Shown here piece after piece: positions 1-61,134 of a stretch of 61,134 bases of DNA (positions within the stretch are counted from its first letter, which is position 1; each line of letters begins with the position of its first letter). The notes below the pieces were generated by a model. That model was not told the origin of the DNA and did no database searches. It worked only from the letters and a program-made list of their open reading frames with translations. A program made the translations under genes and the position numbers. The DNA is from Oscillospiraceae bacterium (GTDB lineage Bacteria; Bacillota; Clostridia; Oscillospirales; CAG-272), in NCBI GenBank assembly GCA_015063745.1, contig SVTO01000011.1:1-61134 (forward strand). The letters run 5' to 3'.

Positions 1-100
1 TAATGAGATGGATTATCTGTTCTTCCATTATAAAGGAAGGATCGGAAAAATGCAAGTGGTTCGTGAAAATTTCGACAAAGAACTTACAGATACCATCCGT

Positions 101-904
101 TTACCGTTTGCTTTTGCGGTAGTCCGTCGGTCTGCATCCGCACTTTTTCTGAAACAGATTGGAAAAATAATGGATATCCGAGTATCCGAGCTTTTCAGCA
201 ATGTCTCCCACCGGCATGAGCGAGTCTGCCAGAAGGGCCTTGGCTGTCTGCATTTTCCGCTCAATCTGGTAAGCGTAAGGTGTGATGCCGAATTCCCTGC
301 GGAAGAGCTTCAGACAGTAATCCTTGGAACGGAAGACCGTTTTCGCCAGTTCTTCCGCCGATACAAGCCGGTTTGAATTGGCATCCAGAAAACGCTTCAT
401 CCGCAGAGCGTCATTGCTGTAGTTGTTTTCCCGCTGTGCTATGGAAAGACCGGCGAGAATCTCCACGAAGATCCCCTGAAGAGAAGCCTGAACTTCCGTC
501 TCCGGACGGTCGGACTGCAGCAGGGAGATGATATGTTCAAATACGGGTTTCAGAACACCGCCGTCGAAAAAATGTTTTCCCGACAACCCGTATGCCAGAA
601 TCAGATGGTCTGTCAGACTGCCGGTAATATTCATGAAAATCTTGGTAAAAGGATTGTCCCTGTCCGCATAATAATTATGCCTGCTTCCCTCTGGGAGAAG
701 GTAGATCGTATCCCTGCCCACAGGATGCACTTCTCCGTCAATGTCCACATACCCCTCGCCGTCCGTTATGTATTCGATGACTGTCACGTTGGAAACGGCT
801 CTTGCAATACGGTATGTGGGATCGGGATAAGTGATACCGGCAAGGGTAACGGACAAGGGCATTGCCTCCCTGTGCTCGATGAAGTGTTTCAGATACTCCT
901 GCAA
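101..904 (-). CDS. AraC-family transcriptional regulator
   Basis: 267-residue protein with the two-part AraC layout. The N-terminal part (about residues 15-110) has a cupin-like pattern with GEVHPVGRDTIYLLPEG, a probable sugar-sensing pocket. The C-terminal part (about 165-265) has the double helix-turn-helix, ending FSNLFQKKCGCRPTDYR. The start is a TTG at 904 preceded by GAGGAA at suitable spacing; no in-frame ATG lies near that site. It is divergent from the glutaminase-like gene at 1042, with a 137-bp shared intergenic region, so it probably controls that gene and possibly itself. The effector is unknown. Confidence 0.88.
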   Translation of the reverse strand: MQEYLKHFIEHREAMPLSVTLAGITYPDPTYRIARAVSNVTVIEYITDGEGYVDIDGEVHPVGRDTIYLLPEGSRHNYYADRDNPFTKIFMNITGSLTDHLILAYGLSGKHFFDGGVLKPVFEHIISLLQSDRPETEVQASLQGIFVEILAGLSIAQRENNYSNDALRMKRFLDANSNRLVSAEELAKTVFRSKDYCLKLFRREFGITPYAYQIERKMQTAKALLADSLMPVGDIAEKLGYSDIHYFSNLFQKKCGCRPTDYRKSKR

Positions 905-938
905 ATTGTATTCCTCACATTTTCAATTAAAATATACA

Positions 939-967
939 TTTAAAACCATCCTGTAATCTATTATACT
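939..967 (+). promoter_or_regulatory. putative promoter of the glutaminase-like gene
   Basis: TTTAAA at 939-944 and TATACT at 962-967 are separated by 17 bp. The -35 is weak, as expected for an AraC-activated promoter. It lies in the divergent intergenic region. Confidence 0.45.
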
Positions 968-1041
968 ATAAATACAGACAGAAGACAAGTGCAAAGGAAC
1001 ATAAATAAAACCACAAATCGTAAGATAAGGAGAAAACGAAC

Positions 1042-2943
1042 ATGAAAATGCGTCCGCCGACAACACCGCTCATCAATATCGACCCCTATTTTTCCGTCTG
1101 GGCAGAAAAAAGCGTTCTGCAGAATACCATCCACTGGACCGGTTATCCCAACAGTATGTCCGGAAGAGTATTCGTGGACGGAAAAGAATACCATTTCCTG
1201 GGTCTGAAAACCGCAGCTGAAAATACGGTTCCCGACATGGAGATTGAAAATGTGGAGGTTGATGCCTTTTCCACCATCATCACCTGTACCTGCGACGAAA
1301 TCCGTCTGACGGTACATTTCACCTCTCCCGTACTGGTGGATGATCTGTACTACGCCTCCCGCCCCGTCGTATACTGCAAGGTATCCGTGGAAAACCTGGA
1401 CGGCAGGGAACACACTGTTTCTGTGAAATTTACAGCAAGCGAAGAACTGGTACTGAACGTAAAGGGCGAAGGCCGTGCACTGGCAGATAAAACAGAAATC
1501 CCCGGTATTACGGCAATCCGTATGGGTAACGGCAATCAGAAAATCCTCACCCGCGCCGGAGACGACCTGCGTATCGAATGGGGGTATCTGTATCTCTGCG
1601 TAAAGGGAGAAGCCAAGGTAAACCACACCGTATTGAACAATCTGTACGCCATCAGCGCGGAAGCGGAAGTACATGGAGATGCGCTGTTCCTGTTTGCATA
1701 TGATGATATCGACAGTATCCGCTATTTCGGCGAACACCTGAAGGCATACTGGAAGAAGGACGGCAAAACCATCGAAGAAGCCATTGTGGAAGCGGCAGAC
1801 GAATACGACACGCTTCTGGCACGATGCAATGCGTTCTCCGACAAGCTTCGCGCAGATGCGACAGAAAAGGGAAGCGAAAAATATGCGGAACTGCTCATGC
1901 TTGCCGTACGTCAGGTCATGGCCGGTCATAAACTGGTTGTGGATAAGAACGGCAACAATCTCTACATTTCCAAGGAATGCTTCTCCAACGGCTGTGCAGC
2001 TACAGTTGACGTAACCTATCCTTCCTCTCCCCTGTTCTTACTGTACAATACCGAACTGCTGAAGGGTCTGATGCGTCCGGTTATGTACTATGCGGAAAGC
2101 GAAGAATGGACACCCGATTTTGCTCCTCACGATGCAGGAACCTATCCTCTGGTAGAAGGACAGGTGTACGGTGTGGACAGACTGCGGGACGGTAAGCCGA
2201 TCATTTATACCGAATACCAGATGCCCGTTGAGGAATGCGGCAATATGATCATCCTCTTTGCGGCAATCTGCGATGCGGATAACGATACTTCTTTCGTTAA
2301 GCCCTATGTGGATACCCTGCGTAAGTGGAGCCGTTATCTGATCGAATACGGTCTGGACCCTGAAAACCAGCTCTGCACCGACGACTTTGCGGGACATCTT
2401 GCCCATAATGTCAATCTGTCCATCAAGGCCATCATGGGTATCGCAGGCTGGAGCCGTATCCTGAGCCGTCTGGGCGAAACGGAAGAAGCGGAAAAGATGA
2501 TGGAAACCGCCCGTTCCTACGCCGCTTATCTGATGGAAAAGGCCGCCAACGACGACGGCAGCTTCCGTCTGGCATACAATAAACCCGGTACCTTCTCTCT
2601 GAAGTACAATTCCGTATGGGACAAGCTGTGGCAGACCAATCTGTTCACCGATGCCTTCTTCCGCGGTGAAATCGAACGGTACAAGAAGGAAATCCTGCCC
2701 TACGGTGTTCCGCTGGATTCCAGAGATAAGTACACCAAATCCGACTGGCTCATCTGGGCGGCATCCTTGGCGGAATCCAAAGAAGATTTCAACCAGCTGG
2801 CAGATTCCCTCTGGGCGGCATACAACACCATGCGTACACGGGTACCCATGACCGACTGGTATTACTGTGACACCTCCGAAATGCGCGGCTTCCGTCACAG
2901 AACTGTTCAGGGCGGCTTGTTCATGAAACTGATGTTCCGGTAA
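1042..2943 (+). CDS. glutaminase A-like family protein (DUF4964/5127/4965/1793 architecture)
   Basis: 633 residues. The opening PLINIDPYFSVWA and HWTGYPN match the DUF4964 start of fungal and bacterial glutaminase-A-like proteins. A beta-rich DUF5127-type region follows (about 60-270), then the DUF4965 signature PHDAGTYPLVEGQVYG (about 355-370) and a DUF1793-type alpha/alpha barrel with KYNSVWDKLWQTNLF and TKSDWLIW. No signal peptide is visible, so it is probably cytoplasmic, unlike many secreted relatives. AAGGAG lies before the ATG. Glutaminase activity is documented for only part of the family. Pairing with an AraC regulator would also fit a carbohydrate-active role, so I call family rather than substrate. 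Confidence 0.82.
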   Translation: MKMRPPTTPLINIDPYFSVWAEKSVLQNTIHWTGYPNSMSGRVFVDGKEYHFLGLKTAAENTVPDMEIENVEVDAFSTIITCTCDEIRLTVHFTSPVLVDDLYYASRPVVYCKVSVENLDGREHTVSVKFTASEELVLNVKGEGRALADKTEIPGITAIRMGNGNQKILTRAGDDLRIEWGYLYLCVKGEAKVNHTVLNNLYAISAEAEVHGDALFLFAYDDIDSIRYFGEHLKAYWKKDGKTIEEAIVEAADEYDTLLARCNAFSDKLRADATEKGSEKYAELLMLAVRQVMAGHKLVVDKNGNNLYISKECFSNGCAATVDVTYPSSPLFLLYNTELLKGLMRPVMYYAESEEWTPDFAPHDAGTYPLVEGQVYGVDRLRDGKPIIYTEYQMPVEECGNMIILFAAICDADNDTSFVKPYVDTLRKWSRYLIEYGLDPENQLCTDDFAGHLAHNVNLSIKAIMGIAGWSRILSRLGETEEAEKMMETARSYAAYLMEKAANDDGSFRLAYNKPGTFSLKYNSVWDKLWQTNLFTDAFFRGEIERYKKEILPYGVPLDSRDKYTKSDWLIWAASLAESKEDFNQLADSLWAAYNTMRTRVPMTDWYYCDTSEMRGFRHRTVQGGLFMKLMFR

Positions 2944-2981
2944 TATACCGGAGCGGGAAACATTGATTTTCCCGGAATATC

Positions 2982-3029
2982 TTGCATAATTGTCAAAACT
3001 GTGGTATGATTACATCGTATCACAGTTTT
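2982..3029 (+). promoter_or_regulatory. promoter with overlapping inverted repeat upstream of GNAT gene
   Basis: TTGCAT (2982-2987) and TATGAT (3005-3010) have 17-bp spacing. A 9-bp inverted repeat, AAAACTGTG (2995-3003) and CACAGTTTT (3021-3029), straddles the -10. It could be an operator or part of a terminator for the upstream gene. A shorter CGGGAAA/TTTCCCG hairpin sits at 2954-2974 without a T-tract. Confidence 0.5.
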
Positions 3030-3077
3030 GTGTTTTCGGATATTGTTCTGTATTGCAGAAGATAAGAGAGGTAAACC

Positions 3078-3590
3078 ATGCAGTTTCGCAAAGCCGAACC
3101 GGCGGACGTACCGGTTTTGATGAGTATATATGAAGAAGGCAGAAAGTCCATCCGTACCTTCGGGATCGACCAGTGGCAGAACGGCTACCCGGCCGAGGCG
3201 GATGTCAGAGAGGATATTGCCCTGTCCCGCCTGTGGCTGATCTGTGGGGATGACGGCATGATCTGCGGCGTGTTTGCCTTTATTGACGACGGAGAGCCTA
3301 CCTATGACGTGATCCATAACGGCGTCTGGCTGACGGGCGATACCCATAATTATGCCGCAGTACACCGTGTGGCGGTTTCCATGGCAGCACGGGGGACGGG
3401 ATCTGCGGGATGTATGATGGATAAAGCGGCGGAAATGGCGGCAGAGATCGGCATGACCAGCGTGCGCATCGATACACATGAAGGAAACCTGGCCATGAGA
3501 GGGATGCTGGAAAAGAACGGATTCACCTGCTGTGGTGTGATCTATCTGGCAAACGGCGACCCGAGAGTGGCATATGAGAAGAAAATATAG
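3078..3590 (+). CDS. GNAT-family N-acetyltransferase
   Basis: 170 residues with the GNAT fold order. The opening is MQFRKAEPADVPVLMSIYEE. The central strand VHRVAVSMAARGTGSAGCMM (about 96-115) resembles the acetyl-CoA pyrophosphate loop, and the C-terminal part RIDTHEGNLAMRGMLEKNGF is typical of motif B. AGAGG precedes the ATG. The substrate cannot be inferred. It stands alone behind its own promoter. Confidence 0.85.
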   Translation: MQFRKAEPADVPVLMSIYEEGRKSIRTFGIDQWQNGYPAEADVREDIALSRLWLICGDDGMICGVFAFIDDGEPTYDVIHNGVWLTGDTHNYAAVHRVAVSMAARGTGSAGCMMDKAAEMAAEIGMTSVRIDTHEGNLAMRGMLEKNGFTCCGVIYLANGDPRVAYEKKI

Positions 3591-3630
3591 AAGAAAAATG
3601 AATTTTTTTCGGGATTCCGGGAAATAGGTC

Positions 3631-3659
3631 TTTACAAACGGGAAATAATTTGCTATAAT
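3631..3659 (+). promoter_or_regulatory. sigma-A promoter of the pyrR operon
   Basis: TTTACA (3631-3636), 17-bp spacer and TATAAT (3654-3659). It lies just upstream of the PyrR attenuator leader. Confidence 0.8.
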
Positions 3660-3669
3660 AATAAAAGAA

Positions 3670-3780
3670 ATTTTTAAGCGGTACAGAGATGCCGGAAAGA
3701 TTTTGAAAAATAATAGAGGCGGACTTTGTGTAAGTCGGTTGTTTGAGAAATCTTGTCGTGGCAGGCAGGATTTTTTTCTT
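3670..3780 (+). promoter_or_regulatory. PyrR-type transcription attenuator leader
   Basis: Three mutually exclusive elements are visible. The anti-antiterminator hairpin CGGTACAGAGATGCCG (3679-3694) shows CAGAGA in the loop, as in PyrR-binding loops. An antiterminator can form between AAGATTT (near 3697-3703) and AAATCTT (3748-3754). The terminator stem is AATCTTG (3749-3755) with CAGGATT (3766-3772), followed by a T-tract. UMP-bound PyrR would stabilise the first hairpin and allow termination. This is inferred from base pairing and the adjacent pyrR gene. Confidence 0.75.
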
Positions 3781-3850
3781 TCTCCGGCCAAACATACGGT
3801 TTGCCGATCGGAATGTACAAAACCAATGGATTGCCGGAAAGGAGAAGATC

Positions 3851-4393
3851 ATGCTGGTTGTGAAATCGCAGATCATGGACGAAGCTGCCGTAAAGCGTGC
3901 ACTGGTCCGTGTGAGTCATGAGATCATCGAGAAAAACAGGGATCCGGGAGAACTTTGCCTGATCGGAATCAAACGGCGCGGCGGTCCGATTGCCAGAATT
4001 CTGGCGGAAAATATGCGGAAATTCGACAATGTGGATATTCCGGTAGGCTATGTGGACATCACCATGTTCCGTGACGACCTGCCCGAAAAGCCGGATACGC
4101 CCGCATACGGAGGCAGTGAGATTCCCTTCGATATCACCGGCAAAACCGTGATCCTTGTGGATGACGTAATCTATACGGGACGTACCGTACGTGCGGCCAT
4201 CGAAGCGATTCTGACCTTCGGCCGGCCGGGGAGCATCCAGTTGGCGGGACTTGTGGACAGAGGTCACAGAGAACTGCCGATCCGTCCGGATTATATCGGA
4301 AAGAATATACCCACTTCCAAGGAAGAAATCGTCTGTGTGCAGATGGAGGAATATGACGGTACCACCGGCGTGTGCATCTGCATGGAACAATAA
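3851..4393 (+). CDS. pyrR: bifunctional PyrR: pyr operon regulator / uracil phosphoribosyltransferase
   Basis: 180 residues from the ATG at 3851, chosen because GGAAAGGAG sits just before it; an upstream in-frame ATG lies inside the leader terminator. The PRPP-binding motif VILVDDVIYTGRTVRAA is at about residues 98-114, and LIGIKRRGGPIA (about 37-48) is the family's conserved loop. PyrR binds pyrimidine mRNA leaders in response to UMP and weakly makes UMP from uracil. It is first in an operon with the uracil permease, the usual Firmicute order, behind a leader with a PyrR loop. Confidence 0.96.
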   Translation: MLVVKSQIMDEAAVKRALVRVSHEIIEKNRDPGELCLIGIKRRGGPIARILAENMRKFDNVDIPVGYVDITMFRDDLPEKPDTPAYGGSEIPFDITGKTVILVDDVIYTGRTVRAAIEAILTFGRPGSIQLAGLVDRGHRELPIRPDYIGKNIPTSKEEIVCVQMEEYDGTTGVCICMEQ

Positions 4394-4505
4394 TTACGGC
4401 ATAGGGGACGTCGTAGTGCTTGCGGCGACCATGCAATAGATCCTGCGCTGACTTTTGAGTCAACACAAAAATTTTAAAAAGCCACATTGTGGCAAGGAGG
4501 ATTTT

Positions 4506-5890
4506 ATGGCAAAAGAAAAAGTACAAATCGGCGCTGAGGGTATTCACGATGCCCGTCCGCTGGGTGCGCCCAGAATGCTTATTCTCGGCTTCCAGCACAT
4601 GTTCGCTATGTTCGGTGCAACCGTCCTCGTCCCGGCATTGACAGGACTCTCCGTATCCGCAACATTGCTGTTCGCAGGACTTGGTACTCTGCTGTTCCAC
4701 TTCCTGTCAAAGGGTAAAGTACCCGCATTCCTCGGTTCTTCCTTCGCATTCCTGGGCGGTTACGCTGCAGTAAATTCCCTGGTAGGCAATCAGGAAGGTC
4801 TGAACTGGATTCCTTATGCAGGCGTAGGTGTTATGTGCGCCGGTGCTGTATATCTGGTTCTGGCTCTTCTGTTCAGAATTTTCGGCGCGGCAAAGGTTAT
4901 GCGCTTCTTCCCGCCGATCGTTACCGGTCCCGTTATCATCTGTATCGGTCTGACTCTGGCAAACTCCGCTATCAACAACTGTGCTACCAACTGGTGGATC
5001 GCACTGGTGGCCATCCTGATCGTTGTTATCTGCAATATCTTCGGTAAGGGCATGATCAAGATTATTCCCATTCTGCTGGGTGTAATCGGTTCCTATGCCG
5101 TTGCAGCTATCTTCCAGCAGGTTGACTTCACTCCCGTAGCAGAAGCAAAATGGATCGGCCTGCCTTTCGCTATGGAAGACACCGTATTCTCCTCTTCGGC
5201 AACGTGGACGGCGGCGTTCTGATCAGCGCAATCCTGATCATGATGCCCATCGCTCTGGCTACCATGATCGAACATATTGGCGATATGTGTGCCATCTCCT
5301 CCACTGTAGGCAAGAACTTCGTAGAAGAACCCGGTCTGCACCGCACTCTGCTGGGTGACGGTCTGGCTACTGCTCTGGCTGCAGCCTTTGGTGCTCCCGC
5401 AAACACCACTTACGGCGAAAACACCGGCGTTCTGGCTCTGACCAAGGTATATGACCCCCGTGTAATCCGTCTCGCAGCGGTTTATGCAATCGTCTTCTCC
5501 TTCTGCCCCAAGTTCGCTGCTCTGGTATCCTGCATGCCCGCAGCAACCATCGGCGGCGTATCCCTGATTCTGTACGGTATGATCTCCGCTGTAGGTGTTC
5601 GTAACGTAGTGGAAAACCGGGTAGACTTCACCAAGAACCGCAACATCATCATCGCGGCTCTGATCATGGGTCTGTCCATCGGTATCAATTTCTCCGGCGC
5701 TCTGGGCTTCAATCCCGCAGCAGGCACCAACGGTGCGATCAGCTTCGCTATCGGCGAACTGACCATTAGCCTGTCCGGTCTGGCTGTAGGTGCTATCGTA
5801 GGTATCATCCTGAATGCCATCCTGCCCGGCAACGACTATAAGTTCGGTGAAGACAAGAAGGGCGACACTTCTGTAAACTTCAAGGTTTAA
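4506..5890 (+). pseudogene. uraA: uracil permease (UraA/PyrP, NCS2 family), interrupted by a frameshift
   Basis: The ATG at 4506 follows AAGGAGG. The first frame encodes about 239 residues with NCS2 features (HMFAMFGATVLVPALTG, then GSSFAFLGGYAAV) and runs out at 5222. The remainder continues one frame over, from about 5195 to 5890, with MIEHIGDMCAISSTVG and FGAPANTTYGENTGVLALT, both core NCS2 motifs. The join falls in TTCTCCTCTTCGGC (about 5186-5199), where one missing base restores FSLFGNVDGG. The repaired protein would be about 461 residues, normal for the family. It is either a recent pseudogene or a base-calling error; the intact reading of both halves favours a recent event or an error. 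Confidence 0.88.
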
Positions 5891-5899
5891 TAAGCACGC

Positions 5900-5945
5900 A
5901 AAAAGCGGACTGTTATCCCAAAAGGAAGCAGTCCGCTTTCTTTTC
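5900..5945. terminator. bidirectional rho-independent terminator
   Basis: An 11-bp stem AAAGCGGACTG / CAGTCCGCTTT has A-runs upstream and T-runs downstream. It separates the converging permease and ybaK genes. Confidence 0.85.
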
Positions 5946-5955
5946 ATTTACCGGT

Positions 5956-6426
5956 TTACATAGTCACATCCGCAAATTCACAGTGGATGAACTCCGCCAG
6001 CGCCCGGGGATCCAGATACATCTGCGCCCCTCTTTTGCCTGCGCTGACATAAAATTTGTCATATAACAGCGCCGTCTCGTCGATCCAGGTGGGGTAGGCT
6101 TTCTTCATTCCCACGGGAGAGCATCCGCCGCGGATATACCCGGTCAGTCCCAGCAGATCCTTCACATGAATCATTTCCACATTCTTGTTTCCGGAAACCT
6201 GCGCACATTTTTTCAGATCCAGCTCCAGCTCCACGGGAATACAGAAAACCATGATCCCGGTCTTGTCCCCACGGGCAACCAGTGTTTTGAATACATTCTC
6301 CGGATCGATTCCCAGCGTGGCGGCAATGTGGGTTCCGCTGAGATCGGATTCGTCCACTTCGTATTCGAATGTTTCCAGATCAATACCTGCCGCGGTGAGC
6401 AGACGGACTGCATTTGTCTTAACCAT
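5956..6426 (-). CDS. ybaK: YbaK/EbsC-family Cys-tRNA(Pro) deacylase
   Basis: 156 residues from the ATG at 6426, preceded by GGAG at good spacing. An in-frame ATG at 6444 lies too close to a TATACT box. Family motifs are the invariant lysine in NVFKTLVARG (about 46-49) and GYIRGGCSPVGMKK (about 103-116). The enzyme hydrolyses Cys wrongly loaded on tRNA-Pro. It is a single gene converging on the pyr operon. Confidence 0.93.
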   Translation of the reverse strand: MVKTNAVRLLTAAGIDLETFEYEVDESDLSGTHIAATLGIDPENVFKTLVARGDKTGIMVFCIPVELELDLKKCAQVSGNKNVEMIHVKDLLGLTGYIRGGCSPVGMKKAYPTWIDETALLYDKFYVSAGKRGAQMYLDPRALAEFIHCEFADVTM

Positions 6427-6572
6427 ACGGTAACTCCGTTCCATAGTATACGGGTGAATTTACCCCGTCCTTTTATCTTACCACAGAATGGGGCGAAATA
6501 CAAGGTGTATCCGCAGAATTGCGAGGGAGAATTATTTGTCGGAGCAGGGCGAAAAATTAAACATTCTGTACA

Positions 6573-6601
6573 TTGTCACCATGGGAAAACTGTGATATAA
6601 T
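6573..6601 (+). promoter_or_regulatory. sigma-A promoter of PTS IIC gene
   Basis: TTGTCA (6573-6578), 17-bp spacer, TATAAT (6596-6601). Confidence 0.7.
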
Positions 6602-6635
6602 GATATTACCAAAGATTATCACAGGGGATTTTGTC

Positions 6636-7670
6636 ATGAGCAAAGTAAAAGCATATCTCAAAAAATACTTCATTGACGCCATGGGTGCGATGGCACAGGG
6701 CCTGTTTGCCTCTCTGCTGATCGGAACCATATTCAAAACAGCCGGCCAGTATCTGGGTCTTGACTTTCTGGTGGAAATTGCCGGTATTGCCTCGGGTGCA
6801 TCCGGAATGGCCATCGGTGCTGCCATAGCCTGCTCCATGAAAGCCCATCCGCTGGTCATCTTTTCCGCAGCGGCGGCAGGAAGTGCAGGGTACGGCCTCG
6901 GCGCGCAGATCCTGCTGGAAAACGGGGAAACCATCGCATACACAGCCGGTCCCGCAGGTGCGTTTTTTGCAGTGATCGCGGCGGTGGAACTGGGGATGCT
7001 GGTATCAAAAAAGACGAAAGTGGATATTCTGATAACACCCACGGTTACGATTCTCACCGGCTTTGCGGTGGCAAAACTGCTTTGCCCTGGCATTGCCTAC
7101 GCCATGTACTACCTCGGTGATTTCATCAACACGGCAACCACCCTGCAGCCTTTTGTCATGGGCATCATCATCGCGGCTGTAGTGGGCGTGATTCTCACTC
7201 TGCCCATATCCAGCGCGGCAATCTGTGCCATGATCGGCATCACGGGACTGGCGGGAGGCGCCGCTGTTGTGGGATGCTGTGCCCAGATGGTGGGCTTTGC
7301 GGTCATCAGTTTCCGTGAAAACGGCTGGAACGGCGTGGTATCCCAGGGACTGGGTACATCCATGCTGCAGATGGGCAATATCTGCCGCCGTCCCCAGATC
7401 TGGATTCCCCCGACCCTGGCAGGCGCAATCTGCGGACCGGTTTCCACATTGGTATTCAAGCTGGAATGTACGGGTGTATCGGCGGGTATGGGTACCTGCG
7501 GTTTGGTTGGCCCTCTGGGGATTCTGACCGACATGGGCTCCGGCGTACGGATGTGGATCGGTACATTGGTGTGCTGCATCATTCTGCCGGGTGTGCTGGC
7601 CCTGATCTTCAGCGAAGTCATGCGCAAACTCGGCTGGATCCGTGAAGGCGACATGAAACTGGATGCATGA
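6636..7670 (+). CDS. PTS_EIIC_2-type membrane permease, orphan IIC
   Basis: 344 residues from the ATG at 6636, just downstream of the promoter and AGGGGA. About nine to ten hydrophobic segments include repeated Gly/Ala-rich helices such as TLPISSAAICAMIGITGLAGGAA. The architecture and the motif LGTSMLQMGNICRRPQIWIPP fit the PTS_EIIC_2 group (a RegB/RegA-like membrane family annotated as PTS IIC). No IIA or IIB domain is fused or adjacent, so sugar phosphotransfer is uncertain and it may be a non-canonical transporter. Confidence 0.8.
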   Translation: MSKVKAYLKKYFIDAMGAMAQGLFASLLIGTIFKTAGQYLGLDFLVEIAGIASGASGMAIGAAIACSMKAHPLVIFSAAAAGSAGYGLGAQILLENGETIAYTAGPAGAFFAVIAAVELGMLVSKKTKVDILITPTVTILTGFAVAKLLCPGIAYAMYYLGDFINTATTLQPFVMGIIIAAVVGVILTLPISSAAICAMIGITGLAGGAAVVGCCAQMVGFAVISFRENGWNGVVSQGLGTSMLQMGNICRRPQIWIPPTLAGAICGPVSTLVFKLECTGVSAGMGTCGLVGPLGILTDMGSGVRMWIGTLVCCIILPGVLALIFSEVMRKLGWIREGDMKLDA

Positions 7671-7707
7671 ACTACATCTTATTCAATAAAACAATCAAGG
7701 AGACAAT

Positions 7708-8085
7708 ATGAACGAAAATTACAATGCACAGAACATTCCCCCTCAGGGTAATCCCATCTGTCCTCACTGCGGCGCACCGGTTCGCGGCGGGGAAACCTTC
7801 TGTGGCAGCTGCGGAGGTGCATTGCGAATGACATATGCACCGGCTCGGCAGCCTGCAGATACAATGACTGTGTTTGACTATATTCTGTCCATGTTCCTTT
7901 ATTCCATTCCGGTAGTGGGCCTGATCCTGATGCTGTACTGGGGCTTCAGCAGTACGGTGGGCATCAACAGAAAGAATTTTGCCAGAGCGTATCTTGTTTT
8001 ATATGTAATTCAGGTGATCGCGGTGGTTCTGATTGCGTTTTTCTTCGGTACGATTATTACCAGTGTTTTCGGAACATTTCGCTGA
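7708..8085 (+). CDS. zinc-ribbon membrane protein
   Basis: 125 residues. CPHCGAPVRGGETFCGSCGG (about 19-38) is a four-cysteine zinc ribbon of the CxxC-x11-CxxC kind. Two hydrophobic segments follow, at about 55-80 and 92-120. AAGGAG lies upstream of the ATG. The family is common and uncharacterised; a role in membrane signalling or scaffolding is only a guess. The stop codon lies inside a tandem repeat. Confidence 0.85.
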   Translation: MNENYNAQNIPPQGNPICPHCGAPVRGGETFCGSCGGALRMTYAPARQPADTMTVFDYILSMFLYSIPVVGLILMLYWGFSSTVGINRKNFARAYLVLYVIQVIAVVLIAFFFGTIITSVFGTFR

Positions 8086-8116
8086 AATACCTGTATAGGC
8101 TGAAATACCTGTATAG
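8081..8116 (+). repeat. 18-bp perfect tandem duplication over a stop codon
   Basis: GCTGAAATACCTGTATAG occurs twice in a row (8081-8098, 8099-8116). The first copy contains the TGA stop of the zinc-ribbon gene. This looks like slippage or recent duplication. Confidence 0.9.
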
Positions 8117-8133
8117 TTTATTAAAACCTGCTG

Positions 8134-8174
8134 AAAAAGGGAAACAGCTTCGCAAAGGCTGTCCCCCTTTTTTA
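8134..8174 (+). terminator. rho-independent terminator
   Basis: The stem GGG-AACAGC pairs with GGCTGT-CCCC, followed by TTTTTT. It ends the zinc-ribbon transcript. Confidence 0.8.
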
Positions 8175-8245
8175 CGGTACCACCCGACACCGGATGAACG
8201 GTCTGCGGAGAATACGCTGCCTTTCCGCAAAATCCGACAGAACAC

Positions 8246-8274
8246 TTGACAAAACCGGGAATCTGTGTTATACT
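8246..8274 (+). promoter_or_regulatory. strong sigma-A promoter of the T-box leader
   Basis: TTGACA (8246-8251), 17-bp spacer and TATACT (8269-8274). Transcription would start near 8281 and include the whole T-box. Confidence 0.85.
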
Positions 8275-8280
8275 ATATCA

Positions 8281-8546
8281 AATGCTATGATCAGAAGAAG
8301 TATCCATACCGTAGCTGCCAAGAGAGACGGCGGGTGGTGTGAGCCGGAGAGCAGGGTGGAGAAATACATCTGTGAGCAGCGCACCGAACGGACTTTTCCC
8401 AGTAGGCTGCGACGGGCGTTCCCGTTACCGGACTGCGGCATCATCGCCGTGTGAGACCGTTTGCCGGAAAGCAGCGGTAAATTGAGGTGGTACCACGGTT
8501 TTCCCGTCCTCTGAGTCCTTGGTGGCTGCAGAGGCGTTTTTATTTT
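8281..8546 (+). ncRNA. T-box riboswitch, probable tyrosine (UAC) specifier
   Basis: Stem I carries AGTA (8299-8302), the apical AGAGAGACGGCGGGTGG block (from 8321) and a specifier loop GAAATACA (8361-8368). The following TCTG pairs with CAGA at 8292-8295. This puts the codon TAC at 8365-8367, i.e. tyrosine. A GACGGG/CCCGTT stem follows. The T-box is GAGGTGGTACCACGG (8484-8498), then CCGTCCTCTGAGTCC. The bulge TGGT matches a tRNA ending ACCA, so discriminator A, which fits tRNA-Tyr. The terminator CCTCTG/CAGAGG plus T-run ends near 8546. The specifier reading is tentative; the T-box class itself is clear. Confidence 0.9.
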
Positions 8547-8565
8547 TCCTGAATTGAGGTTTGTT

Positions 8566-10200
8566 ATGGTTATTACAGAATTGCTGGAAAAAAATGCAAA
8601 ATTATACCCGAATGACGTGGCGCTGGTGGAAGTCAATCCTGCCGCACAGCCCAAGCCCAACCAGACCTGGCGTGAATACAGCCTGATCGAAACAACCCCC
8701 GGCGGACGTTACCGCAGAGAAATGACATGGAAGGATTTTGATACTAAAGCCAACCGTTTCGCCAATCTTCTGCTCACCAGAAAGATCAAAAAGGGCGACA
8801 AGGTGGCAATCCTGCTGATGAACTGCCTGGAATGGCTGCCCATCTATTTCGGTATCCTGAAGACCGGCGCACTGGCGGTTCCCATGAACTACCGTTATAC
8901 CGGCGAGGAAATCAAATACTGTGCGGAACTGGCCGATGTGGATGTGCTGATCTTCGGTGAAGAATTCATCGACCGTGTGGAATCCGTATACAAGGATCTG
9001 CCCAGAGTCAGAGACTGGTTCTATGTAGGCCCCAATGCACCGGAATTTACCGACAGCTATGACGAAATGGTAACCTACTGTTCCTCCATCGCACCCGCTG
9101 TGCCTCTGGAAGAGGAAGAGGATGCCGCCATTTACTTCTCCTCCGGTACCACCGGTTTCCCGAAGGCAATTCTGCATTCCCATACATCCCTGATCAACTC
9201 CTGCCGTACCGAGCAGAATCACCACAGCCAGACCCGTGACGACGTGTTCCTGTGCATCCCGCCCCTGTACCATACCGGCGCGAAAATGCACTGGTTCGGC
9301 AGCCTCCTTTCCGGAAGCAAAGCCGTTATTCTCCGCGGTGTACAGCCGGAATGGGTTCTGCGTGCTGTGTCCGAAGAAGGCTGTACGATAGTATGGCTGC
9401 TGGTGCCGTGGGCACAGGATATTCTGGACGCCATTGACAGAGGCGAATTGAACCTGGACGACTACAGACTATCCCAGTGGCGGCTTATGCACGTAGGTGC
9501 CCAGCCCGTTCCGCCGTCCCTGATCAAGCGCTGGAAGAAGGTATTCCCGAATCATGATTACGACACCAACTACGGTCTGTCCGAATCCATCGGCCCCGGC
9601 TGCGTACATCTGGGTGTGGAAAACATCCATAAGGTAGGCGCCATCGGTGTGGCCGGCCACCTGTGGGAAACCGAAATCGTTCACCCCGACGGAACGCCCG
9701 TGGAAGGGGACGATGTAGGAGAACTGATCGTTCGCGGCCCCGGTGTGATGAAGTGTTATTATAAGAACCCCGAAGCCACCGCCGAAATTCTGAAGGACGG
9801 CTGGCTGTACACAGGGGACATGGCCAAGCGTGACGAAGACGGCTTTATCTATCTGGTAGACCGTAAGAAGGACGTTATCATCACGGGCGGTGAAAACCTG
9901 TATCCCGTGCAGATCGAAGATTTCCTCCGTCAGCATGACAAGATCAAGGACGTAGCCGTAATCGGTCTGCCCGACGAACGTCTGGGTGAAATTGCGGCGG
10001 CCATCATCGAGATCAAGCCCGACATGACCTGCACGGAAGAAGAAATCAACGCTTTCTGCATGGATATGCCCCGCTACAAGCGTCCGAGAAAGATCATCTT
10101 CGCAGATGTTCCCAGAAACCCCACCGGCAAGATCGAAAAGCCGAGACTGCGCGAAATCTACTGCGGCAAGCGCCTGGTGGAAGCGCAGACAACAAAGTAA
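8566..10200 (+). CDS. class I adenylate-forming acyl-CoA ligase under T-box control
   Basis: 544 residues from the ATG at 8566, preceded by TTGAGG. All ANL-superfamily core motifs are present: IYFSSGTTGFPKA (about 189-201, phosphate loop), YGLSES (about 335), GWLYTGDMAKRDEDGF (about 412-427), and PTGKIEKP with the catalytic lysine near the C-terminus. The reaction is acid + ATP + CoA to acyl-CoA via an acyl-AMP. It resembles medium-chain, aromatic or carnitine-type CoA ligases; the substrate is not readable from sequence. It is the only gene between the T-box and a terminator at 10207, so the T-box must act on it. An amino-acid-linked acid substrate is an inference from that regulation. Confidence 0.9.
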   Translation: MVITELLEKNAKLYPNDVALVEVNPAAQPKPNQTWREYSLIETTPGGRYRREMTWKDFDTKANRFANLLLTRKIKKGDKVAILLMNCLEWLPIYFGILKTGALAVPMNYRYTGEEIKYCAELADVDVLIFGEEFIDRVESVYKDLPRVRDWFYVGPNAPEFTDSYDEMVTYCSSIAPAVPLEEEEDAAIYFSSGTTGFPKAILHSHTSLINSCRTEQNHHSQTRDDVFLCIPPLYHTGAKMHWFGSLLSGSKAVILRGVQPEWVLRAVSEEGCTIVWLLVPWAQDILDAIDRGELNLDDYRLSQWRLMHVGAQPVPPSLIKRWKKVFPNHDYDTNYGLSESIGPGCVHLGVENIHKVGAIGVAGHLWETEIVHPDGTPVEGDDVGELIVRGPGVMKCYYKNPEATAEILKDGWLYTGDMAKRDEDGFIYLVDRKKDVIITGGENLYPVQIEDFLRQHDKIKDVAVIGLPDERLGEIAAAIIEIKPDMTCTEEEINAFCMDMPRYKRPRKIIFADVPRNPTGKIEKPRLREIYCGKRLVEAQTTK

Positions 10201-10206
10201 TAGTAC

Positions 10207-10242
10207 AGCAGGTATTTCCACCCCGGGAATGCCTGCTTTTTC
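10207..10242 (+). terminator. rho-independent terminator
   Basis: AGCAGG-ATT pairs with AAT-CCTGCT around a CC/GG-closed loop, followed by TTTTT. It ends the T-box-controlled transcript. Confidence 0.82.
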
Positions 10243-10360
10243 GTTCGTTTCATAAGTGATCGATATGGCTGAATTACGGAATTTTATCTGTCAGCGTGCG
10301 TAATTGTGGAAAACAGACGAAACATTTTCCCGCAGACGTAGCTTTTTTACATACTGTCTA

Positions 10361-10389
10361 TTGCTTTTTCATACAAATTCCTGTATAAT
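10361..10389 (+). promoter_or_regulatory. promoter of LCP-like gene
   Basis: TTGCTT (10361-10366), 17-bp spacer, TATAAT (10384-10389). Confidence 0.6.
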
Positions 10390-10481
10390 AATCTATGTAT
10401 ATTGAAAAGAGTTTGTATTTTGGAAAAATAACGGAATTATACATTATATAATAGGGAAAATACAATTCCCGGGAGAAATAT

Positions 10482-11681
10482 ATGTTGTCTGCATTGAAAA
10501 ATTTTGCCATCACGCTGCTGATTGCCGCTGTGGTATTCGGCGTGGTTGCCTATTTCGCCACCCAGTTTGTAACGGCAACGGTAAGCGATATTCTCGGTTC
10601 CGAAATGTCCGACCTGGGTGACATCATTTCCGGCGAAGTAAACGATCCCGAAGGTGAAACGGAAACCGGCGCGGAAACGGAAACCGGTACGGAAGAAATC
10701 CTGCCGGAAATCAAAGGAAACAGCTTTTCTTTCCTGGTGATATGCTCCGGCTACCGTCCGGATATTTTTGGTGATTATACGCCCACAACGGAAGAACTGC
10801 ACGATAAGATCGATTCCTTCAAAACTGCTTCCGATTCTTACGGTATCCTGTCCAGGGATTACCGTGAAATCACCGCAACCTCCATCGTACTGGTGCGTGC
10901 GGATAAGGAAAGACGGGAATTCACCTATACCTACATCACGCCCGAAACCCGAGTCCATACGGTTACCGGTTATCATACCCTCGGTGAAGTATATGCCCTC
11001 CACGGTTATGAGGCGATCAGCGGTTATGTCCGCGGCCTGACCGGCATTGAAGCGGATTACACATTCCTGCTGGAAGGCTATAATATGGATGAATTCATCC
11101 GTTCCTTCGGGGAAGTACCGGTGTACAATCCGAAGAATATCTACGCGGAAGGGAAGTATCATACCACCCGTTCCGAGACCACCAGAGAATACATCAACGA
11201 TGACGGTGAAGTGGTCGTGGACCATTTCGACAATTCCTTTGTTCTCGCCATGGGAGATCAGAGCTTCAACGAATACGCTTCCCACATTCTGAACACCCTG
11301 AAGGAACGCTCCTCTGCGGAAATCGAAGTCAAGGGGACCTATTCCGTAGCCATCGTGGAAGCCTATATTAAGAAGCTGGCGGAAATGCCTCTGGATGAAT
11401 TCGCCCTGCTTCTGGAAAAAGCACTGGAAATTCCGGAACTGCCGGAAGGTGTTGAACCCGATCCCAATGAAAAGGAACCCATGGATGCGCTTTTCCAGAC
11501 CAATTTCACCGTGGAAGAAATCCCGGACATCTACGAAATGATCTGCGCCGCAAAGGAATTCCAGTCCAGCGTAATCCAGTTCCCCGGCACCTATATTCAG
11601 GAAACCGATGATGCGGATGCCTATTTTGAAGCTGATCAGAAGACCGCTGTCAAGCGCTTCATGCAGTATCGGTTCAACTGA
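10482..11681 (+). CDS. divergent LytR-CpsA-Psr (LCP)-like membrane-anchored protein
   Basis: 399 residues. An N-terminal membrane anchor (about 5-35) precedes a Glu/Thr/Gly-rich linker with repeated ETETG (about 55-75) and an extracellular domain. The order of blocks ATSIVLVRADKERREFTYTY, TPETRV, LGEVYALHG and IEADYTFLLEGYNMDEFIRS follows the LCP fold (cell-wall polymer ligases acting on undecaprenyl-linked glycans). The canonical PRDT segment is replaced by TPETRV and few of the catalytic arginines are evident, so activity is doubtful. It is a single gene behind its own promoter, 48 bp before glyS. Confidence 0.55.
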   Translation: MLSALKNFAITLLIAAVVFGVVAYFATQFVTATVSDILGSEMSDLGDIISGEVNDPEGETETGAETETGTEEILPEIKGNSFSFLVICSGYRPDIFGDYTPTTEELHDKIDSFKTASDSYGILSRDYREITATSIVLVRADKERREFTYTYITPETRVHTVTGYHTLGEVYALHGYEAISGYVRGLTGIEADYTFLLEGYNMDEFIRSFGEVPVYNPKNIYAEGKYHTTRSETTREYINDDGEVVVDHFDNSFVLAMGDQSFNEYASHILNTLKERSSAEIEVKGTYSVAIVEAYIKKLAEMPLDEFALLLEKALEIPELPEGVEPDPNEKEPMDALFQTNFTVEEIPDIYEMICAAKEFQSSVIQFPGTYIQETDDADAYFEADQKTAVKRFMQYRFN

Positions 11682-11728
11682 AAAACGATTGAAAAATAAT
11701 TACATAAAAATCGAAAGGATATATCATT

Positions 11729-13138
11729 ATGTGTGCACGCATGAGCAATGAAGCAAAGACAATGGACAAGATCGTTGCGCTTTGCAAGAACAGAGGTTTT
11801 ATTTTCGCAGGCAGTGAAATTTACGGCGGTCTGTCCAATTCCTGGGACTACGGCCCGCTGGGTGTTGAATTCAAGAACAACGTAAAGAAGGCTTGGTGGA
11901 AGAAGTTCGTTACCGAATGTAAGTACAACGTAGGTCTCGATTCCGCCATCATCATGAACCCCCAGACCTGGGTTGCATCCGGTCACCTGGGCGGTTTCTC
12001 CGACCCTCTGATGGACTGCAAGGTGTGCAAGAGCCGTCACAGAGCCGACAAGCTGATCGAAGAATACGCTTTCGAACATAAGGAAGACATCAATCCCGCT
12101 GGCTGGTCCGATGAAGAAATGTCCAATTTCATCAAGGAAAAGCACATCGTTTGCCCTGACTGCGGCAGCGGCGACTTCACCAATATCCGTAAGTTCAATC
12201 TGATGTTCAAGACCTTTATCGGTGTTACCGAAGACAATTCCAACACCGTATATCTCCGTCCCGAAACTGCACAGGGTATTTTTGTAAACTTCAAGAACGT
12301 AGCACGTTCCACCAGAAAGAAGATGCCCTTCGGTGTAGGTCAGATCGGTAAGTCCTTCCGTAACGAAATCACTCCCGGTAACTTCGTATTCCGTACCCGT
12401 GAATTCGAACAGATGGAACTTGAATTCTTCTGTAAGCCCGGTACCGATATGGAATGGTTCCAGTTCTGGCGCAACTACTGTGCAGAATGGCTGTACAAGC
12501 TGGGTATGCGTGAAGAAAACCTCCGTCTCCGCGATCACTCTCCCGAAGAACTGTGCTTCTACTCCAAGGGCACTACCGACATCGAATTCCTCTTCCCGTT
12601 CGGATGGGGTGAACTGTGGGGCATCGCCGACAGAACAGACTATGACCTGACCCAGCACCAGAACACCAGCGGCGAATCCATGGAATACTTCGATCCCGAA
12701 ACCAATGAAAAGTATGTTCCCTATGTTGTAGAACCTTCCCTGGGTGCTGACCGTGTGGCTCTGGCATTCCTGGTTGACGCATACGATGAAGAAATCGTAG
12801 ATCCCGAGAAGAACGATGTACGTGTGGTTCTCCACCTGCATCCCGCACTGGCTCCCGTAAAGGCTGCCATCCTGCCCCTGTCCAAGAAGCTGGCTGATGA
12901 AGCGGACGAAATCTATGCAGAACTGGCCAAGAAGTTCCCCGTAGAATACGACGATGCCGGCTCCATCGGTAAGCGTTACCGCAGACAGGACGAAATCGGT
13001 ACTCCTTTCTGCATTACCTACGACTTTGAATCCAAGGAAGACGGCTGCGTAACCGTACGTGAAAGAGACTCCATGGAACAGGTTCGTATGCCCATCGCAG
13101 AAGTTGCCGCATACATCGAAAAGCACCTGGAATTCTGA
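11729..13138 (+). CDS. glyS: glycyl-tRNA synthetase, dimeric (alpha2) type
   Basis: 469 residues. It is a class II synthetase of the single-chain type found in many Gram-positives, not the alpha/beta tetramer. N-terminal SRGFIF-like [19 protein letters not shown] (about 25-43), class II motif 2 [20 protein letters not shown], and the C-terminal anticodon domain with [19 protein letters not shown] are evident. A cysteine pair in [11 protein letters not shown] and CPDCGSG could hold zinc. AAAGGA precedes the ATG at 11729; an ATG at 11741 is a possible alternative. No T-box is present upstream of this gene, unlike many Firmicute glyS genes. Confidence 0.96.
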
Positions 13139-13188
13139 TTACCCATCCACCGAGCGAAACCTGATTTTCAATAGAAAGAGGGGAGTAT

Positions 13189-14037
13189 ATGCAGTTTACC
13201 GTTCATACTTCCCGTTCCGAAGCCGTATGTACGACCGCGGGCGGGAAACTGATCTCCTTTACACAGGATAATATCCCACTGATCTCCGGTGAATGCAGCG
13301 ACGGACAGCCGGTTTGCTTTCCTGCTGTCTGCGAGTCTGCCGGATCCGGAAAAGAGGAAGAATACTGTGTATTGTCCGAGAATACTTTGCTGTCCTCTCC
13401 TGCTTTTGCGCCCGTTCTGCTGATGCCGGAAAAGGTTTCCTTCGTACTGAATGGAAATGCTCAGACCTGCGCGGCCTTCCCCCACCGTTTTCAGCTGGTG
13501 CATACATACACCGTCAACGAAAATGGATTTTCCGCCAAGTTCACGGCAGTAAACCGGGACGATAAGCCCTTTGTATATCATCCCGATACCGGAAATGTGT
13601 TCTGTCTGCCCATTCCGGAAGGTGCTTCCGCAGACGAATACTGCCTGGAGATCGCTTCTGTGGATACCGCCGGAAAGGCCGAAAAGGGCACTGTAAAGCC
13701 TGCCGGTGAATCTGTCTGCCTGGACGGGACCTGCGACAACAGCATCCGTCTCGCTGACAGTATTTCCGGAATTTCCACGCTGGCCGCTGCCGGTCCTGTG
13801 GAAAAGCAGATCCGTCTGTTCTCCGAAAAAAACGGAACCGGTATCAAAATCGACCCCGTCGGCTTCCGTTCTCTTGCAGTGCAGCTGTATAAAAGCGATG
13901 CATGCATCTGCCTGAAACTTCTCAACTACATTCCCGCCCTGACCACAGAATTGGCTGCCGCAAAGGAAAAAGCACCTGAAACGACAGTTCCTGTGGGCAG
14001 TGAATGTACGGTTGGCTACGTGGTCACAATTCTCTGA
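13189..14037 (+). CDS. galactose mutarotase-like protein, apparently degenerate active site
   Basis: 282 residues with a beta-sandwich pattern resembling the aldose-1-epimerase superfamily: GGKLISFTQDNIPLIS near the start and YTVNENGFSAKFTAVNRDDKPF (at about 105-126; only part is quoted in findings) matching the mutarotase core. The usual GGHPxF catalytic histidine block reads HPDTGNVF here, so the key His spacing is lost and epimerase activity is uncertain. GAAAGAGGGG lies upstream of the ATG. It sits between glyS and rsmA with no obvious pathway link. Confidence 0.6.
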   Translation: MQFTVHTSRSEAVCTTAGGKLISFTQDNIPLISGECSDGQPVCFPAVCESAGSGKEEEYCVLSENTLLSSPAFAPVLLMPEKVSFVLNGNAQTCAAFPHRFQLVHTYTVNENGFSAKFTAVNRDDKPFVYHPDTGNVFCLPIPEGASADEYCLEIASVDTAGKAEKGTVKPAGESVCLDGTCDNSIRLADSISGISTLAAAGPVEKQIRLFSEKNGTGIKIDPVGFRSLAVQLYKSDACICLKLLNYIPALTTELAAAKEKAPETTVPVGSECTVGYVVTIL

Positions 14038-14053
14038 AAATGATGAGGTCAAT

Positions 14054-14980
14054 ATGAATGTTTGTAACCCGGCAGAAGTCCGCGCTTTACTGGAGAGATA
14101 CCAGCTGGCGCCGAAAAAAGGATTCGGTCAGAACTTTCTGATCAATCCCGGTGTACCCCAGCGTATCGCCGAATGTTCCAGAGGCCTTGCGCCCATGGAC
14201 AGATCCGCTGGTGTTCTGGAAATCGGACCCGGCGTCGGTGCGCTGACCCAGTATCTGTCGGAATACTACGATAAGGTAACCGCCATCGAGATTGACAGAG
14301 GCCTGATCCCCCTGCTTGGTGAAGTGTTTGCCGATCACGACAATATTACCGTAGTGAATGCGGATTTTATGGAAACCGATCTGTCCGCGTTCATTGAGGA
14401 GCATTTCTCAGACATTCTCGCGGAAGGCGGTACGGTCAGCATATGCGCCAACCTGCCTTACTATATCACCACTCCCGTGCTCATGCGGATTCTGGAAAAC
14501 TGGTCTCCCGAACTGCCGGTACCTCTGGCCGGAATCACAGTCATGGTCCAGCTGGAAGTAGCCAGACGCATCTGCGCCACAGCGGAAGACGGGGATTACG
14601 GCGCGCTGAGTGCTGCTGTGGGTCTGAAAGCGGATGCCATGAAAATGTTCGATGTATCCGCCGGTAATTTCTACCCGGTACCGAAGGTAGCTTCTTCCGT
14701 ATGCGGTATCGTACCCCACGACGGTATCCGTCAGGTGTATGATCGTGTACCCGAAGATCCGGAAACCGCGGCCAAGTTTGCGCAGTCCGTTACGGACACC
14801 ATCGGAATGGCCTTCGGTCAGAGAAGAAAAACTCTGGTAAACGGCCTCTCCGGTAAGTATGCTAAGGATGTCACTGCTGCGGCTCTGGAAAAAATGGGTT
14901 TACGAACGGATATCCGCGGAGAAAAGCTTTCACCAGCCGAATTCTGCAGACTGACCGCTATTTTGCAGGGAATCGAGTAA
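14054..14980 (+). CDS. rsmA: 16S rRNA dimethyladenosine transferase RsmA (KsgA)
   Basis: 308 residues from the ATG at 14054, 16 bp after the mutarotase stop, with GATGAGG upstream. SAM-binding motif EIGPGVGALTQYL (about 57-69), acidic AIEID (motif II) and catalytic NLPYYITTPVL (about 135-145) define KsgA/Dim1. The start FGQNFLIN (about 22-29) is family-typical. It dimethylates two adenines in helix 45 of 16S rRNA during small-subunit maturation. It is likely co-transcribed with the preceding mutarotase-like gene and ended by the following terminator. Confidence 0.96.
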   Translation: MNVCNPAEVRALLERYQLAPKKGFGQNFLINPGVPQRIAECSRGLAPMDRSAGVLEIGPGVGALTQYLSEYYDKVTAIEIDRGLIPLLGEVFADHDNITVVNADFMETDLSAFIEEHFSDILAEGGTVSICANLPYYITTPVLMRILENWSPELPVPLAGITVMVQLEVARRICATAEDGDYGALSAAVGLKADAMKMFDVSAGNFYPVPKVASSVCGIVPHDGIRQVYDRVPEDPETAAKFAQSVTDTIGMAFGQRRKTLVNGLSGKYAKDVTAAALEKMGLRTDIRGEKLSPAEFCRLTAILQGIE

Positions 14981-14992
14981 TACAATACAAAC

Positions 14993-15031
14993 AAAAACTG
15001 CTGTATCTTTTTCAGACACAGCAGTTTTTTT
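14993..15031 (+). terminator. rho-independent terminator
   Basis: AAAACTGCTGT pairs with ACAGCAGTTTT, followed by more T. It lies between converging rsmA and the lipoprotein gene and could act both ways. Confidence 0.85.
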
Positions 15032-15054
15032 GTGATCGGGATTTTTGTTGGGGT

Positions 15055-16524
15055 TTACTCAGCGGTTTCTTCGGCTGCGCCGTCAGCGGCTTCAAGAGCT
15101 TCCAGAGCGCTGTAGAAATTATTCAGTGTCTGGTTGCAGAAGGAACGCTCTGAACGCATTCTTGCAGCATACTGATTGGCGCCGAAGTAGATTGTATCGG
15201 TGGCCATGTACAAGAGACCGCAGAAGCCGTCCTTAAAGCCGAAATAGTGACCGCAGGGGTCATAGGCAACGGAATCGAATACCAGCTCCAGCATAGCACG
15301 TGTTTCCGGATCGGCGGAGTAACGGGTCTTCAGCAGCTTGTTGTAGTATGTATCCACAACCTCGTTGCCGCTTTCCCAGGACAGACGTTCCAGAACAGCA
15401 CCGACCATTTCGGGATTCTTGATACAGCCGGAAACCGTCATCAGACCGTTGCAGTTCAGACTGTAGTAACGGTCCTGTTCTTCATCCCTCTTCGGGAAGG
15501 GAACAACACCGGAATCAAACTCCGTAACGGTAACCACACTCTCCATCATGGAGGACAAAGAGGCTCTGAACAGCGTGTCGCCCATGACATATTCGCGGAT
15601 CGGCATCTGTGTGGCAACGTCAGTATTGACGGAACCGGGATTTTCAAACAGACGGTAAAGCTTATCTAAAACCGCATAAGTGTTTTCGTTGTTGAACACG
15701 AGCTTGTGCTTGTTGGTTTCGGGATCCAGCTCGGTCAAAAACAGCTCGCATCCGGTCAGGAATGCAAAGGATTCGGCCAGTTCCATACCGAAAACATCGT
15801 CCTCGGACAGATAGGAACCGTCGCCGTCGCGGTCGTTGCGTACTGCAATGGACATATCAATCATCTTGTCCAGCGTCCACTTGCCTTCGTTTACCAGCGT
15901 ATAGGGGTCTTCCAGATTGTTGTCTTCGATCATATTCTTGTTGAAGAAAATACAGGCAGGGTCGGTGATGAGCAGATCAGATACGATATAATGGATCTGC
16001 TTGCCCATACGCAGCGCTTCGATCTGCTCACCGTTGTACCAGGGATTGGAGAAATCCACATAGGGAAGATAGGTGGAGTCATACAGGAAACCACCGGTTA
16101 CCAGATCCGCCACGTGGGAAATTCTGTGCAGGAACAGAAGCTGATACACATCATCGTTGGCCTTGAACAGATTGGTGTATTCTTCATAGGTTACATCGTA
16201 ATCCTCGTTGAAGCTGATGACCACATCCAGAGCCTGTTCAACGGTCTTTTCGCGGCGGTATACAGCATCATCCATATTGTCTCCGGTGAGTTCATCGGCG
16301 AAGTACTGATCTTTCCACGCGGAAGAACCGAAGAAGCCGGCGCGGAAGGAAGCACCGTCAAAGGTCGTGCCTTCGGGAACGGTATGGGGCGTACGGGTTT
16401 CCACAGGTTCGGTGACTGCTTCGGTGACAGCATCGGTTTCCGTGGGGGTGTTATCTGCAGTACCGCAGGCGGCAAGCTGAGTCAGCATAGCAGCAGTCAG
16501 CAGAATCGTTGCTAATTTTTTCAT
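15055..16524 (-). CDS. extracellular solute-binding lipoprotein (sugar ABC-type)
   Basis: 489 residues. The lipoprotein signal MKKLATILLTAAMLTQLAAC gives a lipobox Cys at about position 20, followed by a Thr/Glu-rich linker (about 22-45) and a family-1-like binding fold. LLITDPACIFFNKNMIED and YTLVNEGKWTLDKMIDMS are typical of carbohydrate-binding components. It would sit on the outer face of the membrane. No permease or ATPase gene is adjacent, so it is an orphan whose partners lie elsewhere. It is divergent from an AraC regulator at 16705, which probably controls it. Confidence 0.88.
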   Translation of the reverse strand: MKKLATILLTAAMLTQLAACGTADNTPTETDAVTEAVTEPVETRTPHTVPEGTTFDGASFRAGFFGSSAWKDQYFADELTGDNMDDAVYRREKTVEQALDVVISFNEDYDVTYEEYTNLFKANDDVYQLLFLHRISHVADLVTGGFLYDSTYLPYVDFSNPWYNGEQIEALRMGKQIHYIVSDLLITDPACIFFNKNMIEDNNLEDPYTLVNEGKWTLDKMIDMSIAVRNDRDGDGSYLSEDDVFGMELAESFAFLTGCELFLTELDPETNKHKLVFNNENTYAVLDKLYRLFENPGSVNTDVATQMPIREYVMGDTLFRASLSSMMESVVTVTEFDSGVVPFPKRDEEQDRYYSLNCNGLMTVSGCIKNPEMVGAVLERLSWESGNEVVDTYYNKLLKTRYSADPETRAMLELVFDSVAYDPCGHYFGFKDGFCGLLYMATDTIYFGANQYAARMRSERSFCNQTLNNFYSALEALEAADGAAEETAE

Positions 16525-16568
16525 TTCAGAAAACCTCCGTATTGTTCGATTGGATCCTTTACGAATAG

Positions 16569-16597
16569 ATTATACCATAGTATACAATGGATTACAA
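16569..16597 (-). promoter_or_regulatory. promoter of the solute-binding lipoprotein
   Basis: Minus strand TTGTAA (16597-16592), 17-bp spacer, TATAAT (16574-16569). Confidence 0.65.
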
Positions 16598-16638
16598 TGC
16601 ACAAAAACACAAATTATATGCACAAAACGTGAGTCCTA

Positions 16639-16667
16639 TTGCATTTTGTGAAATTATGCAGTATAAT
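16639..16667 (+). promoter_or_regulatory. promoter of the divergent AraC regulator
   Basis: TTGCAT (16639-16644), 17-bp spacer, TATAAT (16662-16667). Its -35 lies 42 bp from the -35 of the oppositely directed promoter, leaving room for a shared AraC site. Confidence 0.65.
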
Positions 16668-16704
16668 AATATTGTGCTGCCGCGCACGGAACAGGAGGGA
16701 ATTT

Positions 16705-17655
16705 ATGTACAAAGATATTGCTTATCCGGAAAGCGAAGAAGACGTGCTGATAACGGATAATAAACCGTTGTCCGTGACAGCTGCGGGAAACTATAAAGCA
16801 CAGAATACCCCTGTCACACTCATGGAACGTCCCGGAAAACGGGAGGATTATCAGATATATTACGTAGCGGATGGCCTGATCCATTATTTCGACGAATACG
16901 ATCAGGAATTCCTATTGGACAAAGGACATCTTCTGATTATTCGTCCCGGTGAAAAAGAGAAGTGTGTGCTTCACGCGGAAGAACAGCCGGAAGCTTATTG
17001 GGTACGCTTTACCGGAAGAGATGCGGATAATCTGCTGGAAAGGTATCAGTTTTCCAAAGGGACAAATGTTTACTATATCGGTACCTCTTCGGATTACCAG
17101 TGGATTTTCGGACAGATGATCCGTGAACTGCAGCTGATGCGTGACAATTATGAAGAAATGCTGACTCTGGATCTCAGACAGCTGTTTCTGATCAGCAGTC
17201 GGTATCTGCAGGAACGGAACAGGGTGGGAGAAACCATACTGGACGAAGTGGAAGAAGCCGCCCGGTATTTCAGCGAAAACTATACAAAACCAATCTCCGT
17301 AGAAGATTATGCCAGAGAACGCGGGATAACCGCAAACTGGTTGACTCAGAATTTCCGGAAAATAACAAAATACACGCCGCTGCAGTACATCATCCGTCTG
17401 CGCATGACCTATGCCAAGAACCTGATCGACAATACTAAATGTACAGTTGAGCAGATTGCCGCTGCGGTGGGGTACGACAATCCCCTGTATTTCAGCCGCT
17501 TGTTCAAAAAGCATACCGGCATGACCACGTCGGAATATAAAAAACGAACACAGCACGCAGGCAGCAGGGAATATGTCCCCCTGCAGTACACTATCAATAT
17601 GCGGAAATTCGAAATCCTCAATCAAAACGGTGTTATAAGCGATACAACAAAATAA
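16705..17655 (+). CDS. AraC-family transcriptional regulator
   Basis: 316 residues from the ATG at 16705, preceded by ACAGGAGGG. The N-terminal cupin-type arm contains LLDKGHLLIIRPGEKEKC (about 70-88). The C-terminal tandem helix-turn-helix (about 185-285) contains ITANWLTQNFRKITKYTPLQY and VGYDNPLYFSRLFKKHTGM. It is divergent from the sugar-binding lipoprotein, whose sugar is the likely inducer. A tail of about 30 residues after the HTH is longer than usual. Confidence 0.92.
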   Translation: MYKDIAYPESEEDVLITDNKPLSVTAAGNYKAQNTPVTLMERPGKREDYQIYYVADGLIHYFDEYDQEFLLDKGHLLIIRPGEKEKCVLHAEEQPEAYWVRFTGRDADNLLERYQFSKGTNVYYIGTSSDYQWIFGQMIRELQLMRDNYEEMLTLDLRQLFLISSRYLQERNRVGETILDEVEEAARYFSENYTKPISVEDYARERGITANWLTQNFRKITKYTPLQYIIRLRMTYAKNLIDNTKCTVEQIAAAVGYDNPLYFSRLFKKHTGMTTSEYKKRTQHAGSREYVPLQYTINMRKFEILNQNGVISDTTK

Positions 17656-17690
17656 AAAAACAGCACGCCCGGTTTTGGACGTGCTGTTTT
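17654..17690. terminator. bidirectional terminator
   Basis: An ACAGCACG/CGTGCTGT stem is flanked by A-run and T-run, between the convergent AraC gene and nifJ. Confidence 0.82.
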
Positions 17691-17701
17691 CGTATGTCGA
17701 A

Positions 17702-20700
17702 TTACTTGTACAGTTCAGTGAATCTGGTAAGTCTTTCGTACTTAGCCTTAGCGTTGGCTTCAGCCTTTGCGAAGAGTTCTGCAGCTCTTTCGGGGTTGGT
17801 CTGAGCCAGACGGCTGTAACGGTTTTCGTTCTTGATGAATTCCTGATAATCGCCGGTGGGTTCCTTGCTGTCGAGAGAGAAGGGATTCTTGCCTTCTGCC
17901 TTCAGAGCAGGGTTGTAACGGAACATCTGCCAGTAACCGCAATCTACAGCCTTCTTCATTTCCAGCTGGCAGTTCTGCATGGTGCCCTTGATACCGTGCA
18001 TTTCACAAGGAGCGTAACCGATGATGATGGAAGGACCGTTGTAAGCTTCAGCTTCAGTCAGAGCCTTGAGCAGCTGGTTCATATCAGCACCCATAGCAAC
18101 CTGAGCAACGTAAACGTAACCGTAGGACATAGCGATTTCAGCGAGGTTCTTCTTGCCGATCGCCTTACCTGCAGCTGCGAACTGTGCAACCTGACCGATG
18201 TTGGAAGCCTTGGAAGCCTGACCACCGGTGTTGGAGTAAACTTCGGTATCGAATACCATGATGTTTACATCTTCGCCGGAAGCGAGAACGTGGTCCAGAC
18301 CGCCGAAGCCGATATCGTATGCCCAGCCGTCACCACCGAAGATCCAAACGGACTTCTTAGCGAGGTAATCCTTTTCAGCCAGGATCTTGGGAGCAGTGGG
18401 ACAACCTGCAGCAGCAGCCTTTTCCACTTCAACGAGCAGAGCCTTGGCAGCAGCTTCGTTAGCCTTACCGTCGTTCTTGGTATCCAGGAATGCCTGAGCA
18501 GCAGCCTTGAATTCGTCGGAAGCCTTTTCAGAAGCCATCATTTCTTCAACGTAACCGATCAGGCGGTTACGGATAACCTTCTGACCGAGGTGGATACCCA
18601 GACCGTGTTCAGCGTTGTCTTCGAACAGGGAGTTCGCCCAAGCGGGACCGCGGCCGGTTTCGTTGTTAACGGTGTAAGGAGTTGCGGGAGCGGAGCCACC
18701 CCAGATGGAGGAACAACCGGTAGCGTTGGAGATGTACATTCTTTCGCCGAACAGCTGAGTGATCAGACGAGCGTAAGAAGTTTCTGCACAACCAGCGCAG
18801 GAGCCGGAGAACTCGAGCAGGGGCTGCTTGAACTGAGAGCCCTTAACGGTAGCGTTGATCAGTTCAGGCTTTTCGGAAACATTGGCAACAGCGTAATCCC
18901 AGGGTTCAGCCTGATCCTGCTGAGTAGAAGCCAGTACCATCTGGAGAGCCTTCTTGTCGGTACCGTCCTTTTCAGCCTTAGCGGTTACGGGACAAGCCTT
19001 AACGCAGAGAGTACAGCCCATGCAGTCCAGAGGAGAAACAGCCATGGTGAACTTGTAGTTGGTTTTCACAACGGGCTTAGCGGCAAACTTAGTAGCAGCG
19101 GGAGCCTTGGCAGCTTCTTCTTCGGTCATAGCGAAGGGACGGATAGCAGCGTGAGGACATACAAATGCACAGTTGTTACACTGGATACAGTTTTCGGGAA
19201 TCCATTCGGGAACGTAAACGGCAACACCGCGCTTTTCGGAAGCGGTGGAACCCTGCGGGAAGGTACCGTCAACGTAATCGGAGAATGCGGAAACGGGCAG
19301 GCTGTCACCGGCCATAGCGTTGGTGGGAGCAACAACCTTGTTTACGAATGCATCCAGATCAGCTCTCTTGGAAGAGAAAGCAGCCTTGGGAGCATCTACG
19401 CCGGCGTTCTTCCAGCATTCGGGAACATCGATTTCGGTATAAGCATCAGCACCTGCATCAATAGCGGCATAGTTGAGGTCAACCATAGCCTGGCCCTTCT
19501 TGATGTAGGACTTGTATGCCATCTTCTTCATGTATTCGATTGCTTCATCCTTGGGCAGAATGTTTGCCAGGGAGAAGAATGCGGACTGCAGAACGGTGTT
19601 CTTAACCTTGGCATTACCGATCTTCTTGGTAGCGAGGGTGGTAGCGTCGATGGTGATGAACTTGATGTTGTTGTTGGCCAGGTAGGACTTAACCTTAGCG
19701 GGCAGGTTGGCATCCAGTTCTTCCATGGTGGTCCAAGCGCAGTCGAGCAGGAAGGTACCGCCGGGCTTGATGTCGCTTACCATGTCATACTTCTTCAGGT
19801 AGGAAGAGTTGTGGCATGCAACGAAGTCAGCCTTGTTGATGTAGTAAGGAGACTTGATGGGCTGATCACCGAAACGCAGGTGGGAAATGGTGATACCGGA
19901 AGTCTTCTTGGAGTCGTACTGGAAGTAAGCCTGGATGTACTTGTCGGTGTGGTCACCAATGATCTTGATGGAGTTCTTGTTGGCACCAACAGTACCGTCA
20001 CCGCCCAGACCCCAGAACTTGCAGGCGATGGTGCCGGCAGCAGCGGTATCGGGAGCGGGCTTTTCTTCGAGGGACAGACCGGTAACGTCGTCAACGATAC
20101 CGATGGTGAAGCCGTTCTTGGGGCATTCTGCATCCAGGTTTGCATATACAGCAAAGATGGAAGACGGAGGAGTATCCTTGGAGCCCAGACCGTAACGGCC
20201 GCCAACTACCTTGATACCGGTAACGCCGGTTGTAGCCAGAGCGGTAACAACGTCCAGATACAGAGGTTCACCCAGAGAGCCGGGTTCCTTGGTTCTGTCC
20301 AGAACAGCGATCTTCTTACAGGTGGAGGGGATAGCTTCGATCAGCTTGGAAGCTACGAAGGGACGATACAGACGAACCTTGATCAGACCAACCTTTTCGC
20401 CTGCAGCGGTCATGTAGTCGATAACTTCTTCGGCAACGTCGCAGATGGAACCCATAGCAACGATAACCTTTTCAGCATCGGGAGCGCCGTAGTAGTTGAA
20501 CAGCTTGTAATCGGTACCGATCTTTTCGTTGATCTTGTCCATGTATTCTTCCACGATTGCAGGGAATGCATCATAGTAGCTGTTGCAGGCTTCTCTGTGC
20601 TGGAAGAAGATGTCACCGTTTTCGGCGGAACCGCGGAGAACGGGGTGTTCGGGGTTCAGAGAACGTGCACGGAAAGCAGCGATGGCGTCCTTGTCAACCA

Positions 20701-21280
20701 TATCAGCCAGATCTTCGTAATCCCATGCTTCGATCTTCTGGATTTCGTGAGAAGTACGGAAACCGTCGAAGAAGTTCAGAACGGGAACGCGGCCCTTGAT
20801 GGTAGCAAGGTGAGCAACGGCACCCAGGTCCATAACTTCCTGAGGGTTGGATTCAGCCATCATAGCGAAACCGGTCTGACGGCATGCATAAACGTCGGAG
20901 TGGTCACCGAAAATGTTCAGAGCGTGGGAAGCTACGCAGCGTGCGGATACATGAATAACGCAGGGCAGCAGCTCACCGGCGATCTTGTACATGTTGGGGA
21001 TCATCAGCAGAAGACCCTGAGAAGCGGTATAGGTGGTGGTCAGAGCACCTGCAGCCAGAGAACCGTGAACGGCACCGGCAGCACCTGCTTCGGACTGCAT
21101 TTCGACAACCTTAACGGTGTCGCCCATGATGTTCTTCAGACCGGTAGCGGACCAGGTATCGGTCACGTCAGCCATAACAGAAGAAGGTGTGATGGGGTAG
21201 ATGGCAGCAACTTCGGTAAATGCATAAGACGCATGAGCCGCAGCTGTGTTGCCATCCATGGAAAGTTTCTTTCTTGCCAT
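17702..21280 (-). CDS. nifJ: pyruvate:ferredoxin (flavodoxin) oxidoreductase
   Basis: 1192 residues, a full single-chain PFOR. The N-terminal domain opens with AAAHASYAFTEVAAIYPITPSS (only partly quoted in domain terms) and binds pyruvate. The central ferredoxin domain has two 4Fe-4S motifs, CIQCNNCAFVCPHAA (about 697-711) and CMGCTLCVKACP (about 755-766). The proximal cluster starts at CAGCAETSYARL. The C-terminal TPP site is GGDGWAYDIGFGGLDH plus YSNTGGQASKASN. It oxidises pyruvate with CoA to acetyl-CoA, CO2 and reduced ferredoxin, the core step of clostridial energy metabolism. It is monocistronic with its own promoter and terminator. Confidence 0.97.
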   Translation of the reverse strand: MARKKLSMDGNTAAAHASYAFTEVAAIYPITPSSVMADVTDTWSATGLKNIMGDTVKVVEMQSEAGAAGAVHGSLAAGALTTTYTASQGLLLMIPNMYKIAGELLPCVIHVSARCVASHALNIFGDHSDVYACRQTGFAMMAESNPQEVMDLGAVAHLATIKGRVPVLNFFDGFRTSHEIQKIEAWDYEDLADMVDKDAIAAFRARSLNPEHPVLRGSAENGDIFFQHREACNSYYDAFPAIVEEYMDKINEKIGTDYKLFNYYGAPDAEKVIVAMGSICDVAEEVIDYMTAAGEKVGLIKVRLYRPFVASKLIEAIPSTCKKIAVLDRTKEPGSLGEPLYLDVVTALATTGVTGIKVVGGRYGLGSKDTPPSSIFAVYANLDAECPKNGFTIGIVDDVTGLSLEEKPAPDTAAAGTIACKFWGLGGDGTVGANKNSIKIIGDHTDKYIQAYFQYDSKKTSGITISHLRFGDQPIKSPYYINKADFVACHNSSYLKKYDMVSDIKPGGTFLLDCAWTTMEELDANLPAKVKSYLANNNIKFITIDATTLATKKIGNAKVKNTVLQSAFFSLANILPKDEAIEYMKKMAYKSYIKKGQAMVDLNYAAIDAGADAYTEIDVPECWKNAGVDAPKAAFSSKRADLDAFVNKVVAPTNAMAGDSLPVSAFSDYVDGTFPQGSTASEKRGVAVYVPEWIPENCIQCNNCAFVCPHAAIRPFAMTEEEAAKAPAATKFAAKPVVKTNYKFTMAVSPLDCMGCTLCVKACPVTAKAEKDGTDKKALQMVLASTQQDQAEPWDYAVANVSEKPELINATVKGSQFKQPLLEFSGSCAGCAETSYARLITQLFGERMYISNATGCSSIWGGSAPATPYTVNNETGRGPAWANSLFEDNAEHGLGIHLGQKVIRNRLIGYVEEMMASEKASDEFKAAAQAFLDTKNDGKANEAAAKALLVEVEKAAAAGCPTAPKILAEKDYLAKKSVWIFGGDGWAYDIGFGGLDHVLASGEDVNIMVFDTEVYSNTGGQASKASNIGQVAQFAAAGKAIGKKNLAEIAMSYGYVYVAQVAMGADMNQLLKALTEAEAYNGPSIIIGYAPCEMHGIKGTMQNCQLEMKKAVDCGYWQMFRYNPALKAEGKNPFSLDSKEPTGDYQEFIKNENRYSRLAQTNPERAAELFAKAEANAKAKYERLTRFTELYK

Positions 21281-21365
21281 GATAGAATTTCCTCCATTTA
21301 TATGAATTTTTCTTTGGACATTGTCGCAAATGACCTGAGTAAATGGCTCCGGTCATTCAAAGTAT

Positions 21366-21394
21366 ATTATAGCGCAAAAGTCTCAAAAAGTAAA
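21366..21394 (-). promoter_or_regulatory. promoter of nifJ
   Basis: Minus strand TTTACT (21394-21389), 17-bp spacer, TATAAT (21371-21366). It leaves a 5' leader of about 80 bases in which I see no known riboswitch. Confidence 0.65.
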
Positions 21395-21473
21395 TACATT
21401 TTTGACAATATGAACGTAAAATTTTCTCGGATAAAGAGGGAGTTTTTTGCAGTAAGTGCAACAAAAAATGAAA

Positions 21474-21512
21474 AACGGCACAGATTAACGGATAAACCTG
21501 TGCCGTTTTTAC
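21474..21512. terminator. rho-independent terminator of the B12-linked operon
   Basis: AACGGCACAG pairs with CTGTGCCGTT, with A-rich 5' and T-rich 3' flanks. Read on the minus strand it ends the ECF S-component transcript. Confidence 0.82.
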
Positions 21513-21539
21513 ACAAATTCTGTATATATGCGTGAAAAA

Positions 21540-22079
21540 TCACATTACGGGAATACCGATCTGCCGGTTCAGCCGACGGAGCAGCTTTGCCATGGGCAGA
21601 ATCAGAATACTCATGAACAGATTCCCTATGCCGTGCATGGCGTCAAAGGGAAAACCGGATGCGATCCATTTGAGCGTGGTGGCAAAATCATAGCCGAGGA
21701 GCAGAGCCTGCGTCGGCGCATAGAGCGTGCCGTAGAGCAGTCCGAACAGCGTGCACACAGCGGCATACAGCACAAAGGCGATGCGGTCCGGCAGCTTTCT
21801 CGGCAGCAGCATGATGGCCAGCCAGAGAAGGGTCCAGATGTACACATAGGGTACCCACCACATGGTAAACCCGCCGTACAACCCGACCAGAAGCACGTAA
21901 ACATATATGGGAATCAGGGCTTCGGCGCGGTAAACGATGGTGAAAGCGGTGATGAACATGGCGATGGGATGAATGTTGGGCAGTCCTTCCATGATCAGCT
22001 TGCCGAGGAACAGAATCGTCCCCAGCATGGCGTAAACGATCATTTTGCGCAGTCGTACCCCATGATTGGCATTACGCAT
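21540..22079 (-). CDS. ECF-type transporter S component, probably for cobalamin or a precursor
   Basis: 179 residues from the ATG at 22079, which overlaps the upstream stop by 8 bases; a GTG at 22109 is a less likely start. Five to six membrane helices, with GTILFLGKLIMEGLPNIHPI near the N-terminus, resemble ECF S-component layouts. S components capture a vitamin and dock onto a shared EcfT/EcfA module; no EcfT or EcfA gene lies nearby. Translational coupling to a DUF4430 lipoprotein and a B12 riboswitch upstream point to cobalamin. The substrate is inferred from context. Confidence 0.8.
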   Translation of the reverse strand: MRNANHGVRLRKMIVYAMLGTILFLGKLIMEGLPNIHPIAMFITAFTIVYRAEALIPIYVYVLLVGLYGGFTMWWVPYVYIWTLLWLAIMLLPRKLPDRIAFVLYAAVCTLFGLLYGTLYAPTQALLLGYDFATTLKWIASGFPFDAMHGIGNLFMSILILPMAKLLRRLNRQIGIPVM

Positions 22080-22470
22080 ATACTTCGTAAACCAGCCGGA
22101 AGGAATCACCCTCCGCGATGGGGGTGGAGCTGATGCCCGTCATGGCGTATTCTTCACCGATGTACAGTGCCCAGTATGCGCCGTCCTTGTCAAAATCGGC
22201 GGTGATACCGTCCACTGCGGTGATGTATAGGCCGTACTGATCGTCCCTGCCTTCGATGATGCCTTCATTCAGCAGCGCATCGCCTAGGTTGACCGCATCG
22301 GAGGTCACGGTGTGCTCTGTGGCAGTACCGTCAGGACCGATAACGGTCAGGGTAAAGGTAACGGATTCGGTGTTCTGTTCGGTCTTTCCGCAGGATGCGA
22401 GACACAGTGCTAACGCCGCCATCAGCACAAACAGAACGGACAAACGGATGAGATTTGTTTTGTTCTTCAT
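22072..22470 (-). CDS. DUF4430 (transcobalamin-like) lipoprotein
   Basis: 132 residues from the ATG at 22470, behind CAAGGAG. The signal sequence ends in the lipobox LASC (Cys near residue 26). The mature part has VTFTLTVIGPDGTATEHTV, LGDALLNEGIIEG, YGLYITAVDGI and YWALYIGEEYAMTGI, the DUF4430 consensus shared with the C-terminal domain of transcobalamin. It probably catches a corrinoid at the outer membrane face and passes it to the adjacent S component. The AdoCbl riboswitch just upstream supports that. Confidence 0.88.
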   Translation of the reverse strand: MKNKTNLIRLSVLFVLMAALALCLASCGKTEQNTESVTFTLTVIGPDGTATEHTVTSDAVNLGDALLNEGIIEGRDDQYGLYITAVDGITADFDKDGAYWALYIGEEYAMTGISSTPIAEGDSFRLVYEVYA

Positions 22471-22539
22471 GTTTGTTTCTCCTTGAAAAATATAAAATTT
22501 TGAAAGTACGTACATGACCGAAGGGTCGCCGGCGCTCGC

Positions 22540-22735
22540 AGCATCTGTACGTTTCACAAGGCAGGTATCCCGGCTGATGCAGCTCCCGGACACCTTCCCA
22601 TCCGTCAGGACAGTGGCAAATACGTATGGCGGCATACGCTTGTCCGGGATCATGCACAATCACGGTGACGGGCTCGCACAGGATTTTCACCTGTTTCCGG
22701 TTTGAACCGTAAGGTACCTTGCGGCGGAATGATCC
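22540..22735 (-). ncRNA. cobalamin (AdoCbl-type) riboswitch
   Basis: On the minus strand the conserved blocks occur in order: AAGGTACC near the start, GTGAAAATCCTGTGCGAGCC (around 22690-22671), CCCGTCACC, GCCACTG (22617-22611), GACGGATGGGAAGGTG, and the B12 box CAGCCGGGATACCTGCC (about 22576-22560). These are class-defining. It precedes the DUF4430 lipoprotein and S component, so excess cobalamin should shut off uptake genes. Confidence 0.95.
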
Positions 22736-22743
22736 ACGAGATT

Positions 22744-22772
22744 ATTATAGCACGGAGGGCAGGGAATTGCAA
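22744..22772 (-). promoter_or_regulatory. promoter of the B12 riboswitch transcript
   Basis: Minus strand TTGCAA (22772-22767), 17-bp spacer, TATAAT (22749-22744). Confidence 0.75.
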
Positions 22773-22885
22773 GAGGTGGACCGAATTTTGCGATAAATGC
22801 ATCCCGATGGGAGAAAAATGGCGTTCCCTGTTCAATGTGACAACATTTTATGCCGAAAGCAGCGGAAATTTGTCTCACCAAACTC

Positions 22886-22914
22886 TTGACGATTCCGTGA
22901 ATTTTCAGTATAAT
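22886..22914 (+). promoter_or_regulatory. promoter of the purine cluster
   Basis: TTGACG (22886-22891), 17-bp spacer, TATAAT (22909-22914). The transcript would carry the ZTP riboswitch and purE. Confidence 0.8.
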
Positions 22915-22989
22915 ATAAATAGATAATATAAATAGCGTGGTTTTCAACATGGCGGCTTGCTCTGCAAAGCTGCGGCGATGCCTGCAAAA

Positions 22990-23096
22990 ATAGACTTTCT
23001 GTGACTGACGGTTAAGCGAGAAATCGCTGCGGGAGCACCTGCGTGGAGCAGAAAGTGACGAAGCATATACTGCTTCAGCCGACCGTCTGGGCATTG
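22990..23096 (+). ncRNA. ZTP (pfl) riboswitch
   Basis: The 5' block GTGACTGACGGT (23001-23012) and 3' block CCGACCGTCTGGGCA (23079-23093) match the CUGGCGG...CCGCCUGGGCA framework. GACGGT and ACCGTC are exact complements, giving the pseudoknot with a compensated base change. GGGAGCACCTGCGTGGAGCA in between resembles the conserved inner domain. ZTP signals 10-formyl-THF shortage and turns on purine and folate genes, which fits purE downstream. I could not identify the terminator of the expression platform with confidence. Confidence 0.85.
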
Positions 23097-23204
23097 TTTT
23101 GTTTATCATACAGAGAAACTGTGTATAGCAAAGCTTTGTCCTTTTTTGATTTTTGACGTACAAACCAAAATATATAACTCCGAATTTGAGAAAGAGGTAT
23201 GCCC

Positions 23205-23702
23205 ATGAGTAAAAAGGTTGCCATTCTGATGGGGAGCGACAGCGATCTTCCCGTAGTGGAAAAAGCATTTGCCGTATTGGATTCTTTCGGCGTGGAATAT
23301 ACCGCCAGAGTCCTCTCCGCCCATCGTACGCCTGTGGAAACCGCCGAGTTTATCTCCGGTGCGGAAGAAAACGGATACGGCGTGATTCTTGCCGCTGCCG
23401 GTATGGCGGCACATCTTGCCGGTGCCTGTGCGGCGAACACCACTCTGCCCGTAATCGGTATCCCCGTAAAGGGCGGTGCCATGGACGGTCTGGATGCACT
23501 GCTTGCCACCGTACAGATGCCCTCCGGCATTCCGGTTGCGACCGTAGCCATCAACGGTGCGGCCAATGCTGCTCATCTGGCCTGCCAGATCCTGGCTGTA
23601 GCCGATACGGAACTGTCCTCCAAGCTGAAGGAAGCACGTAAGAAGGGTGCGGAAACCGTTCTTGCCAAGGATGCTGCTCTGCAGAAAAAGTTAGCCAAGT
23701 AA
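23205..23702 (+). CDS. purE: N5-carboxyaminoimidazole ribonucleotide mutase
   Basis: 165 residues from the ATG at 23205, preceded by AAAGAGG at good distance; the ATG at 23199 is too close to that site. MGSDSDLPVVEKAF (about 8-21) is the substrate loop, SAHRTP (about 40-45) holds the catalytic His, and AGMAAHLAG follows. It is class I PurE, which converts N5-CAIR to CAIR; a purK partner is not in this window. It is the first gene of the purine cluster, directly behind the ZTP riboswitch. Confidence 0.97.
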   Translation: MSKKVAILMGSDSDLPVVEKAFAVLDSFGVEYTARVLSAHRTPVETAEFISGAEENGYGVILAAAGMAAHLAGACAANTTLPVIGIPVKGGAMDGLDALLATVQMPSGIPVATVAINGAANAAHLACQILAVADTELSSKLKEARKKGAETVLAKDAALQKKLAK

Positions 23703-23735
23703 TTTTCTGCCGGCCTACAGGAAAAGGAACAGGGT

Positions 23736-24575
23736 ATGATGAAAAGATATGCCTGGCTGCGTTACCCCGGTTTCCGGGACAAAGCAGTAACGCTGACCTA
23801 CGATGACGGTACCTCCTCCGACCGTAAGCTGATTGAGATCATGTCCCGTTACGGACTGAAGGGTACCTTCAATATCAATGCTGGTAAGATGGCCACCGAA
23901 CCCGGGGGCTATGCGCTGACCATGGAAGAGGCTGTGGAGCTGTATACCTCCTCCGGCAACGAAGTGGCTGCCCACGGATATTGTCATCAATGGCTGACCG
24001 AGATGGAAACGCCGATGATGGTGTATGAGGTGCTGCAGGACCGTATCGCGCTGGAAAAGGCATTCGGTATTCCCGTAAGAGGCTTTGCCTATGCATACGG
24101 TGCCGTTGACGACACGGTTGTGGAGATCATGCGTCAGTGCGGTTATGTCTACGCAAGAACCACTGCCGAAGCGGGGAACTTCAATATCCCCACGGACTGG
24201 CTCCGCATGCCCATCACCTGCCGGCACAGAGATCCACGGCTGATGGAACTGGCGAAGAATTTCTTGGAAGGCCCGCCAGGTGCTTACCATTGGATACAGA
24301 CACCCCGTCTGTTCACCCTGATGGGACACAGCATCGAATTTGTGAAGGACAATAACTGGAATATCATCGAAGAATTCGGTGCCTATGTGGGCAGTCGGGA
24401 CGATGTGTGGTATGCAACCAACAGGGAAGTGTACGATTACGTAAAATCCTTTGAAAATCTGCAGTTTGCAGCGGACGGTTCTTTTGTGTACAATCCCGGC
24501 AGAGAAGATGTGTATATCTGTTTCAAAGGTGTTAACCATATGATTCCTTCCGGTGAAACTGTAAGACTGGACTGA
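23736..24575 (+). CDS. polysaccharide deacetylase (NodB fold), copy 1
   Basis: 279 residues, no signal peptide. NodB motif 1 is TYDDG (about 20-24, with the acid and base aspartates) and motif 2 is HGYCH (HxxxH, about 83-87). AYAYGAVDD corresponds to motif 3. It is predicted to remove N- or O-acyl groups from a sugar or a related amide. The lack of a secretion signal suggests a cytoplasmic small substrate, unlike peptidoglycan deacetylases. It lies 33 bp after purE in the same direction. The paralogue at 24598 indicates tandem duplication. The reason for its place in a purine operon is unknown. Confidence 0.88.
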   Translation: MMKRYAWLRYPGFRDKAVTLTYDDGTSSDRKLIEIMSRYGLKGTFNINAGKMATEPGGYALTMEEAVELYTSSGNEVAAHGYCHQWLTEMETPMMVYEVLQDRIALEKAFGIPVRGFAYAYGAVDDTVVEIMRQCGYVYARTTAEAGNFNIPTDWLRMPITCRHRDPRLMELAKNFLEGPPGAYHWIQTPRLFTLMGHSIEFVKDNNWNIIEEFGAYVGSRDDVWYATNREVYDYVKSFENLQFAADGSFVYNPGREDVYICFKGVNHMIPSGETVRLD

Positions 24576-24597
24576 TTGGTCAGAAAGGCATTCAACT

Positions 24598-25428
24598 ATG
24601 AAAAAAATTGTATTGCGCTATCCCGGATTCCGCTCTAAAGCTCTGACATTCAGCTACGATGATGGTGTGATTCACGACAGAAGATTCGTGAAAATTCTGA
24701 ATGATCACGGTCTGAAGGGTACTTTCAATATCAATGCAGGTATGTTTTGTGACAAAAGATATGTAGAACACATGCCGGCTGAGGAAGCAATTGAACTGTA
24801 TACTTCCGGTGGACATGAGGTAGCGGCTCACGGATATAAGCATTTGAGTTTGACAGAGGTCACACCCGAGCAGGCTTACGAAGATATCATAACGGACCGG
24901 ATTGCGTTGGAAAAATTGCTGGGTATTCCGGTAAGAGGTATGGCATATGCCAGCGGATACTGGAACGATGAAGTGGTGGAAATCATTCGCTCCTGCGGTT
25001 TGGAATATGCACGTACCACTCGCGCTACTTTTGATTTTTCCATTCCCAAAGATTGGCTGCAGCTTATGCCTACCTGTTATCACTTTGAGACCGATATAAT
25101 GGAAATGGCGAAGAAGTTTTTAGCTTTGCCGGGCGGGAAGAACTATGCCGATGATCCTCACTTGTTTTATCTGTGGGGACACAGCTATGAATTCGATCAT
25201 GGCGACGGATGGAATATGATCGAAAGGTTTACTGACCTGGTGAGCGATAGGGAAGAAATCTGGTATGCTACGAATATTCAGGTTTACGATTATGTAAAAG
25301 CATATGAGAATCTGAAGTTTGCGGCGGATCAGTCCTTTGTATACAACCCGAATTTGCAGGATGTTTATGTGAACTGTGACGGAAGAGAGATACGGATTCC
25401 ATCGGATAAAGTTGTATCTCTGCAATAA
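24598..25428 (+). CDS. polysaccharide deacetylase (NodB fold), copy 2
   Basis: 276 residues, clearly paralogous along its length to the gene just upstream (shared LRYPGFR, GLKGTFNINAG, GIPVRG, YDYVKAYENLKFAAD). Metal-binding motifs are SYDDG (about 18-22) and HGYKH (about 81-85). It has no signal peptide. Codon use is more AT-rich than copy 1 and the pur genes, so the copies are not a very recent duplication and one may have been acquired separately. It lies between purE and purM, probably co-transcribed. Confidence 0.88.
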   Translation: MKKIVLRYPGFRSKALTFSYDDGVIHDRRFVKILNDHGLKGTFNINAGMFCDKRYVEHMPAEEAIELYTSGGHEVAAHGYKHLSLTEVTPEQAYEDIITDRIALEKLLGIPVRGMAYASGYWNDEVVEIIRSCGLEYARTTRATFDFSIPKDWLQLMPTCYHFETDIMEMAKKFLALPGGKNYADDPHLFYLWGHSYEFDHGDGWNMIERFTDLVSDREEIWYATNIQVYDYVKAYENLKFAADQSFVYNPNLQDVYVNCDGREIRIPSDKVVSLQ

Positions 25429-25482
25429 CAAAGAAAAAACAATTATAAAAATAATAAAAAATACTCTCCGGAGGTAATCTAA

Positions 25483-26532
25483 ATGAAGAGTTTCAGTGAA
25501 GCGTACAAGGAAGCGGGCGTGGATATTACAGCGGGTTATACTGCTGTTGAGCTTATGAAAGCGCACATTGCCCGTACCATGACAACCGGCGTCTGCGACA
25601 GCATCGGCGGTTTCGGCGGTATGTTCGATATGGGAGCCGTAATGAAGAAATACGGTATTACCGACCCCATTCTGGTTTCCGGCACGGACGGCGTGGGTAC
25701 CAAGATTCGTTTTGCCATGCTGCTGGACAAGCATGACACCGTAGGTATCGACTGCGTTGCCATGTGCGTGAACGATATTATCTGCTGCGGCGCACGTCCC
25801 GTATTCTTCCTCGACTACATCGCCTGTGGCCGTAATTTCCCCGAAAAGATCGCATCCATCGTAGCCGGCGTAGCGGAAGGCTGCGTACAGTCCGGCTGTG
25901 CACTGGTAGGAGGTGAAACCGCGGAACATCCCGGCATGATGCCTGAACACGACTATGACCTGGCCGGCTTTGCGGTAGGTATCATGGACCGTTCCCAGGT
26001 TGTCAACAACGCCTCCATTATCCCCGGTGACGTAATGATCGCACTGCCCTCCAGCGGTGTACACTCCAACGGTTTCTCCCTGGTACGTAAGGTATTCGAC
26101 GTAGAAAACAAGGATGTAACCACCCCCGTTGCGGAACTGGGCGGCAAGAGCCTCGGCGAAGTTCTGCTGACACCCACCAGAATCTACGTTAAGCCCGTTC
26201 TGGCTCTGCTGGATGCCGTAAAGGTGAAGGGTATCTCCCACATCACCGGCGGCGGCTTCTACGAAAACCTGCCCCGCGCTCTGCCCGACGGAATCACTGC
26301 CAAGATCGAAAAGGCAGCAGTAAAGACTCCCGTTATCTTTGACCTGATCGCAAAGGCAGGCAATGTAGCGGAAAGAGATATGTTCAACACCTACAACATG
26401 GGCGTTGGTATGGCCATCACCGTTGCCAAGGAAGATGCGGATAAGGCTGTTGAAATCCTGCGTGCCAACGGCGAAGAAGCGTACATCATCGGCGAAACCG
26501 CTGCAGGTGATGAAGGCGTTGTTCTGGCATAA
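25483..26532 (+). CDS. purM: phosphoribosylformylglycinamidine cyclo-ligase (AIR synthetase)
   Basis: 349 residues. GTDGVGTKIRFAM (about 67-79), CVNDIICCGARPVFFLDY (about 95-112) and GGETAEHPGMM (about 145-155) are the PurM signatures, with HITGGGFYENLPR toward the C-terminus. It closes the imidazole ring, FGAM + ATP to AIR. CTCCGGAGG precedes the ATG. purN follows after 11 bp. Confidence 0.97.
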   Translation: MKSFSEAYKEAGVDITAGYTAVELMKAHIARTMTTGVCDSIGGFGGMFDMGAVMKKYGITDPILVSGTDGVGTKIRFAMLLDKHDTVGIDCVAMCVNDIICCGARPVFFLDYIACGRNFPEKIASIVAGVAEGCVQSGCALVGGETAEHPGMMPEHDYDLAGFAVGIMDRSQVVNNASIIPGDVMIALPSSGVHSNGFSLVRKVFDVENKDVTTPVAELGGKSLGEVLLTPTRIYVKPVLALLDAVKVKGISHITGGGFYENLPRALPDGITAKIEKAAVKTPVIFDLIAKAGNVAERDMFNTYNMGVGMAITVAKEDADKAVEILRANGEEAYIIGETAAGDEGVVLA

Positions 26533-26543
26533 CGGGTGAGAGC

Positions 26544-27182
26544 ATGACGAAAACAACCAATATTGCTGTGTTCGTTTCCGGCGGCGGCACCAATCTGCAG
26601 GCGCTGATTGACGCACAGCACAGAGGCGAACTGGGAAACGGCAAAATTACCCTTGTGGTTTCTTCCAAGCCAGGTGTGTATGCACTGGAGAGGGCGAAGA
26701 ATAACGATATTCCCTCCGTGGTTCTGTCCAGAAAGGATTATGACAGTATCGCCGACTATTCCAAGGCTCTTGCGGATACCGTGGAAGCAGCCGGTGCGGA
26801 TCTGATCGTGCTGGCCGGTTTCTTGACCATCATTGACGAGCAGGTGTACGAGCGTTTCCCCAACCGGATCCTGAATGTGCATCCCGCCCTGATCCCTTCC
26901 TTCTGCGGCAAGGGATACTACGGTCTGCGGGTACACGAAGCGGCTCTGGAAAAGGGTGTAAAGGTTTCCGGTGCGACGGTGCATATCGTAACACCCGAAT
27001 GTGACGCAGGTCCCATCGTACTGCAGAAGGCTGTGGAAGTTCTGGACGACGACACCCCCGAAACCCTGCAGAAGCGGATCATGGAACAGGCAGAATGGAA
27101 GATTCTTCCGGAAGCGGTAAGACTGTTCTGCGACGACAGAATTCAGATTGTAAACAATAAGGTCTATATAAAAGGAGAATAA
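26544..27182 (+). CDS. purN: phosphoribosylglycinamide formyltransferase (GAR transformylase)
   Basis: 212 residues. VSGGGTNLQALIDA (about 10-23) opens the GAR-binding loop, and NVHPALIPSF (about 110-119) holds the catalytic Asn/His, with the DAGPIV loop after. It transfers formyl from 10-formyl-THF to GAR, which links it to the ZTP signal. It is one base from the next start, hence translationally linked. Confidence 0.96.
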   Translation: MTKTTNIAVFVSGGGTNLQALIDAQHRGELGNGKITLVVSSKPGVYALERAKNNDIPSVVLSRKDYDSIADYSKALADTVEAAGADLIVLAGFLTIIDEQVYERFPNRILNVHPALIPSFCGKGYYGLRVHEAALEKGVKVSGATVHIVTPECDAGPIVLQKAVEVLDDDTPETLQKRIMEQAEWKILPEAVRLFCDDRIQIVNNKVYIKGE

Positions 27183-27183
27183 G

Positions 27184-27900
27184 ATGAAAGTTTCTTCCAT
27201 TGCATGCGAACTGAACTCCCTTGCCTACCACGGCAGAGGCATCATCATCGGCAAGAGCGCAGACGCCAAGAAGGCCGTTACCGCCTATTTCATCATGGGC
27301 AGAAGCGTAAACAGCCGCAACCGTGTATTCGTACCCGAAGGAGACGCTATGCGTACCAAGGCTTTCGACGAATCCAAAATGGTTGACCCCCATCTGATCA
27401 TTTACTACCCCGTACGTGTACTGGGCAACAAGACCATCGTAACCAACGGCGACCAGACCGATACCATCTACGACCTGATGGATAAGCAGATGACCTTCGA
27501 ACAGGCTCTGCGTACCCGTACCTTCGAAGACGACAAGCCCAACTTCACGCCCCGTATTTCCGGTATCATCCACTTCGAAAACGGCGATATGAACTACGCT
27601 ATGTCCATCCTGAAGAGTGCGGAAGGTGACGACAGCTCCTGCGAAAGATTCACCTATGCCTACACCAACCCCATCCCCGGTAAGGCAAAGTTCATCCATA
27701 CCTACAACGGTGACGGCGATCCGCTGCCCTCCTTCGAAGGTGAACCCAAGACCCTGGAACTGCCCGATATGGACATCGACGCTCTGACCGACCTGATCTG
27801 GACAAACCTGAACGAAGACAACAAGGTATCCCTGTTTGTACGTTACATCGATCTGGCAACCGGCGAAAGCGACACCAGAATCGTAAACAAGAATCAGTGA
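27184..27900 (+). CDS. purO: IMP cyclohydrolase, PurO-like family
   Basis: 238 residues. YHGRGIIIGKSADAKKAV and AYFIMGRSVNSRNRVF near the start, then DPHLIIYYPVR and GIIHFENGDMNYAMSILKS, match the IMP_cyclohyd (archaeal PurO-like) family and not the N-terminal domain of PurH. It closes FAICAR to IMP, the last purine step. AAAGGAG precedes the ATG. The AICAR transformylase two genes on lacks a cyclohydrolase domain, so the two steps are split between proteins here. Confidence 0.9.
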   Translation: MKVSSIACELNSLAYHGRGIIIGKSADAKKAVTAYFIMGRSVNSRNRVFVPEGDAMRTKAFDESKMVDPHLIIYYPVRVLGNKTIVTNGDQTDTIYDLMDKQMTFEQALRTRTFEDDKPNFTPRISGIIHFENGDMNYAMSILKSAEGDDSSCERFTYAYTNPIPGKAKFIHTYNGDGDPLPSFEGEPKTLELPDMDIDALTDLIWTNLNEDNKVSLFVRYIDLATGESDTRIVNKNQ

Positions 27901-28391
27901 CGATTGCCTTTCTCGACAAAGCGGAAGCGGGGGAGATCCTGCCGACGCTGTACCGGATATTCCACGACAATATGAGCCCCATCCTGCACACGGACGAACC
28001 CTTCCCGGGCGGACGTGAGGGCTGGCTTGCTGCTGTGGGGCCGGCACTGGAAAAAGCACCGCGGCAGATCCTGCTTCTGCGTGACGGAGAGAAGATCGCG
28101 GGATTTTTCCAATACTACGTAAACGGCGGCGTGTTCATGATGGAGGAAATCCAGTTCAGGGAAGAATACAGAGGTACCGGCCTTTTTGAGAAGCTGTACC
28201 GGTATCTTGTCGGGATCATTCCGGAAGAAACGGAATATGTCGAAGCATACGTACATAAAACCAATCCGAAATCCATGGCGGTGCTCAATCATCTGGGACT
28301 GACGGCTGTGGAAGATGAACCAAACGAAAGCTTACTGCATTACCGGGGAAGGTATGAAAGCCTTGTCCGCCGGTACGGCAGTGATATATAA
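27897..28391 (+). CDS. GNAT-family N-acetyltransferase inside the pur cluster
   Basis: 164 residues starting at a GTG (27897) that overlaps the purO stop by four bases (GTGA), a coupled start. GNAT features are MEEIQFREEYRGTGLFEKLY (about 82-101; acetyl-CoA loop RGTG) and YVHKTNPKSMAVLNHLGL (C-terminal helix). No known purine role. It may be a hitchhiker or an unrecognised modification step. Confidence 0.8.
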   Translation: MTIAFLDKAEAGEILPTLYRIFHDNMSPILHTDEPFPGGREGWLAAVGPALEKAPRQILLLRDGEKIAGFFQYYVNGGVFMMEEIQFREEYRGTGLFEKLYRYLVGIIPEETEYVEAYVHKTNPKSMAVLNHLGLTAVEDEPNESLLHYRGRYESLVRRYGSDI

Positions 28392-28419
28392 CACGATTAA
28401 CGAAAGGGACAGAACAGAT

Positions 28420-29604
28420 ATGAAAGAATTTGAACTGAAATACGGTTGTAACCCCAACCAGAAGCCTTCCAAAATTTATATGCACGATGGCTCTGAACTG
28501 CCCATCGAAATTCTGAACGGTCGTCCGGGCTACATCAATTTCCTGGATGCATTCAACTCCTGGCAGCTGGTGAAAGAACTGAAGGAAGCAACCGGCCTGC
28601 CCGCTGTTACCTCTTTCAAGCACGTTTCCCCCACATCTGCAGCCGTTGGTATTCCGCTGCCCGAAAAGCTGAAGAAGGCCTGCTTTGTGGATGACATCGA
28701 AGGTCTGGACGATTCTCCCCTCGCCTGTGCATATGCCAGAGCAAGAGGTACTGACAGAATGTGTTCCTTCGGTGACTGGGTTGCACTGAGCGATGTATGT
28801 GACGTGACCACCGCCAAAATGCTGGCCAGAGAAGTTTCCGATGGCATCATTGCCCCCGGTTATGAACCCGAAGCTCTGGAAATCCTCAAGGGCAAGAGAA
28901 AGGGCGGCTACAATATCGTAAAGATCGACCCCAACTATGTTCCTGCGGAAATCGAAACCAAGCAGGTATACGGCATCACCTTCCAGCAGGGCAGAAACAA
29001 CTTCAAGATCAACCGTGAACTGCTCTCCAATATCGTAACCGAAAACAAGGATATGCCCGAATCTGCTGTCCGTGACCTGATTATTGCCCTGATCACCCTG
29101 AAGTACACCCAGTCCAACTCCGTTTGCTTCGCTGTAGACGGTCAGGCTATCGGTGTCGGTGCCGGCCAACAGTCCAGAGTACACTGCACCAGACTGGCAG
29201 GCGGTAAGGCAGACACATGGTTCCTGCGTCAGAGCGACAAGGTTCTGAACCTGCCCTTCAAGGATACCCTCGGCAGACCTGACAGAGACAATGTAATCGA
29301 CGGCTACATCAACCAGAATGAAGAAGATGTATGCGCCGACGGCAACTGGCAGAAGTATTTCACCGAACAGCCCGCACCCTTCACCAAGGAAGAACAGCGC
29401 GCTTATCTGGACACCATCGACGGTGTTGCTCTGGGTTCCGACGCATTCTTCCCCTTCAGCGACAACATCGAACGTGCAAAGAAATCCGGCGTAAAGTACA
29501 TCGCAGAACCCGGCGGATCCATCCGTGACGATCTGGTTATCGACTGCTGCAACGGCTACGGCATGGCTATGTGCTTCACAGGCATGCGTCTGTTCCACCA
29601 CTAA
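28420..29604 (+). CDS. purH: AICAR transformylase (PurH C-terminal domain only)
   Basis: 394 residues from the ATG at 28420, preceded by AAAGGG; an upstream in-frame ATG overlaps the GNAT gene. FKHVSPTSAAVG (about 67-78) carries the Lys-His catalytic pair of AICARFT, and GVGAGQQSRVHCTRLAGGKA (about 244-263) is the second family signature. It converts AICAR to FAICAR using 10-formyl-THF. It lacks the N-terminal MGS-like IMP cyclohydrolase domain of standard PurH (about 520 residues); purO supplies that activity. Confidence 0.93.
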   Translation: MKEFELKYGCNPNQKPSKIYMHDGSELPIEILNGRPGYINFLDAFNSWQLVKELKEATGLPAVTSFKHVSPTSAAVGIPLPEKLKKACFVDDIEGLDDSPLACAYARARGTDRMCSFGDWVALSDVCDVTTAKMLAREVSDGIIAPGYEPEALEILKGKRKGGYNIVKIDPNYVPAEIETKQVYGITFQQGRNNFKINRELLSNIVTENKDMPESAVRDLIIALITLKYTQSNSVCFAVDGQAIGVGAGQQSRVHCTRLAGGKADTWFLRQSDKVLNLPFKDTLGRPDRDNVIDGYINQNEEDVCADGNWQKYFTEQPAPFTKEEQRAYLDTIDGVALGSDAFFPFSDNIERAKKSGVKYIAEPGGSIRDDLVIDCCNGYGMAMCFTGMRLFHH

Positions 29605-29617
29605 TACGACAGAAACA

Positions 29618-29667
29618 CAGCTGTACTCATGTCCAAAAACATGGGTACAGCATTGTGCGTTTTTTGA
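29618..29667 (+). terminator. hairpin with T-run between purH and purD
   Basis: GCTGTAC-CATGT pairs with ACATG-GTACAGC, followed some bases later by TTTTTT. It could be a partial terminator that sets purD-purL expression apart. The distance to the T-run is longer than ideal. Confidence 0.5.
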
Positions 29668-29774
29668 AAAACAGCATTTTCGGCTGTTTCCGGCGGAAAT
29701 TCACCTGACAGACAGGGAAGAATGACACCGGAACGGGACGGAAAATGCGGACAAACGAAATGAGGAGTAAGTAT

Positions 29775-31055
29775 ATGACCATTCTTGTAATCGGCTCCGG
29801 CGGAAGAGAGCACGCAATCATCCAGAAGCTCGCCGAAAGCCCCCGTGCGGAAAAAATCTATGCGATTCCGGGCAACGGCGGTATGACGGATATTGCCGAA
29901 TGTGTTGCTATCGGCGCCAAGGATATCCCCGCCATCTGCGAATTCGTAAAGACCCATCCCGTGGATTTTGCTGTGGTTGCACCCGACGATCCGCTGGTAC
30001 TCGGCTGCGTGGATGCACTGGAAGAGCTGGGCATCCCCTGCTTCGGCCCCCGCAAAAACGCGGCTGAAATCGAAGGCAGTAAGGTTTTCTCCAAGAACCT
30101 GATGAAAAAATACGGTATTCCCACCGCCGCCTACGAAGTATTCGAAGACTTTGACAAGGCGATGCAGTACGTGGAAACCGCACCTGTTCCGCTGGTTGTC
30201 AAGGCGGACGGACTGGCGCTGGGTAAGGGTGTTTTGATCTGCCAGACCAGAGAAGAAGCAAAGGCCGCACTGAAGGAAATCATGGAAGACAAGGTGTTCG
30301 GCGCATCCGGCAGCAGAGTCGTGATCGAAGAATTCTTAGAAGGTCCCGAAGTTTCCGTTCTGTCCTTCACTGACGGTAAGGTAGTTGTTCCCATGGTATC
30401 CTCCATGGACCACAAGCGTGTGGGCGACAACGATACCGGTCTGAACACAGGCGGTATGGGTACGATTGCACCCAACCCTTACTACACCGATGAAATTGCG
30501 GCGGAATGTATGGAAAAGATCTTCCTGCCCACCATGAACGCCATGAATGCGGAAGGCCGTACCTTCAAGGGCTGCCTGTACTTCGGTCTGATGCTGACCA
30601 AGAAGGGTCCCATGGTAATCGAATACAACTGCCGTTTCGGTGATCCGGAAACACAGGTGGTTCTGCCTCTGCTTGAAACCGATCTGCTCACCGTAATGGA
30701 ATCCGTAGCCAATGAAAACCTGGCGGATATCGAAGTGAAGTTTTCCAGCAAATATGCGTGCTGTGTCATTCTGGCGTCCGACGGTTATCCGAAAAAGTAC
30801 GAAAGCGGATTCCCGATCACCATGCCGGAACAGCTGAAGCACAACGCCAAGGTATATATAGCAGGTGCAAAGCGGGATGAAAACAACACCCTCCTGACTG
30901 CCGGTGGACGTGTACTGGGGGTAACTGCCTGCGGCAATACATTGGCAGACACCATTGCTCTGGCATACGACGCAGCGGCAGACGTACATTTTGCCAATGC
31001 ATACAAACGAAACGATATCGGCAACAGAGCACTTGCGGCTCACAATGAGAAATGA
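29775..31055 (+). CDS. purD: phosphoribosylamine-glycine ligase (GAR synthetase)
   Basis: 426 residues from the ATG at 29775 behind GAGGAG. GSGGREHAI (about 6-14) is the N-domain signature. The ATP-grasp core includes PLVVKADGLALGKGV and NTGGMGTIAPNPYY, and GDPETQVVLPLL is the PurD hallmark. It joins glycine to phosphoribosylamine. The stop overlaps an upstream candidate purL start by four bases. Confidence 0.97.
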   Translation: MTILVIGSGGREHAIIQKLAESPRAEKIYAIPGNGGMTDIAECVAIGAKDIPAICEFVKTHPVDFAVVAPDDPLVLGCVDALEELGIPCFGPRKNAAEIEGSKVFSKNLMKKYGIPTAAYEVFEDFDKAMQYVETAPVPLVVKADGLALGKGVLICQTREEAKAALKEIMEDKVFGASGSRVVIEEFLEGPEVSVLSFTDGKVVVPMVSSMDHKRVGDNDTGLNTGGMGTIAPNPYYTDEIAAECMEKIFLPTMNAMNAEGRTFKGCLYFGLMLTKKGPMVIEYNCRFGDPETQVVLPLLETDLLTVMESVANENLADIEVKFSSKYACCVILASDGYPKKYESGFPITMPEQLKHNAKVYIAGAKRDENNTLLTAGGRVLGVTACGNTLADTIALAYDAAADVHFANAYKRNDIGNRALAAHNEK

Positions 31056-31066
31056 GGAAGCATAGC

Positions 31067-34000
31067 ATGGTATATAGAGTATATGTTGAAAAAAGAGAAG
31101 GACTGACGGTTGAAGCGAATGCGCTGTACAATGATATTCAGACATTCCTCGGCATAAAGTCCATCACCGGTGTACGTCTGCTGAACCGTTATGACGTGGA
31201 AAATATCACCGAAGAACTGTTTGCATACGCCAAGACCACCGTATTCTCCGAACCCCAGGTAGACGTTACCTTCGACGAACTGCCGGCAGGAGATATTGTG
31301 TTTGCCGTTGAATATCTGCCCGGTCAGTACGACCAGAGAGCGGACTCCGCGGCACAGTGTATCCAGATCATCTCCCAGGATATCCGTCCCGATGTACGTA
31401 CCGCCAAGGTATACATCCTGTCCGGTAATCCCACCGAAGAAGAGCTGGCAGCAGTAAAGAAGTATGTTATCAACCCCGTAGAAGCCAGAGAAGCAGGTCT
31501 GGAAACCAAGGAAACCCTTGCCGCACAGTATGATGTACCGGCAGACGTGGAAGTTATGGAAGGCTTCCTGGATCTGGACGACGAAGGCATTGCGGCATTT
31601 GTAAAGAAGTACGGCCTGGCCATGGATAACGATGACCTGCGCTTCCTGCAGAATTATTTCCGCACCGAAGGCCGCTGCCCGACCATCACCGAAATCCGCA
31701 TGACGGATACCTACTGGTCCGACCACTGCCGTCACACCACCTTCCTGACCACCATCGACAACGTAACCTTCGAAGATGAACTGCTGAACGATGCGTTCAA
31801 TCATTATAAGGAACTGCGCAAGACCCTGGGCAGAGAAGCAAAGCCCATGAACCTGATGGACATCGGTACCATCGCAGGACGCGCTCTGAAGGCCGCCGGC
31901 AAGCTGCCCAAGCTGGATGAATCCGAAGAAATCAACGCATGTACCGTTAAGATGACCGTAAATGTGGACGGCAAGGACGAAGAATGGCTTCTGCTGTTCA
32001 AAAACGAAACCCATAACCATCCCACCGAAATCGAACCCTTCGGCGGTGCGGCAACCTGTATCGGCGGTGCCATCCGTGACCCGCTGTCCGGCCGTTCCTA
32101 TGTCTATGCTGCCATGCGCGTAACCGGTGCGGCTGACCCCACAAGACCCGTGGAAGATACACTGGCCGGCAAGCTGCCCCAGAAGAAGCTGGTAACTACC
32201 GCAGCGGCAGGCTATTCCTCCTACGGTAACCAGATCGGTCTGGCAACAGGTCAGGTAGACGAACTGTACCACGACGGATATATGGCAAAGAGAATGGAAA
32301 TCGGTGCGGTAATCGCGGCAACTCCCGCTGATCATGTACGCAGAGAATGCCCCGTGGACGGCGACCTGGTTATCCTGCTGGGCGGTCGTACCGGACGTGA
32401 CGGCTGCGGTGGTGCTACCGGTTCCTCCAAGTCCCACGACCTGCACTCTCTGGAATCCTGCGGCGCAGAAGTACAGAAGGGTAACGCACCCGAAGAACGT
32501 AAGCTGCAGAGACTGTTCCGCAACGGCGAAGCGGCAAGACTGATCAAGAGATGCAACGACTTCGGCGCAGGCGGTGTTTCCGTAGCCATCGGTGAACTGG
32601 CCGACGGTCTGATCATCGATCTGGATAAGGTACCGAAGAAGTACGACGGTCTGGACGGTACCGAACTGGCCATCTCCGAATCCCAGGAACGTATGGCAGT
32701 GGTTGTTGCCAAGGAAGATGCAGAACGCTTCTGCGAACTGGCAGATGCCGAAAACCTGGAATCCACCATCGTTGCCAGCGTAACCGCTGATCCCAGACTG
32801 GTTATGTACTGGAGAGGCAAGAAGATCGTGGATATTTCCCGTGAATTCCTGAACTCCAACGGTGCGGAAAAGCACATTGATGTTGCGCCCACCTCTCCCA
32901 AGTGCTTCGCCAAGGAAATCCCCGCAGATTTCGCAGAAGGCATGAAGGCACTGGCAGGGGATCTGAACGTATGCTCCAAGAGAGGTTTGTCCGAACGCTT
33001 TGACTCCACCATCGGCGCCGGCACCGTAATGATGCCCTTCGGCGGTAAGTATCAGGATACACCTTCTCAGGCAATGGTACACAAGATTTCCACCGAACAC
33101 GGTGATACCGATACCGTTTCCTTTATGGCATGGGGCTACAACCCCTATATCGCCGAAAAGAGCCCCTTCCACAGCGCATACCTGGCAGTTGTGGAATCCG
33201 TATCCAAGCTCATCGGCGCAGGTGCCTCCTTCGAAGAAGTATACCTGACCTTCCAGGAATATTTTGAAAAGCCCATGCGTGCTCCCGAAAGATGGGGTAA
33301 GCCCATGGCAGCCCTGCTGGGTGCACTGGAAGCACAGATGGCTCTGGGCGTTGCGGCAATCGGCGGTAAGGACTCCATGTCCGGCAGCTTCGAACAGCTG
33401 GATGTACCGCCCACACTGGTATCCTTCGCCGTAACCACCGATAAGCTGAACAACGTAGTAACTCCCGAATTCAAGAAGGCCGGACACCGCGTACTGTGGC
33501 TCCGTCCCGCTATGGATAAGAACCATCTGCCCGAAACCGCATCCCTGCTGGCGCTGTACGAAACCGTACACAAGCTGGTGAAGGACGGCAAGGCAGAAGC
33601 GATCTACACGCCCGGATTCGGCGGTGCGGCTGAAGCTGTTATGAAGATGTCCTTCGGTAACCGTGTAGGCTTTACATACAGCGATGCCGTTTCCATGGAA
33701 GAACTGTTCGGCTATGCTTACGGTTCCTTCATCGTGGAAATGACCGACGATACAGAAGTGGAAGGCGCAGTTCTGCTGGGTACTACCGAAGAAAAGTATG
33801 CGCTGACATATAAGGGCGAAAGCATGTGCCTGTGCGATGTATACAATGTATACGCCGGCAAGCTGGAAGGTGTATATCCCGTTCACGCCAAGGCGGAAAA
33901 GACGGAAGTAACCACATTCTCCGCTCCTGCTTACACCAGAGTTAAGACGAACGCCAAGTTTGCTAAGCCCCGTGTACTGATTCCCGCATTCCCCGGTACC

Positions 34001-34762
34001 AACTGCGAATTCGATACCGCAAAGGCCCTGGAAAATGCCGGATTTGCACCTGAAATCATCGTAATCCGCAACCTGACCAGCAGCGCGGTAGCACAGTCCG
34101 TGGAAACCTTCGCAGAAAAGCTGCTGCAGAGCCAGATGATCTTCATTCCCGGCGGTTTCTCCGGCGGTGACGAACCGGACGGAAGCGGTAAGTTCATCAC
34201 CGCATTCTTCCGCAACGGCATCATCCGCGAACGTACCAACGAACTGCTGAAGGTACGCGAAGGTCTGATGTGCGGTATCTGCAACGGCTTCCAGGCAATC
34301 GTAAAGCTGGGTCTGGTACCTTACGGCGAAATCATCGACACCGATGAAAACTGCCCGACCCTGACCTTCAACACCATCGGCCGTCACCAGTCCAGACTGG
34401 TACGTACCCGTGTGGCCTCCAACAAGTCTCCGTGGCTTGCCGAAACCGAGGTAGGTGATATCTACAATGTAGCAATCTCCCACGGTGAAGGCCGCTTCAT
34501 CGCTCCCGAATCCGTACTGAAGCAGCTGGCAGACAACGGTCAGATCGCCACCCAGTACGTGGACGACAAGGGTCAGGCTACCATGGACATTGACTACAAC
34601 CCCAACGGTTCTCTGCTGGCCATCGAAGGTATCACCTCTCCCGACGGACGCGTCCTCGGTAAGATGGGTCACTCCGAACGCTGGAACAACGGTCTGTACA
34701 AGAATGTCCCCGGCAACTATGACATGAAGCTGTTTGCTTCCGCAAAGAAGTATTTTGAATAA
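31067..34762 (+). CDS. purL: phosphoribosylformylglycinamidine synthase, single-chain PurL
   Basis: 1231 residues from the ATG at 31067, preceded by GAGGAAG; an ATG at 31052 overlaps purD and lacks spacing. The layout is an N-terminal PurS-like part, FGAM synthetase halves (FKNETHNHPTEIEPFGGAAT at about 320; GGKDSMSG in the second half), then a class I glutaminase domain (from about 970) with nucleophile Cys in MCGICNGFQ and ISHGEGRF carrying the His. It is the large fused form, rather than the purS/Q/L split common in Bacilli. It ends the purine cluster at a strong terminator. Confidence 0.97.
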   Translation: MVYRVYVEKREGLTVEANALYNDIQTFLGIKSITGVRLLNRYDVENITEELFAYAKTTVFSEPQVDVTFDELPAGDIVFAVEYLPGQYDQRADSAAQCIQIISQDIRPDVRTAKVYILSGNPTEEELAAVKKYVINPVEAREAGLETKETLAAQYDVPADVEVMEGFLDLDDEGIAAFVKKYGLAMDNDDLRFLQNYFRTEGRCPTITEIRMTDTYWSDHCRHTTFLTTIDNVTFEDELLNDAFNHYKELRKTLGREAKPMNLMDIGTIAGRALKAAGKLPKLDESEEINACTVKMTVNVDGKDEEWLLLFKNETHNHPTEIEPFGGAATCIGGAIRDPLSGRSYVYAAMRVTGAADPTRPVEDTLAGKLPQKKLVTTAAAGYSSYGNQIGLATGQVDELYHDGYMAKRMEIGAVIAATPADHVRRECPVDGDLVILLGGRTGRDGCGGATGSSKSHDLHSLESCGAEVQKGNAPEERKLQRLFRNGEAARLIKRCNDFGAGGVSVAIGELADGLIIDLDKVPKKYDGLDGTELAISESQERMAVVVAKEDAERFCELADAENLESTIVASVTADPRLVMYWRGKKIVDISREFLNSNGAEKHIDVAPTSPKCFAKEIPADFAEGMKALAGDLNVCSKRGLSERFDSTIGAGTVMMPFGGKYQDTPSQAMVHKISTEHGDTDTVSFMAWGYNPYIAEKSPFHSAYLAVVESVSKLIGAGASFEEVYLTFQEYFEKPMRAPERWGKPMAALLGALEAQMALGVAAIGGKDSMSGSFEQLDVPPTLVSFAVTTDKLNNVVTPEFKKAGHRVLWLRPAMDKNHLPETASLLALYETVHKLVKDGKAEAIYTPGFGGAAEAVMKMSFGNRVGFTYSDAVSMEELFGYAYGSFIVEMTDDTEVEGAVLLGTTEEKYALTYKGESMCLCDVYNVYAGKLEGVYPVHAKAEKTEVTTFSAPAYTRVKTNAKFAKPRVLIPAFPGTNCEFDTAKALENAGFAPEIIVIRNLTSSAVAQSVETFAEKLLQSQMIFIPGGFSGGDEPDGSGKFITAFFRNGIIRERTNELLKVREGLMCGICNGFQAIVKLGLVPYGEIIDTDENCPTLTFNTIGRHQSRLVRTRVASNKSPWLAETEVGDIYNVAISHGEGRFIAPESVLKQLADNGQIATQYVDDKGQATMDIDYNPNGSLLAIEGITSPDGRVLGKMGHSERWNNGLYKNVPGNYDMKLFASAKKYFE

Positions 34763-34770
34763 GATCTGAT

Positions 34771-34819
34771 AAAAATACCGCTGTATCTGGGATAAAACGC
34801 AGTACAGCGGTATTTTTTT
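34771..34819 (+). terminator. terminator of the purine cluster
   Basis: AAATACCGCTGTA pairs with TACAGCGGTATTT, followed by T-run. Confidence 0.88.
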
Positions 34820-34889
34820 GCATAATGAGGAATAAATCTTCGAAAGTACGGAAATACTACCGTATCAAAAGAAAAACGAAGGGAAAAAC

Positions 34890-35513
34890 ATGAAATTCTG
34901 TCTCACATCCGCCATATCCATCCTGATCGCTGCCATCCTTCTCTCCTGCCTGCCCGTGCATGAGGAGGAAAGAATCTATACGGAAACCATCCGCCTCCAT
35001 GTCCGTGCCGCCTCCGATTCCCCGGAAGATCAGGCACTGAAACTGAAGGTGCGGGACAGTATACTCTGCGCACTCCAACCTGTTTTCGAGAATGTACAAG
35101 ATAAAACAGAAGCCGAAGAACTGCTGTCGAAGCATCTGGAGACCATCGAACAAGCGGCGGAAAAGTGCATTGCCGATAACGGATATACCTATACCGCAAA
35201 AGCCGAGCTATGTGATGAATGGTATCCCACCAGAGAATACGACGATTTCACCCTGCCGGCGGGGGAATACCGTTCTCTGCAGGTGAAAATCGGCGGCGGA
35301 GAAGGGAAGAACTGGTGGTGTATCCTGTTTCCATCGGTTTGCGGCAGATTCGCATCGGTGGATACGGAAGAGGAATATATTGCGGCGGGATTCACACCGG
35401 AGCAGTACAGGATGATTACGAAAAACAAGGAGAAAAAATACGTAATCCGTTTCAGAATCCTTGAAATTCTGGAATCCGTATTCCGTCTGAACGGGGAAAA
35501 GGTGCTGGAATAA
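34890..35513 (+). CDS. spoIIR: stage II sporulation protein R
   Basis: 207 residues. An N-terminal hydrophobic export segment (about 6-22) precedes RLHVRAASDSPEDQALKLKV (about 38-57), YPTREYDDFTLPAGEYRSLQ and GGGEGKNWWCILFPSVC, all SpoIIR hallmarks. It is made in the forespore and secreted to trigger SpoIIGA processing of pro-sigma-E in the mother cell. It is direct evidence that the lineage has, or recently had, endospore formation. It stands alone upstream of tRNA genes. Confidence 0.95.
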   Translation: MKFCLTSAISILIAAILLSCLPVHEEERIYTETIRLHVRAASDSPEDQALKLKVRDSILCALQPVFENVQDKTEAEELLSKHLETIEQAAEKCIADNGYTYTAKAELCDEWYPTREYDDFTLPAGEYRSLQVKIGGGEGKNWWCILFPSVCGRFASVDTEEEYIAAGFTPEQYRMITKNKEKKYVIRFRILEILESVFRLNGEKVLE

Positions 35514-35539
35514 AGGTCATGGACAGCAGGAAAAAACAC

Positions 35540-35568
35540 TTGACAAAGACCGGGAATTGTGGTATGAT
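35540..35568 (+). promoter_or_regulatory. promoter of the tRNA-Leu/tRNA-Gly unit
   Basis: TTGACA (35540-35545), 17-bp spacer, TATGAT (35563-35568), only about 8 bp before the mature tRNA-Leu. Confidence 0.8.
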
Positions 35569-35576
35569 AAATATAT

Positions 35577-35656
35577 GCGGGTATGGCGGAATTGGCAGAC
35601 GCACAGGATTTAGGATCCTGCGGGAAACCGTGCAGGTTCGACCCCTGTTACCCGCA
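35577..35656 (+). tRNA. tRNA-Leu (anticodon UAG)
   Basis: The acceptor GCGGGTA pairs with TACCCGC with discriminator A. The anticodon stem CAGGA/TCCTG encloses loop TTTAGGA (anticodon TAG). D-arm, short variable stem and T-arm GGTTCGACC are present. CCA is not encoded. It reads CUN leucine codons, chiefly CUA. Confidence 0.92.
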
Positions 35657-35675
35657 GTTATTTTGCATATCATAA

Positions 35676-35749
35676 GCAGATGTAGTTCAGTGGCAGAACA
35701 TCAGCTTCCCAAGCTGAATATGCGGGTTCGATTCCCGTCATCTGCTCCA
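35676..35749 (+). tRNA. tRNA-Gly (anticodon CCC), CCA encoded
   Basis: GCAGATG pairs with CATCTGC; anticodon stem TCAGC/GCTGA with loop TTCCCAA gives CCC; T-arm GGTTCGATTCC. Discriminator T is followed by an encoded CCA. Its 3' end (from 35733) is duplicated 87 bp downstream, see the repeat at 35820. Confidence 0.92.
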
Positions 35750-35751
35750 AA
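35733..35751 (+). repeat. tRNA-Gly 3'-end direct repeat, copy 1
   Basis: TCCCGTCATCTGCTCCAAA is the T-arm/acceptor end of tRNA-Gly plus two bases. The identical 19-mer recurs at 35820-35838. Confidence 0.85.
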
Positions 35752-35757
35752 AGAAAG

Positions 35758-35783
35758 ATACCCCTTGTGGGTATTTTTCTTTT
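35758..35783 (+). terminator. terminator of the tRNA unit
   Basis: ATACCC pairs with GGGTAT, followed by TTTTCTTTT. Confidence 0.78.
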
Positions 35784-35819
35784 GGAATAAACCAGAAGGG
35801 AAACGAACCCAATTTGATA

Positions 35820-35838
35820 TCCCGTCATCTGCTCCAAA
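35820..35838 (+). repeat. tRNA-Gly 3'-end direct repeat, copy 2 (att-like)
   Basis: This exact 19-base copy of the tRNA-Gly tail is preceded by TTTGATA, which looks like a decayed T-loop (TTCGAT). Such tail duplications are usual scars of tRNA-targeting integrases, although no integrase is present here. Confidence 0.75.
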
Positions 35839-35840
35839 TG

Positions 35841-35890
35841 AGACCGATCATTTTGATACGAAAGTATCTGACTGGTCGGTCTTGTTTTTT
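35841..35890 (+). terminator. second terminator after the tRNA tail copy
   Basis: AGACCGA pairs with TCGGTCT around a further internal GATAC/GTATC hairpin, followed by TTGTTTTTT. Confidence 0.8.
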
Positions 35891-35963
35891 GAATATTGAA
35901 TTTTCACCTGACTATGTTATAATTGGTTTGACAAACTTGCATTTGACAAAGGAGTGATATGGA

Positions 35964-36847
35964 ATGGAGTTATTGAAAATTATAGACCGCATTGACGCTG
36001 TTTTCATATCCCCAAAAGCAACTATAACACAGCTAAAGCACGAAGAAGACGATGAACCGTACCAAGTGTGGAGAATTGATTCCGACAATACCAGATATAT
36101 TCTCAAGGAAGCCAAGGGAAATGAAAGTGAAATCTATCATTCTATCCGTAGTGTATTAAAAGAAAGTATTCCTACCCTATATCAAGTTATCACAACCGAC
36201 GAAAAAACATATCTTCTGATGGAGTATATAGAGGGCGAGAATCTGTGTGAATGTAATCGCACAAAATTACTATGCGCATTGGATGCTTTGATTTCTTTGC
36301 AACAAAAAACTGGGAGAATCGGACCTTTGACCATTGGGAGGATTTTTTTGATAAAAGCCTCATTCAACGCAAAAATCGTGGCAAGTATCTAAATGATTCG
36401 CTGTTAGAAGAAGCATACGAGAAATTTCTAAGAGTGTATCAATCTATACCTAAGACATTGTGCCATGATGATTTACTCCCTTTTAATATTATTATTTCGG
36501 ACCAAAAGGCATTTTTGATAGATTGGGAGTTGGGTGGAATTTTACCATATCCAGTATCGTTTGCTCGATTGATAGCACATGTGGAAGATAATACAGATGC
36601 TCTTTTCTATATGACACAAGCAGATAAGGACTTTGCCGTTAATTATTATTATGATAATCTGCTCAAAGAAAAGGGAATTTCGTATACTGACTGGCTAAAT
36701 ACACTTGAATGCTTTTTATTCTACGAATATTGTGAATGGGTGTTTGTCGGCCATAAGTATGATGCTACGGATGGCGAATACTACAAAAAATACCTACCTA
36801 TGGCTAAACACCAAGCCTCCAAAATATTGAAAATTGAAAAAGGGTAA
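35964..36847 (+). pseudogene. aminoglycoside phosphotransferase / choline-kinase-like protein, frameshifted
   Basis: AAAGGAG precedes the ATG at 35964. The first frame covers the N-lobe (YILKEAKGNES, LLMEYIEGENL) and leaves the family at about residue 114. The second frame (from about 36306) supplies the C-lobe, with CHDDLLPFNIII and FLIDWELGG, the Brenner motif and metal-binding Asp of APH-type kinases. The shift lies at a six-A run in CAACAAAAAACTGG (about 36300-36313); one extra A restores about 294 residues. The gene is distinctly AT-rich relative to its neighbours and sits next to att-like repeats, so it is probably acquired. The substrate is unknown; a resistance role should not be assumed. 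Confidence 0.82.
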
Positions 36848-36890
36848 ATTTCAATTTGTCTAACTTTTTTTACGATGGTTGCATTTCCTC

Positions 36891-36923
36891 TCATATGGTT
36901 GCAACTCTAATACAACCATATGA
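36891..36923. repeat. perfect 11-bp inverted repeat
   Basis: TCATATGGTTG (36891-36901) and CAACCATATGA (36913-36923) are separated by 11 bases. There is no T-run after it, so it is more likely an operator or element end than a terminator. It lies in the 300-bp AT-rich gap after the kinase pseudogene. Confidence 0.8.
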
Positions 36924-36952
36924 AACCGTATCATTATTATCATACTAATTCA

Positions 36953-36971
36953 AAAAGAAAGATCCCCCTTG
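36953..36971 (+). repeat. imperfect copy of the sequence just after tRNA-Gly
   Basis: AAAAGAAAGATCCCCCTTG matches AAAAGAAAGATACCCCTTG at 35749-35767 in 18 of 19 positions. The two copies bracket the AT-rich kinase region, 1204 bp apart. Confidence 0.65.
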
Positions 36972-37074
36972 GTGTACCTGCGATAAAACATACAGAACGG
37001 TATAACTGTTGAAATACGATTATATCGTTTTTTGTATTCAACTCACATTAGAAAAATTCTCCCCAAATGCGTTA

Positions 37075-37102
37075 TTGTATTCCCCAATAAATATGTTATA
37101 AT
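37075..37102 (+). promoter_or_regulatory. promoter of the first XRE regulator
   Basis: TTGTAT (37075-37080), 16-bp spacer, TATAAT (37097-37102). Confidence 0.6.
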
Positions 37103-37147
37103 ACTATCAGGATAAGCGCTGATCCAACACAATTTGGAGGAAAAACA

Positions 37148-37960
37148 ATGCTCAAACTCGGACAAAAAATCAAATCGCTGCGAAAACAGAAAAACATTTC
37201 ACAGGAAGTTTTCGCCAACTATCTCGGCGTGTCCTTTCAGGCTGTGTCCAAATGGGAAAACGGAAATACTATGCCGGATGTTATCATGATACCGGCCATT
37301 GCTTCGTTTTTCGGCGTGTCCACCGACGAACTTTTTGATTTCAATTTGTTTCAGACCGAAAAACAGGTCGAGGAGATTTGTCTGGAAGCGTATAAATGCA
37401 GATTCAGCGACCCCGCAGAGTCGGAACGTATCCTGCGTGAAGGACTTCGGAGATTTCCGGGAAACGATATTATTTTGAACAACCTTCTGTATGTCCTGGA
37501 CTACAATACCCGTGCGGAGGAGGTAATCACCCTTTGCCAATCCCTGATTGAATCCACCAGGGATGATTCGGTAAAATACGATGCCTGCCGTATTCTTGCC
37601 ACGTGCTACAGGGAGAACGGCCAGAATGATCTGATCAGGCCCACCCTTGAGAGGATTCCCGAAATCTACTTTACCAAACTGGAGCTCATGGCCTCCCTTC
37701 TGGACGGGGAAGACAGCTATGAAGCGGCGCAAAAGCAGAAGAATATTTCTGCGGAAGATTTGATCGATATGCTGATCATTGCCGGCAAACGTCTGCGGGA
37801 AAAGGGAGAAAAGGACAAAGCGGTTACGCAGTTCCGCATTGCCCAAAAGATAATGGATGCCTTTGCGGAGGATTTCGTTGAAACCGAATGGTTCAGTACA
37901 ACCATCTATGAATATACTGCGGAACAGCGGAAGGAAATCGAACAGCTGCTGGCCGAATAA
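37148..37960 (+). CDS. XRE-family HTH regulator with helical repeat tail, copy 1
   Basis: 270 residues. The N-terminal Cro/CI HTH (about 8-62) contains NISQEVFANYLGVSFQAVSK and FFGVSTDELFDF. The remainder is helical and TPR-like, with paired short helices. TTTGGAGG precedes the ATG. It shares its N-terminal plan with the next gene. Such proteins often sense a small ligand or peptide through the tail; no partner peptide gene was found. The target is unknown, perhaps itself or its paralogue. Confidence 0.87.
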   Translation: MLKLGQKIKSLRKQKNISQEVFANYLGVSFQAVSKWENGNTMPDVIMIPAIASFFGVSTDELFDFNLFQTEKQVEEICLEAYKCRFSDPAESERILREGLRRFPGNDIILNNLLYVLDYNTRAEEVITLCQSLIESTRDDSVKYDACRILATCYRENGQNDLIRPTLERIPEIYFTKLELMASLLDGEDSYEAAQKQKNISAEDLIDMLIIAGKRLREKGEKDKAVTQFRIAQKIMDAFAEDFVETEWFSTTIYEYTAEQRKEIEQLLAE

Positions 37961-38094
37961 CTGTATCTGCCGTGCCCGTTTTACCGCAGGAATGGGAACA
38001 GCGATCCTGCCACCCCAAAATGACCCGTTTCACCCGGCGATTGCAGGATTCAACCGTCCCAACCAAAGGTTGAATTTTCTCAAGAACCGGGTGT

Positions 38095-38123
38095 TTGACT
38101 TTGTGCATGGGGGATGTTATAAT
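38095..38123 (+). promoter_or_regulatory. promoter of the second XRE regulator
   Basis: TTGACT (38095-38100), 17-bp spacer, TATAAT (38118-38123). An inverted pair CAACC/GGTTG around 38051-38072 lies just upstream. Confidence 0.7.
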
Positions 38124-38170
38124 AGAATCACGGAAGGCGCCTCCGGAATACAAACAAAGGAGACTACACA

Positions 38171-39241
38171 ATGAATCTCGGGAATAAAATCCGTGAATTG
38201 CGCAGAGCGCAGAATCTTACACAGGAACAGCTGGCCGCATCCCTGAATATTTCCGCACAGGCTGTGTCCAAGTGGGAAATGGGCGCATCGTATCCCGATA
38301 TGACCATGATCCCCACCCTCGCGGCGTTTTTCAAGGTGTCGCTGGACGAACTGTTCGACTTCGATGTGAAGAATGTGGAAAAGGAAATCGAAGAAATCCG
38401 TCTCGAATTCAATAAATATTTCTGGTCGGATTTTGATAAAGCGGAACAGATTCTACTCGACGGTCTGAAAAGCTATCCTGCATCCGTTCAGCTGAAAACA
38501 GAACTCTTTGAACTGTATGCCTATAATGCGGACAGAGGGGACGAGCATATCAATAAGGCATTTGAGCTGGGCAGTCATATTATCAGTGTATCCCAGGATG
38601 TTTTCTGCACCTGCCGCACAAAGGCGAATATCATCCATATTTACAAATATCTGGAACTGGAAAAGGGCGAGGAACATTACGAGGATATCAGAAAAATCAT
38701 AGAAACCCTTCCGTATATGTATCCCTATATGCTGAATGACAGAATGCGTCTTTCCGCAAGCCATATCAAGGGCGAAGAAGGTATGCAGGAAGCGAAAGTT
38801 CTCAGAAATATCGAATGGCAGGAATTGTTCATCGCCTGCGATACGGTGGGACACCGCTATTTTGAAATGGAAGAATACGAAAACGCAATGGCCTCTTTTC
38901 AGGAAAGCGTGGATGTGATCGAGCGGTTCATGTACCCCGACAAGATGGGTTATGATGCTTACCCCATTGGCGGTACACATGCCAATCACGCCATCACCCT
39001 CCTGAGTATTGCCGCCTGCATGCACCGACTGGGCAGAACGGATGGCATGGATGCGCTGATCGATAAGGCTAAGCATATTTATTTTGATACCTACGATCAG
39101 ATCGAACTGTGGGATTACGAGAAAACCATGACCGAAATGCTCACTTATTTCACCAAAGAATACAACAATAAGAAGCTTGATGCCTATAAACCCCTTGATC
39201 TGAGCGAAATCGAAAAGAAAATTGCCAAAAAGAAGCGCTAA
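38171..39241 (+). CDS. XRE-family HTH regulator with TPR-like tail, copy 2
   Basis: 356 residues. The HTH (about 7-61) is very close to that of the gene at 37148: QAVSKWEMGASYPDMTMIPT. A longer C-terminal helical region has TPR-type spacing (YFEMEEYENAMASFQESVDV at about 236-255). AAAGGAG precedes the ATG. It is either a paralogous pair or a relay of regulators. It ends at a strong terminator. Confidence 0.87.
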   Translation: MNLGNKIRELRRAQNLTQEQLAASLNISAQAVSKWEMGASYPDMTMIPTLAAFFKVSLDELFDFDVKNVEKEIEEIRLEFNKYFWSDFDKAEQILLDGLKSYPASVQLKTELFELYAYNADRGDEHINKAFELGSHIISVSQDVFCTCRTKANIIHIYKYLELEKGEEHYEDIRKIIETLPYMYPYMLNDRMRLSASHIKGEEGMQEAKVLRNIEWQELFIACDTVGHRYFEMEEYENAMASFQESVDVIERFMYPDKMGYDAYPIGGTHANHAITLLSIAACMHRLGRTDGMDALIDKAKHIYFDTYDQIELWDYEKTMTEMLTYFTKEYNNKKLDAYKPLDLSEIEKKIAKKKR

Positions 39242-39312
39242 CAGAACAGACAAACCCAATATTCCATTCACCGTACAGCGTATGAGCACGACACACGCTG
39301 AATAGCTTCAAC

Positions 39313-39360
39313 AAAAATCCGGATCTTCTTGCCAAATGGCCGGGAGATCCGGATTTTTTC
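39313..39360 (+). terminator. rho-independent terminator
   Basis: AAAAATCCGGATCT pairs with AGATCCGGATTTTT, followed by T-run. Confidence 0.88.
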
Positions 39361-39475
39361 TTTTCAGTCATCCCCGGTGCAGATCCCCGCACATTCTGCC
39401 TGCCGGAAATCTCCGTATGCCTTCTCACGAAAAATACCGCCGGCCGGACGAACAGGGAATATTGCAAAAGAAAAA

Positions 39476-39525
39476 GAACTTTTGTTCGAAAAACCATTGA
39501 CAAAGAACAACTGTTCGTGTATAAT
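39476..39525 (+). promoter_or_regulatory. SOS promoter with two LexA boxes
   Basis: Box 1 is GAACTTTTGTTC (39476-39487). Box 2 is GAACAACTGTTC (39505-39516). Both fit the Bacillus-type GAAC-N4-GTTC consensus. The promoter is TTGACA (39497-39502), 17-bp spacer, TATAAT (39520-39525). Box 2 lies inside the spacer and box 1 just upstream of the -35, so LexA would block polymerase directly. Confidence 0.9.
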
Positions 39526-39587
39526 AGCAGCAGAACATTTGATCGGATTTCCGCTTGCCGGATATACCTGCAGAGAGGAGGGCTGTT

Positions 39588-40841
39588 ATGCAGACCCACA
39601 CACGAACCATACTGCACTGCGACCTGAACAATTATTTCGCCTCGGTGGAATGTCTCCGCCTGCCGCAGTACAAAAACATTCCCATGATCGTCGGCGGATC
39701 CGTAGAGGATCGGCATGGGATTGTGCTGGCAAAAAACGAACCGGCGAAAAAGTTCGGTATCCGCACGGGAGAGACCATCTGGCAGGCGAAAACGAAATGT
39801 CCCGATCTGGCCGTTCTGGATGCTCATTGCGAGGATTATGTCCGTTATTCCCGCCAGGTCCGGCAGATCTACAGCGAATATACGGATCAGGTGGAATCCA
39901 TGGGGATCGACGAATGCTGGCTGGATGTGACGGCGAGCGAAGGGCTGTTCGGCAGCGGTGCAAAGATCGCGGAGGAACTGAGAGAACGGGTCAAGCGGGA
40001 AACGGGACTGACCATTTCGGTAGGTGTCTCCTTCAATAAAGTATTCGCCAAGCTTGGTTCCGACATGAAAAAACCGGATGCGGTGACATTGATCCCGTAC
40101 GAGCATTTCCGGGAGATCGTATGGCCCCTGCCTGCCTGCGAAATGCTGGGCGTGGGGATGAAAACCTATAAGAAAATCTACTACCGCGGCTGCCGGACCA
40201 TCGGGGATATCGCCAATATGCGGATTGAACTGCTCCATTCCTGGCTGGGGAAAACGGGGGATATGCTGTGGGCCTATGCCAACGGACTGGAAAACTCCAG
40301 AGTGATGTGGCAGACGGAATCGGAGCCCATCAAATCCATCGGCCACGGCACAACGACCAGAGCAGACCTGGAAAACGAAACGGAGGTTGCCTGCGTGATC
40401 CGTGATCTGTCGGAGGAGATCGGCCAGAAGCTGCGGTTGAATCATCTGAAAGCCTCCGGTGTGGCGGTCCAGATCCGGGAAAACGATATGACCGTCCGGG
40501 AATACCAGAGTAAAATGCGGTACAGTACCCAGCTGGCCAAAGAGATCGCCGGGGAAGCGGTGGCTGTATTCCGCAGAAAACATTTGTGGCACCGTCCCAT
40601 CCGTTCCGTATCCGTCCGTGCCATCTATATCCGGTCGGAAAACGCGGATGAACAGATGGATATGCTGTACGACTACGCGGCGGAAAAACGGCTTCTGGAG
40701 CTGGAGAGAACCGTGGACAGCATCCGTGACAGATTCGGCGGCCGTTCCATCACAAGCGGCAGTACCCTGTATATGGACGGCAAGCTGTCCGCCAAAAGAA
40801 TCGGATTCGGTTCGACAGAATTTGCTTGCCGGAACGGGTGA
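39588..40841 (+). CDS. dinB: Y-family DNA polymerase (DinB / Pol IV-like)
   Basis: 417 residues from the ATG at 39588, preceded by GAGAGGAGG. Catalytic carboxylates are visible in ILHCDLNNYFASVEC (about 8-22) and SMGIDECWLDVT (about 103-114). VGVSFNKVFAKLGSDMKKPD (about 145-164) is the palm-finger signature. The C-terminal little-finger domain follows. It performs error-prone bypass of DNA lesions. LexA boxes upstream make it SOS-induced. A UvrX/UmuC-like assignment is possible, but length and motifs suit DinB. Confidence 0.92.
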   Translation: MQTHTRTILHCDLNNYFASVECLRLPQYKNIPMIVGGSVEDRHGIVLAKNEPAKKFGIRTGETIWQAKTKCPDLAVLDAHCEDYVRYSRQVRQIYSEYTDQVESMGIDECWLDVTASEGLFGSGAKIAEELRERVKRETGLTISVGVSFNKVFAKLGSDMKKPDAVTLIPYEHFREIVWPLPACEMLGVGMKTYKKIYYRGCRTIGDIANMRIELLHSWLGKTGDMLWAYANGLENSRVMWQTESEPIKSIGHGTTTRADLENETEVACVIRDLSEEIGQKLRLNHLKASGVAVQIRENDMTVREYQSKMRYSTQLAKEIAGEAVAVFRRKHLWHRPIRSVSVRAIYIRSENADEQMDMLYDYAAEKRLLELERTVDSIRDRFGGRSITSGSTLYMDGKLSAKRIGFGSTEFACRNG

Positions 40842-40889
40842 GAATATGGTATGATACAGTATAACAACAGGAACATCGGAGGGAGAACC

Positions 40890-41450
40890 ATGTGCGGCAG
40901 ATACCAGTCCTGGATTGAGGACGAAGAACTGGTGAAAATTGTGGAACGGGAGAAGAAGGGAAGCAGTCAGCTGTATTTCCGGAAAGAGGAGATCACACCC
41001 GGTATGACAACCCCGGTACTGTACGGCGGAAGTATCTGCGTCCGTGCCGGAACAGCCGTATGGGGTTATCCCGTGGAAAAAGAGGGCAGGACGAAGTTGA
41101 TCTTCAATGCCAGAGCAGAAAGCGCCGCCTCTAAATCCCTGTTCCGTGACGATATTGCAGGCGGCCGCATTGTTGTACCCGCATCGGGGTATTACGAATG
41201 GAAGGACGGCCGTAAATACCGGATCGGTAGAGGGATACTGTACCTGGCGGGACTGTTCAGACAGATGGACAAAGGCTATCGTTTCGTCATCCTGACAACG
41301 GAACCCACATCGGAAATCCGTCCGATCCACGACCGTATGCCCTTGCTCTTATCCCATGACGAAATAGAAAAATGGCTGTACGACGAATCCTTCAGCCGCC
41401 GGAAACTGCTCACGCCCAACACCGTATCCCTGTCTGCCGAAGCTGTCTGA
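40890..41450 (+). CDS. SOS-response-associated peptidase (SRAP, YedK/HMCES-like)
   Basis: 186 residues from the ATG at 40890 with GGAGGGAG upstream. MCGRY places the catalytic Cys at position 2, exposed after Met removal. NARAES, PASGYYEWKDG and PIHDRMPLLL supply the Asn, Glu and His of the active site. The protein forms a thiazolidine crosslink to abasic sites in single-stranded DNA, shielding them from cleavage. It sits directly after dinB. Confidence 0.94.
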   Translation: MCGRYQSWIEDEELVKIVEREKKGSSQLYFRKEEITPGMTTPVLYGGSICVRAGTAVWGYPVEKEGRTKLIFNARAESAASKSLFRDDIAGGRIVVPASGYYEWKDGRKYRIGRGILYLAGLFRQMDKGYRFVILTTEPTSEIRPIHDRMPLLLSHDEIEKWLYDESFSRRKLLTPNTVSLSAEAV

Positions 41451-41525
41451 ACACAAAAAAGACCGTCCGCCGACAGTCTGAGAATTCAATCTTCTGGATA
41501 AAAACTTCTCTCTGAAGATAAAAAA

Positions 41526-41570
41526 GTGGGAGTCAGAAAAACTTTTCCGAAAAGCTTATCTGACTCCCAC
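41526..41570. terminator. terminator-type hairpin of putP
   Basis: GTGGGAGTCAGA pairs perfectly with TCTGACTCCCAC. On the minus strand it follows the putP stop and has a T-run (A-run at 41519-41525 on plus). Confidence 0.82.
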
Positions 41571-41585
41571 GTACTGTTTTATGAT

Positions 41586-43088
41586 TTAGTCATCGATAGT
41601 CGGGTCCATAGCTGTGTCGTAGATTGCTGTAATCTCGGCGGAAGGCACTTTATCGATAAGGGTTACGATAACGGCGGCGATCATGCTTGCGACGAAACCG
41701 GGGAGCAGTTCGTAAATACCGGTGGGTGCGGAGAGGAACATCAGCCAGAGAACATCCACAACTGCGCCGACCAGAACACCGGCAACGGCACCTTTATAGG
41801 TGAAGCGGCGCCAGAATACGGACAGGATCACAACAGCACCGAAAGCGGAACCGAAACCGGCCCATGCGTTTTCCACCATGTTCATGATGGCCTGTGCACC
41901 TTCGCCCTCGCTGGATGCGATCAGGTAAGCCACAACGGCGATGATCAGAACAACGATACGGCCAACCCAGAGAGCTTCCTTGTCGGAGCACTTCTTGCGG
42001 AGTACGGGACGGTAGATGTCTGCGGTGAAGGAAGAGGAAGCAACCAGCAGCTGACTGTCCGCGGTGGACATGGATGCCGCCATAATGGCTGCCATCAGAA
42101 TACCTGCGATAAAGCCGGGGAACAGATCTCTTGCCAGTTCAATGAAGACCATGGACTGCTTGCCGGCGGGCAGAAGCTCATGACCGATCAGCATTCTTCC
42201 GAAGTAAGCCAGCAGGATCGCGCACAGCAGGGTAATCACAACCCAGATGCAGGCAACCAGCGCGGACTTCTTGATCATGGAAGACTTCTTGATACCCATG
42301 AAGCGTACCAGAATGTGGGGCATACCGAAGTAACCGAGCCCCCATGCCAGACCGCTGATGATTTCGGTAGGTGTTGCGGAAAAGAGGTTGCCGGTGAAAG
42401 CAGCGGTGATTTCATTGCCGCCGTCGATGTATGTATATACTGTGCTCAGAGCGGATACATCCAGATCCTTGGTGACAACCACAATGATCGGCACAGCCAG
42501 CAGAGCAATCAACATCAGCATACCCTGTACAAAGTCGGTCCAACAAACGGCACTGTAGCCGCCGAGGAATGTGTAAATGATCAGAACAACCGCGAAAATC
42601 AGCATCGCAATGTTTTCGGGAATCTCAAAAATAGTGGTGAATACAGTAGCGCCCGCTACAAAGCCGGAGGCTACATATACCGTAAAGAATACCAAGAATA
42701 CCACAGCACAGATGATCTGCAGTGCCGGGGACTTGGAAGCAAAACGGTTGGACAGATACTGGGGCAGTGTGATGGAATCGTTAGCCGCTGCGGAAAAACG
42801 ACGCAGACGCTTGGCGATCAGTACCCAGTTCAGAATCGTACCGATACAAAGACCGATACCGATCCATGCCTGACCGAGACCGAATGCCAGAATACTGCCG
42901 GGCAGCCCCATCAGCAGCCACGCGCTCATATCGGATGCCTGCGCACTCATGGCAGTAACCCACGGCCCCATCTGACGTCCGCCGAGGAAGTATTCCTTAT
43001 CCCCGCCGCTCTTGGTACGGAGGAAGAAGAAAATACCTATGCACAACATCAGAACAAAATATAAAACAAATGCAATAAGCTCTCCCAT
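41586..43088 (-). CDS. putP: sodium:proline symporter
   Basis: 500 residues with about 13 membrane helices. SSS-family motifs are AMSAQASDMSAWLLMGLPG (about 46-64, Na+ site region), GGYSAVCWTDFVQGMLM (about 172-188) and AIMAASMSTADSQLLVASSS. These and the length fit PutP. It imports proline with Na+. It is monocistronic with its own promoter and terminator. Confidence 0.94.
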   Translation of the reverse strand: MGELIAFVLYFVLMLCIGIFFFLRTKSGGDKEYFLGGRQMGPWVTAMSAQASDMSAWLLMGLPGSILAFGLGQAWIGIGLCIGTILNWVLIAKRLRRFSAAANDSITLPQYLSNRFASKSPALQIICAVVFLVFFTVYVASGFVAGATVFTTIFEIPENIAMLIFAVVLIIYTFLGGYSAVCWTDFVQGMLMLIALLAVPIIVVVTKDLDVSALSTVYTYIDGGNEITAAFTGNLFSATPTEIISGLAWGLGYFGMPHILVRFMGIKKSSMIKKSALVACIWVVITLLCAILLAYFGRMLIGHELLPAGKQSMVFIELARDLFPGFIAGILMAAIMAASMSTADSQLLVASSSFTADIYRPVLRKKCSDKEALWVGRIVVLIIAVVAYLIASSEGEGAQAIMNMVENAWAGFGSAFGAVVILSVFWRRFTYKGAVAGVLVGAVVDVLWLMFLSAPTGIYELLPGFVASMIAAVIVTLIDKVPSAEITAIYDTAMDPTIDD

Positions 43089-43122
43089 AATGGTTCTCCT
43101 ATGCTAAAAAAAGATTGCATAC

Positions 43123-43151
43123 AGTATACCACATCTGCCGCATAAATGCAA
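43123..43151 (-). promoter_or_regulatory. promoter of putP
   Basis: Minus strand TTGCAT (43151-43146), 17-bp spacer, TATACT (43128-43123). Confidence 0.7.
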
Positions 43152-43248
43152 GAGAAATTCGGATTTTTACGGTATTTTGTAAATATTTATAAAAAACAAG
43201 TGAATATTATACATTTTGATGGGGACATTGATTGCGCTTTTGCGGGGA

Positions 43249-43580
43249 TTACATTTCTCTGTCGTTTGTATTACAGTGCATTTTATAATACAGCGCGCGG
43301 AATACGGTGGGCGATACCCTTTCGTGATATCGGAAAAACTTTTGAAACTGCCTGCAGTCCCCGAAGCCGAACATGGTACTGATCCGGGAAAGCGGCAGAT
43401 TCGAGGTCAGCAGAACGGACTTGATGTTCCGCATTTTTTTATCCGTGATGGCCTTTTCATGGAAATACCGAAATTCTTTTTGTAGAGCCGTTCGGCATGA
43501 TCATCGCTGTAGCCGAAATGGGCGGCGATTTCGTGTACCGTAACGGAATGGCAGAGGTTGGCGTTGATCCATTGTTCCAT
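43249..43580 (-). pseudogene. AraC-family regulator remnant (C-terminal DNA-binding domain only, frameshifted)
   Basis: Read leftward from 43580, MEQWINANLCHSVTVHEIAA and FGYSDDHAERLYKKNFG form the first HTH. After MKK the frame shifts by one base (about 43455-43465, in an A-run), and NIKSVLLTSNLPLSRISTM plus FGFGDCRQFQKFFRYHERVS complete the second HTH to a stop. Together this is about 105 residues with no sensor domain. Its truncated 5' end abuts the truncated 5' end of the GH127 gene on the other strand, with no intergenic space. Confidence 0.8.
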
Positions 43581-44685
43581 GGCAGCGGCGGGCCATTCCG
43601 TGCGTGCGGGATACCTTTACGCTGTCATGGCCACTCTGGCCCGTGAAACCGGTGAAACGGAATTGGCGGATACCTGCCGTGCCCTGTTTGACGATATAAC
43701 GAAGTATAAAATGTATGTTACCGGCGGAGTCGGTTCACGCAGCAGCGGCGAGGCGTATTCCATTCCCTATGACGTACCGAACGATAAAGCGTATACGGAA
43801 ACCTGTGCCTCTGTTGCTATGGTGTATTTCTCCCATCAGATGTTTCTGCTGGACAGAGAAAGCCGTTTTGCCGATGTGATCGAAAGGGAACTGTATAACG
43901 GTATGTTGTCCGGACTGTCCCTGTCGGGGGATAAATTCTTCTATGAAAATCCTCTGGAAATTCATCCGGATAATTACAGAAAAACATGGGACAGATACCC
44001 CATTTCCGAAAGAGTCAAAGTATTCAGATGCTCCTGCTGTCCGCCCAATCTGAACCGTGTTCTGGCATCCGTCGGTCAGTATTTTAACACAAGTGAAGAA
44101 GAAAGCGTATGGGTGAACCAGTTCGGCGACAGTGAATATGCCTGTGACGGTATGACCGTGGTGCAGAAAACAGAATATCCTTATGACGGACGCATTACCC
44201 TGCAGGCAAAGGGGACAAAAGAGGTATATGTCCGTATCCCTGGATGGTGCCATTCTTTCTCGGCAAATCGCACCTATACCATGATCAACGGTTACGCCTG
44301 TTTTGTGGGAGAGGGCGAGATTACCGTGGACCTTGTCATGGAACCTGTATTCCTGCAGTCCAATGTTCTGGTATACAAAAATATAGACACAGCGGCAGTA
44401 CAGTATGGTCCTGTCGTATACTGTGCAGAGGGCTTTGATAATGCAGGGGATGTGCATTCCCTGTACCTGGATGTCAGCGATCCGGATTGGGAGATTCTCC
44501 CCACGGAGGAATACGGATGCCATCGCCTGTCTGTAAATGGCTGGCGCAGGGAAAATACGGAAAACGCCATGTTTTATCCGCTTCACGAACAATTCTCCCG
44601 TACCCGTATTCACATGATCCCGTATCATGCATTTGCCAACCGAGGCACAACACCCATGCTGGTGTACCTGCGGTACCGTCTGTAA
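43579..44685 (+). pseudogene. GH127 beta-L-arabinofuranosidase-like gene, N-terminal half missing
   Basis: About 368 residues, starting abruptly at AAGHSVRAGYLYAVM, which is an internal GH127 block (GHAVRA); the family is normally about 600-650 residues. Retained are KMYVTGGVGS, YDVPNDKAYTETCAS (metal-binding Glu and Cys of the ExC motif) and FRCSCCPPNLNR (the CC pair with the catalytic Cys), then the C-terminal beta domain. No ribosome site or promoter precedes it. It is the right-hand product of a deletion that also beheaded the AraC gene. Confidence 0.85.
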
Positions 44686-44701
44686 TACCGACAACACAAA
44701 A

Positions 44702-44742
44702 AACCGGGAAACTCTGTAAAAGGAGCTTCCCGGTGATTTTTT
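44702..44742. terminator. bidirectional terminator
   Basis: ACCGGGAA pairs with TTCCCGGT, with an A-run before and TTTTTT after, between the convergent GH127 remnant and the acyl-CoA synthetase. Confidence 0.82.
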
Positions 44743-44753
44743 GTTTTGATGGA

Positions 44754-46511
44754 TTAAACCAGATGTCTCTTGATCTTTCTGGAGGTGGTCTTTTCGAATT
44801 CGGTGGTGCGGAATTCGATCTTGTGGATCTGCTTGAAGGAAGGCAGCTGTTTGTTCAGCGCGGTGATTTCCTTCTGGATCGCTTCCTGTACACCCGCATT
44901 GTCCAGACCGGCGGCAGCAGCGGCATCCGCACTGGGGAACACAACAGCGGTCAGTACGGTGGAACCGTTTTCTTCTCTGCCCACAACCACGGATTCGGCG
45001 ATCAGGGAAATGGGTTCCAGATACTCTTCGATTTCTTCGGGGAATACGTTCTTGCCGTTGTCCAGTACGATTACGGACTTCATTCTGCCGGTGATGTACA
45101 GATACTTGTCTTCGTCCAGATACCCTACGTCACCGGTACGGAACCAGCCGTCTTCGGTGAATGCTGCTTCATTGGCTTCGGGATTATTGTAATAACCCAG
45201 CATGACATTGTCGCCCTTTACCTGGATTTCCCCGGCCTTGTAACCGTTTTCGCCGATGTCTCTGCCGTCGATGCGGATTTCACAGCAGGGAACAGCAGGA
45301 CCTACGGAACCGCATTTGCGTCTGTAATAGGGAGTAACGGCTACCAGAGGAGAACACTCGGTGATGCCGAAGCCTTCGTAAATGGCAATGCCGAAGCGGT
45401 CGAAGGTGGAGATCATAGCAGGATCCAGTCTGGCACCGCCGCAGATGATCTTTACCAGTCTGCCGCCGAACGCTTCACGGATATCCTTGAACAGTGTATT
45501 GCTCAGGTCAATGCCAACTCGTCCCATGACACCTGCGATCTTCAGACCCATTTCCAGAACCTTGCCCTTACCGGAACGCTGGGCTTCGGAAACGATCTTC
45601 TTGTACATGGTGTTGACGAACAGAGGAACCAGAACCAGCGCGGTGGGGCGGTATTCCTTGAAGTTCTTCATAACATTGCGCAGAGAATCGTTGATGCAGA
45701 ACTGCGTACCCAGGGACAGACCAGCGAAGAAGCAGGCCAGCTCATATGTATGATGGATGGGCAGTACGGAAACCAGCACGTCGCTGTCGGTGAATTCGGT
45801 ACATTCGGTAGCATTGGCGATAACGGCAAAGATATTCTTCTGACTGAGCATAACGCACTTGGAGGTACCGGTGGTGCCGGAGGTGAAGAGCATTTCCGCC
45901 ATTCTTTCCGTATCCACGGGAGCGGTCAGCCAAGCGGTGTCTTCGTTTTCTTCACCGTTTGCCAGAGCGGCCGTGCAGGCTTCGTAATATGCCGTACCGG
46001 TTTCCAGAATGGTGTTGTAGGGAAGTACATATTCACTCTGTACATCCTCCGTACCGAAGGGAATGGCGTACTTTACCGTGGGATGATCGGCGGCGATATT
46101 GCCGAAGGTATCCTTGAAGGTGGCGGAATGTACCAGAGCGGTGGCGTCCACGCTTTCCAGGAATTTGCAGATTTCCGCGGGGGCCAGTTCCTTATCCATG
46201 GGGATGGCCACATAACCGGCGGCGAGGGTACCCATATAGGCAGCCAGCCAGTTTACGGAGGTTTCGCCGATCAGGGCAATGCGCACATCGATGTCGGGAA
46301 CACCCGCGAACTGTTTTCTCAGACCTGCGGCAAAATGCCAGCACATTTCGGAAAAGTCATGGAATGTGATGTTCTTGGCTTCCCCGTGTTCCTTCCAGAA
46401 AATAGCGGGTTTTTCGTTCCACTTTGCGATGATCTGCAGATAATTTCTTGCATCTGTGGGATTGGGAAGATCTCTCTTCAGTACCTTGTGATTCTTGACA
46501 GTGTATTTCAT
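44754..46511 (-). CDS. long-chain acyl-CoA synthetase-like AMP-binding protein
   Basis: 585 residues. ANL motifs are EMLFTSGTTGTSKCVMLSQK (about 207-226), YEGFGITECSPLVA (about 385-398) and GWFRTGDVGYLDEDKYLYIT (about 460-479), with the C-terminal Lys in TTSRKIKR. It activates fatty acids (or another acid) with ATP and CoA. It lies 41 bp downstream of a MarR gene on the same strand, sharing that gene's doubly operated promoter, so it is likely MarR-repressed and released by a fatty acid or phenolic ligand. Confidence 0.92.
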   Translation of the reverse strand: MKYTVKNHKVLKRDLPNPTDARNYLQIIAKWNEKPAIFWKEHGEAKNITFHDFSEMCWHFAAGLRKQFAGVPDIDVRIALIGETSVNWLAAYMGTLAAGYVAIPMDKELAPAEICKFLESVDATALVHSATFKDTFGNIAADHPTVKYAIPFGTEDVQSEYVLPYNTILETGTAYYEACTAALANGEENEDTAWLTAPVDTERMAEMLFTSGTTGTSKCVMLSQKNIFAVIANATECTEFTDSDVLVSVLPIHHTYELACFFAGLSLGTQFCINDSLRNVMKNFKEYRPTALVLVPLFVNTMYKKIVSEAQRSGKGKVLEMGLKIAGVMGRVGIDLSNTLFKDIREAFGGRLVKIICGGARLDPAMISTFDRFGIAIYEGFGITECSPLVAVTPYYRRKCGSVGPAVPCCEIRIDGRDIGENGYKAGEIQVKGDNVMLGYYNNPEANEAAFTEDGWFRTGDVGYLDEDKYLYITGRMKSVIVLDNGKNVFPEEIEEYLEPISLIAESVVVGREENGSTVLTAVVFPSADAAAAAGLDNAGVQEAIQKEITALNKQLPSFKQIHKIEFRTTEFEKTTSRKIKRHLV

Positions 46512-46552
46512 GATTGCAATAAACTCCTGTAATATTAGTATACTTGAATTGA

Positions 46553-46999
46553 TCAGACGGGGACAGCTTCCAGATGGTCAGCAATCCGGGTGAGTACGCT
46601 GTAGAAAATGGTCAGATGGGTTTCAGGGATATCGCCGATGATATGCTGTACGGAATCGTCAATGATTTTCTGGATTTCGGTCATGATTCTGTGACCGGTT
46701 TCGGTGAGAATCAGCTTGTTGTTGTATTTCGTACTTTTTTTGGTTTTGTATTCCACATAACCGGCGTCGCAGAGATCTCCGGTCAGGCGGGAAATGAATG
46801 CCTTATCCACGGAACAGCTCTGTGCCAGCTCCGTTGCGGTCATGCCCTCCGGTGTATGGCCGAGACTGACCAGATACATCAGATGCATACTCCGCAGACC
46901 GAACTTTTCCAGATGTTCGTTTTTGTACTTCTGCAGGTTTTTCGCCACCTTATCAATGGCAAAGCAAAACCGTGCAAAACGCTCTTCATTGGGCTGCAT
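46553..46999 (-). CDS. MarR-family transcriptional regulator
   Basis: 148 residues. A winged HTH at about 40-105 contains GMTATELAQSCSVDKAFISR and the wing GYVEYKTKKSTKYNN, framed by dimerisation helices. AGGAG precedes the ATG. It is first gene of an operon with an acyl-CoA synthetase and lies right behind two matching operators, so autorepression is likely. Confidence 0.92.
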   Translation of the reverse strand: MQPNEERFARFCFAIDKVAKNLQKYKNEHLEKFGLRSMHLMYLVSLGHTPEGMTATELAQSCSVDKAFISRLTGDLCDAGYVEYKTKKSTKYNNKLILTETGHRIMTEIQKIIDDSVQHIIGDIPETHLTIFYSVLTRIADHLEAVPV

Positions 47000-47021
47000 G
47001 GGTTACTCCTTTTTGAGAAAA

Positions 47022-47070
47022 TTGACAAGTCAACTTTTTATAGTATACCATATAAAAATTGACTTGTCAA
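47022..47070 (-). promoter_or_regulatory. MarR operon promoter with twin operators
   Basis: Minus-strand promoter TTGACA (47070-47065), 17-bp spacer, TATACT (47047-47042). Two dyads of the form TTGAC-NN-GTCAA lie at 47059-47070 (covering the -35) and 47022-47033 (just past the start). Together they are exact reverse complements of each other, so the whole region is a palindrome. Confidence 0.87.
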
Positions 47071-47185
47071 TATCCGGACGCAAATATATATGAATATATT
47101 CCGTTCCGGCGGTTTTTACCCCGGACAAAACCACACAAAACTTGTACAAATTGAATTGAAAACGATAAAATATCCCCCTATGCCC

Positions 47186-47214
47186 TTGACATTATTTTGC
47201 CATAGTGTTAAAAT
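47186..47214 (+). promoter_or_regulatory. promoter of the LarA-like gene
   Basis: TTGACA (47186-47191), 17-bp spacer, TAAAAT (47209-47214). Confidence 0.75.
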
Positions 47215-47278
47215 ATTGTAAGATGGATATTTGTGTGTAGCTATAACAAAATTCAATGACCTAAAGAAAGGTTTAACT

Positions 47279-48529
47279 ATGTATCTTACCTCTAACAGCG
47301 GTTTGTCGGATGCATCCATCCGTGAAGTCCTGGAAGCCTCCATTAAAGGAAAGGAACTGAAAAAAGTCCTGCTGCTTCCTCCCGATTTTACCCGTATGTA
47401 CAGCGGCGCGGGAAAGATTGTCGCCATGTATTGGGAAATGCTCCATGAAACCTGTGAAATCGATATTATGCCCGCTCTCGGTACCCACGTACCCATGACG
47501 GAAGAAGAATGGCGCGCTTTCTTCGGCGAAAATGTGCCCTTCGACAAAATGATCGTCCATAACTGGAGAACCGATGTGATCAAGATCGGTGAAGTGCCCG
47601 GTTCCTTTGTGGAAGAAGTATCCGAAGGCCTTGTGAATACCCCCATTGAGGTGGAAGTGAACAAGCGCCTGTTCGATCCCTCCTATGACCTGATCATCTC
47701 CATCGGTCAGGTTGTTCCCCATGAAGTAGTCGGTATGGCAAACTACTCCAAAAACATATTCGTAGGCTGCGGCGGTTCTTCCATGATTAATGCTTCCCAT
47801 ATGCTGGGCGCATTCTACGGTATGGAACGGATCATGGGTAAGGATTTCTCCCCCGTACGTAAGGTGTTCGATTACGCGGAAGAGAATTTCCTCGCTTCCA
47901 TTCCGCTGACCTATGTGCTGACCTGCACCACCAATACCGGTGACAAGACCAATTTCCACGGTATCTACGAAGGCAGAACCAGAGCCAATTTCGAAATGGC
48001 CGTTGCCCAGAGCCAGGATAAAAACCTGATCCATGTGGAAAAGCCCTTCAAGAAGGTTGTCGTAAACCTGGACCCCAGAGAATTCAAGAGTACCTGGCTT
48101 GGCAATAAATCCGTTTACCGTACCAGAATGGCCATCGAAGACGGCGGCGAGCTCATCGTTCTGGCACCAGCCGTGGACAAGTTCGGCGAAGATACCGAAA
48201 ACGACCGTCTGATCCGGAAATACGGCTATTGCGGCAGAGAAAATGTTCTGAAGCTGGTCAACGATCCCGCCAACGCAGATCTGCAGGCCAACCTGTCCGT
48301 TGCGGCACACCTGATCCACGGTTCCTCCGACGGCAGATTCAAGATCACCTACTGTACCGCACTGCTGAGCGAAGAAGAAGTTCGCGGCGTCGGCTTTGAG
48401 TATATGCCCTACGAAGAAGCTGCAAAGCTGTACGATCCCGCAGTGCTGACGGACGGCTACCATACCGTAAACGGCGAAGAGATCTTCTATATTTCCAACC
48501 CCGCTCTCGGCCTCTGGACAAGAGAATAA
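47279..48529 (+). CDS. LarA-like nickel-pincer hydroxyacid epimerase family protein (DUF2088)
   Basis: 416 residues from the ATG at 47279, preceded by AAAGAAAGG. KVLLLPPDFTRMYSGAG (about 27-43), ALGTHVPM (about 64-71) and GQVVPHEVVGMANYSKNIF (about 144-162) follow the lactate racemase (LarA) plan of binding the nickel-pincer nucleotide and inverting 2-hydroxyacids. No larB/C/E cofactor genes are adjacent. The substrate is not lactate by default; family members act on several hydroxyacids. It heads a run of same-strand sugar-acid genes. Confidence 0.86.
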   Translation: MYLTSNSGLSDASIREVLEASIKGKELKKVLLLPPDFTRMYSGAGKIVAMYWEMLHETCEIDIMPALGTHVPMTEEEWRAFFGENVPFDKMIVHNWRTDVIKIGEVPGSFVEEVSEGLVNTPIEVEVNKRLFDPSYDLIISIGQVVPHEVVGMANYSKNIFVGCGGSSMINASHMLGAFYGMERIMGKDFSPVRKVFDYAEENFLASIPLTYVLTCTTNTGDKTNFHGIYEGRTRANFEMAVAQSQDKNLIHVEKPFKKVVVNLDPREFKSTWLGNKSVYRTRMAIEDGGELIVLAPAVDKFGEDTENDRLIRKYGYCGRENVLKLVNDPANADLQANLSVAAHLIHGSSDGRFKITYCTALLSEEEVRGVGFEYMPYEEAAKLYDPAVLTDGYHTVNGEEIFYISNPALGLWTRE

Positions 48530-48545
48530 GCAGAGGATGACGGTA

Positions 48546-49388
48546 ATGGAAAAGATCATCGACCTGCATACACATACCCTTTGCTCTGACGGCTCCATGA
48601 CACCGACGGAACTGGTGCACCATGCCAAAGCCTCCGGTCTGACAGCGGTTGCGGTATCCGACCACGATACCATGGACGGCGTAAAGGAAGCAATGGCCGC
48701 AGGCAGGGAAATCGGCGTGGAGGTTGTTCCCGCGATTGAGCTGTCCGCCATTTCCGATACGGAAACCCACATCCTCGGCTACTTCATCGACCCGGATTCC
48801 GAAGTACTGGCCGCTGCGGTGGACAATATCCGTGCCATCCGTACCCAGCGCATCGGGGAAACCTGCGAAATGCTGGAAAAGTACAATATCCACGTAACGC
48901 TGGATGAGGTCAAGGCAAAAGCGGGCGGCGGTATTCTCTGCAGAGCCCATATTGCCAAGCTGATGACGGAAAAGGGATACAGCGAATCCCCCAAGGCAGC
49001 ATTCAACGAATGGCTGAACGTGGGATGTCCCTGTTACTCCGAATCCCAGGCACTGACCGATACGGAAGCGGTGGAACTGATCCGCAAAGCAGGCGGGGAT
49101 GCCTATCTGGCCCATCTGCACCTGACCAAGAAATCCGGTGGGGATCTGGAAAACTTTGTGAAGCATCTGGTGGATGCCGGCCTGACCGGTGTCGAAGGCT
49201 ATTATACCGACTATACCCCCGAGATGGCACAGACCTATCGGGATCTGGCGAAAAAATACGGTCTGAAGATTTCCGGCGGAACGGATTTCCACGGCAGCTT
49301 CAAGCCGCACATTTCCATCGGCCGCGGACTGGGAGACATGGTGATCCCCTACAGCGTGTTGGAAAACATGAAAGCTGGAAGAGAATAA
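48546..49388 (+). CDS. PHP-domain phosphoesterase (nucleoside 3',5'-bisphosphate phosphatase-like)
   Basis: 280 residues from the ATG at 48546, with AGAGG nine bases upstream. DLHTHTLCSDGSMTPTEL (about 6-23) gives the HxH metal site, AVSDHDTMDG the second histidine, then GGGILCRAHIAKLM and GGTDFHG near the C-terminus. The pattern fits the RNase AM / YciV group. It begins 17 bp after the LarA-like gene and is probably co-transcribed. Confidence 0.9.
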   Translation: MEKIIDLHTHTLCSDGSMTPTELVHHAKASGLTAVAVSDHDTMDGVKEAMAAGREIGVEVVPAIELSAISDTETHILGYFIDPDSEVLAAAVDNIRAIRTQRIGETCEMLEKYNIHVTLDEVKAKAGGGILCRAHIAKLMTEKGYSESPKAAFNEWLNVGCPCYSESQALTDTEAVELIRKAGGDAYLAHLHLTKKSGGDLENFVKHLVDAGLTGVEGYYTDYTPEMAQTYRDLAKKYGLKISGGTDFHGSFKPHISIGRGLGDMVIPYSVLENMKAGRE

Positions 49389-49428
49389 CAATCCGTAAAT
49401 AATATTTCATCATAAGGAGAAAAACACT

Positions 49429-50892
49429 ATGAAAAAAGCGAATATCGGTCTGATCGGTCTGGCTGTTATGGGTGAAAACCTGGTTCTGAACATGGAATCC
49501 AAGGGCTTCACCGTAGCCGTATTCAACCGTACCACGGAAAAGGTTGCCAACTTTGTAAACGGCAGAGGCGCCGGCAAGAACATTATCGGTGCATACTCTC
49601 TGGAAGAACTGGTAGAAAAGGTAGAAAAGCCCCGTAAGATCATGATGATGATCAAGGCAGGTTCCGCTGTAGACGCAATGATCGACACCCTGCTGCCCCT
49701 GCTGGATGACGGCGACATCATCATCGACGGCGGTAACTCCCACTTCCCGGACACCGCACGCCGTACCGCATACGTTGAATCCAAGGGCAAGCTGTACATC
49801 GGTACCGGTGTATCCGGCGGTGAAGAAGGCGCTCTGAACGGTCCTTCCCTGATGCCCGGCGGTTCTCCCGCTGCATGGCCCCATGTAAAGGAAATCCTGC
49901 AGGCAATCTGCGCCAAGGTGGAAGACGGTTCTCCCTGCTGTGACTGGGTAGGCGAAAACGGCGCAGGCCACTTCGTAAAGATGGTACACAACGGTATCGA
50001 ATACGGTGATATGCAGCTGATCTGCGAAGCATACCACCTGATGAAGAACCTGCTGGGTATGTCCGACGACGAAATGCACGAAGTATTTGCAGACTGGATG
50101 AAGGGCGACCTTGACTCCTATCTGGTAGAAATCACCCGCGACATTCTGGCATACAAGGATGAAGCAGGCGAACCCATCGTAGAAAAGATTCTGGATACCG
50201 CAGGCCAGAAGGGTACCGGTAAGTGGACCGGTATCGCAGCACTGGACGAAGGCGTGCCGCTGACTCTGATCGGTGAAGCCGTATTCGCCCGCTGCCTGTC
50301 CGCTATGAAGGAAGAAAGAGTTGCAGCATCCGGTGTTCTGGCCGGTGAAGCAGACGCTGCTCCCGCACTGACCGCTGAAGAAAAGGCTGCATGGATCGAA
50401 AACATCCGCTGCGCACTGCTGGCTTCCAAGATCGTTTCCTACGCACAGGGCTACACTCTGATGAGAGCAGCAGCCAAGACCTACGGCTGGAACCTGAACT
50501 ACGGCGGCATCGCTCTGATGTGGAGAGGCGGCTGTATCATCCGTTCCGTATTCCTGGGTAAGATCAAGGATGCATTTGACAAGGATCCCGCTCTGACCAA
50601 TCTGCTGTTGGATCCCTACTTCACCGAAAAGATGAAGACCCTGCTGCCCGGCTGGCGTAAGGTTGTAGCACAGGCTGCTATGTGCGGTATGCCCGTACCT
50701 GCATTCGCAAGCGCACTGTCCTACTACGACGGCTACCGCTGCGACCGTCTGCCCGCAAACCTGCTGCAGGCTCAGCGTGACTACTTCGGCGCACATACCT
50801 ACGAAAGAATCGACGCACCCAGAGGCGAATTCTTCCACACCAACTGGACCGGTCACGGCGGTGATACTGCTGCCAGCCAGTATGTGGTCTGA
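49429..50892 (+). CDS. gnd: 6-phosphogluconate dehydrogenase, decarboxylating
   Basis: 487 residues. NADP-binding GLAVMGENLVLNMESKGF (about 7-24), substrate loop SGGEEGALNGPSLMPGG (about 129-145) and GAGHFVKMVHNGIEYGDMQ (about 181-199) with the catalytic Lys are all intact. It oxidises 6-phosphogluconate to ribulose-5-phosphate and CO2. AAGGAG precedes the ATG. It lies between the PHP gene and a PfkB kinase, suggesting sugar-acid catabolism. Confidence 0.97.
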   Translation: MKKANIGLIGLAVMGENLVLNMESKGFTVAVFNRTTEKVANFVNGRGAGKNIIGAYSLEELVEKVEKPRKIMMMIKAGSAVDAMIDTLLPLLDDGDIIIDGGNSHFPDTARRTAYVESKGKLYIGTGVSGGEEGALNGPSLMPGGSPAAWPHVKEILQAICAKVEDGSPCCDWVGENGAGHFVKMVHNGIEYGDMQLICEAYHLMKNLLGMSDDEMHEVFADWMKGDLDSYLVEITRDILAYKDEAGEPIVEKILDTAGQKGTGKWTGIAALDEGVPLTLIGEAVFARCLSAMKEERVAASGVLAGEADAAPALTAEEKAAWIENIRCALLASKIVSYAQGYTLMRAAAKTYGWNLNYGGIALMWRGGCIIRSVFLGKIKDAFDKDPALTNLLLDPYFTEKMKTLLPGWRKVVAQAAMCGMPVPAFASALSYYDGYRCDRLPANLLQAQRDYFGAHTYERIDAPRGEFFHTNWTGHGGDTAASQYVV

Positions 50893-50927
50893 TCCGCGCC
50901 AAAACGGCTAACAGAATAGAAGACAAC

Positions 50928-50964
50928 ACGGTATAGGGGAACAGACTTTTTGTTCCCCTGCCGT
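50928..50964 (+). promoter_or_regulatory. intercistronic hairpin between gnd and the kinase
   Basis: AGGGGAACA pairs with TGTTCCCCT, extended by ACGG/CCGT, with loop GACTTTT. An A-rich run follows, not T, so it looks like an mRNA processing or stability element, or a terminator for the opposite strand. Confidence 0.55.
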
Positions 50965-51009
50965 AAAATATACCGAAAAATTCCATAACAGACAGGAGAA
51001 TACTGTATT

Positions 51010-52083
51010 ATGAAAATTCGTGAAAATTGTCAGTATGCAATCGTAGTACCCACCTCCATGGGTGTCAGAATCTGCCCCATGAACGGTCAGCCGGTACAGG
51101 CTTCCGATACCTTCTTTATGCAGGCAACCAGCGCGGAATCCAATGTTATTTCCGTTGCTTCCTACCTGGGTATGAAGACCAAGGTTCTGACCACCTTCGT
51201 AAAGGACAGCCCCATCGCAGACTTCATCAAGCGCAACCTTCGTTCCCGCGGCATCGACTATGAAGGTGCTGAAGTAGAACAGGGCGGTCCCTGGGGTTAT
51301 CGTCACCAGTTCAACATCGCAGACAGCGGTTACGGCTCCCGAGGTCCCCGCGTATGCAATGACCGTGCAGGCGAAGTAGGACGTACCCTGAACATCAAGG
51401 ATTTCGACGTAGAACGTATCTTCGGCGTAGAAGGCGTACAGATCCTGCATCTCTCCGGTCTGATCGGCGCTCTGTCCCCGGAAACCAGCGAATTCTGTCT
51501 GGAACTGGCTCGTGCCGCAAAGAAGCACGGTACTCTGATTTCCTTCGACCTGAACTACAGAGCTTCTTTCTGGAAGAACCGTGAAGAAGAACTCCGTGCT
51601 ATCTTTACCGAAATCGCATCCGTATCCGATATCCTGATCGGTAACGAAGAAGACTTCCAGCTGGCTCTGGGCATCAAGGGTCCCGAAGCAGGCGGTAAGG
51701 ATCTGTCCTCCAAGATCGACAGCTTCAAGGAAATGATCAGCGAAGTAAAGAAGGCATTCCCGAACGCACAGGTATTTGCAACCACCCTGCGTCAGGTTAT
51801 CAACGTAAACACCCACATCTGGGGCGCAATCCTGCTGGCCGGTGACGAATGGCACGTTGCAGAACCCCGTGAAATTCACGTTCTCGACAGAATCGGCGGT
51901 GGCGACGGCTTCGTAGGCGGTATGCTGTATGCGATCCTGCGTGAATGGGAACCCGAAAAGTGGGTACAGTTCGGCTGGGCTACCGGCGCACTGGCTACCA
52001 CTTTCCTGACCGACTACGGCCAGCCTGCTGATGAAGAACAGGTTTGGTCCATCTGGGGCGGCAACGCAAGAGTTAAGAGATAA
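51010..52083 (+). CDS. PfkB-family sugar (sugar-acid) kinase
   Basis: 357 residues. ISVASYLGMKTKVLTTF and GTLISFDLNYRASFWKNREE (about 177-196) resemble 2-keto-3-deoxygluconate kinases, and DRIGGGDGFVGGMLYAIL (about 296-313) is the PfkB signature with the catalytic Asp. ACAGGAG precedes the ATG. Next to gnd, a KDG- or fructose-type role is plausible. The same-strand acyltransferase genes begin 40 bp later. Confidence 0.87.
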   Translation: MKIRENCQYAIVVPTSMGVRICPMNGQPVQASDTFFMQATSAESNVISVASYLGMKTKVLTTFVKDSPIADFIKRNLRSRGIDYEGAEVEQGGPWGYRHQFNIADSGYGSRGPRVCNDRAGEVGRTLNIKDFDVERIFGVEGVQILHLSGLIGALSPETSEFCLELARAAKKHGTLISFDLNYRASFWKNREEELRAIFTEIASVSDILIGNEEDFQLALGIKGPEAGGKDLSSKIDSFKEMISEVKKAFPNAQVFATTLRQVINVNTHIWGAILLAGDEWHVAEPREIHVLDRIGGGDGFVGGMLYAILREWEPEKWVQFGWATGALATTFLTDYGQPADEEQVWSIWGGNARVKR

Positions 52084-52123
52084 GTAAAAACCACAAGATC
52101 ACACTATAAAAAATAGCAGCGTT

Positions 52124-53008
52124 ATGAATAGATACGAATTTGCACTGTATGTAGCAGAAAATACCGGCTTTACCAAGGAACAGATCGAAGGCGTAAAACC
52201 CGTTATGCAGCTGGTTCTGGACAAAGCCGAAGACCGTATTGCGTCTCTGGAAACGGAACTGGAACAGTTTAAGGATGACCATAAGACGGTTTATGCCATA
52301 ACGGACGACCTGGGCTTGGACAGAGCGCTGGGTATGCTGGCTGTCTCCCTGCTGATGACCAGAAAGTCCCATGAAATTTTCGTAAAAGAAAATATTCCGG
52401 ACAGAGTATTCATGTCTTCCATGAAGAACATCCGTGTCTGGACCAATACATATGCGGAAAACCATGACGGCCGGCTGGGTATGGATATTTACAGCTTTAT
52501 CCACCTGAACCTCAGAGGTGCATTCCTGCGCCACGGCAGACTGGAATACTGCATCATGCAGCATTATCAGGAAGAATTTGAGATTTGCGGACGCACTGTC
52601 AAACCCGGAGATATTGTACTGGATACCCATATCCCCGCTGACGGTCCCTTCCGTCCCGAGGATGTGCTGGAATCCTTCCGTCTGGCCCATGAGTACTACA
52701 AGACCGGCGATGTATCCGTTTTCATCTGCAGCTCCTGGCTTCTGCATCCTTCCATTGAGGCATACTGCAGACCGGAATCCAATATGCGGAAGTTCTACGA
52801 CTGCTTCAAGATCATTCACCATTCCGACAATCCGAAATGTGGGGATATGAAGCGCGTATTCGGCGACAATGCGAGCTACGATGATCTGGATGCTCTGGCG
52901 GAAAAGACCTCTCTGCAGCGCAGTCTGAAGGCATTCCTGAAAAACGGCGGCGTAATGGGAAGCGGATTCGGCGCATTCCTGTTCGACGGCGAGAAAATTT
53001 TGAAGTAA
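52124..53008 (+). CDS. NAT_N/GNAT_C-type acyltransferase paralogue 1
   Basis: 294 residues. An N-terminal helical part (about 1-100) is followed by NIRVWTNTY (about 105-113), a GNAT-like core with RHGRLEY (about 138-144) and HIPADGPF (about 167-174), then EDVLESFRLAHEYY, CSSWLLHPSI and PESNMRKF. The pattern fits the acyltransferase family with N-terminal NAT_N and C-terminal GNAT_C domains, whose substrates are unknown. It is the first of three tandem paralogues. Confidence in the three-fold paralogy is high; in the chemistry, low. Confidence 0.75.
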   Translation: MNRYEFALYVAENTGFTKEQIEGVKPVMQLVLDKAEDRIASLETELEQFKDDHKTVYAITDDLGLDRALGMLAVSLLMTRKSHEIFVKENIPDRVFMSSMKNIRVWTNTYAENHDGRLGMDIYSFIHLNLRGAFLRHGRLEYCIMQHYQEEFEICGRTVKPGDIVLDTHIPADGPFRPEDVLESFRLAHEYYKTGDVSVFICSSWLLHPSIEAYCRPESNMRKFYDCFKIIHHSDNPKCGDMKRVFGDNASYDDLDALAEKTSLQRSLKAFLKNGGVMGSGFGAFLFDGEKILK

Positions 53009-53014
53009 CAGACT

Positions 53015-53914
53015 ATGAACAGATACGGATTCGGCGTACATATTGCTGAAATCACCGGTTTCGGTGAAGAACATCTGACTGCTGTGAAGCCCGTTATGGC
53101 ACAGATTCTGGCGCAGGCGGAAGATGGACTGACTGTAATCGAAGACCATCTCACCCGGCATATGACCACATCGGCAGAGGTAACAGCCTTTGCGGAATCC
53201 CTGGGTCTGGACAAGGATCTGGGTATGCTGGCGATCACCTTGCTGCTCACCTCCCGAGCACATGACATCTATAGGGAGAGGGGGATACCGGAGGCGATTT
53301 TTACGGATACCATGAAAAATATCCGTATTGCGTGCAATGAATATGCCCATGACAACAACGGCAAAACCGGTATGACCCGTTACGCTTTTATCAGCCGGAA
53401 TATGGTCGGTGATGTTCTGCGTCACGGCAGACTGGAATACGAAATCGAGACTTTTTCCAAGGAAGATTACGAAGCCCACGGTATCACGGTGCATACGGGG
53501 GATCCGATTCTGAAAATCCATATTCCTTCCGACGAGCCGCTGCTTGTGGAGGATGCGGAGGAATCCTTCCGTCTGGCGTACCGGTATTACCGCCTGGCGC
53601 CGATCACACCGTTTATGTGTGAATCCTGGCTGACCTATCCGGGAAACAGACATTTCTGCAGACCGGATTCGAATATCATCCGGTTTATGGAATGTTTTGA
53701 TATTCTGGAATCCGAGGACTGTCCGAAATGCGGTGATCTGTGGCGTATTTATGGCAGACATGCAGACTTTGACCATCCGGAAACCTTTTCCGAAAACACC
53801 TCTCTGCAGAGAAGCCTGAAAGCCCATCTGCTCCGGGGCGGTACAATGGGGATGGGGTTCGGCATTTTCCTGTACGACGGTGAAAAACGCCTGACACGGA
53901 AAGAACAAAACTGA
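53015..53914 (+). CDS. NAT_N/GNAT_C-type acyltransferase paralogue 2
   Basis: 299 residues starting 6 bp after paralogue 1. The same blocks appear in order: NIRIACNEY, RHGRLEY, HIPSDEPL, EESFRLAYRYY, CESWLTYPG and PDSNIIRF. It is the most diverged of the three: Trp of the NIRVW block is Ala/Cys and DGPF is DEPL, so substrate or activity may differ. It has the MNRYGFGVHIAEITGFGEEH start shared by the family. Confidence 0.75.
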   Translation: MNRYGFGVHIAEITGFGEEHLTAVKPVMAQILAQAEDGLTVIEDHLTRHMTTSAEVTAFAESLGLDKDLGMLAITLLLTSRAHDIYRERGIPEAIFTDTMKNIRIACNEYAHDNNGKTGMTRYAFISRNMVGDVLRHGRLEYEIETFSKEDYEAHGITVHTGDPILKIHIPSDEPLLVEDAEESFRLAYRYYRLAPITPFMCESWLTYPGNRHFCRPDSNIIRFMECFDILESEDCPKCGDLWRIYGRHADFDHPETFSENTSLQRSLKAHLLRGGTMGMGFGIFLYDGEKRLTRKEQN

Positions 53915-53959
53915 TTTTATCTGTCCGCAGTCGGACAGAGGAGGAAAATAGGTGAAATA

Positions 53960-54841
53960 ATGAACAGATTTGAATTTGCAGTATATGTTGCGGAAAACAT
54001 CGGTTTTACCGCAGAACAGATCGAGCGCATCAAGCCGGCTATGCAGCTGCTTCTGGAAAAGGCAGAAGACAAGGTTACAGCACTGGAGGAAGCACTGGTT
54101 AAGCATGAAGATAAAGAGAGTATGCTTTTCGAAATTGCCAGATCCGTTGGACTTGAAGAATATTTTGGTACTCTGGCACTCACCCTGCTGCTCACACAGA
54201 AGTCCCACGAAATTTTTATGGAAAAGGAAATTTCCGAACGGGTATTCATCGATTCCATGAAGAATATCCGCGTGTGGACGGAAACTTACGTGGATGGCAG
54301 AGACGACAGATTCGGTATGCAGGAATATGATTATGTACATCATAATCTCAGAGCTGGTATACTGCGTCATGGCCGTTTGGAGTTCCAGCACGCCAAGTTC
54401 GAAAACGATGACTATGAAATCGCCGGCCACATCATCAAGAAGGGTTCTCCGGTTATCTTCACTCATATTCCCGCAGACGGACCGTTCCCCCCCGAAGCGG
54501 TGGAAGAATCCTTCCGTCTGGCATATCAGTACTACAAGTTGGCGGATTACACGCCCTTCGTAACCCACTCCTGGCTGATCCACCCCGCTGTAAAGCAGTT
54601 CTGCAAGCCGGAATCCAATATGGTCAAGTTCGCTGAGTGCTTCCACTACCTGCATCACGCAGATCAGGAAGAATGGTGGGATCTGTGGAGAGTATTCGGT
54701 CACGGAGCAAGTGTGAAATACCTGGATCTCCTGCCGGAACGTACCAGCCTCCAGCGCAGTCTGAAGGCATATCTGAAGAACGGCGGCAAGCTGGGTGAAG
54801 CGTACGGCGTACTCCTCCACAACGGAGAAAAGCGTCTGTAA
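53960..54841 (+). CDS. NAT_N/GNAT_C-type acyltransferase paralogue 3
   Basis: 293 residues, preceded by GAGGAAAATAGGTG. Blocks are NIRVWTETY, RHGRLEF, HIPADGPFPPEAVEESFRLA, THSWLIHPAV and PESNMVKF. It is closer to paralogue 1 than to paralogue 2. The stop is one base from the next start, so it is tightly coupled to the dehydrogenase gene. Confidence 0.75.
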   Translation: MNRFEFAVYVAENIGFTAEQIERIKPAMQLLLEKAEDKVTALEEALVKHEDKESMLFEIARSVGLEEYFGTLALTLLLTQKSHEIFMEKEISERVFIDSMKNIRVWTETYVDGRDDRFGMQEYDYVHHNLRAGILRHGRLEFQHAKFENDDYEIAGHIIKKGSPVIFTHIPADGPFPPEAVEESFRLAYQYYKLADYTPFVTHSWLIHPAVKQFCKPESNMVKFAECFHYLHHADQEEWWDLWRVFGHGASVKYLDLLPERTSLQRSLKAYLKNGGKLGEAYGVLLHNGEKRL

Positions 54842-54842
54842 T

Positions 54843-55799
54843 ATGAAGATCGTAGTTCTGGACGGCTTTGCGGTAAATCCGGGAGATCTCACATGGGATT
54901 TCCTGAATAAATACGGCGAAGCGGCAATATATGACAAAACACCCGACGAAGAAGCGGCTGCGGTGATTGGGGATGCGGAGATCGTGTTCACCAACCGCAC
55001 CAAGGTTACATCTGCCGTAGTGGATGCGTGCCCAAATCTGAAATACGTGTCCGCTCTTGGCACGGGGTACGATATGATCGATGTACCTGCCTGCCGTGCC
55101 CGCGGGATCGAAGTCTGCAATGTACCCGGTTATTCCACCATGTCCGTTGCCCAGCACGCCTTTACGCTGCTGCTGGCCTTTGCCACGGATCTGGCCGGAT
55201 TTGCGGGGATCGTAAAATACGGTTTGTGGACAGGTGTTCCGGGATTCCGGTATCAGGTAGTGCCTTTCATGGAACTGGCGGGAAAAACTGCCGGTATCTA
55301 CGGCTGCGGCGCCATCGGTAAGCAGTTCGGTAAAATGTGCGTGGCTTTCGGTATGCGCGTGCTGGCTACAAAACGGTCCAAATGCAGCGGAGAAGAAGAC
55401 GGTATTACCTACGTGACACCGGAAGTTCTGCTGGCAGAAAGCGATTTTCTGTCCCTCCACTGCCCGCTGACGGATGAAACCCGCGGCATGGTCAACCGTA
55501 CATTCATTGAAAAATTGAAGGACGGTGCCGTGCTGATCAACACCTCACGCGGTGCTGTGCTGAACGAAGCCGACGTGGCGGAAGCTCTGAACAGCGGCAA
55601 ACTGGGCGGCGCAGGGCTGGATGTGCTTGCAAAAGAACCGGCCGATCCGGATAATCCGCTTCTGACTGCGAAAAACACCATTATTACACCCCATTGTGCA
55701 TGGACTTCCCGCGAAGCAAGACTGCGTCTTCTGGACATCCTGGACGCAAACCTCGGAAGCTTCGTAAAGGAAGGTCATGGTATCAACCGCGTTTTGTAA
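54843..55799 (+). CDS. D-isomer-specific 2-hydroxyacid dehydrogenase
   Basis: 318 residues from the ATG at 54843, directly after the TAA of acyltransferase 3. The NAD site is [15 protein letters not shown] (about 147-161). Catalytic residues lie in [13 protein letters not shown] (Arg), [15 protein letters not shown] (Glu) and [18 protein letters not shown] (His). It resembles glycerate or hydroxypyruvate reductases. It acts on a 2-keto/2-hydroxyacid, fitting the LarA-like and gnd genes upstream. It ends at a strong terminator. Confidence 0.92.
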
Positions 55800-55800
55800 G

Positions 55801-55838
55801 AAAAAAGGCAAACGGATGTTTTTGTTCGTTTGCCTTTC
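55801..55838 (+). terminator. rho-independent terminator
   Basis: GGCAAACG (55807-55814) pairs with CGTTTGCC (55827-55834), A-run before and TTTCT after. Confidence 0.8.
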
Positions 55839-55914
55839 TGCATTTTCGGATACTATAAGCATGAAGCAGATTCCTTGTGAGGAGAACGGTTTTGTGCAGA
55901 ATCAGAGGAAACTT

Positions 55915-56850
55915 ATGGGAAAAATTTATCAATCCGTGGAAGAACTGATCGGTCACACACCGATTCTGGAGCTGACACGCGTAGAAGCAAAAGAAAACCT
56001 GACCGCACACCTGTATGCCAAGCTGGAATCCTTCAATCCGGCGGGCAGTGTAAAGGACCGTGTAGGCAAAGCTATGTTGGACGATGCGGAAAAACGGGGC
56101 ATCCTGAAACCCGATTCCGTGATCATCGAACCCACATCCGGTAATACCGGTATCGGTCTTGCGGCAGTGGGCACATCCCGCGGATACCGTGTGATTATCG
56201 TTATGCCGGATTCCATGAGTATGGAACGGCGGATTCTCATGAAAGCATACGGCGCGGAGCTGGTGCTGACGGACGGCAAACTGGGTATGACAGGCGCCAT
56301 TGCCAAAGCGGAAGAGCTGGCGGAAGAAATCCCGAACAGCTTTATTCCGGGACAGTTTGTAAATCCTGCCAATGCGGCTGCCCACGAAATGACCACCGGT
56401 CCCGAAATCTGGGAAGATATGGACGGTAAGGTGGATATTTTCGTAGCCGGTGCGGGAACGGGTGGTACAATTACAGGAACGGGACGGTACCTGAAAAAGA
56501 AAAATCCTGCCGTACAGATCGTAGCCGTTGAACCTGCCGGATCTCCGGTTCTGTCCGGCGGCAAAGCGGGTACACACGGCCTGCAGGGCATCGGCGCCGG
56601 ATTTATACCGGAAGTACTGGATACAACCGTATACGATTCCGTTATGACCATCCGGGAAGAAGAAGCCTACGAAGCGGGACGGATGCTCGGCAAAACGGAA
56701 GGCGTGCTTGCGGGCATTTCTGCCGGTGCGGCATTGTCGGCGGCACTGCAACTGGCGAAACTGCCGGAGAACGCAGGTAAGAACATCGTGGTTCTCCTGC
56801 CGGATACGGGTGACCGTTATCTGTCCACCGCCATGTTTGCGGAAGAATAA
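55915..56850 (+). CDS. cysK: cysteine synthase (O-acetylserine sulfhydrylase)
   Basis: 311 residues from the ATG at 55915 behind AGAGGAAA; longer upstream in-frame reading crosses the terminator and is not real. PLP lysine in [11 protein letters not shown] (about 38-48), [11 protein letters not shown] (about 71-81) and [15 protein letters not shown] (about 178-192) are standard. It makes L-cysteine from O-acetylserine and sulfide. Confidence 0.96.
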
Positions 56851-56926
56851 GGAAGGTATACTGTACGAACGTGCGGCAATACTGAGATTACCCGGGATTA
56901 TAGGGGAAGAATGTGAGGTATTGCGT

Positions 56927-57361
56927 ATGATAGAACAGGATACGATCAAGCTGCTGAGAGAATGTGATGCAGGGGTCAAGATGGGCGTGGAATCCATCGA
57001 CGACGTACTGGATTACGTACACTCCGGCGAAATGAAGAAGCATCTGAACGACTGCAAGGATCAGCATAACAATCTGCAGAAGGAAATAAGCGGACTTCTG
57101 GACAAATACCATGACGACGGCAAGGACCCCAATCCCATTGCCCAGGGGATGTCCTATATGAAGACCAACATGAAGCTGCGGATGAACGAATCCGACCATA
57201 CCATTGCGGACCTGATGACGGACGGCTGCAATATGGGCGTAAAATCCCTGAGCAAGTATCTGAACCAGTACAAAGCCGCGGATGAAGTGTCCAAGGACAT
57301 CACCAAACGGCTGATCAATCAGGAAGAACAGCTCGCTCACCAGATGCGCCAGTTTCTTTGA
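56927..57361 (+). CDS. small all-helical (ferritin-like bundle) protein of unknown function
   Basis: 144 residues from the ATG at 56927, GAGG upstream. Four amphipathic helices are predicted by pattern: IKLLRECDAGVKMGVESIDD (about 6-25), the second with KKHLNDCKDQHNNLQKEISG, a third with MKLRMNESDHTIADLMTDGC, and the last ending EEQLAHQMRQFL. Placement of His and Glu suggests a DUF2383/ferritin-like bundle, but no full di-iron motif is evident. It lies 76 bp after cysK and is possibly co-transcribed. Function unknown. Confidence 0.75.
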   Translation: MIEQDTIKLLRECDAGVKMGVESIDDVLDYVHSGEMKKHLNDCKDQHNNLQKEISGLLDKYHDDGKDPNPIAQGMSYMKTNMKLRMNESDHTIADLMTDGCNMGVKSLSKYLNQYKAADEVSKDITKRLINQEEQLAHQMRQFL

Positions 57362-57366
57362 ATAGA

Positions 57367-57417
57367 AAATCGGGTGAAGGAAAACTTTGTGAAAAGTACC
57401 CTTCACCCGATTTTTTA
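57367..57417. terminator. bidirectional terminator
   Basis: ATCGGGTGAAGG pairs with CCTTCACCCGAT, followed by TTTTTT, between convergent genes. Confidence 0.87.
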
Positions 57418-57513
57418 TTCTATTATTTTCCGATGTATCCGTTATCGGCATTTAAGATACAGCAAAGCTTTTGGAAAACACCGCGACGATTCCGTGAGCA
57501 GTCCCCACGGGTT

Positions 57514-58863
57514 TCAGCGGTAATGCTTTCTCATTTCCTCGTGGTAGGGCAGATTCATAATCTCGTCGAGGAAAGCTTCCACCTGGGACATGGAAGTAGC
57601 CCATTTGTCCATAAGAATCAGTTCCTTCAGATATTCTATACTGCCGTTTTCATAAGCCGCCAGCTCCATTTCCACCGGTGCGACACGGTCACGCAGAGTA
57701 TGGGCAATGATCGTCTTCGGCAGGGGATCGGTCTGCATGGGATACACACCGCTTGCGGAAATGAGCGCAGGTACTTCCACTTCGAAATCCTCGGGAATAC
57801 CGGGAACCAGATGCCCCTTGTTCAGCACGTTGACAATGAATACGGTGGGCTTATCGCTGACCATGGCTTCAACAATGTTTGTCATATCATTGCCGCCGTT
57901 TCTGCCGATCATGTCAACCATTTTCCGGCTTGTATCGTTGGCAATATCGATATACTGCTGGAACGTATTGGCATTATCATCAAACAGATTATACCAGTTG
58001 TCATGTGCCGAGATTTCACCGACTTCGTAATAACGGTCGTGATCCACATCGGTATGATACCACCACGGCCAGCTGCCGCCGGACCAGCCCGCAGTATCCC
58101 CGATTGGGAAGACACCGTGGTTCTGATAGAGATATACCCGCATCTTTTTAAATACCCAGGCACCCTTCGCCCATGCTTCTTCGGCATTTTCCTCGATCCA
58201 TTTGTCAATGAGCGGGAAGATATCCTGTCCCTTGAGGTGTCCCTTGTTCATGAAAACAAAGTGGTTGACTCCGGGAATCTGGAAAGTAGCATCCGCATAG
58301 GTATAACCCAGATCCTTCGCCAGCTGATCGATCATAGAATAGCCGTGGCAGAGACCGATCATCTTGAGTGCGGGATATTTCCGCTGCAGCAGGGTAACGC
58401 CGGAGATGACCGGATTGGCAATCAGCAGAAGCCAGGCGTTCGGACAGTATTTGAGCATGTCCTGAGCCAGATCTTCGAAGAAACGGAACTGGTAGAAATT
58501 GCTCCAGAAGGCTTCGTCATGCAGAATGTGAAAACTGCCGCCGTACTGGAAACCGTATTTTTCGGCGATTTCAAAACCGTCGCGCAAATGACCGTAAGGT
58601 ACAGTCAATGCCAGATTGAGTACATAATCGGCACCCGGGAGTGCTTCGGTACGGTCCGTGGTTTTTTCTACGGTCACATTACAGCCGAGATCTTCGATGT
58701 AACGGGTTGTAATGGTGTACATGGTATTCAGTTTTTCTTCATTGATATCCACAAGACTGATCGTGCACTGCGGCAGTTTGTCGGAAGTACAGATCCCTTT
58801 GATGGTGGAAAGCGAAAAGAATACGCTTCCTGCACCGATAATACAGATTTTGATGGGCTTCAT
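57514..58863 (-). CDS. GH4 family glycosidase (alpha-glucosidase/alpha-galactosidase/galacturonidase-like)
   Basis: 449 residues. The NAD-binding start IGAGSVFFSLSTIKGI (about 9-24), acidic SLVDIN, LIANPVISG (Asn-Pro substrate block, about 146-154), IGLCHGYSMID (Cys and His metal ligands, about 168-178) and PGVNHFVF (about 195-202) are GH4 hallmarks. The family cleaves by an NAD+- and Mn2+-dependent redox route. Which sugar it takes is open. GGAGG precedes the ATG. A palindrome at its promoter and a GntR/LacI-type repressor gene just upstream suggest induction by the substrate. Confidence 0.9.
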   Translation of the reverse strand: MKPIKICIIGAGSVFFSLSTIKGICTSDKLPQCTISLVDINEEKLNTMYTITTRYIEDLGCNVTVEKTTDRTEALPGADYVLNLALTVPYGHLRDGFEIAEKYGFQYGGSFHILHDEAFWSNFYQFRFFEDLAQDMLKYCPNAWLLLIANPVISGVTLLQRKYPALKMIGLCHGYSMIDQLAKDLGYTYADATFQIPGVNHFVFMNKGHLKGQDIFPLIDKWIEENAEEAWAKGAWVFKKMRVYLYQNHGVFPIGDTAGWSGGSWPWWYHTDVDHDRYYEVGEISAHDNWYNLFDDNANTFQQYIDIANDTSRKMVDMIGRNGGNDMTNIVEAMVSDKPTVFIVNVLNKGHLVPGIPEDFEVEVPALISASGVYPMQTDPLPKTIIAHTLRDRVAPVEMELAAYENGSIEYLKELILMDKWATSMSQVEAFLDEIMNLPYHEEMRKHYR

Positions 58864-58896
58864 AATTTTCCTCCTGAAATGGTAAGATAGATATAT

Positions 58897-58928
58897 CCAA
58901 ACTTATTCGGTTGTACGGACAAGTTTGG
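58897..58928 (-). promoter_or_regulatory. operator-like palindrome in front of the GH4 gene
   Basis: CCAAACTT (58897-58904) and AAGTTTGG (58921-58928) frame an inner near-palindrome TTGTACGGACAA (58911-58922). The inner part resembles the AraR operator core TTGTACGTACAA with one change. Probable target of the adjacent repressor. Confidence 0.65.
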
Positions 58929-58977
58929 CGATAATAGAAACAATTGGATTATGCGGGGGATGAAGATCACGTATTCT

Positions 58978-60057
58978 TCATCCCGCAGTGCCGCAGCTGC
59001 CGCGTTCGACCAGGGAAGGCGCAAACATCTTCACAAACGGATCGTAATGTTCTTTACGGATCATATCCAGCAATGTTTCGGCGGCGAGAGTACCCAGTTT
59101 TTCCTTGGGGTGGGCAATCGTGGTAAGCGGCGGAACGCAGGCGGAAGCCAGAACGGAATCGTCGTATCCAAAGACGGAGATATCTTCCGGCACACGGAAA
59201 CCGTTGTTCTGGAGAATCCGGATACATTCCACAGCGACTTCATCATTGTAGCAGAAAATACCGGTAATCCCCTGCGCCTTCAGAATATCCATAAAACCGG
59301 TATCGGCAATACCCTTAGCGGGATCATAGGGAAGAAGAACGGGAGCTTCCGCAGACATTTCCTCACAAGCCCGGCAGAAACCGATTTTACGCTGTACGGA
59401 ATCCTTGTAGCCGTCCACATAAGCGACCATGGTTTTCTTATGTCCGAGGCCATGGAGGTATTCGGCCACCAGATAACCGCCGCGGTATTCATCCAGGATC
59501 AGATAGGATGCATCCTGAATATCGTACATGCAGTCGATCATGATGCAGGGAATACCCGCATGGCGATACATACGGAAACATTCCTCCAGTTCGTGGGAGG
59601 GCGCTTCATCGATATGGCTGGGCTGCAGAATAACGCCGTCCGTACCTTTTTCGTAGATATTTCTGAGAAGACTGCAGATTTCCGAGGTACTGTTTTTGCT
59701 GTCGCTGATGATAAAATTACAGCCGCCTGCTTTCAGAACTGCGGAAATACTTTTGATATAATAGGGGATAAAATAGGTATCCTCCATATCGAGGATTACG
59801 TCGATATTGAGCATATCATCGGCACTGAAGCTGCTTTTGCAGAAGGTACCTCTGCCATGTTCTTTTGCGAGGTATCCTTTATTGACAAGCTGAGCAAGAG
59901 CCTGGCGGACAGTAAGCCGTCCGATATCATAAGCCCGCATCATTTCGGATTCGCTGAGCAATTTATCGCCCGGGTTGATCTCGCCGGCCAGGATCTGGCG
60001 TTTGATTTCCTCAGCCAGCTGACAATACAGCGGTACATGACTATTCCGATCCAGCAT
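58978..60057 (-). CDS. GntR-LacI chimeric repressor (AraR-type)
   Basis: 359 residues. The N-terminal GntR winged HTH (about 5-70) has VPLYCQLAEEIKRQILAGEI and SESEMMRAYDIGRLTVRQAL. The C-terminal LacI-like periplasmic-binding domain (about 85-355) has GTDGVILQPSHID, CIMIDCMYD and DISVFGYDDSVLASACVPPL. This AraR architecture responds to a sugar. GGAG precedes the ATG at 60057. It lies 114 bp upstream of the GH4 gene, same strand. Confidence 0.94.
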   Translation of the reverse strand: MLDRNSHVPLYCQLAEEIKRQILAGEINPGDKLLSESEMMRAYDIGRLTVRQALAQLVNKGYLAKEHGRGTFCKSSFSADDMLNIDVILDMEDTYFIPYYIKSISAVLKAGGCNFIISDSKNSTSEICSLLRNIYEKGTDGVILQPSHIDEAPSHELEECFRMYRHAGIPCIMIDCMYDIQDASYLILDEYRGGYLVAEYLHGLGHKKTMVAYVDGYKDSVQRKIGFCRACEEMSAEAPVLLPYDPAKGIADTGFMDILKAQGITGIFCYNDEVAVECIRILQNNGFRVPEDISVFGYDDSVLASACVPPLTTIAHPKEKLGTLAAETLLDMIRKEHYDPFVKMFAPSLVERGSCGTAG

Positions 60058-60076
60058 ATTTTCGTTCTCCTTTATG

Positions 60077-60135
60077 ATGCTATAATAGACTCATACGTAT
60101 GAGCCTATTATAGCATATTCTTTGTATTGTGTCAA
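60077..60135 (-). promoter_or_regulatory. repressor promoter with 40-bp near-perfect palindromic operator
   Basis: Minus-strand promoter TTGACA (60135-60130), 17-bp spacer, TATAAT (60112-60107). A 40-bp dyad (60077-60116) has the perfect 14-bp core CTCATACGTATGAG (60090-60103), arms ATGCTATAATAG and CTATTATAGCAT, and a single mismatched pair (60089/60104). It overlaps the -10 and start site, as for autorepression. Confidence 0.85.
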
Positions 60136-60185
60136 GGAGGGGAAATGGTTTGTGTGGATTTATCTTACATTTTTTGTTCTATTTG

Positions 60186-60360
60186 TTTGCTGCTCGATGA
60201 GTTGTGCAGGGGAATTCTTTTTTTGTCCTTGGCGGACATGCGGTTTTTTACTATTCTTTGTGTGGCTGAATCGATTCTTTATTTTTGTCCTTGGCAGACG
60301 GCTATTTTTTTACTACTCGATGAATCTTGCTATCGTTTATTTTTTGTGTCCTGTGCGGAC
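60186..60360 (-). repeat. left tandem array of degenerate units of about 61 bp
   Basis: TTTRCTRYTC boxes start at 60186, 60247 and 60309 and are followed by hairpins GTCC-N5-GGAC or a close variant, starting at 60225, 60287 and 60348. The period is 61-62 bp. A poly-T stretch precedes each GTCC box. Confidence 0.8.
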
Positions 60361-60412
60361 GGCACTTAGAGAGGCCTGCAGACGCGAGGCCCCTCTAAGA
60401 ACTCCCCCGCTT
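60346..60412 (+). repeat. 67-bp inverted repeat, left copy
   Basis: The reverse complement of 60971-61037, with one difference (A at 60382 against the complement of C). It contains its own hairpin, CTTAGAG-GGCCT with AGGCC-CTCTAAG (60365-60399), and ends in ACTCCCCCGCTT. Confidence 0.93.
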
Positions 60413-60479
60413 TATTAAGAGCTACGTTGGTCCGGTGTTTGGTGTTAGTGTTTCAAAGTAGTGGAGGATGCAAATCAGC

Positions 60480-60902
60480 GCTGACCGCGGTAGGGGTGCA
60501 TTAGTGGAGGAATACTGTTGGGATTAGGGAAGGTTTAGCCGTGTACAGTGATATAGTCTGGGTGCACTCTCATTCGTGCTAACCGCGCGAAGACTGTACG
60601 GCAGTCCTAAGACATGGCGGTCAGCCGAAATTTATAATGCACCCAACCTTGTACTGTAGGCAGACCCACCCTTAGAATATCAACCTGTCAGCGGTCAAAC
60701 TCCCCTATTCATCCGCGGCAGCCTGATTAAAAAGAAACTCAACTACTGAACCCAACCAAATCCCAACCAATAACCTCTCCCAACGCACCAAGCGGCAGCC
60801 AAATTCTTTCTGCACGGCACATTCTTCTGTGCACAAACCCACTTTTCCACAAAACGAACCGTCAACTGTATGCCAAAACTAATGCACCCTCCGGCGGTTA
60901 GC
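60480..60902. repeat. central dyads built from two recurring words
   Basis: The words GCTRACCGC and GGGTGCAYT occur as pairs at 60480-60505 and 60560-60586 (forward) and at 60617-60644 and 60878-60902 (inverted). The inner two pairs form a stem around the hairpin GACTG-TACGG-CAGTC (60592-60606). Confidence 0.75.
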
Positions 60903-60970
60903 CATAATTGAAAAACGAACCTGCTAAACCCAAAGAATCGCCCGACCCAAAAACCTCAACCCTTCCACCT

Positions 60971-61037
60971 AAGCGGGGGAGTTCTTAGAGGGGCCTCGCG
61001 CCTGCAGGCCTCTCTAAGTGCCGTCCGCACAGGACAC
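60971..61037 (-). repeat. 67-bp inverted repeat, right copy
   Basis: Mirror of the left copy, 66 of 67 positions identical. Similarity continues outward through ACAAAAAAT-AACGAT before drifting. Its hairpin spans 60984-61018. Confidence 0.93.
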
Positions 61038-61134
61038 AAAAAATGAACGATTTGCACGATACAAAGAGTAGTAAAAGAACCAACATCAACATAGGACAAA
61101 AAATAAACGACAGCACAACTCAAAGAGTAGTAAA
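61024..61134 (+). repeat. right tandem array of degenerate units of about 59 bp
   Basis: GAGTAGTAAA boxes at 61066-61075 and 61125-61134 end two units, each with AGGACA-AAAAAT-AACGA. They are inverted relative to the left array. The window stops exactly at the end of a box, so the array may continue. Confidence 0.8.

What the first reader, a model, noticed from the sequence alone, without database searches (positions are those of the whole stretch)
60150..61134. Large composite inverted-repeat element with no recognisable gene
A 67-bp block occurs in opposite orientation at 60346-60412 and 60971-61037 with a single difference, although everything inside has diverged. Each copy is itself a long hairpin, and the similarity runs outward into tandem repeats. 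Such near-identity next to decayed sequence suggests gene conversion, recent mobility or selection on structure. I recognise no IS, MITE, integron or retron features, and no ORF of substance.
Basis: seen in the sequence. Interest (0 to 1): 0.8.

Follow-up and report, generated by a model that had tools for sequence, protein, structure and literature searches.

The report
Large folded repeat in gut Clostridia
The odd inverted repeat at the end of this contig is one of many copies of a large, apparently gene-free folded DNA element that sits between genes in a group of animal-gut bacteria; in the relatives compared, copies often keep the same places between species yet look rewritten to match one another within a genome, which is unusual and unexplained.

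Summary
In detail: 67 bp at 60346-60412 recur inverted at 60971-61037 with one difference. It is neither a contig-end artefact nor decayed: the own genome holds 37 half-sites of the element, and over 12 aligned copies the core is 86% and the arms 96-99% identical. A covariance model of the half-site (mini-hairpin P0, hairpin P2, strand P3) matches 15 of 25 same-genus genomes, 2-88 half-sites each, and 1 of 391 genomes sampled across the class, the own one. P2 covaries strongly. Its loop tends to be complementary to its own P3 (0 of 1000 within-genome shuffles; weak in the own genome taken alone), which suggests a pseudoknotted single strand. From G004 to G022, 11 of 17 comparable positions are occupied in both and 6 only in G004, yet copies cluster by genome, not position, and recombine: concerted evolution. 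No Rfam match, no ORF in the window's core, no linked Y1 transposase. Best reading: a giant REPIN/BIME-like non-coding repeat of a new type, spread in trans and homogenised by gene conversion. Enzyme and function are unknown.

The parts
60170..60347 (+). left outer array of ~60-nt units (TTTTTGTCC..GGAC..TTTACTACTC..), T-rich; outer limit approximate
   Evidence: (D1 60220-60256/60282-60318)
60348..60360 (+). P0 left: mini-hairpin GTCC-TGTGC-GGAC; in relatives the stem sequence differs but stays paired
60365..60399 (+). P2 left: 13-bp hairpin with one A.C mismatch, loop 60378-60386
   Evidence: read; P2 covariation
60400..60412 (+). P3 left: complementary to P3 right. In relatives P3 is often complementary to its own P2 loop; in this copy only GCG/CGC (3 nt)
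60413..60970 (.). 558-nt core without ORF of 60 aa or more, 86% identical in 12 copies of the own genome, mosaic variants
60971..60983 (-). P3 right
60984..61018 (-). P2 right hairpin
61023..61035 (-). P0 right mini-hairpin
61036..61134 (-). right outer array of ~60-nt units, A-rich, cut by the contig end
   Evidence: (D2, D4)

Best explanation
It is one copy of a genus-specific, non-coding, dispersed intergenic repeat, REPIN/BIME-like in logic but much larger. Two inverted half-sites of about 65 nt, each probably a folded single strand (mini-hairpin P0, then hairpin P2 whose loop can pair with the following P3), enclose a core of about 150-800 nt and are flanked by further side hairpins or tandem units. 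Shown by computation: the family, its range, the covariation, the loop-P3 complementarity, shared and unshared positions between species, clustering by genome and recombination among copies. Inferred: the half-site is recognised as folded ssDNA (or RNA) by an unknown enzyme that moved the element in trans; afterwards copies mostly stay in place and host recombination (gene conversion) keeps rewriting them to the genome's current version. At the edges of copies in one relative, A-tract/T-tract hairpins look like bidirectional terminators, so the element may also insulate neighbouring genes from each other's transcription (inferred, secondary).
For: Copies. Covariation of P2: 98.7% of 385 cells paired, 80 double-change cells against 20 in shuffles (0 of 500), slid controls 38-58% paired. 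Loop-P3: 50 distinct loops of 7 genomes, mean run 4.10 against 3.32 (sd 0.12) in within-genome shuffles, 0 of 1000. 166 of 228 half-sites pair up facing inward within 1 kb, 62 do not. Positions: G004 to G022, 17 of 38 comparable, present 11, absent 6; G022 to G004, 16 of 32 comparable, present 12, absent 4; 6 of these 10 empty places were read. Concerted evolution: nearest neighbour in the same genome for 48 of 49 elements; for 0 of 17 elements with an ortholog in the set is the ortholog nearest; label changes 3 (minimum 2), shuffled mean 19.4, 0 of 200. Recombination: neighbouring sites more compatible than in shuffled order in own genome (0 of 1000), G022 (0 of 1000), G004 (13 of 1000). Terminator-like edges of one G004 copy.
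Against: No target-site duplication could be read (fuzzy A/T-rich ends, diverged flanks). No enzyme: Y1_Tnp occurs in 6 of the 15 element-bearing genomes and none of the 10 fetched Y1 loci (of 11 matches) carries a half-site; other enzyme families were not tested. No transcript data. Loop-P3 complementarity is not significant in the own genome alone (132 of 500 shuffles as high). G.T intermediates in P2 are very rare (7 GT/TG, 33 AC/CA, 1 TT of 1318 cells), odd for an RNA under ordinary compensatory selection. Repeated independent insertion at the same sites would mimic concerted evolution.
Confidence: 0.56

Rival explanations
1. A multicopy functional structured RNA or cis-regulatory element (not mobile): copies are expressed or act in untranslated regions, kept in place by selection and homogenised like rRNA genes.
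For: Position sharing, structural covariation, extreme folding (z -15.9 and -11.5).
Against: Contexts are unspecific: tandem 24, convergent 17, divergent 16, edge 3 of 60 elements (crude ORF calls); 6 of 17 and 4 of 16 comparable positions empty in the other species; no match at E<=0.001 in 10 of 25 genus genomes (divergence or MAG gaps possible); no credible Rfam match; no promoter-like site in one G004 copy and one 10-of-12 match in the window's core, no more than shuffles give.
Confidence: 0.23
2. A DNA-level chromosome element (cruciform or palindromic site for gyrase, a nucleoid protein or the like), as proposed for E. coli BIMEs (recalled).
For: Nearly perfect Watson-Crick hairpins with few wobble pairs, intergenic and in every gene orientation.
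Against: P2 sequence changes freely, so no sequence-specific palindrome reader of P2; loop-P3 complementarity points to a strand folded on itself.
Confidence: 0.12
3. Selfish palindromes without any reader: perfect hairpins are maintained by template-switch (quasi-palindrome) correction and gene conversion alone.
For: Block-wise change of P2 with few intermediates; recombination between copies.
Against: Loop-P3 complementarity and the conserved junctions around P2 are not predicted by hairpin correction.
Confidence: 0.09

Closest known systems
REPINs / REP doublets with RAYT (PMC3116915 and PMC8049555: abstracts and outlines seen; PMC3733652: passages seen)
   Same: Extragenic, non-coding, inverted doublets of hairpins that can fold in ssDNA or mRNA, many copies, persistent populations; CGTC-type REPs likewise lack a dedicated transposase.
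   Different: REPs are 20-40 bp with a GTAG or CGTC end tag; here each half-site is ~65 nt with two hairpins and loop-P3 complementarity, the doublet encloses hundreds of bases, no Y1/RAYT gene is linked in the loci tested, and copies at shared positions evolve in concert.
BIMEs (recalled; mentioned in the abstract start of PMC2817692 in a search listing and in passages of PMC3049150)
   Same: Mosaic of palindromic units and extra motifs between genes; some attenuate transcription.
   Different: Size, half-site with loop-P3 complementarity, terminator-like edges in G004, taxon.
Pneumococcal BOX elements (PMC3049150: passages seen)
   Same: Modular with a variable number of middle modules, strongly folded if transcribed, intergenic, no clear target evidence at empty sites, Firmicutes.
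   Different: Modules A-B-C, canonical form short though forms of 604 and 649 bp are mentioned; sequence similarity was not tested; no half-sites of this kind in the passages seen.
ROOL / GOLLD / OLE ornate RNAs (PMC12286853: search listing only)
   Same: Large, ornate; ROOL is named for its rumen origin.
   Different: No Rfam match at the element; that those RNAs are of low copy number is recalled.
Foldback transposons (Tetris, PMC4079207) and mitochondrial double-hairpin elements (PMC5910586, PMC4478555): search listings only, rest recalled
   Same: Long inverted arms made of sub-repeats; two-hairpin mobile units.
   Different: Eukaryotic or organellar; no relation tested.

Membership tests
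REPIN / REP | hairpin units as inverted doublets in extragenic space | tested here: met
   (166 of 228 half-sites in inward pairs)
REPIN / REP | 20-40 bp palindrome with GTAG (or CGTC) tag at its end | tested here: not met
   half-site alignment A1: no GTAG among the conserved columns beside P2; CGTC on the complementary strand is part of P0 where its stem reads GTCC or GTCCC and is lost in CCAC, GCC and CCCC stems (stem types, the rest read by eye)
REPIN / REP | RAYT gene flanked by the repeat | tested here: not met
   0 of 10 fetched Y1 loci (of 11 matches in 25 draft genomes) with a half-site; the own RAYT has other, REP-like palindromes
MITE | terminal inverted repeats | tested here: met
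   (CTCTCTACGG..CCGTAGAGAG at several own-genome copies)
MITE | target-site duplication | tested here: inconclusive
   A/T-rich fuzzy ends, diverged flanks
MITE | ends shared with an autonomous IS | not tested
   no systematic IS search was run
Rfam structured RNA (incl. ROOL, GOLLD, HEARO, group II intron) | covariance-model match | tested here: not met
   Searches (gathering, window; E<=5, five loci): one sub-threshold 6S match lies in the left flank of the L086 copy (30.9 bits, gathering 46.4); nothing at gathering score over an element
Coding mobile element | conserved ORF | tested here: not met
   no ORF of 60 aa or more in the window's core; frames overlapping other copies are short (92-174 codons) or extensions of neighbouring genes, not examined further

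The most novel reading that the evidence does not exclude
A new class of gene-free genetic element whose copies occupy ancestral chromosomal sites and are overwritten in place by a structure-guided copying process (homing of a non-coding cassette into its own old sites), the pseudoknotted half-sites being the recognition ends read as folded single strands.
Probability: 0.22. Interest if true: 0.88.

Novelty: new variant of a known kind. Interest (0 to 1): 0.7.

Why it matters
Palindromic repeats of bacteria are mostly short; this family is larger, has a defined folded half-site, and combines shared positions between species with concerted sequence evolution among dispersed copies (shown for G004, G022, G013; recombination also in the own genome). 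It occurs in 15 of 25 genomes, one per species, of one gut genus. The covariance model can be run on any genome, and it makes testable how gene-free repeats persist: by an enzyme in trans, by gene conversion, or by use to the host.

Tried and rejected
Contig-end inverted-duplication artefact: rejected. Phage or plasmid origin: no match for 60332-61051 in phages or plasmids (distant blastn, E<=1e-5) and 0 stretches in viral contigs for the end pattern. Known RNA. RAYT/IS200 link. Strand of action: P2 mismatches are A.C rather than G.T in the inward-reading strand (33 against 7 cells of 120 distinct rows; 15 against 4 distinct genome-by-position events over all 150 rows), which would favour the outward strand, but pairs with a pyrimidine 5' lean the other way and outer hairpins carry TTCG loops in the inward strand (read by eye), so I draw no conclusion. 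P0: my finder scored 120 of 222 distinct half-sites as paired; own-genome P0s that are plainly paired are among its misses, so the count is a lower bound. Insertion at terminators: several own-genome copies abut terminator-like hairpins (read by eye); not tested against chance. Sharing of one neighbour gene between own-genome copies and relatives (e.g. L014 with L204, L214, L241) is suggestive only: 0 of 23 own-genome positions were comparable on both flanks with the sampled parts of G004 or G022. In one search the loop-P3 shuffle did not control for relatedness; one search replaced it, dropping half-sites with loops over 16 nt and genomes with fewer than 4 distinct loops. Of the 10 empty places between G004 and G022, 4 were not read; one that was read (L243 1910-2142) keeps stretches resembling the core and may be a remnant rather than a never-filled site, and L208 2815 was scored over a 3.8-kb gap.

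Paper searches listed no title or abstract start describing this element; papers not opened, and literature outside the held library, were not examined.

Full report
What was checked. The 67-bp inverted pair is exact as reported, with one difference at 60382, and extends to 81 nt. The window is contig C5 of a 2.44-Mb, 81-contig draft genome (82% complete) and ends inside the element. Searching the own genome with 60150-61134 gave 88 matching pieces, 13 of them 700 nt or longer at 84-91% identity outside the window's own place. I fetched 28 stretches around such places: the copies I read lie between genes, some contigs break inside a copy, and copies with both arms and different flanks exist. 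So the finding is a dispersed repeat, not an artefact. The interior is not decayed: over 12 aligned copies the core is 86% identical (lowest pair 81%), the arms 96% and 99%.

Anatomy in the own genome. From outside inward on each side, with differences between copies: an A/T-rich end (CTCTCTACGG or its complement, at several copies), one to three ~60-nt units, then a half-site: P0 (GTCC-TGTGC-GGAC), GGCAC, P2 (13-bp hairpin), AACTCCCCCGCTT (P3), then a core of about 558 nt. The window copy shows no left CTCTCTACGG end and its right array is cut. No ORF of 60 aa or more lies in its core.

Relatives. Among 59 relatives searched by DNA, 3 matched: the own genome, G008 (a 520-nt form; I saw no 60-nt units beside the copies read) and G009 (ends only). 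An exact pattern for the end hit 3 of 25 genus genomes, with 0 hits of the backward control. A scan of genome contigs with a looser pattern returned 51 stretches: 46 from MAGs of gut Clostridia/Oscillospiraceae (SIG618, SIG711, RGIG4573, RGIG7288, RGIG2226, SIG442) and 5 others (Kineosporia, an Actinomycetota, a Betaproteobacteria, a Deltaproteobacteria MAG, Clostridiaceae strain 9) whose matches did not look like the half-site (arms listed).

Half-site model. From 36 half-sites of six genomes P2 pairs in 98.7% of 385 cells, 9 of 11 pairs show changes on both sides, 80 cells are double changes against a shuffled mean of 20 (0 of 500), and sliding the partner by 1-3 columns drops pairing to 38-58%. 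The number of pairs with a change on both sides is not significant alone (62 of 500) and further pair types are not either (349 of 500). The covariance model R1 matches 15 of 25 genus genomes at E<=0.001: G012 88, G004 86, G013 84, G022 63, G016 49, G011 44, G009 40, G007 38, G000 37, G019 31, G003 22, G008 17, G005 16, G017 10, G001 2 half-sites; 10 genomes none. In the family 11 of 196 genomes matched at E<=0.01; four are strong (G000, G008, G007, and one copy in G145 of another genus, 8e-10), seven weak (0.0028-0.006). Across the class 1 of 391, the own genome, at E<=1e-4. Large samples were scored with stricter filters, so distant forms may be missed.

Single-strand fold. P0 stems were scored as GTCC, TCCC, CCAC or CAC, CGCC or GCC, and CCCC in 118 of 120 scored cases, loop TRYGC in 119 of 120 (102 of 222 distinct half-sites were not scored, see Tried and rejected). 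The P2 loop is complementary to its own P3 more often than to other P3s of the same genome: 50 distinct loops in 7 genomes, mean run 4.10 against 3.32 (sd 0.12), 0 of 1000; by genome, shuffles as high were G004 0, G022 4, G007 18, G009 24, G013 39, G016 82 and G000 132 of 500. So the signal rests mainly on G004 and G022 and is not significant in the own genome alone, where the window copy has only GCG/CGC. Pairs such as GTCGCCG/CGGCGAC, GTTGC/GCAAC, GGTCG/CGACC, GAGCG/CGCTC and TGTGG/CCACA are the evidence for an H-type pseudoknot or an equivalent contact. In G004 and G022 copies spacers between the hairpins of the two arms look complementary to each other while the hairpins are local to each arm, like rungs and side arms of a ladder; this was read by eye and not tested. 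Whole-element RNA folds have z -15.9 (window, 20 shuffles) and -11.5 (a G022 copy, 100 shuffles).

Place and movement. Of 60 elements 24 lie between tandem, 17 convergent, 16 divergent genes, 3 at edges (crude ORF calls). Using both flanks, G004 positions comparable in the sampled part of G022: 17 of 38, element present at 11, absent at 6; G022 in G004: 16 of 32, present 12, absent 4; G004 in G013: 3 of 38, present 2; G016 in G004: 3 of 4, present 1; G007 in G004: 2 of 12, present 0; G000 against G004 and G022, and G009 against both, 0 comparable. I read 6 of the 10 empty places between G004 and G022: in most of these the flanks run on without an element, no target duplication is readable, and one (L243 1910-2142) may hold a remnant of the core. 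So positions are old and largely shared, with gain or loss.

Concerted evolution. Identity averages 0.80 within G004 and 0.73 within G022 (first 16 copies of each), 0.54 between them (10 by 10 copies), and 0.59 between copies at the same position (8 pairs, 0.44-0.75). In a tree of 49 elements of G004, G022 and G013 the copies group by genome (3 label changes, minimum 2, shuffled mean 19.4, 0 of 200); the nearest neighbour is in the same genome for 48 of 49, and for none of 17 elements with an ortholog in the set is the ortholog the nearest. One exception, G022 L273 11080, falls in the G004 clade, in a subgroup with its ortholog. Copies are mosaics: nearby variable sites are more compatible than in shuffled order in the own genome (0 of 1000), G022 (0 of 1000) and G004 (13 of 1000). 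Gene conversion is the simplest cause; repeated independent insertion at the same sites is not excluded.

Mechanism. I commit to a REPIN/BIME-like non-coding repeat whose ends work as folded single strands for an unknown enzyme in trans, now largely fixed in place and homogenised by recombination. One G004 copy has strong A-tract/T-tract, terminator-like hairpins at its edges (5 found in the stretch, 4 of them at the edges, 1.3 expected), and similar ones were seen by eye in other G004 and G022 copies, so insulation of neighbouring genes is a possible by-product. A Y1/RAYT enzyme is not supported: 8 of 25 genus genomes have Y1_Tnp matches, 6 of them among the 15 carriers, and none of 10 fetched Y1 loci (of 11 matches) holds a half-site. 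Other enzymes were not tested.

Novelty. Nine paper searches listed REP/REPIN, BIME, BOX and MITE literature but nothing recognisable as this element in the titles and abstract starts of the held library. I rate it a new variant of the known kind 'dispersed extragenic palindromic repeat', with a categorically new reading left open.

Noticed in passing
L142 (G000:C13:37173-40421), about 620-1420 and 1453-2040: A RAYT-like gene (195 aa, Y1_Tnp 30 bits) beside a series of REP-like palindromes (GGGAGGATCAAGATCCTCCC and GTAGGGGAGTAGCTTGCTGCTCCC), unrelated to the element, about 4.6 kb from one of its copies.
   Followed up: partly
L104 5266-5328 (SIG711): A solo palindrome P0-P2-P0' without P3 and core, possibly what is left when the core is lost between the arms.
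   Followed up: no
L149 (G145:C60, about 10045-10107): A single good half-site in another genus of the family; transfer or MAG contamination.
   Followed up: no
L086 3912-3980, L213 680-763 (G004): Some P2 hairpins carry an extra inserted hairpin (GGAGTTCACGAAGTGAACTCC type), a hairpin within a hairpin.
   Followed up: no
L031 (G000:C15:1-250), L033, L034, L035: Places of the own genome that match only the 60-nt-unit part of the query, some at contig ends.
   Followed up: no
window 60135-60107 (-): A 12-of-12 TTGACA-17-TATAAT promoter-like site between the element and the regulator-like gene 58978-60057 (-) (gene named by eye).
   Followed up: no
window 8278-8514 (+), 22543-22736 (-), 22991-23099 (+): T-box leader, cobalamin riboswitch and ZMP/ZTP riboswitch.
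   Followed up: no
L014 3580-4992, L204 11681-13129; also L214 and L241: The same HMGL-like gene (named by eye) lies beside an element in G000, G004, G022 and G009.
   Followed up: partly
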